Of a stretch of 23,038 bases of DNA, positions 1 to 23,038 are shown piece after piece. A program made the position numbers and the translations under genes. The first letter of the stretch is position 1, and the number at the start of each line of letters is the position of its first letter. The stretch is from Candidatus Latescibacterota bacterium (GTDB lineage: Bacteria > JAAXHH01 > JABIQT01): assembly GCA_018667995.1 (NCBI GenBank), contig JABIQT010000743.1:1-23038 (forward strand). The letters run 5' to 3'. Below the pieces are notes generated by a model that did not search any database, was not told where the DNA came from, and saw only the letters and a list, made by a program, of their open reading frames with translations.

Positions 1-132
1 CAACTCAGGAACTACTGCATGCCGTCCACGAAGGGTATTATAAACCCCGCGGGCTTTCACCCGCCACCTTCGTCTGCCGATCCGTTCATGGATTGGGACG
101 GGTTATCTAAACAGGGCAAATCACAGGAGTAG
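1..132 (+). CDS. C-terminal fragment of an unidentified protein (partial, uncertain)
   Basis: Frame 1 is open from the first base to a TAG at 130-132. It would encode a 43-residue tail that is proline/serine rich in the middle and ends in LSKQGKSQE. Third codon positions are about two-thirds G or C in this frame, against about half in the competing frame 3, which stops at 109-111. The tail ends two bases before the TTG start of the next gene, which would suit a tightly packed operon. I recognise no family. Frame 3 (with LLHAVHEGYY near its start) also looks protein-like, so the true frame is uncertain. Confidence 0.35.
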   Translation, partial: QLRNYCMPSTKGIINPAGFHPPPSSADPFMDWDGLSKQGKSQE

Positions 133-134
133 CA

Positions 135-977
135 TTGTCGTATAAACTGATTGCAATAGACATAGACGGTACACTGCTCAACGATGAAAAGCAGGTCACA
201 CCTCGCACACGGGCAGCAATCTCGGACGCCATGTCCGCAGGCGTATATGTCACCCTCTGTACGGGCCGCGGCATCTTGACTTCGGACCGTATCAGACATC
301 TGATACCGGAACTTAACGCCCCTCTGATTCTCAACGGCGGAGCACTGATTTCTGACAGACGACGAGGTAGGTTTCTTTACGTTCGCAATCTTAAGCATCG
401 GATCGCACACGAGGCTGTAACTGAGCTTCGTAGGCTAGACTGCAATCCCATTGTCTATGCGCCCTTGCCGGAAAGCCAACACTTTTACTATGATACCATC
501 GATTCCTCCAATGAGGCCTTTTCAGAGTACGTGGCTAAGAACGAAGGAAGGGCACATCTGGTACCCGACGTTGCGAGATCCATACAAGCTAATCCCGCGA
601 TGGTCGCTGTGACAGACCTGGTGGCGCGCATAAAGGATCTTGAACCCATCTTCAATGCCCGCTTAACCGGGACGACCGTAACGCTCGAAGTGAGCCCCAT
701 AGACAGGGCCTATTGCCATGTTACGCTCACGCCGCACGGAGTATCCAAGGGCAGCGGCCTCCGGACACTGGCCTCGATAATGGGTATCCCCATATCAGAG
801 ACACTTGCTCTTGGAGATAATCTGAATGATCTGGACATGATGACGCAGGCGGGCATGGGCGTTGCTATGGCCAATGCGACACCGGAAACCAAGCAAAAGG
901 CTGACTACGTTACCGCGTCAAACAATGACGACGGAGTCGCGCATGCCATCGAACGATTTGTTCTCGGGGAGATCTGA
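135..977 (+). CDS. Cof-type HAD-superfamily phosphatase (first of a tandem pair)
   Basis: This is a 280-aa cytosolic HAD hydrolase of the Cof/IIB type, a group that usually removes phosphate from sugar phosphates or other small metabolites. Motif I is IAIDIDGTLL, with nucleophile Asp9 and acid/base Asp11. Motif II is LCTGR with Thr43. Motif III is Lys205 in GVSKGSGL, and motif IV is GDNLNDLDM with Asp228 and Asp232. The cap domain lies between motifs II and III. The start is a TTG at 135, preceded by AGGAG at 125-129; it places motif I about eight residues from the N terminus, as usual in the family. The end overlaps the start region of a paralogous gene in another frame. Substrate cannot be told from sequence; the arabinosidase and other HAD genes nearby suggest sugar phosphates, which is inference. 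Confidence 0.9.
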   Translation: MSYKLIAIDIDGTLLNDEKQVTPRTRAAISDAMSAGVYVTLCTGRGILTSDRIRHLIPELNAPLILNGGALISDRRRGRFLYVRNLKHRIAHEAVTELRRLDCNPIVYAPLPESQHFYYDTIDSSNEAFSEYVAKNEGRAHLVPDVARSIQANPAMVAVTDLVARIKDLEPIFNARLTGTTVTLEVSPIDRAYCHVTLTPHGVSKGSGLRTLASIMGIPISETLALGDNLNDLDMMTQAGMGVAMANATPETKQKADYVTASNNDDGVAHAIERFVLGEI

Positions 978-1809
978 CCTGAATTATCGGCTCATAGCTA
1001 TCGATATTGACGGAACGCTGCTCACGAGTGATCGAGTCGTGACGCAAAGGACTGATCACGCCATAAACAGCGCCATTGAGAACGGAGTATATGTCTATCT
1101 GTGCACTGGTCGCAGCCTGAACTCAGGTGCAGAGATAGCGGGCGGCGTCCACGGAAACACAGGGCTCGTTTTTCACAGTGGTGCCCTAATCCTGAGACAT
1201 CTCAACGGCCCAGTCTTACGGGCCATTAATCTGCCGTTGGAACCAGCCCGAGAGCTCATTACATTCTTCAAAGCCGAGGGCCATGACCCTCTGGTTTATG
1301 ATCCCGTGCCTGAAAGTCGGCAATTTCTGTTTGAGGCCGAACGAAGCCCGAACGAATGGCGCAGGCGTTACATCGAAGGTAGCAAAGCAAGGGCACTTGA
1401 GGTACCTGATCTGGACATAGCTGTCACCAAGGACCCCGCACAGGTAGGGGTCGCGGGATCAGGAGAAGAGATGGAACGGCTGCAGACACATCTGTCCGTC
1501 ACATGGCCAGATGTAGGTACCATTCTTTCGCAGAGCACTCTCGTCAGCGATTATTGGTTTCTTGAGGCTGTACCACGTGAAGTCTCCAAGAGCCAGGCCC
1601 TGGCGTTTCTGGGACAAATGTACGGCATCGACTCCTCGGAGATGATAGCGATAGGTGACAACTACAACGACCTGGATATGATAGAATTTGCAGGTCTCGG
1701 TGTAGCAATGAAAAATGCGCCAAGCGATATTCAGAGAGCGGCAGATTTCGTAGCGCCTACCAATGATGATGAGGGAGTGGCCTGCATCATCGAACGATTT
1801 CTTCTCTAA
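943..1809 (+). CDS. Cof-type HAD-superfamily phosphatase (second of a tandem pair)
   Basis: This is a paralogue of the preceding gene with the same motif order: IAIDIDGTLL, LCTGRS, a lysine in EVSKSQAL, and GDNYNDLDM near the C terminus. Both copies end in DDEGVA/DDGVA followed by an IERF motif, so they arose by duplication. Two starts are plausible. ATG at 943 has GGAG six bases upstream and gives 288 aa, overlapping the first gene by 35 bp. CTG at 979 has GGGGAG at 966-971 and gives 276 aa, beginning at exactly the residue that aligns with the TTG start of the paralogue (NYRLIAIDIDG against SYKLIAIDIDG). The CTG reading is biologically attractive but rare, so the ATG is given here. The motif II to III cap region is the most diverged part, which suggests different substrates. 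Confidence 0.88.
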   Translation: MPSNDLFSGRSDLNYRLIAIDIDGTLLTSDRVVTQRTDHAINSAIENGVYVYLCTGRSLNSGAEIAGGVHGNTGLVFHSGALILRHLNGPVLRAINLPLEPARELITFFKAEGHDPLVYDPVPESRQFLFEAERSPNEWRRRYIEGSKARALEVPDLDIAVTKDPAQVGVAGSGEEMERLQTHLSVTWPDVGTILSQSTLVSDYWFLEAVPREVSKSQALAFLGQMYGIDSSEMIAIGDNYNDLDMIEFAGLGVAMKNAPSDIQRAADFVAPTNDDEGVACIIERFLL

Positions 1810-1929
1810 GGCCCCTGCACTGCGGATTATCCGGCCATACTCTGTCGTGATCACGATGTATTAATTATCCACCTACGGGGCAGATGTCCATTCCCACCAG
1901 GGCTCTGTTGAAAAACGAGTATCCACACC

Positions 1930-2742
1930 ATGCGCATAGCGTATTTCGATTGCTTCTCCGGCATCAGCGGCGATATGATTCTCGGAGCCCTAGTGGACGC
2001 AGGACTCGACTTTGATCAGCTAAGAAATGAACTTTCCAAGCTTCCGGTATCAGGATTTCGGCTTGAGAGGCGCACCGTTCGCAAGCATGAAATTGTCGGG
2101 ACCAAGATTGACGTCATCGTACAGTCTCAGGATGGGCATGATTATGTCGAAAAGCCTGGCGACGACATAGGTGCTGTTGGTATGCCGGACCACCATGAGG
2201 CACATCACCCGCACAACCATGAGCAAGGAGATACTCGTCATCTCAGTGATTTGACCGATATTATCAATGCGAGCTCTCTGGACGCGAGTATTCGTAGGAG
2301 ATCCTGTGATATATTCGAACAGCTTGCATCCGCCGAAGCGCGTATGCACGGTGTACCCAAGGAAGAGGTCCATCTCCACGAAGTCAGCGGGTTGGATGCG
2401 GTAGTTGACATAGTGGGGAGCTGTATCGCATTACGTCTGATGGAAATAGACAAAGTTTACTTCTCTGCGCTGCCACTTGGTAGTGGATTTATCCGTTGCG
2501 CTCACGGCAGGTTGCCGGTACCCGCACCTGGCGCACTGGAGTTATTACGCGGCGTGCCTGTTTACCAAACCGAGACACGTGGGGAATTGGTTACACCAAC
2601 CGGAGCCGCCATTGTAAAGGAAACGGCTACCGGATACGGGGTTATGCCGCGTATGGTTCTATATCAAATCGGATACGGAGCGGGAACAAAGGATTTTGAG
2701 GAGCACCCCAACCTCTTGCGCGTTTGCCTAGGTGTGCGTTGA
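1930..2742 (+). CDS. larC: LarC1-domain protein (nickel-pincer cofactor biosynthesis, LarC2 domain absent)
   Basis: The 270-aa product matches the N-terminal part of LarC (old name DUF111), the protein that inserts nickel into the pyridinium-derived pincer cofactor of lactate racemase and relatives. Hallmarks are the N terminus RIAYFDCFSGISGDM, a histidine-rich loop at about residues 88-104 (six His between 88 and 97), the HLHEVSGLDAVVDIVG segment near residue 150, and ETRGELVTPTGAAI. The protein ends at HPNLLRVCLGVR, where full-length LarC of about 400 aa goes on into the CTP-binding LarC2 domain. The next gene is a glycosidase, so no LarC2 follows in any frame. In Lactiplantibacillus the two halves are joined by a programmed frameshift; nothing like that is possible here. 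ATG at 1930 has no clear Shine-Dalgarno. No larA, larB or larE is in the window. Confidence 0.85.
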   Translation: MRIAYFDCFSGISGDMILGALVDAGLDFDQLRNELSKLPVSGFRLERRTVRKHEIVGTKIDVIVQSQDGHDYVEKPGDDIGAVGMPDHHEAHHPHNHEQGDTRHLSDLTDIINASSLDASIRRRSCDIFEQLASAEARMHGVPKEEVHLHEVSGLDAVVDIVGSCIALRLMEIDKVYFSALPLGSGFIRCAHGRLPVPAPGALELLRGVPVYQTETRGELVTPTGAAIVKETATGYGVMPRMVLYQIGYGAGTKDFEEHPNLLRVCLGVR

Positions 2743-2772
2743 AAGTTATCAGTCTGGGAGTACAAAGCATTC

Positions 2773-4764
2773 ATGAATGAACAGCATTCGTCAGAGCCCT
2801 CGCAGTCTGCTTCGGCGACTATAATTGCAGATCAGCACGTCGGCCCTCAAATATCACGCGGGCTCTTCGGTAAATTCACCGAGCACCTCGGACGGAACGT
2901 CTATGGCGGTGCCTGGGCTGAAACGATTGAGAATCCCTGGTTTGCTTCCATCGAAACGTGGCCCAATCCTGACCACATCCGCCAGCAACTGATATCCCTC
3001 GCCGATGAGCACGACATGGCAGACAAGGATTCCGTGCCGCATCCCGGGCTGGCACCATTCTGGATGCCCAAAGGCGATATACGGGCAACGCTGGACCGTG
3101 GCATTAGAGGACCAGCACAACAGATAACTACCATGGCTGCCGGTGCAGGCCTTAGGACGCTGGTCTACCTTCCATTACACCGGCAGCGCGGATATCGGCT
3201 CACCATACGTGGGCGAGCCAGCAAGACTACCCGTATAGTAGCACGCTTGTTGACTCTGCGTGGCGATGAATTATCCTGGGGTGATACATCACTCGGTACT
3301 GGCGGGTGGCACACCGTGCAGCGAACACTGAGACGGGCCCCGGGACGAGATTTACCCACAAGCACCCCAGTGATTCTGGAGCTACAACTTGAACACCCTG
3401 TTACCGTTTGGCTGGACCGGTGTTCTCTGATTCCAGCTGACGATCGCTACGGATGGGATCCAGAGGTCATTACATGGATGACGGATGTCCAGCTCCCATT
3501 GCTTCGATTTCCGGGCGGCAATTTCGTCTCCGGCTACCATTGGCGTGACGGAGTTGGGCCGGTAGACCAGCGTCCAATTCTACCGAATCCTGCATGGCCT
3601 ATCATCGAATGGAACGACGTGGGCACAGATGAGTGGCTTCAGCTCTGTAATCTTGTGGAGTGTGAACCACTCATTTGCGTAAATGCCGGGAGCGGTACAC
3701 CTCAGGAGGCGGCAGATTGGGTGGCGTACTGCAATAGCGGAATCGAGACTCCCATGGGAGCCCTGAGGTCTGCAAACGGGCGCGTCCAGCCCTACAATGT
3801 CAAACGATGGGAAATTGGGAATGAACTGTACGGAGATTGGCAAATAGGACATGTTACGGCCGATTCCTACGCGCAGCGATATATGGCATTCAGGGCGGCC
3901 ATGCTGGCTGTGGATCCAGATCTTCAGATCATTGCGAACGGCCACGACGCAGAATGGAATCAGGCTCTCGTCGACCGGGCGGGATCCGCTATTTCCTCAA
4001 TATCTGTACACACATTGGAGGGTAATCACATACCCGCGGAAGCAGATCCCGAGGCAGTATATCGGGAGTTCATCGGGTATGCCTCCGTCTACGGAGACCA
4101 TCTTGAATCCCTCGCTGAACCTATGAGGCAGGCCGGAATTGAAGCTAAATTGGCCATCACAGAGCTCAGTGTCTTCACACTCAAATCAGGCCTCCCAAAT
4201 GTGGACAACTTGAGCGAGGCACTGTACTACTCTGGCATTGTTAATGCATCGATTCGCAGTGGCGGTTTGGTAGAACTCATAACACACAGTGCACTGATCA
4301 ATCATAGTGCTGGTCTGGTCAAGCAAAGGGGAATCGTCTATCCGCATCCGGTTTGGCGCGCCTTACGTCTTTACAGCACGCATGAGGGCATACAGCCGGT
4401 ACAAGTCACGGTTCAATGCTCCTCATTCTCATGTACTGGCGAATGGCTCACCAAAGTTAAGCAGATAGATACAATTGATGCGGTGGCACTGATCAGCCAG
4501 GATGCGAAGACACTCGTGGTTTTCCTGACCAATAGGTCTCTGGAATCGGATGTGGATTTCGAGCTGGCTATCGATGGGTTTGACGCGGGGGCAGATGGGA
4601 GTCTTTCGTTCTTGACGGGCGAAACATTTATGGCATCTAATTCCTGGCAAAACCCGGACTTTGTTCGGATCAAAGCACACATGGTCTCTCTTGAGAACGG
4701 TCATTTGAATCACGTTCTACCTCGACACTCTCTGACGCGTCTCGTTCTTAGTAACGAGGAATGA
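2773..4764 (+). CDS. Alpha-L-arabinofuranosidase, GH51-like
   Basis: The 663-aa protein is a retaining arabinofuranosidase of the clan GH-A type, removing terminal arabinofuranose from arabinoxylan or arabinan fragments. The barrel holds LLRFPGGNFVSGYHW at about residue 240, the acid/base glutamate Glu351 in WEIGNEL, and the nucleophile Glu464 in AITELS. A C-terminal beta domain follows. Between residues about 120 and 220 there is an extra segment rich in beta-strand pattern (RGYRLTIRGRA, TLGTGGWHTV-like), which resembles a CBM4/9-type module inserted before the barrel; it explains the length above the usual 500 aa of simple GH51 enzymes. No signal peptide is visible, so it probably acts inside the cell on imported oligosaccharides. 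The start at 2773 has GGGAG at 2757-2761. It ends 5 bp from the convergent HAD gene. Confidence 0.9.
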   Translation: MNEQHSSEPSQSASATIIADQHVGPQISRGLFGKFTEHLGRNVYGGAWAETIENPWFASIETWPNPDHIRQQLISLADEHDMADKDSVPHPGLAPFWMPKGDIRATLDRGIRGPAQQITTMAAGAGLRTLVYLPLHRQRGYRLTIRGRASKTTRIVARLLTLRGDELSWGDTSLGTGGWHTVQRTLRRAPGRDLPTSTPVILELQLEHPVTVWLDRCSLIPADDRYGWDPEVITWMTDVQLPLLRFPGGNFVSGYHWRDGVGPVDQRPILPNPAWPIIEWNDVGTDEWLQLCNLVECEPLICVNAGSGTPQEAADWVAYCNSGIETPMGALRSANGRVQPYNVKRWEIGNELYGDWQIGHVTADSYAQRYMAFRAAMLAVDPDLQIIANGHDAEWNQALVDRAGSAISSISVHTLEGNHIPAEADPEAVYREFIGYASVYGDHLESLAEPMRQAGIEAKLAITELSVFTLKSGLPNVDNLSEALYYSGIVNASIRSGGLVELITHSALINHSAGLVKQRGIVYPHPVWRALRLYSTHEGIQPVQVTVQCSSFSCTGEWLTKVKQIDTIDAVALISQDAKTLVVFLTNRSLESDVDFELAIDGFDAGADGSLSFLTGETFMASNSWQNPDFVRIKAHMVSLENGHLNHVLPRHSLTRLVLSNEE

Positions 4765-4769
4765 TGGCC

Positions 4770-5597
4770 CTAAACGTCAAAGAGATACTCGGTGAGCTGC
4801 CGCCAGGCTTGGAATTCCGGAATAATGATATCCGCCCCGGCTTCAATAAGACGAGTTCGTTTCCAGGCATCAATTCCCGACCGCCTCGCCTCATCGGAGG
4901 CTACACCGATGGAAATGCCTCCTACTCTACGTCCCTCTTCGATTTCCACGTAGCCGTCGCCTACTACAAGTAGTTCCGCACCGGATAGGCCGTGCGTCGT
5001 CATGATCTCATTCAGTAACATCTGCTTGGAGAAATCCTCATGCTTATCGAGGGCTCCGTAAATTCCGCCATCAAAATAGTGCGACAGGCCAAGGGCGGCC
5101 ACTTCGTCCTGTACGTAATTCAGATCTGTACCGCTGGCCAGAAATAAGGTCACATTGCGAGACTGCAAGGCCTTCAACATTTGATCAGCATAGGGGACCA
5201 TGTACGTTTTCGGATCGACAGATCCGTCTTTCAGCCCCATCACGCGGCTCTCTATCCGCTCCCAAAGCCTCTCATGGTATTGATGCTTGTATGCCAGTGG
5301 TTCCTCGGGATGACCACCCCGTTTCGCCACCTCTTCCGCCAATCTCATCATCTGATATATAGTCTGTTTACCTGTCAAGCGACTCACGAATTCCTTCACC
5401 ACTTCTGTCAGTTTCTCCTCAGGTTCCTTCGTTCCCGTCGCGACCAGGATGTTGACCATCATCGGGATCATTATGTCTTGCCAGCCTTCTCGGATCAGCG
5501 ATATGGTACCATCGAAATCGAAGACGGCAAAACGAATGTCTCCCTTAGTGATCTGCGGATTGATAATCTCAATCTCAGCGGCGTGTAATCCATTCAT
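4770..5597 (-). CDS. HAD-superfamily hydrolase (phosphoglucomutase/phosphatase-like), coupled to upstream gene
   Basis: The 275-aa product is a HAD hydrolase with a helical cap between motifs I and II. Motif I is FAVFDFDGTIS (Asp27, Asp29), motif II is LFLASGTD, a candidate motif III lysine lies in ALDKHEDFSKQ, and motif IV is VVGDGYVEIEEGR. A longer open frame extends to 5663, but the ATG at 5597 is preferred: it overlaps the stop of the upstream gene as ATGA and has AGGTGG about seven bases upstream on the minus strand. This arrangement implies translational coupling to the TIM-barrel protein before it, so the two probably act on one substrate. A role in sugar-phosphate metabolism is inference. 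The gene converges on the arabinofuranosidase with 5 bp between stops and no terminator hairpin. Confidence 0.85.
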   Translation of the reverse strand: MNGLHAAEIEIINPQITKGDIRFAVFDFDGTISLIREGWQDIMIPMMVNILVATGTKEPEEKLTEVVKEFVSRLTGKQTIYQMMRLAEEVAKRGGHPEEPLAYKHQYHERLWERIESRVMGLKDGSVDPKTYMVPYADQMLKALQSRNVTLFLASGTDLNYVQDEVAALGLSHYFDGGIYGALDKHEDFSKQMLLNEIMTTHGLSGAELLVVGDGYVEIEEGRRVGGISIGVASDEARRSGIDAWKRTRLIEAGADIIIPEFQAWRQLTEYLFDV

Positions 5598-7216
5598 GAT
5601 GCGCCACCTGCGAGTTCTTTGAGTGTGTCTGTATCCGACCCTGCCTCGAGAAACAGCGTCCAATCGGTATCAGCTTGCGCTGCGGACCGGTATAGATCTG
5701 TTCCTACGTAAAGCACGCCTCCCTTTCCATGACCGGTCAGGGTAATGGCTGGGCTACCGTCACCCCATCTTCCGAGGATTCGTACATCATCACGAAGAGT
5801 AGTAAGACGCGACCGGAACCAGGCGCTAGGAAGACTTGCTCCTTCGGAGAGTTGGCCAATGCTCACTCCTAGTAAGATCCTATCATCGTGCAGCATGGGT
5901 TCCTCATCTTCAATTCCAAACATCTGGCTCCTCGTCTCCGAGGGAAGCATCTGTTCGTCTAGAGCGCCGTCGTCACCTGAAGCGATGATCCACCCGCCAG
6001 ATTCCATGAATAGTCGCATCTGGTCAATGACGGGACCGGACACCGCCGGGCACGGCGAAATGTATAGAACCTTGCGCTTCTGAAGTCCTTTCTTTGCAAG
6101 TAGTTGAGTATCGGATACGTACGAGAGTGGCGCGATGCCCGCTGCACGTAAAGTCTCATTTACTACAAAGATGTCATCCATGGCCAATCGGTTTATGAAT
6201 CCATCATATGTCAGGAGACAGACGTGTGTAGCGAAGCTCTTTTCGACAGGATCGGTATCGGAGATATCGCGGCTGAGTGCGAGCATGGTCTTCCAATACT
6301 CAGGCCTGGTCTCTGCCAGGGGGGCGCCCCGTACCTGATATGGTTCCTTCCAACTGCCACCATCCCATCCCCGCCATCCGATACCCGTGATCCCCTGAAG
6401 GGCAACCTGTCGTGTCCAGTCCCGTAGGTCTCGTAATTCCGGACGGTATCGCGTGTTCTCCACGTGCGATCCGACCAGAAACCAAATCGGTTTGTCCACG
6501 AGGCCGCTTGCAACGCTTGCTGCAAAGCTCGGTAATGACTGCCTTTGCTTTGCATCTCCTATCCATTTTGGACCGGAATCTATCATGACGAAATCAAGGT
6601 GCTGTGCCGTATTCTGGTAATGTACCAAACTCTCAGTAGGGAACAGTCCATCAAGCTGAAAGCAGATGGTTGTTTTCAAACGCGAACGAGCCTTCTTGAT
6701 CACAGTGACCAGTTCTTGTGTATAGTCTGCATACTGTTCCATCTGCCACTTCTTTACGGCGTACTGATATCCATCGCCCGTGAGGTTGTCGGATTCAATC
6801 CGTCCTTCCAATTCAGCCGTTACCGTTTTCCATCGCTCAAAACTGGCATTGGCGCCTCCCGATGGCCCATCCTCAAGCATGAGCGCGTAAACGGCAGGAT
6901 GGTCTCCTAGCGCTTCCGCCACATGACGAATATAGTCGAGACGCCAACGGCGAGCATCCGGCAATATGTACAATTCACGCGGATTGCCCGGATTGATCAC
7001 ACATGCGACCTCATGAGCGTGGGCCGCATCCAGAAAACGGATCAACAGATCCTTCTGGGCATCCGTGGCCAGGATATTCTTGAGGTCGAAGCCTTCAGAG
7101 ACAATCAGATATCCAAAGCCATTGTTCTTAAGCTCCGATAGGTCAGATTCCCAACGATCGGGATTGTCCGTATGATAGTAGTGAGTGAACACCTGGTATT
7201 TGCGTTTTGAGAACAT
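5594..7216 (-). CDS. TIM-barrel glycoside-hydrolase-like protein of unknown specificity
   Basis: This 540-aa protein is not assigned to a named enzyme. Residues about 5-320 read as a (beta/alpha)8 barrel: FTHYYHTDNPDRW at the start, VACVINPG, AVYALMLEDGPSGG, TTICFQLDG, LDFVMIDSG, KPIWFLVGSH and GITGIGWRGWDGGSW are spaced like successive strands. Glu115 at the strand-4 position is the best candidate acid/base; no clear nucleophile glutamate is seen. Residues about 340-460 (KVLYISPCPAVSG, FMESGGWIIASGDDG) resemble the glutamine-amidotransferase-fold trimerisation domain of GH42 beta-galactosidases, and a short beta domain (GGVLYVGTDLYR) closes the protein. No signal peptide is present. ATG at 7216 has AGGA about six bases upstream. 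It lies 105 bp after the cytochrome gene and overlaps the HAD gene by 4 bp. Confidence 0.75.
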   Translation of the reverse strand: MFSKRKYQVFTHYYHTDNPDRWESDLSELKNNGFGYLIVSEGFDLKNILATDAQKDLLIRFLDAAHAHEVACVINPGNPRELYILPDARRWRLDYIRHVAEALGDHPAVYALMLEDGPSGGANASFERWKTVTAELEGRIESDNLTGDGYQYAVKKWQMEQYADYTQELVTVIKKARSRLKTTICFQLDGLFPTESLVHYQNTAQHLDFVMIDSGPKWIGDAKQRQSLPSFAASVASGLVDKPIWFLVGSHVENTRYRPELRDLRDWTRQVALQGITGIGWRGWDGGSWKEPYQVRGAPLAETRPEYWKTMLALSRDISDTDPVEKSFATHVCLLTYDGFINRLAMDDIFVVNETLRAAGIAPLSYVSDTQLLAKKGLQKRKVLYISPCPAVSGPVIDQMRLFMESGGWIIASGDDGALDEQMLPSETRSQMFGIEDEEPMLHDDRILLGVSIGQLSEGASLPSAWFRSRLTTLRDDVRILGRWGDGSPAITLTGHGKGGVLYVGTDLYRSAAQADTDWTLFLEAGSDTDTLKELAGGAS

Positions 7217-7321
7217 GTTTGTCCTGAGGTCTTATGTCTTTTCTGTATGCTGGAATAGCGATGTGCAGTCGCGCAATATACGTTGAACGGACGGGCATCA
7301 GTAGCGAAAAACCAGGAAAGA

Positions 7322-8635
7322 TCAGTGTTTAATCGATTCAAAAGCCGATTCGAATAGAAAGCCTGGGCTCTGAGCCGGGGTGTGGCATTCGATACATGTA
7401 ATCGCGGTGGGAGGATTTGGTATATCTTTCATCTCTGCATGTTGGTCCGAAACTCTATGACATACTTCGCACTGTACATCACCGAGCGCAGGTGTTGTCG
7501 CAAAATCAAAGTACCCAGATGGCTTTCCGTAGCCGGTGGTATGGCAAAACAGACACTCGGGCTCTTTCTCATTCCCAGCTTTGATCAATGTCTGCAGTGC
7601 ATGTGCGTGAGATGTAGTCTGCCACTGCTCAAATTGATCCTCATGGCAGGTCCTGCACGTCCGAGCCCCGCGATAAGTGCTTCCGGTCGGATTCTGGTCT
7701 TGGGCCCCGACAACTCCGTCTATCAGTTCGTTCCTGTAGTCTTCCAGCATGGATAGTACGATTTGATCGTCGGCCATAGACTCGAGCAGAGGCTCAAGCC
7801 AACCTCTGTAACTGACAATCTCATGGTTGTTGTCCAACTCGAGGTCAAGGCGGCCAACCCGGGCTCCGTTATTTCCGGCCTGTACCAGCAACACACCGTT
7901 CTCTAGCAAAGGCTCGAAAAGGGGTCGCCCGCTAAAACTCCCCACGAGCACATCAATACTCGGGAAGCGACGTGCAATGGTTCGATTGTGGGACTGGGAG
8001 GCATGAGAAAGAACCACGATCAGATCGCTGACCTCACGTACATCAGGGAGCAACCGGTCCAAAGCCTCAATTGTTGCCCCAATGCCAACAGCACTCTTTC
8101 GATTCGGTTTCATCAAAGCAAATGCTGCCGGATCTCCGACTCCAATAATCCCGATTCGGGTTTCCCCTCGGTTCAAAACCCGATACCCCGGTCCGAGTGG
8201 GGTATCAGCGGCTGTATCCGAAAGGTTTGCCGACACGACAGGAATGCCGTACTCATCCATCGCATTACGTAGAAACGGAATGCCATCGACCAGATCGTTG
8301 TCACCGATGCCCACCGCGTCATATGCCAGGTATTCCATCATTCTGAAGAGGGCACGATGCTTGACTGTATCTGGACTCCAACCCATCATGTCCCCGGCGT
8401 CCAATGCCAACACATTGGGGTGTGCCATGCGGACATCGTTGAAATATGTGGAACGCTTCGGCAAACCGCCGAAGGGATTCCCAGGTCAGTCACATGCCTC
8501 CAGCTGACCATTGGTATCACTGGTGTAGAGTATGACCAGCGACTCTGATGACTCCTGACCACGGGCAAGTTGTGTCTCAACTTCCATAGTGGCAAGAAAC
8601 AGCATCAGTACTGCGATCATTCTAAGCGGTTTCAT
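7322..8635 (-). CDS. Exported UshA-like metallophosphatase-fold tetraheme cytochrome; probable selenoprotein with in-frame TGA
   Basis: From ATG 8635 (GAGG about four bases upstream) the frame gives 437 residues if the TGA at 8486-8488 is read as selenocysteine at position 50. The N terminus MKPLRMIAVLMLFLAT is a signal peptide, so the protein is periplasmic or outside. Residues about 33-300 follow the UshA/5'-nucleotidase metallophosphatase fold: TSDTNGQLEACD-Sec-PGN, LALDAGDMMGW and VVLSHAS. Several metal ligands are altered: Asn42 in place of His, GDND at 111-114 in place of GNHE/D, and GSFSG in place of GHxH. The C-terminal part carries four heme-c motifs: Cys327-RT-Cys330-His, Cys361-LF-Cys364-His, Cys389-EV-Cys392-His and Cys414-IE-Cys417-His. 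Relatives, from memory, include a family named UshA-like (seleno)protein. It starts 19 bp after tamA. If Sec is not used, the gene is broken or starts at TTG 8464 without export signal. Confidence 0.85.
8456..8488 (-). promoter_or_regulatory. Candidate bacterial SECIS element with its UGA codon
   Basis: On the minus strand the TGA (8488-8486) is followed by 11 nt and then a perfect 7-bp stem, CTTCGGC (8474-8468) and GCCGAAG (8462-8456), closing the five-base loop GGTTT. The loop begins 18 nt after the TGA, inside the 16-37 nt range known for bacterial SECIS elements, and has G at its first two positions followed by U, as those elements require for SelB binding. A lower helix GGAA (8481-8478) with TTCC (8453-8450) can extend the structure across a small internal loop. 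There is no T tract after it and it lies inside a coding frame, so it is not a terminator. Folding energy was not computed. Confidence 0.72.
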
Positions 8636-8654
8636 ATTTCCTCGCAAAGATACC

Positions 8655-10487
8655 TCAAAATGCCTGTCCCAGGCCCAGATGAAAGAAGGTACGATCGTAT
8701 AGATCCGTCTTCACTTCTCCCTTCCTGTTTCTGTGATAGCCAATATCCCCTCGAATCAAGCCTATGGGAGACATCACCCGCAGACCTCCGCCGTATCCGA
8801 TCCTTATGTCGGCGAATGATAGTGCTGCGACCGTGTTCGACACACCACCTAAATCGACAAACCCCGCCAGTCCAACGTACTTTAATTGAAGTCGGATCTC
8901 GTTCTGTGAACTGAAGGCAAAGGCTCCTCCGTCCGGAAATCCGATTTGATCTATCCCAAATCCACGTACCGACTTGTCACCTCCCAGAAACAGCCTTCTA
9001 TCCAAGGGCACCAGACCGTTATTCAGGGCACGTACATAACCCAGTGAGATGGACGTGGCAAAATCGGGAAATCCACGAATCGGAAGGTATTTCCTGACAC
9101 TGCCGTTGATCGCGAATAGCGAATTTCGATTGGCCGACGAACTACCCAGCAAGGGGCTTGCCAAATTCGCCTGTACCAGGCTATAGAATCCGGTTGTCGT
9201 GTTTAGAATATCGTCACGGGTATCGTATATCACCACCTGAGTAAGCCCCCCTTCACGCCTACTCGTCAGACTGTCTGCCACAGATCCGGCTAGAAGCACC
9301 TGCCTTAGGGAATCACTCACATCATTGATGGAAATCTGCTTTATAGAGTAGCTGGTCTGTGATCGGAATTTCCTCAGAAGACCGCGCCCTAGAGTTATTG
9401 ATGTGCCGATTTCCCGGCTCTTGTGGCTGCCGACTCTTACCTGGCGTTCAAAAAATCCCCTCAAGGTAGCGCTATTTCTTGTGCGCAAAATATAGGGTTG
9501 CGTTATTCCAGCTGCGACCTGCCATAGTAACTTGCTGGCTTGGCCATTCGCTCCAACCGTAATGCCTCTCCCAAGCCAATTTTTCTGCGTTACATCGACA
9601 CTTCCCCGCAGCAGCTCAAGGGAGGCATAGCCCCCACCAAAACTGACTTCCCAGCTTGGCAACTCGATCACGCTTACAAGGAGATCTCGCGTGGTCGAAT
9701 CAGTATCACTGCGAAGAGGCTCCAGCCGAACACTTCGGAACAGGCCTGTCTGGAATAACTGCGTCTGACTTCTGACCAATCTTGCATTGTCGTACATCTG
9801 ACCCGGGCGAATCGCCAGTTCCCTCCTTACCACTTCCGGCCGTGTTTTCCGCAGGCCGCGAATTTGTACCTCACCAACCCTGATGGGTTCGCCTTCCGAT
9901 ATAAAGAAATTCACTGTTACGGTATGTCGGATATCATCAAAGACGTTTTCCGCGTCGATTCGGGCATCCAGAAGAGCGTTCTGATCCGCCAGGTTCTGGA
10001 TCGCCCGACGGTCTGCCGCTACAAACAGCCTAAAAAATGGCTGACCGATCCGAGTAAGTAGCGCTCGTTTGACCCGCGCCTCAGGGATGTATTTGCTCCC
10101 TATTATATTGATCTGGCTGACCGTGTATCGGGGGCCTTCGACGATAACTATTCTAATTGCCACCTTTCCATCGGGCCGATTTTCCTGGAACGGACGAACA
10201 CGTGCCTGCCAAAAACCACTGTTAATGTAGAAATTCTCAATGGCGTCACGATCGCCACGTAGTGTCGCCGCGTTCAGTTTGTTCTTCCTGAACAGGCCAC
10301 CCGATTTCGTCAGCATGAGACCCAGGATTCGGTCGGTTCCAATCTGCTCATTTCCCTCTACAACAATGCTGCCGACAGTCGGACCGGTCTGTGCATCAGC
10401 GGCGCGGAAGAAGGTGAAAATGAGGAGAACAGAAAGCCCGAGCCTCAGGAAAATCTTTTCACAGGTTTTGGAAGGGAGTGTTATCAC
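8655..10487 (-). CDS. tamA: TamA-like Omp85 family outer-membrane assembly protein
   Basis: The 610-aa protein is an Omp85 beta-barrel insertase. A signal peptide (LGLSVLLIFTFFRAADAQ) is followed by three POTRA domains from about residues 33 to 265; the first begins VGSIVVEGNEQI and the second YTVSQINIIGSKYI. A 16-strand barrel fills the rest. The loop-6 motif VRGFG near residue 510 is diagnostic, and the last residue is phenylalanine, as in the beta-signal of outer-membrane proteins. Three POTRAs and about 600 aa fit TamA rather than the five-POTRA BamA. The start is GTG at 10487, with no clear RBS and 32 bp after tamB, so the exact N terminus is uncertain. Together with TamB it likely spans the envelope for outer-membrane protein or lipid transport. 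Confidence 0.88.
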   Translation of the reverse strand: MITLPSKTCEKIFLRLGLSVLLIFTFFRAADAQTGPTVGSIVVEGNEQIGTDRILGLMLTKSGGLFRKNKLNAATLRGDRDAIENFYINSGFWQARVRPFQENRPDGKVAIRIVIVEGPRYTVSQINIIGSKYIPEARVKRALLTRIGQPFFRLFVAADRRAIQNLADQNALLDARIDAENVFDDIRHTVTVNFFISEGEPIRVGEVQIRGLRKTRPEVVRRELAIRPGQMYDNARLVRSQTQLFQTGLFRSVRLEPLRSDTDSTTRDLLVSVIELPSWEVSFGGGYASLELLRGSVDVTQKNWLGRGITVGANGQASKLLWQVAAGITQPYILRTRNSATLRGFFERQVRVGSHKSREIGTSITLGRGLLRKFRSQTSYSIKQISINDVSDSLRQVLLAGSVADSLTSRREGGLTQVVIYDTRDDILNTTTGFYSLVQANLASPLLGSSSANRNSLFAINGSVRKYLPIRGFPDFATSISLGYVRALNNGLVPLDRRLFLGGDKSVRGFGIDQIGFPDGGAFAFSSQNEIRLQLKYVGLAGFVDLGGVSNTVAALSFADIRIGYGGGLRVMSPIGLIRGDIGYHRNRKGEVKTDLYDRTFFHLGLGQAF

Positions 10488-10519
10488 TATTTAGCGTATT
10501 CATATGGGTCGGACGAAGA

Positions 10520-13500
10520 TTAGCGAAATCGAAACTTGAGCTTCAAGTCCATGCCGTTCTGAGGACGCTCACCTATCTGATCGGTGAAGGTCTCTATGAA
10601 CAGGAAATTTGACAACTGATAGCCCACGCGAAGCTGATATTCTGACGAGTCAAACAGTCGAGTATAGGTAACACGGGTGCGCCGATTCACCCATTTACTT
10701 ACAGTAATCTGTGGTGCTGAACCCGCCTCGGTATTGTTGTTCAAGACATCGCCTTCGATTCGGACCTCATCAAGCCTAAGCAGTTTCTCCGCCTGACTTC
10801 CTGTAGCCATCAACAGAGCCCGATTTCCAATACCTGTGAAGGTCTCTGTATCGGCCTTCATCCCTGGTAGGCCGAAGGTCAGCAAAGAAACGACCTGCGG
10901 TCCAAACAGAGCGTTCTGATTGCGGAATTCGACGCGGCCCTCCTCGGTCGGTGTGGCAACTAATTCCAAATTCGGCTGTAGGGCTCTGCCAGACAGGTTT
11001 AGCGCAACGTCGTACTCACCACCATAGATATCTCTTACCCGGCTTGCCTGGGCCCGCATGGTGACTTCGGGATTGGTCTGCTCCAGTGGATAGTCAATCA
11101 ACGAAGTGAAGCTCTCGAGTGGAGTCCTGTTGAGAAACTCGATACGCCCTGTCTCCACCTCGAACTTTGTATCAAGATACTCTATAGTGCCATTGTCAAG
11201 TGTAGCGGCGTTCCCGGTAATGACAGGATTCTGCGCCGTACCACTAAACGCTATGCCGCCTTCTATTTCGAGATCCGCCAGTGCATTTCTGATGCGCAGC
11301 CGAGGAATATCGATCTCGACGTCCAGCACTATATTCTCAAGTAGCGGATCAGGCGCGGCTTGTGGTCTGACCACATCTCCCGTACCAAGGATGATCTCGC
11401 CAAGATTCAGGGGATGAGTGATAATTCCTGTGGCAGACAACGAGGTGCCACTAAGCTGCCCACCCCTTCGATCACCTGTCAACGACAGGGATCCGTCGGC
11501 AACAAGTTTTGACGAACCGATACGTTCGATATTCGCCTTGTTCAAAGTGGCATGGACCTCGTAACTACTGAGCCCGAAATTCTCCAAAACCATACGACTG
11601 AAAGCGTAAATGCTGCCCTTACCCGCTTCCAACTCCACCGGCTGTAACGAAAATTCATCACCATCGACCCTAAACTCGAGTCTCGAAGCACGAAGGGGTG
11701 GGCTAAAATCCCTTCCCTTTATCGAAGCGTCTTCAATGAGGATCTCCCCCACAGACCGAGGTGCAAATGGCGTCCCCCCCACGGTAAGCTGTACATCGGC
11801 TCTTCCCTTGATCTGCTCGATATCATACAAGATGCCCGATAGGAAGGACAAATCGAGATCCTCACCCTCCACGGTGATAGCCATATTGTCCATATCTGCT
11901 GTACCATCGGCCCGGTCGGGATCGAACGGTATCGTACCATATGCGACCAATGTTCTGTCTTTGAACCAGGTCTGAAAATCATGGATAATGAGGTCGCCAT
12001 ATTCGTAGACAACTCGACTATCGATACTATCCACTGCCGCCTCGTTGAATTTGAGCCCTACAAGTTTTATGCTTGCATCCCAACTTTTTGCGGCTCCCGT
12101 TCCTGATATCTCAAGATTGCTGTTTAGGGATCCGGACACAGCCAGGTCCTGCCCCATCAACGCCTGGAGCGCTTCCAAAGAGAAATCTTGCGTCTCTACT
12201 AAAAAATCCGATTCCTCTGCCGCTCCGGCTTTTGTTTGAAATGCGATACGCCCCCCCGCGTCCAAGGTCCCTAGCCCTACAGATGTTTGGTTCAAACGAC
12301 GGAGCGATATTCGGGCCGGATCCAGGTCCGCATATGCCGAATTGAATCGTACCATCAGGGAATCCTCGTTCACGAGTTCATTCTGAAGACCAAATAGCCG
12401 AAGGGAATCCAGTGAAATTGTGCCAGCCAGGTCCTCTGGCCGAGCGACGGGACCGTTAACTGTCACATGACCGTTGATCGTACCATCGAGATCCATAGGA
12501 ATGGAGGGGAAAAAGTTGCGGAGTGGGGCGACGGAGAGGTGGTCCATATCAAGGGAGGCTGTGAATTCTCGATCACCCGTATCTATTTCAGTCCCGCCCC
12601 AGCTCAGATCAATTGGATATGCAATACTGGCGCTAGCCGAGCCAAGGGGCGTACTTAGCGATAGCGCCGGGACTCGAAATTCCTGCTCGTCGTAGTTCAT
12701 CGAAAGTGAAACTGTACCGAGTTGATTTACTTGTCCTTCATTGCTGTACTGCATATCGGCGGTGGAGAACAGGCCATTCAGTAAGGGAGACTCTGGTGAA
12801 CCTGTCAGCGAGAAAAACCCATCCGCGGTGCCTGTTACGTTTCCACGTGGCAGAAGAAACGGTGAAAGAAAATCAATTTGAACACCCTCGAATAGAGCCT
12901 CAACATCGAGTAATCCCTCCGGCTCGAGACTTGCAACACCGTTGAGCATGACATGGCCGAGATCTCCTATCAGCTCCAGCCGGTCGATGGTGACAAGTTG
13001 GCGATCCAACTTCAATGTCGCGGGCGAAGCGAAGTAAATCTCCTGATCATCCATTGCCATGATGAGAGAATCCAACGCAACTGTGATCGTAGAAAGATCA
13101 GGATACTCGGCAAAACCAACGGCATGGAGTTTCCCCGTGAAGCGACCCGTGTGTCGCTCTATTTTTCGTTCCGCCAATATGGCAAGAAGCGGGGAGAGAT
13201 TCGCCCGTTTCACGTCCAGTCTGATGTCAAATGGGTAGCTATCATCCAGCGTGATGAGTCCGTCTGATATCACAGAAAAATCCGGTTTAACGAGTGTAAA
13301 ACTTAGATCCTTGTCTTCAAGCCGAAGGGCTACGCTGGTATTGCCGAGATTCTCACCTCGCAAGGTAAAATCCCTCAGCAGACCCTCCCCACGGATGACG
13401 GGATGCCTAAGGCTACCTTCTATTCTGCCCTGTAGATCAAGGTGAGCGTCAAGTCCCAAGTCGTCCTGTGTATTTACGTAGTCCCTAAGAGTGAGATCTG

Positions 13501-15190
13501 CCATATCGATCCGACCGGATATCCCCAGGTCACCCGCCAGATCAGCTTCCAAAGACAGATGGATCTTGGTTGTATCCAGATAGGCATCTAACCGTCCAAT
13601 TCTATCCCTGTCTATGGCACCGGTTACCATTAGCGTTCCGAGCGTGAGGCCCGCATAGCCGAGATCAGATATTTGTCCGTCGAACCAAACTGAGGGCCGT
13701 CCTACGTCACCGTCAACCAACATGGTGAACTCGGCCAGGCCCTCCGGTGCCTCTCCGCCAAGAAGGCTACCGAGATTACTTGCATCGGGTATGAACAGGT
13801 CCGCCTTCAAGTCCACAGCGCCATTCAGAGTTAGGTTGCCACGAGCGGATAAAGCTCCGACTGAGGATTCTGCGCCCAGGATGACTTTTCCATTATCATA
13901 GCTGGCCTTTGCGGTAAAGTCATTGAAAGCATGGTCAGCGATCATCCATTGTTCACCGCTCAGAGCAACACGCCCCTCCAATTCAGGACTGTCCCAACCC
14001 GAACCGGAGATATCCAGTGCTGCCACCATAGTGCCCGACAGAGACGAATCCTCACCGAATAGTATCGTCGGAAGTGTTTCCAGGTTTAGCGTCGATGGGG
14101 CTAGATGCAATTTGTAACGATGTAGTCCAGCTGACATGTCCAGAACGGCATCCCCGCCTATTCGACCAGCCTCCGAATCGCCCTGGTAGTGTTCGAAATT
14201 CAGTACGCCATCTTCAAATGTTAGACCAAGAGATGCCGAAGAGATGTATCCAATTCCCGTGTGCATACCAGGTGATTCCAACGAGGCTGAAATCGCAGGC
14301 TTTTCGAGGGAATTCTCCATGGTTCCAGTGACATGAAAGGGGCCCTGTAGCGAACCTTCTATTCCTATCAGCCGGGCGATCGCCCCCACATCTCCGTCAC
14401 CATTGATATCAAGCGAAATCGTCCGCCGTTGAATCGACGAAAGCTCTCCGTTCACCTCAAAGGTGAGCTCCGGTCCAGAGGCGGCCTGGAAGGTCATATT
14501 TGAAAGCAGCAACCGGTCGCCCTTGCGCTTAAATTCCGTATGCGCATGTGACACCGAGTCCTGCAAACCATTGATCAAGAATGCTACAGCACCGGACTCT
14601 ATCGTTCCACCGATGTGTTCCGTATTCTTCAATCGACTGCCGAGAGAAATGTCCCGGGCATCGATCTCAATGACGTTGTTCGGATCCCTGGTATCCAGAT
14701 ATCTGAACTGCCCGCGCCTGACCTGGAGATCAGGTATCATGATCTTACGCGGAGGACCTGGCGCGCCCGAAGATTCGTGATCCATACCGAACAGGACGCC
14801 CATAGAATCCCAGCTTCTTGGACCAACTCCCTGATTATAGAATACCCGAAGACCGTCCACGGTCACGCACGACACCACGGGATCACTGCCCAGCAAACCG
14901 AACGGATCCAAGACCAGTTCGCCTTCCCGGGCTCCCACTACTTCGTACCCTCCCAGCGAATCGGGCAAGGTCATAGAGAGATCGTAGACTCGCATCGAAC
15001 GCCAGAGGTTTCCCTCAAGCCGCCCAATAGAAACATTTCCATTCAGATACTTGTTGCCGGTCCATTCAACGCCCTGCCGGAGCCATTCCAGACCACGTGT
15101 CGTGCTCAAGCCCACAACCAGAACACCGGCGAGCACAGCCGTCCAGAAAACAAGAAAACTGAATAGGAAGATTAAACGTCGAATGAGCAT
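10520..15190 (-). CDS. tamB: TamB, translocation and assembly module inner-membrane-anchored protein
   Basis: The 1556-aa protein has one N-terminal membrane anchor (LIFLFSFLVFWTAVLAGVLVVGL, residues about 6-28) and then a very long run of short amphipathic beta-strands, the repeat pattern of AsmA/TamB bridge proteins. The DUF490/TamB domain fills about the last 350 residues, with LDNGTIEYLDTKFEVETGRI, a stretch near NQNALFGPQVVSLLTFGLPG, and the C-terminal KWVNRRTRVTYTRLFDSSEY leading to a final FRFR. TamB proteins span the periplasm to a partner Omp85 protein and are implicated in phospholipid transport and outer-membrane protein biogenesis. The order tamB then tamA is the reverse of E. coli tamA-tamB. 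ATG at 15190 has no Shine-Dalgarno. As the first gene of the minus-strand operon it should be preceded by a promoter in the 815-bp gap. Confidence 0.9.
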   Translation of the reverse strand: MLIRRLIFLFSFLVFWTAVLAGVLVVGLSTTRGLEWLRQGVEWTGNKYLNGNVSIGRLEGNLWRSMRVYDLSMTLPDSLGGYEVVGAREGELVLDPFGLLGSDPVVSCVTVDGLRVFYNQGVGPRSWDSMGVLFGMDHESSGAPGPPRKIMIPDLQVRRGQFRYLDTRDPNNVIEIDARDISLGSRLKNTEHIGGTIESGAVAFLINGLQDSVSHAHTEFKRKGDRLLLSNMTFQAASGPELTFEVNGELSSIQRRTISLDINGDGDVGAIARLIGIEGSLQGPFHVTGTMENSLEKPAISASLESPGMHTGIGYISSASLGLTFEDGVLNFEHYQGDSEAGRIGGDAVLDMSAGLHRYKLHLAPSTLNLETLPTILFGEDSSLSGTMVAALDISGSGWDSPELEGRVALSGEQWMIADHAFNDFTAKASYDNGKVILGAESSVGALSARGNLTLNGAVDLKADLFIPDASNLGSLLGGEAPEGLAEFTMLVDGDVGRPSVWFDGQISDLGYAGLTLGTLMVTGAIDRDRIGRLDAYLDTTKIHLSLEADLAGDLGISGRIDMADLTLRDYVNTQDDLGLDAHLDLQGRIEGSLRHPVIRGEGLLRDFTLRGENLGNTSVALRLEDKDLSFTLVKPDFSVISDGLITLDDSYPFDIRLDVKRANLSPLLAILAERKIERHTGRFTGKLHAVGFAEYPDLSTITVALDSLIMAMDDQEIYFASPATLKLDRQLVTIDRLELIGDLGHVMLNGVASLEPEGLLDVEALFEGVQIDFLSPFLLPRGNVTGTADGFFSLTGSPESPLLNGLFSTADMQYSNEGQVNQLGTVSLSMNYDEQEFRVPALSLSTPLGSASASIAYPIDLSWGGTEIDTGDREFTASLDMDHLSVAPLRNFFPSIPMDLDGTINGHVTVNGPVARPEDLAGTISLDSLRLFGLQNELVNEDSLMVRFNSAYADLDPARISLRRLNQTSVGLGTLDAGGRIAFQTKAGAAEESDFLVETQDFSLEALQALMGQDLAVSGSLNSNLEISGTGAAKSWDASIKLVGLKFNEAAVDSIDSRVVYEYGDLIIHDFQTWFKDRTLVAYGTIPFDPDRADGTADMDNMAITVEGEDLDLSFLSGILYDIEQIKGRADVQLTVGGTPFAPRSVGEILIEDASIKGRDFSPPLRASRLEFRVDGDEFSLQPVELEAGKGSIYAFSRMVLENFGLSSYEVHATLNKANIERIGSSKLVADGSLSLTGDRRGGQLSGTSLSATGIITHPLNLGEIILGTGDVVRPQAAPDPLLENIVLDVEIDIPRLRIRNALADLEIEGGIAFSGTAQNPVITGNAATLDNGTIEYLDTKFEVETGRIEFLNRTPLESFTSLIDYPLEQTNPEVTMRAQASRVRDIYGGEYDVALNLSGRALQPNLELVATPTEEGRVEFRNQNALFGPQVVSLLTFGLPGMKADTETFTGIGNRALLMATGSQAEKLLRLDEVRIEGDVLNNNTEAGSAPQITVSKWVNRRTRVTYTRLFDSSEYQLRVGYQLSNFLFIETFTDQIGERPQNGMDLKLKFRFR

Positions 15191-15469
15191 AATAGGAGCA
15201 CTGCGAATCTTGTAAATTGCTTTGACACTTCAGGGAAATTGGAAGAACAAGGGTCTGAAATCATCATAACATTAAGGTACTCTATCCTTTAACGCCAAGA
15301 CAGAGATAGCAGTTGCGTGTGATTTCAGATCACCCTCATACGCGATATTCCCCTGTCCTTCTCGCGCACGTGGTGATGGAGAAACGATCCCATTTGCTAC
15401 CCAGATACCTGCGCAGATTGCCTGCGAAAGCGCCCCTGGAAAACAATCGTTTCTCGCGTAAGTTGTTAC

Positions 15470-15491
15470 GTATTAAATACTAAATAGTATT
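15470..15491. repeat. Nested AT-rich palindromes, possible operator
   Basis: Two overlapping perfect palindromes share an arm: GTATT-A-AATAC at 15470-15480 and AATACT-AAAT-AGTATT at 15476-15491. The same half-site GTATT/AATAC therefore occurs three times within 22 bp. Such overlapping half-sites are typical of repressor operators, but the regulator and the controlled transcript are unknown. Confidence 0.5.
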
Positions 15492-15634
15492 CTAATATAA
15501 AATGAGACGCTGTATTGTGCAAGATCTTTGGCATGGGCAGAGGAGACACCAGATCGTCGGCACCTTTAGTGAGCTTATCGGAAAGAAGGTTTAATGAGGA
15601 CATATGAACCTTCGATCGGCGGGTGTCCGGCATC

Positions 15635-15674
15635 GCCTTCCACACCCCTCTGTAGCACGGGGTGTGTGGAAGGC
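15635..15674. ncRNA. Strong imperfect hairpin, possible structured RNA
   Basis: GCCTTCCACAC at 15635-15645 pairs perfectly with GTGTGGAAGGC at 15664-15674; a two-base bulge then allows three or four further C-G pairs (CCC with GGG) around a loop near 15650-15657. One more C-G pair is possible outside. No T tract follows on either strand, so it is not a classical rho-independent terminator. A second small hairpin, GCCTC-ACA-GAGGC, lies at 15711-15723. Whether this is transcribed is unknown. Confidence 0.35.
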
Positions 15675-16005
15675 GGCACCTTTCCCTTGGGATCCAATCC
15701 TTTCGGCCCAGCCTCACAGAGGCATACCAGCGTCAGATGTCGTTGTGCCAGAGTAACTAACGTCATCACAGTCCACCGTAGGCCGACCAAAGGTCTTCCG
15801 TTGGGCACATAATAGCAACAACTCTATCGGTGTTGGAGATTTTACAGGGGACGCTCGGGAGAGGAAACTCTGAGGCCAGCGAGGTACGGAGAGTACAAAA
15901 AACTACTGTCTCCCAGTGTGATATACGACACCATCGAGGACAACAAGGATGAGCGTCGTGTCTTGGAGGGCTACAGGTAGGTCGATTATTTAAGTTAGCT
16001 ATCAC

Positions 16006-18297
16006 CTACTCAAAAATCTTATGAATGAACCGAGTACGATGTGCTTGATTCGCAGATTCCATGTGCCTATTAACATCCTGCGAGAGTTGGCTCGAGGGAT
16101 CACTGCCACCATACTCCAATCTTCTGGCTAGGAATCTGTATTCCTGTGAGTCCCTGGGTGGCAAGACGAGATCCTTTGCGTTGCCTCTCACAATTCTCAA
16201 CGCATTGATCAGTCTTCTAAGAAAGATGTATGCCTCTAACAAGTTCCGATAGTCTGTCGTTGACACATGGCCTGCATCCCGCAAGGCCGCAAGTGCAGAC
16301 AGCGTGTTCGGGCTACGTAATGACGTGTCTCTGACACCATGATTGATCTGAAGAAACTGCACGTAGTATTCGATGTCAATTACACCACCAAAACTGTACT
16401 TCACGTTCACCGCACCAGGCTTCACCAGTTCGTCATTCTGTCTATCTCTCAATCGCGAAAGTGTCGTGACATCAAGCGGGGCAGCGCTATACACAAATGC
16501 GTCTCGAGCCTGTTCAATCTTCAATCCAAGTGGCCTATCACCTGCTATCACCCGCAGTTTGATCAGGGCTTGGCGTTCGTACGGCAAAGCCCCACCTCTT
16601 TCATTGAAGTATTCATGGAAATGGTCGATGGAGCACGCCAGTGCCCCCTTGTCACCATAGGGACGTAGGCGAAGGTCGATTTCGAAGATTCCCTTCTGGC
16701 GGGCCACAACGGTGTCACTGACCATCCGCACCAATTTCTCGAAATACTCTGAATTGTGGATACTATGCTCTCCGCCCGTTATTCCTTGCTCGGAGTAGAC
16801 GAATAGCATCTCTATGTCCGACGCCCAGCCCAGTTCCCGCCCTCCGCACTTTCCCAGTGCACAGATACAAAACCCACAAGGCTCGGAATCGCCAATGAGA
16901 GGTCGGCCGTAACGAGTAGCCAGGTTGTCATCGCTTATCTGATAGGCCGCAGTTATGATCACCTCAGCGAGGTCTGTCAACTCCTGGGAGAAATCTCGGA
17001 ATGATTTCTCATTAGACAGAATCTGGCGCATATCGATGCGGAACATCTCGCGATCTTTATATTTATTCAACACGGACTTCTTGCGTTCAAAGGTACTCAC
17101 CTTTCCCAAACGAGCCTGTATCTCCGTGGACATTCGGTCTCGGTCCTTCGCAATGCCAACAGCATCAATGTCCTGGAGAATTGGGAAGAGATTATCGTAC
17201 TGCATCCGCAGGAAATCTTCCCATAGAAAGTCCGTGGTACCGAAGAGCTTAGCCATTGCTCCGATTACTCGTTGTTTTTCAAATTGCAGGAATATTTCCT
17301 CCAACTCACGGCCCGATTTCACGTTGGCCAGAACCTGGTCTATCATCTGATTGAAGTGGTCCAGTGCTCGTGCAGGATTCGGAGCCTGTGTGAGCAAGTG
17401 TGTAAACTGTTTTATGAGCGCTACTACAAACTGCAATTCGTGAATCCTATGCGCATCTGTGATCTTGCTACCAACGCGATCCGTGACGGTTACAAGGTCT
17501 CGGACCTCGTCTCCCATGGTATCGATTTGAAGCGACACTATGTTTATATTACGCAGGGCCAGGGCGGTAGATAATGCGTAGAGAAATGCCGGGGTATCCT
17601 GCCCGTCGATGAGCAGTTGAGTTGCTTCAACATCCGTCTCATTGTCGACAGTGATGCGTACCGGGTACAGCATGGTCGGCTTTGCGCCTGTTATGTTCCG
17701 AAGGTATTCCACTACCAGCAGATTGATTCGGCTACGCACCTCGCGGCCCTTCTGCTGCCTAATTAAGTCAAGGGCATCCTCGAGTTCATGCTCGAGCTGG
17801 GACCAATTCGGTGCAGAGACATTCGTGGATCGGACTCGAAAGACATCAACTATCTTACGGAGCTTCAGGAGTGCTGGAGACGTCACATCTGCAGAGGGTG
17901 CGGGCCGTATCGGACGACGGCGACCACGGGATCCATGACGGCGTGGTCTTGACGACACGGTCGGAGCCGACACTTCCGGACGAGCGGCATACGTATTGAC
18001 GTCACCGTCTATTACGCTGATTCCATATGCTACAAATAAGCCGGAGATGGTAGATACTTCAGCCATATAGTCAAAGGCGATAATTGTGACCAGCCATTCT
18101 CCGTCCTTGACAGGAATCGCGCTTAACTCTACCAAGTTATCCTGTCCAAGGCGGTGCACCATGGCTAAATGCTCGGCCACAACTTCCGGACTATACTTTT
18201 CAAAATAGGATCCGTTCATCCTCTCAAGGTGATCTTTAATGAGGATATCCGGTATATGGGAGGATTGTAAGTTCTGGGATAGCTGAGATTGGTTCAT
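16006..18297 (-). CDS. ACT-domain / GlnE-type nucleotidyltransferase fusion protein
   Basis: The 763-aa protein ends in a GlnE-like catalytic half. The nucleotidyltransferase motif is ALGKCGGRELGWASDIEMLFVY with Gly485-Gly486, Asp494 and Glu496; a third acidic residue is Asp541 in IDLRLRPYGDKGAL. A helical GlnD/GlnE-type domain follows (YERQALIKLRV, GGVIDIEYYVQFLQ). GlnE and GlnD modify glutamine synthetase and PII in answer to nitrogen status. Here only one transferase domain is present, where GlnE has two, and the N-terminal half instead holds two ACT-like segments (LVTIIAFDYMAEVSTISGLF near residues 70-95 and PAFLYALSTALALRNINIVS near 240-260) linked by a basic stretch. The target is unknown; nitrogen sensing by the ACT domains is inference. 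ATG at 18297 has no RBS; the 72-aa gene ends 33 bp upstream. Confidence 0.8.
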   Translation of the reverse strand: MNQSQLSQNLQSSHIPDILIKDHLERMNGSYFEKYSPEVVAEHLAMVHRLGQDNLVELSAIPVKDGEWLVTIIAFDYMAEVSTISGLFVAYGISVIDGDVNTYAARPEVSAPTVSSRPRRHGSRGRRRPIRPAPSADVTSPALLKLRKIVDVFRVRSTNVSAPNWSQLEHELEDALDLIRQQKGREVRSRINLLVVEYLRNITGAKPTMLYPVRITVDNETDVEATQLLIDGQDTPAFLYALSTALALRNINIVSLQIDTMGDEVRDLVTVTDRVGSKITDAHRIHELQFVVALIKQFTHLLTQAPNPARALDHFNQMIDQVLANVKSGRELEEIFLQFEKQRVIGAMAKLFGTTDFLWEDFLRMQYDNLFPILQDIDAVGIAKDRDRMSTEIQARLGKVSTFERKKSVLNKYKDREMFRIDMRQILSNEKSFRDFSQELTDLAEVIITAAYQISDDNLATRYGRPLIGDSEPCGFCICALGKCGGRELGWASDIEMLFVYSEQGITGGEHSIHNSEYFEKLVRMVSDTVVARQKGIFEIDLRLRPYGDKGALACSIDHFHEYFNERGGALPYERQALIKLRVIAGDRPLGLKIEQARDAFVYSAAPLDVTTLSRLRDRQNDELVKPGAVNVKYSFGGVIDIEYYVQFLQINHGVRDTSLRSPNTLSALAALRDAGHVSTTDYRNLLEAYIFLRRLINALRIVRGNAKDLVLPPRDSQEYRFLARRLEYGGSDPSSQLSQDVNRHMESANQAHRTRFIHKIFE

Positions 18298-18330
18298 TGA
18301 GAGAGTATCGCAGGTCTGTGATGCTGTGGT

Positions 18331-18549
18331 TTATTCTCCGACAGCTATACACTCCAGTGTATACGCACTATGACCGTTGGCGTGGTGGATTTCACCAACA
18401 ACCTTCCATCTTGCAGACTCTATGATATAAGTCTGGTCGTATGATTCATACGCATCGGATTCGCGCAGCCTCTGAAGCTCTGAATCGTCTAACTCCCGGG
18501 TATCTCCAACATGCCACACGGGAACCATCGGTACTTCGAAATCGACCAA
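18331..18549 (-). CDS. Small conserved-looking protein of unknown function
   Basis: This 72-aa open frame is not recognised. Its start is a TTG at 18549 with a strong GAGGAGG ending four bases upstream, good reason to think it is translated. It is acidic in the middle (ELDDSELQRLRESDAYESYD) and ends in a strand-like segment, YTLECIAVGE. It has no signal peptide or transmembrane segment and a single cysteine. It sits between the E1-alpha gene (64 bp) and the ACT/GlnE-like gene (33 bp) on the same strand, so it is probably co-transcribed with them. Confidence 0.6.
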   Translation of the reverse strand: MVDFEVPMVPVWHVGDTRELDDSELQRLRESDAYESYDQTYIIESARWKVVGEIHHANGHSAYTLECIAVGE

Positions 18550-18613
18550 CTGTCCTCCTCAAGATTGTGATCAAGAAAGCGACAATTCTTCATATGCGGT
18601 CAGGGTCTATGCC

Positions 18614-19627
18614 TCAGTCCGCATAGACTCCGCGAAGCGTCTCCTCCGGCAAGGGCATAGGGCTGTTTTCCGCGTCTTCAACGGCAGCATCGATCTCACG
18701 AGCAACGGATGCTTCATATTCGGCTTTGGTGGCTTCAGGCAGCCAACCGGCTTCTGCCAGGCGACGTTCGAATTCGTCAACGGGATCTTTTCCGGACCAG
18801 GCTTCCATCAATTCCTGAGGTACATAGTCCGCTTGATCCGCCTCTGAATGTCCGCGAAGACGCATGGTCACCGCTTCAATCAGCGTCGGCCCCTTGCCTT
18901 CTCTGGCGCGCGCCACGGCCCGCTGACATACCTGATACACGGCTACCGCATCTGTTCCGTCAACCAACTCTCCCGGCATTCCGTATCCTTTTGCACGGTC
19001 AACCAGGTTTTGACATGAAAACTGTGCTTCGTGGGGTGTAGAATATGCGAACTGATTGTTCTCGATGATGAGAATAAACGGCAGTAGTCGTACGGCAGCA
19101 AAATTCAGGGATTCATGGAAATCACCAATACTCGTAGCACCGTCACCTAAATAGGCCATCGCCACGCTTTTCCGGCCCGTAATCTTACTTGCCAGAGCAG
19201 CTCCCACTGCAGGCGGCAACATGGCACCAAGATGGCTGATAAGAGAGAACACGCCACGACTCGTACTGCCAATATGAAGACTGCCATCCTTACCGCCGGC
19301 TGAAGTGCCACTCCGGGCCATATATGTGGCGTACACTTCCGCTGGCTTCGTCCCTCGAACCATCTGAACGCCCATTCCTCTATGAAGAGGCGCAGCCACA
19401 TCCCCGTCCTCTAGCGTCATGGCGCTCCCCACCGAAACCGCTTCGTTTCCGATGGCAGTGTACAGCGCTCCCAGTAAACGGCCTTGTCGATACAGATTGA
19501 TTGCGCGCTTCTCAACTTCTCGGGTCAGTCGCATATAACGATAGAGCTTAAGTGCGTCTTCTATGGAAATACCCGTTTCCGTGAGGCGGTCGGGCGACGA
19601 CACCGCTGAGGGATCCAATGGACTCAT
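18614..19627 (-). CDS. 2-oxoacid dehydrogenase E1 component, alpha subunit (pyruvate or branched-chain/acetoin type)
   Basis: The 337-aa product is the thiamine-diphosphate-binding alpha subunit of an alpha2beta2 E1 enzyme that decarboxylates a 2-oxoacid and acylates lipoyl-E2. The TPP motif runs from LGDGATSIGDFHESLNFAA (GDG at 161-163) to ENN at 189-191. LYRQGRLLGALYTAIGNEA, APLHRGMG near residue 82 and GGKDGSLHIG are also typical, as is RGHSEAD near the C terminus. The open frame reaches back to 19762, but ATG 19627 is preferred: it has GAGGT about seven bases upstream and starts 10 bp after the SGNH gene. Pyruvate, branched-chain and acetoin E1-alpha subunits cannot be separated by eye. 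No E1-beta, E2 or E3 gene is next to it, which is unusual. Confidence 0.87.
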   Translation of the reverse strand: MSPLDPSAVSSPDRLTETGISIEDALKLYRYMRLTREVEKRAINLYRQGRLLGALYTAIGNEAVSVGSAMTLEDGDVAAPLHRGMGVQMVRGTKPAEVYATYMARSGTSAGGKDGSLHIGSTSRGVFSLISHLGAMLPPAVGAALASKITGRKSVAMAYLGDGATSIGDFHESLNFAAVRLLPFILIIENNQFAYSTPHEAQFSCQNLVDRAKGYGMPGELVDGTDAVAVYQVCQRAVARAREGKGPTLIEAVTMRLRGHSEADQADYVPQELMEAWSGKDPVDEFERRLAEAGWLPEATKAEYEASVAREIDAAVEDAENSPMPLPEETLRGVYAD

Positions 19628-19637
19628 GTATGTTACC

Positions 19638-20828
19638 TCAATTTTCTCGGTCAGGGATGAGTTGTTGCTGTTCGAGGAATGAGGCCGTCGCGATTGCTGC
19701 TGCTCGGTGGCCGGATGCATTCCAGTGTCCATCCCAGTCATAGTGAAGATCCGTGAGGGCACCTGCTTCCCTCAGGGGCGGCAACAGATCAAGCACAGGA
19801 ATCTGACTCTCAGAGCCGAACTTCGTCATCACGGAATGAGGAATCGTCATGTCGAGTCCCTCCGCCGCTATCCATTCATCGAATCGGCCATCCCTAGCGA
19901 GGAGTGTCTTATTGGGTACCACCGAAATAACTAAACTTGCCTGATTCTGACGTGAAATATCGCGCATTTGAAGGTACAACCTGCGCGTCAAGTCCCAACC
20001 TTCCTCTATATCTGGAGAGGGCTCACGGACCATTACCATGAAATCGTCGAAATCCGTGAGCTTCCGAACGCCCAGTGTCGACTTAAGGATATTGATTCTC
20101 GCACGGAAAAAGTGGTAAACGTGACTGTTTTTCTCCAACACTTCCTTAATATCCGGAAGGATGGATGCGGTTCGGATCCCTGAGCGAGCAACCTCGACGG
20201 AGCCTGATACACTTCCAATCACGGGTGCCACCACATCATCCCGTACTGGAAAGACGGACGAGTCGGGAAATACGGAATTCCAGAACGCACGATACCGCAG
20301 ATTGTCTTTTACATCATTCGAATAGAATTGGACCAGGACAAGATCCGGCTTCTGCGCCAAGCCGAATTCACCCAGAAAAACCAGTTCTTGAAATGTTCCA
20401 TAGCCTCCGACGCCGCCGTTTAACACGCTATACCTGATGGAATCGGCGCGATTCTCAGAGCGCTGATTTAGCATCTCTTCCAGGAGATAAGGATAGGACT
20501 CCTCAAGCGCCACCTCTGCACCGAGTGTGAACGAATCACCAAGACACAGAATACGAAAAACGCGGGAGGAAGAATCCGGTACTGATTCGGGCCCACGAAA
20601 TCCTTTGGAGTTAAAGGCCACCTGGGTATCAAACTCGGTGGTCCGGTACCGGCGATCAACTCCGGGATTTGGCACATAGCGCAGCACTGGGTGCGGTGCA
20701 TACAAAAGCGCTTCTTTTATGGGTACTTGAGGTGCAGCCAATGCAAACGCTACTTCCAGGCAACCCCACACTATGAGTAGTGTGCACCCGAAAATACTGA
20801 GATTAACACCAACGGATTTCAAGGCCAT
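19638..20828 (-). CDS. SGNH-hydrolase-like protein with N-terminal membrane anchor
   Basis: The 396-aa protein has an N-terminal hydrophobic segment (VNLSIFGCTLLIVWGCLEVAF) and so faces the periplasm as an anchored or secreted protein. SGNH blocks are visible: the nucleophile serine in ILCLGDSFTLG (about residue 99), glycine in NGGVGGYGT, asparagine in QFYSNDV (about residue 171) and the acid-histidine pair in DWDGHWNASGH close to the C terminus. Such proteins are esterases or O-acetyl transfer enzymes acting on surface polysaccharides or lipids; the substrate is unknown. ATG 20828 is chosen because AAGGG lies a few bases upstream; a GTG at 20834 is the alternative. It precedes the E1-alpha gene by 10 bp, probably in one transcript. 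Confidence 0.82.
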   Translation of the reverse strand: MALKSVGVNLSIFGCTLLIVWGCLEVAFALAAPQVPIKEALLYAPHPVLRYVPNPGVDRRYRTTEFDTQVAFNSKGFRGPESVPDSSSRVFRILCLGDSFTLGAEVALEESYPYLLEEMLNQRSENRADSIRYSVLNGGVGGYGTFQELVFLGEFGLAQKPDLVLVQFYSNDVKDNLRYRAFWNSVFPDSSVFPVRDDVVAPVIGSVSGSVEVARSGIRTASILPDIKEVLEKNSHVYHFFRARINILKSTLGVRKLTDFDDFMVMVREPSPDIEEGWDLTRRLYLQMRDISRQNQASLVISVVPNKTLLARDGRFDEWIAAEGLDMTIPHSVMTKFGSESQIPVLDLLPPLREAGALTDLHYDWDGHWNASGHRAAAIATASFLEQQQLIPDREN

Positions 20829-21079
20829 AAACACCCTTGCGTGCGTGCATTACAAGAGAAGAGAATACGAATCTCGACTTCTATAGCGTCGCCCTGGCTC
20901 TGAAGCCTCTAGCGCCCGAACGAGCCCGAATAAGTTATAAATCTTCCGTATAAGCCGCAACCTTTATCAACACTCCATTCGGGCCGTCTAGCGTCCACAC
21001 TGATCTATTGGTAAGTCCCGACACAGGAAGAAAATCCGGATTCCCCCTGATGTTTAACGAAAAAAATCCTCTTTTCTTG

Positions 21080-21107
21080 TTGACAGGGCCAAACATAGTT
21101 CTATTAT
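21080..21107 (+). promoter_or_regulatory. Sigma70-type promoter of the DtxR-family gene
   Basis: A perfect -35 box TTGACA (21080-21085) is followed after 16 bp by TATTAT (21102-21107), one change from consensus. Transcription would begin near 21114, about 140 bp before the chosen ATG at 21254. It is the clearest promoter in the window. Confidence 0.75.
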
Positions 21108-21133
21108 GCAAATAAATGTTTGGCTACCCAAAC
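21088..21133. promoter_or_regulatory. Inverted repeats overlapping the promoter, putative metal-repressor operator
   Basis: GCCAAACAT at 21088-21096, inside the promoter spacer, is the exact inverse of ATGTTTGGC at 21116-21124, just past the expected start of transcription. The right copy is itself half of a perfect palindrome, GTTTGG-CTAC-CCAAAC, at 21118-21133. Three half-sites of the form CCAAAC/GTTTGG thus bracket the promoter, as expected for repression by a dimeric regulator. The adjacent DtxR-like protein is the natural candidate (autoregulation), which is inference. Confidence 0.6.
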
Positions 21134-21253
21134 TTTCTGTACCCGAGACAAATTTCTCATTGTTGTAGCCAAGTAATAGCTGTCAGCAGTTCATGATTAC
21201 GATATATGAAGAACCGTGGAAGATATCGTAACATCCGCACGGGAGGCATAAAT

Positions 21254-21799
21254 ATGGAAATCTGGAAGGAATTCGAGCACAACGAGATAACGCACAGTGC
21301 CGCCCATTATCTCATGACCATAAACAAGTTAATAGATGATCTTGGATATGCCCGTGTTTCGGATGTGGCTCGATCGTTGAGTATCACACCCGGTAGCGCG
21401 TCCATCATGCTGAAGTCTCTGAAAGAAAAAGGCTTTCTGGTAGAGGATAAGAACCGATTTCTCCGCCTGTCCGAACCCGGCGATCGTCTGGCACACAGTA
21501 TCAAATCTCATCGGCATATAATGATCACGTTCTTTCGCGACGTATTACACATTAACCCCGAGCAGGCAGAAATCGACGCATGTAAAATCGAGCATCTCAT
21601 AAGCACCGAAACGGGAGAGCATTTGCTCTGGTTTCTACAGTTTCTAATGTGCGGTGACGAACATGCGAAGGCGTTCCTGGAGAGATATTGGGCGTCGAAG
21701 GATAAGCTCTGCAACTTGACATCCTGCCCCGTCTGTGACAAGGCCGGGGAATGTCTTCTCGTTCAGCTCGAACCCCACGAAGATGGGCTTACGGACTGA
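21254..21799 (+). CDS. DtxR/MntR-family metal-dependent transcriptional repressor with C-terminal cysteine cluster
   Basis: The 181-aa product has the family layout: an N-terminal winged helix (ARVSDVARSLSITPGSASIMLKSL, residues about 34-56) and a dimerisation/metal domain. Likely metal ligands are His86 in SHRH and Cys110, Glu113 and His114 in DACKIEHLIS, matching the Cys-x-x-Glu-His of DtxR/IdeR, so Fe(II) or Mn(II) are plausible signals. ATG 21254 has GGAGG about seven bases upstream and begins near the first conserved helix; the open frame extends to 21206 without a better start. Unusually, the C terminus has four cysteines in Cys153-x4-Cys158-x2-Cys161-x5-Cys167, a possible zinc or iron-sulfur site, and there is no SH3-like FeoA domain. 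The porin downstream, 155 bp away, is a likely target. Confidence 0.88.
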   Translation: MEIWKEFEHNEITHSAAHYLMTINKLIDDLGYARVSDVARSLSITPGSASIMLKSLKEKGFLVEDKNRFLRLSEPGDRLAHSIKSHRHIMITFFRDVLHINPEQAEIDACKIEHLISTETGEHLLWFLQFLMCGDEHAKAFLERYWASKDKLCNLTSCPVCDKAGECLLVQLEPHEDGLTD

Positions 21800-21954
21800 G
21801 CATTCCCGATGGTCAGCGACGTGCTAAAGCGGTCCGATAGTACCTGCAGCTGAAGTAGCAGATTGATCGTTGGATATTTACCGCCAGATCTAGTGGAATA
21901 GATGTATACCTTGGCAAGGGACACAGAGTCAAGATAGTAACCAAGAGGATACGA

Positions 21955-23038
21955 ATGTACTGGATAGGACGATTTGCGCTGTTCACCGTCTGCATGTTAT
22001 GGTTGCCAGTTCAGGCACAGCAGACGGTGTCGGACAGTCTTTCAGAACTCAGTCGACGTCTCGACGTGCTTGCCCAGGAGATCGAACGACTGAATCTCGG
22101 CGAGGCAGCTGCTACGGCGGATGCTGGTCAATATGGACTTGGCCCGGCGGCGTCCAAGATCTATCGCACGGCGCGTGGTGTATCCATCGGTGGATACGGT
22201 GAGATGGTGTACAACCGGTATGCCGGCGAGAAAGAGAACGGTACAATCTCTGGGAAGGTTGACCAGTTTGACATGCTCAGAGCCATTATCTATGTCGGTT
22301 ATAAGTACAACGACAATTGGTTGCTGAACTCTGAGTTTGAGTTTGAACATGCCTCCACGGGAGTCGCGGGCTCTGTCTCGGCCGAATTTGTGCACGTGGA
22401 ATATCTGAGAAGACCGGAATTCAACCTCAGATTTGGGCTCTTGCTGATGCCCATGGGTCTGGTGAATGAATTGCATGAGCCCACCGTATATATGGGGGTT
22501 GGCCGGCCCGACATCGAACGGGTCATCATTCCATCAACTTGGAGGGAAAACGGTATCGGGATTTTCGGTGAAGTAGGGGCAGTCTCGTACCGTACCTATC
22601 TTGTAAACGGTATGAGAGGCTCCAAGTTTTCGGCCAGTGGATTGCGAGGGGGACGACAGAAAGGTTCTAAAGCGCAAGCGAACCATTTTGGCTGGACAGG
22701 TCGCATAGACGTTACACCTCGAGCAGGTCTCGTCATTGGTGGCTCAGCATATGCAGGCTACTCAGGGCAGGATCTTACGCTGGGCACCAAGGATCTCGAT
22801 ATACCCACAGCAATATTTGAGGGACATATGGATCTTCGGCACCGGGGCCTGTGGTTCAGTATTCTTGGAGTCCGTGGACATATTGGGGAAGCACTGGAAT
22901 TGAATCAAAAACTTGGACTCACCGGCAACCAGTCTGTTGGAGATGTGATGCAGGGATTCTATGCGCAAACAGGTTACGACGTGCTGGCGCGTACGAGTTT
23001 CAATGAAGTAACACTGATGCCATATATACGTTACGAAA
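21955..23038 (+). CDS. Outer-membrane porin-like protein (partial, runs off the window)
   Basis: The frame is open from ATG 21955 (AGAGGA about six bases upstream) to the last base, giving 361 codons with the C terminus missing. A signal peptide (FALFTVCMLWLPVQAQ) is followed by a short coiled-coil-like heptad segment (LSELSRRLDVLAQEIERLNL), as in porins that trimerise through an N-terminal coiled coil. Then come alternating aromatic/polar strands starting at GVSIGGYGEMVYNRY, with FNLRFGLLLMPMGLVNELHEP and WRENGIGIFGEVGAVSYRTY, in the style of OprO/OprP-like or general carbohydrate/metal porins. Substrate is unknown. Its place right after a DtxR-type repressor suggests that it admits iron, manganese or another metal species, which is inference. 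Confidence 0.8.
   Translation, partial: MYWIGRFALFTVCMLWLPVQAQQTVSDSLSELSRRLDVLAQEIERLNLGEAAATADAGQYGLGPAASKIYRTARGVSIGGYGEMVYNRYAGEKENGTISGKVDQFDMLRAIIYVGYKYNDNWLLNSEFEFEHASTGVAGSVSAEFVHVEYLRRPEFNLRFGLLLMPMGLVNELHEPTVYMGVGRPDIERVIIPSTWRENGIGIFGEVGAVSYRTYLVNGMRGSKFSASGLRGGRQKGSKAQANHFGWTGRIDVTPRAGLVIGGSAYAGYSGQDLTLGTKDLDIPTAIFEGHMDLRHRGLWFSILGVRGHIGEALELNQKLGLTGNQSVGDVMQGFYAQTGYDVLARTSFNEVTLMPYIRYE

Follow-up and report, generated by a model that had tools for sequence, protein, structure and literature searches.

The window, a stretch of 23,038 nucleotides from a Candidatus Latescibacterota draft genome (contig JABIQT010000743.1), carries on its minus strand a reading frame that runs from ATG 8635 to the stop codon TGA at 7322-7324 and contains a sole internal TGA at 8486-8488, its codon 50 (Table 1). 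Between the internal TGA and the stop there are 387 sense codons, the gene (7322-8635) shows no further stop or frameshift, and the junction around codon 50 reads EACD-U-PGNPFGGLPKR, which is protein-like on either side. An earlier note, made from the sequence alone, had proposed a frame from ATG 8635 with a TGA at codon 50 and 387 residues following it, and its coordinates and junction were reproduced. As it had also predicted, a gene caller using table 11 truncates the gene to a 380-aa open reading frame from TTG 8464 to 7322, with the loss of the signal peptide. Orthologues in three other genomes (G014, G001 and G015) all stop at the same His residue as the window protein; the codon at this shared end is TGA in the window gene, G014 and G001 and is not TGA in G015, and therefore the TGA at 7322-7324 is a real stop.

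Table 1. Features of the locus and selA copies of the genome and its relatives
Feature	Coordinates	Strand	Basis or remark
CDS, predicted UshA-like selenoprotein, 437 residues, Sec50, TGA stop 7322-7324	7322..8635	-	frame, family profile, orthologues
Shine-Dalgarno-like GAGGAA ahead of ATG 8635, short spacing	8638..8643	-	by eye
Probable Sec-type signal peptide MKPLRMIAVLMLFLATMEVETQLARGQ	8555..8635	-	by eye
UshA/5'-nucleotidase-like metallophosphatase-fold domain	7721..8548	-	profile, predicted model, Foldseek
Predicted Cys48-Asp49-Sec50 (CxU) motif, TGA = 8486-8488	8486..8494	-	frame, alignments
Predicted SECIS hairpin, 7-bp stem CUUCGGC/GCCGAAG, apical loop GGUUU at 8463-8467	8456..8474	-	folding, stem test
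Cytochrome c554-type tetraheme domain, heme motifs 7643-7657, 7541-7555, 7457-7471, 7382-7396	7325..7678	-	Pfam, alignment
Gene of an Omp85/POTRA outer-membrane protein, upstream at 19 nt from the ATG; neighbour kept at two orthologous loci	8655..10487	-	
Downstream gene of a 540-aa protein without Pfam match; neighbour kept at two orthologous loci	5594..7216	-	
Short SelA, own genome	L020:1512-2705		397 aa
Long SelA, own genome	L021:1170-2540	-	
SelA copies in relatives	L072-L084, L085, L087-L089, L164-L173		

The gene lies in the order TamB, Omp85/POTRA, UshA-like selenoprotein candidate and 540-aa protein (5594-15190), and the last three are also grouped in G014 and G001 (L025, L026). Elsewhere in the window (135-1809), two adjoining genes each have the HAD-type motif LIAIDIDGTLL near the start, an apparent tandem duplication that was noticed by eye.

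The read-through protein scores 277.3 bits with the NCBIfam profile NF041198 (UshA_like_PCGU, "UshA-like (seleno)protein"), just above the cut-off of 275, with matches in both its N-terminal and its C-terminal part. This profile is the publicly annotated family that had been named in the earlier note. The truncated 380-aa product reaches 235 bits, which is under the cut-off, and thus the family assignment depends on read-through of the TGA. The three orthologues score 289.1, 264.4 and 262.8 bits, two of them just under 275, and the branch of the window protein is borderline for the profile, straddling its cut-off. The feature described for NF041198, a CxU motif after the first strand followed by GGL or GGV, is present as C48-D-U50-PGNPF-GGL. 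The literal PCGU of the name is absent (A-C-D-U in the window; V-C-T-U, S-C-D-U and A-C-G-U in the orthologues), but it is part of the short name only, and the curated criterion of membership is the profile score. The tetraheme part is represented by a second profile stretch (345-518) and by four CXXCH motifs at residues 327-331, 361-365, 389-393 and 414-418, and the Pfam cytochrome c554 domain (PF13435) matches with 67 bits against a cut-off of 20.8. The signal-peptide-like N terminus, the profile matches and the four CXXCH motifs all agree with an exported UshA-like and tetraheme architecture, as had been suggested at the outset.

UshA-like (COG0737) CxU selenoproteins were reported in 2008 from Global Ocean Sampling data, with 76 Sec forms and 92 Cys homologues (PMC2398784); they appear again in PMC9312934 and are listed with NF041198 in PMC13188914. 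The window protein shares with this family the place of the CxU motif, the UshA-like N-terminal domain, the four-heme C-terminal part and the TGA with an adjoining hairpin. It differs from the usual members in having A-C-D-U for P-C-G-U and a PGNPF spacer, equal in length to the usual KSNQL-type one, in lacking the part of the profile at about 271-344, and in belonging to a diverged branch whose records are labelled Latescibacterota or Zixiibacteriota. The relation to UshA-like (seleno)protein family 2 (NF049981) is distant and is confined to the first strand and the active-site loop (46.6 bits, cut-off 140); that family has a CxxU motif, unlike the CxU of the window (PMC13188914). With UshA and CD73 5'-nucleotidases and with SoxB the protein shares the fold of the N-terminal domain, but the two-metal ligands are partly lost and a cytochrome replaces the C-terminal 5'-nucleotidase domain; the scores lie far below the cut-offs of the UshA profile NF007109 (42.8 versus 600 bits) and of the SoxB thiosulfohydrolase profile TIGR04486 (60.3 versus 550 bits). 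Likewise, the C-terminal domain resembles cytochrome c554 (Nitrosomonas CycA; PF13435), but the match to the free cytochrome concerns the domain only (33.8 bits versus a cut-off of 400). No report on selenoproteins of this lineage was found in the literature by title or abstract. The window protein is thus a new member of an already named family, the UshA-like seleno-cytochromes.

A search of the 16 genomes of the phylum in the collection yielded the three orthologues, which are 36-43% identical, have one in-frame TGA each at the same residue, and align with the window protein as C-x-U-PGNPFGGLP(K/R)R. The codon at the homologous site was read at 41 sites and was TGA at 33 (the window, the three orthologues and 29 further family loci), Cys at six (two of these rows being the same site), Arg (CGA) at one and Ala at one, the last in a member of another subfamily. 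An alignment of the motif region, which had been proposed as a check, thus places TGA or Cys at position 50 in 39 of 41 sites, and the view that the TGA replaces a conserved Cys is borne out. A clean Cys form, QLEACGCPGNPFGG, was found in a more distant protein from an Armatimonadota-labelled bin. In a second phylum, that of a Deltaproteobacteria-labelled genome (G016), members above the NF041198 cut-off occur in 69 of 395 genomes, and most of these members, among the matches listed, have one in-frame TGA.

Two unusual members of the family should be mentioned. At L150 neither the Cys nor the Sec codon survives: the site reads SGR, with CGA in place of TGA, and a gene that is otherwise intact has apparently lost its CxU motif. 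At L121:1385-5269 a protein of about 1295 residues has its UshA-like part twice, each time as a Cys form, and ends in a tetraheme region. By eye, the segment between the two copies resembles thioredoxin; the genome has many more family matches without in-frame stops.

In all four orthologous genes, counting that of the window, CUUCGGC-GGYYU-GCCGARG comes after the TGA and forms a 7-bp stem, the loop of which begins 21 nt past the first base of the TGA. Most of the other TGA forms also show a hairpin at this distance, its loop starting with GG. As the stem overlies the conserved GGL codons, a position-specific test was used, in which each sequence was compared with 2000 synonymous recodings, drawn from its own codon usage, at the exact fixed position. 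A stem of at least 5 bp was observed at the fixed place in 30 of 33 TGA forms versus 3.0 expected, these sequences being related and not independent trials, and in none of six Cys forms versus 0.5 expected. Taken by itself, the window hairpin does not stand out from its synonymous recodings (P 0.105), and the case rests on the whole related set, which argues that the hairpin is a SECIS element selected beyond the requirements of the protein sequence. Less specific measures gave no such signal: two of the first three strands folded no better than dinucleotide shuffles in plain folding energy, the mean z of folding energy against synonymous recoding reached only -0.60 for the TGA forms and -0.33 for the Cys forms, no compensatory pair was seen among the four orthologues alone, and Rfam gave nothing at gathering score across the whole window.

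The draft genome of the organism (6.06 Mb in 1165 contigs, 85% complete, 4% contaminated) encodes SelA (486 bits) and SelD (367 bits; 373 versus a cut-off of 125 with TIGR00476). Its selD gene (L110:1396-2442, minus strand, contig C1058) itself has an in-frame TGA near the start, with the motif TCGU followed by a hairpin with a GGUA loop, and therefore a second gene of this genome needs selenocysteine. A TGA is likewise present in selD of G015 but in none of the other relatives listed. Neither selB nor tRNA-Sec was found in this 85% complete assembly. The best tRNA-Sec candidates were rejected as tRNA-Ser and tRNA-Leu, and the best match to the selB model was rejected as a CysN-like GTPase adjoining a CysD-like gene. 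Among the 15 other genomes of the phylum, 13 have a tRNA-Sec of about 70 bits and 14 have a selB above the cut-off, and ARAGORN assigned three of the tRNAs (from G001, G004 and G015) to tRNA-SeC with the anticodon UCA. In relatives the two genes adjoin (for example G004:C14:65114-67036 and 67077-67170), so that, with a draft of this completeness, one missing contig would explain both absences. The search for selA, selB, selC and selD suggested in the earlier note was thus answered in part: selA and selD are present in the genome itself, and selB and selC were not found there, though they occur in relatives.

These gaps bear on one objection, namely that the TGA at codon 50 is a true stop, in a pseudogene or by a sequencing error, and that at most the 380-aa product from TTG 8464 is made. 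The lack of selB and tRNA-Sec in the own assembly and the short open reading frame of standard gene calling would fit, but three diverged orthologues and 29 further loci share the TGA at this residue, the frame is otherwise free of stops and frameshifts, the selected hairpin accompanies TGA forms only, and the same genome has a second TGA gene, selD. Moreover, the short product would be devoid of a signal peptide, yet the attachment of c-type hemes requires export. A true stop is accordingly very improbable. A genome-wide reassignment of TGA in the lineage, for example to Trp or Gly, would also account for read-through in this gene, but it is hardly credible: homologous sites are nearly all TGA or Cys and never Trp or Gly, the genes of the window, G014 and G001 themselves end in TGA, the neighbouring genes are normal under table 11, and selA, selB, selD and tRNA-Sec(UCA) occur in the phylum. 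The conserved TGA, the Cys homologues, the selected SECIS and the sel genes of the phylum all favour the proposal of the earlier note, and the TGA at 8486-8488 with very high probability encodes selenocysteine. SelB and tRNA-Sec would decode it with the aid of the hairpin, which starts 11 nt past the TGA.

Most of the N-terminal domain is well modelled, and Foldseek relates the predicted structure to E. coli UshA, CD73 and SoxB (E of about 1e-21 to 5e-19). The model is of low confidence at residues 45-54, the motif loop, and at 381-437, and poor for most of the heme domain, and thus the distance between CxU and the hemes cannot be judged from it. The CxU motif lies on the loop directly after the strand bearing Asp40 and Asn42 and is therefore at the rim of the same pocket. 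Aligned to 5'-nucleotidases of known structure, the positions of the two-metal ligands are occupied by Asp40, Asn42, Asp82, Asp112, His211 and Phe234; the usual ligands of CD73 and UshA we take to be His at 42, Asn at 112 and His at 234. The full set (DxH, GD, GNH, H, GH) is thus broken by Asn42 for His, Asp112 for Asn and Phe234 for His, and the orthologues have Asn at 40 and 42 and keep the last His. It should be noted that the columns of the wide alignment past residue 57 are misaligned for longer members, and the ligands were taken from the alignments with the orthologues, the Cys form and the 5'-nucleotidases. As half of the metal ligands are replaced, a classical two-metal hydrolase appears unlikely in this branch.

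A selenoprotein that is still a metal-dependent hydrolase, of the 5'-nucleotidase or the SoxB-like thiosulfohydrolase type, with Cys48 and Sec50 as metal ligands or as a structural pair, would be in keeping with the clear relation to UshA, CD73 and SoxB in fold and sequence, with the cysteines of 5'-nucleotidases that align to the CxU loop, and with the retention of Asp40, Asp82 and His211 in the window and of the last His in the orthologues. We nevertheless consider it unlikely, since DxH has Asn42 in the place of its His not only in the window but also in the orthologues and the Cys form, GNH has Asp for its Asn, Phe234 of the window stands where the last His would be, and the fusion to a tetraheme cytochrome suits electron transfer better. 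In addition, selenocysteine is rare outside redox enzymes.

The position of the CxU motif at the pocket rim and the fusion to a tetraheme cytochrome are what one would expect of an exported redox enzyme. The predicted Cys-x-Sec pair sits in the loop after the first beta strand of the 5'-nucleotidase/SoxB-like domain, beside the former two-metal site, and the pocket would most likely carry out selenol/thiol redox chemistry and not the classical hydrolysis of phosphate esters. Electrons might pass between the CxU pair, or a substrate bound there, and the four C-terminal c-type hemes. As SoxB is among the closest profiles, a first guess at the substrate would be a sulfur or selenium oxyanion or a sulfur-bound group. 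A redox role of the CxU pair coupled to the hemes seems somewhat favoured, and the explanation as a whole, an exported UshA_like_PCGU selenoprotein with Sec50 and a redox role together with the hemes, is judged to be likely with good confidence.

A further peculiarity concerns the synthesis of selenocysteine. Both a short and a long SelA are encoded in 14 of the 16 genomes of the phylum; G015 has the long SelA only, and in G014 there is just a fragment, at the end of a contig. The strongest SelA match begins at profile position 58-72 in 14 genomes. The short SelA of the own genome aligns to E. coli SelA only from residue 78 and to A. aeolicus SelA only from residue 71, and the SelA N-terminal domain (Pfam PF12390) gave no match in it or in the short SelA of G001. 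All 14 short copies have SGDK(L/M)xGGPQ, with SRGQLVEIGG and MRA(L/F)RxDK intact. The second SelA is weaker (about 155-350 bits) and of full length: TIGR00474 aligns from position 2-3 in all four copies compared (own genome, G015, G001 and G005), and PF12390, with a cut-off of 22 bits, scores 25.7 in the own genome, 47.7 in G015 and 19.6, just below, in G001, and is not detectable in G005. None of the 15 long copies covering the site has the PLP lysine, which is either replaced by Gly or absent (GGGL, DGL, SEF), and their arginine motif is altered. Judged by these motifs, the two types are complementary, the short SelA keeping the catalytic PLP lysine and lacking the tRNA-Sec-binding N-terminal domain, and the long SelA showing the reverse.

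SelA without the N-terminal domain has been described in organisms that do not use selenocysteine or that also have a full-length SelA paralogue (PMC4607533). The present case departs from this pattern in that the full-length paralogue is devoid of the catalytic lysine, and neither the short nor the long paralogue matches the usual SelA homodecamer. Among 151 sampled genomes of another phylum, 72 have SelA above the cut-off, mostly of full length, and none shows another complete copy with an E value of 1e-40 or better. Nothing on a two-SelA arrangement was found in the literature by title, with subscription journals thinly covered. The simplest reading of the pair would be a hetero-oligomeric Sec synthase. 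Alternatively, the short SelA alone might be functional with a changed tRNA recognition, or the long paralogue might have another job. For the window protein itself, the chances are about even that its selenocysteine is made by such a split, hetero-oligomeric Sec synthase, in which short and long SelA together would restore one enzyme.

The finding adds a lineage in which an uncharacterised family of seleno-cytochromes is Sec-decoded, and both the signal peptide and the active-site motif would be lost to any annotation pipeline that takes TGA 8486-8488 as the stop. The division of SelA is more novel than the UshA-like selenoprotein itself: the paired paralogues make the idea of a hetero-oligomeric Sec synthase directly testable, which is more important for the field than a new family member.
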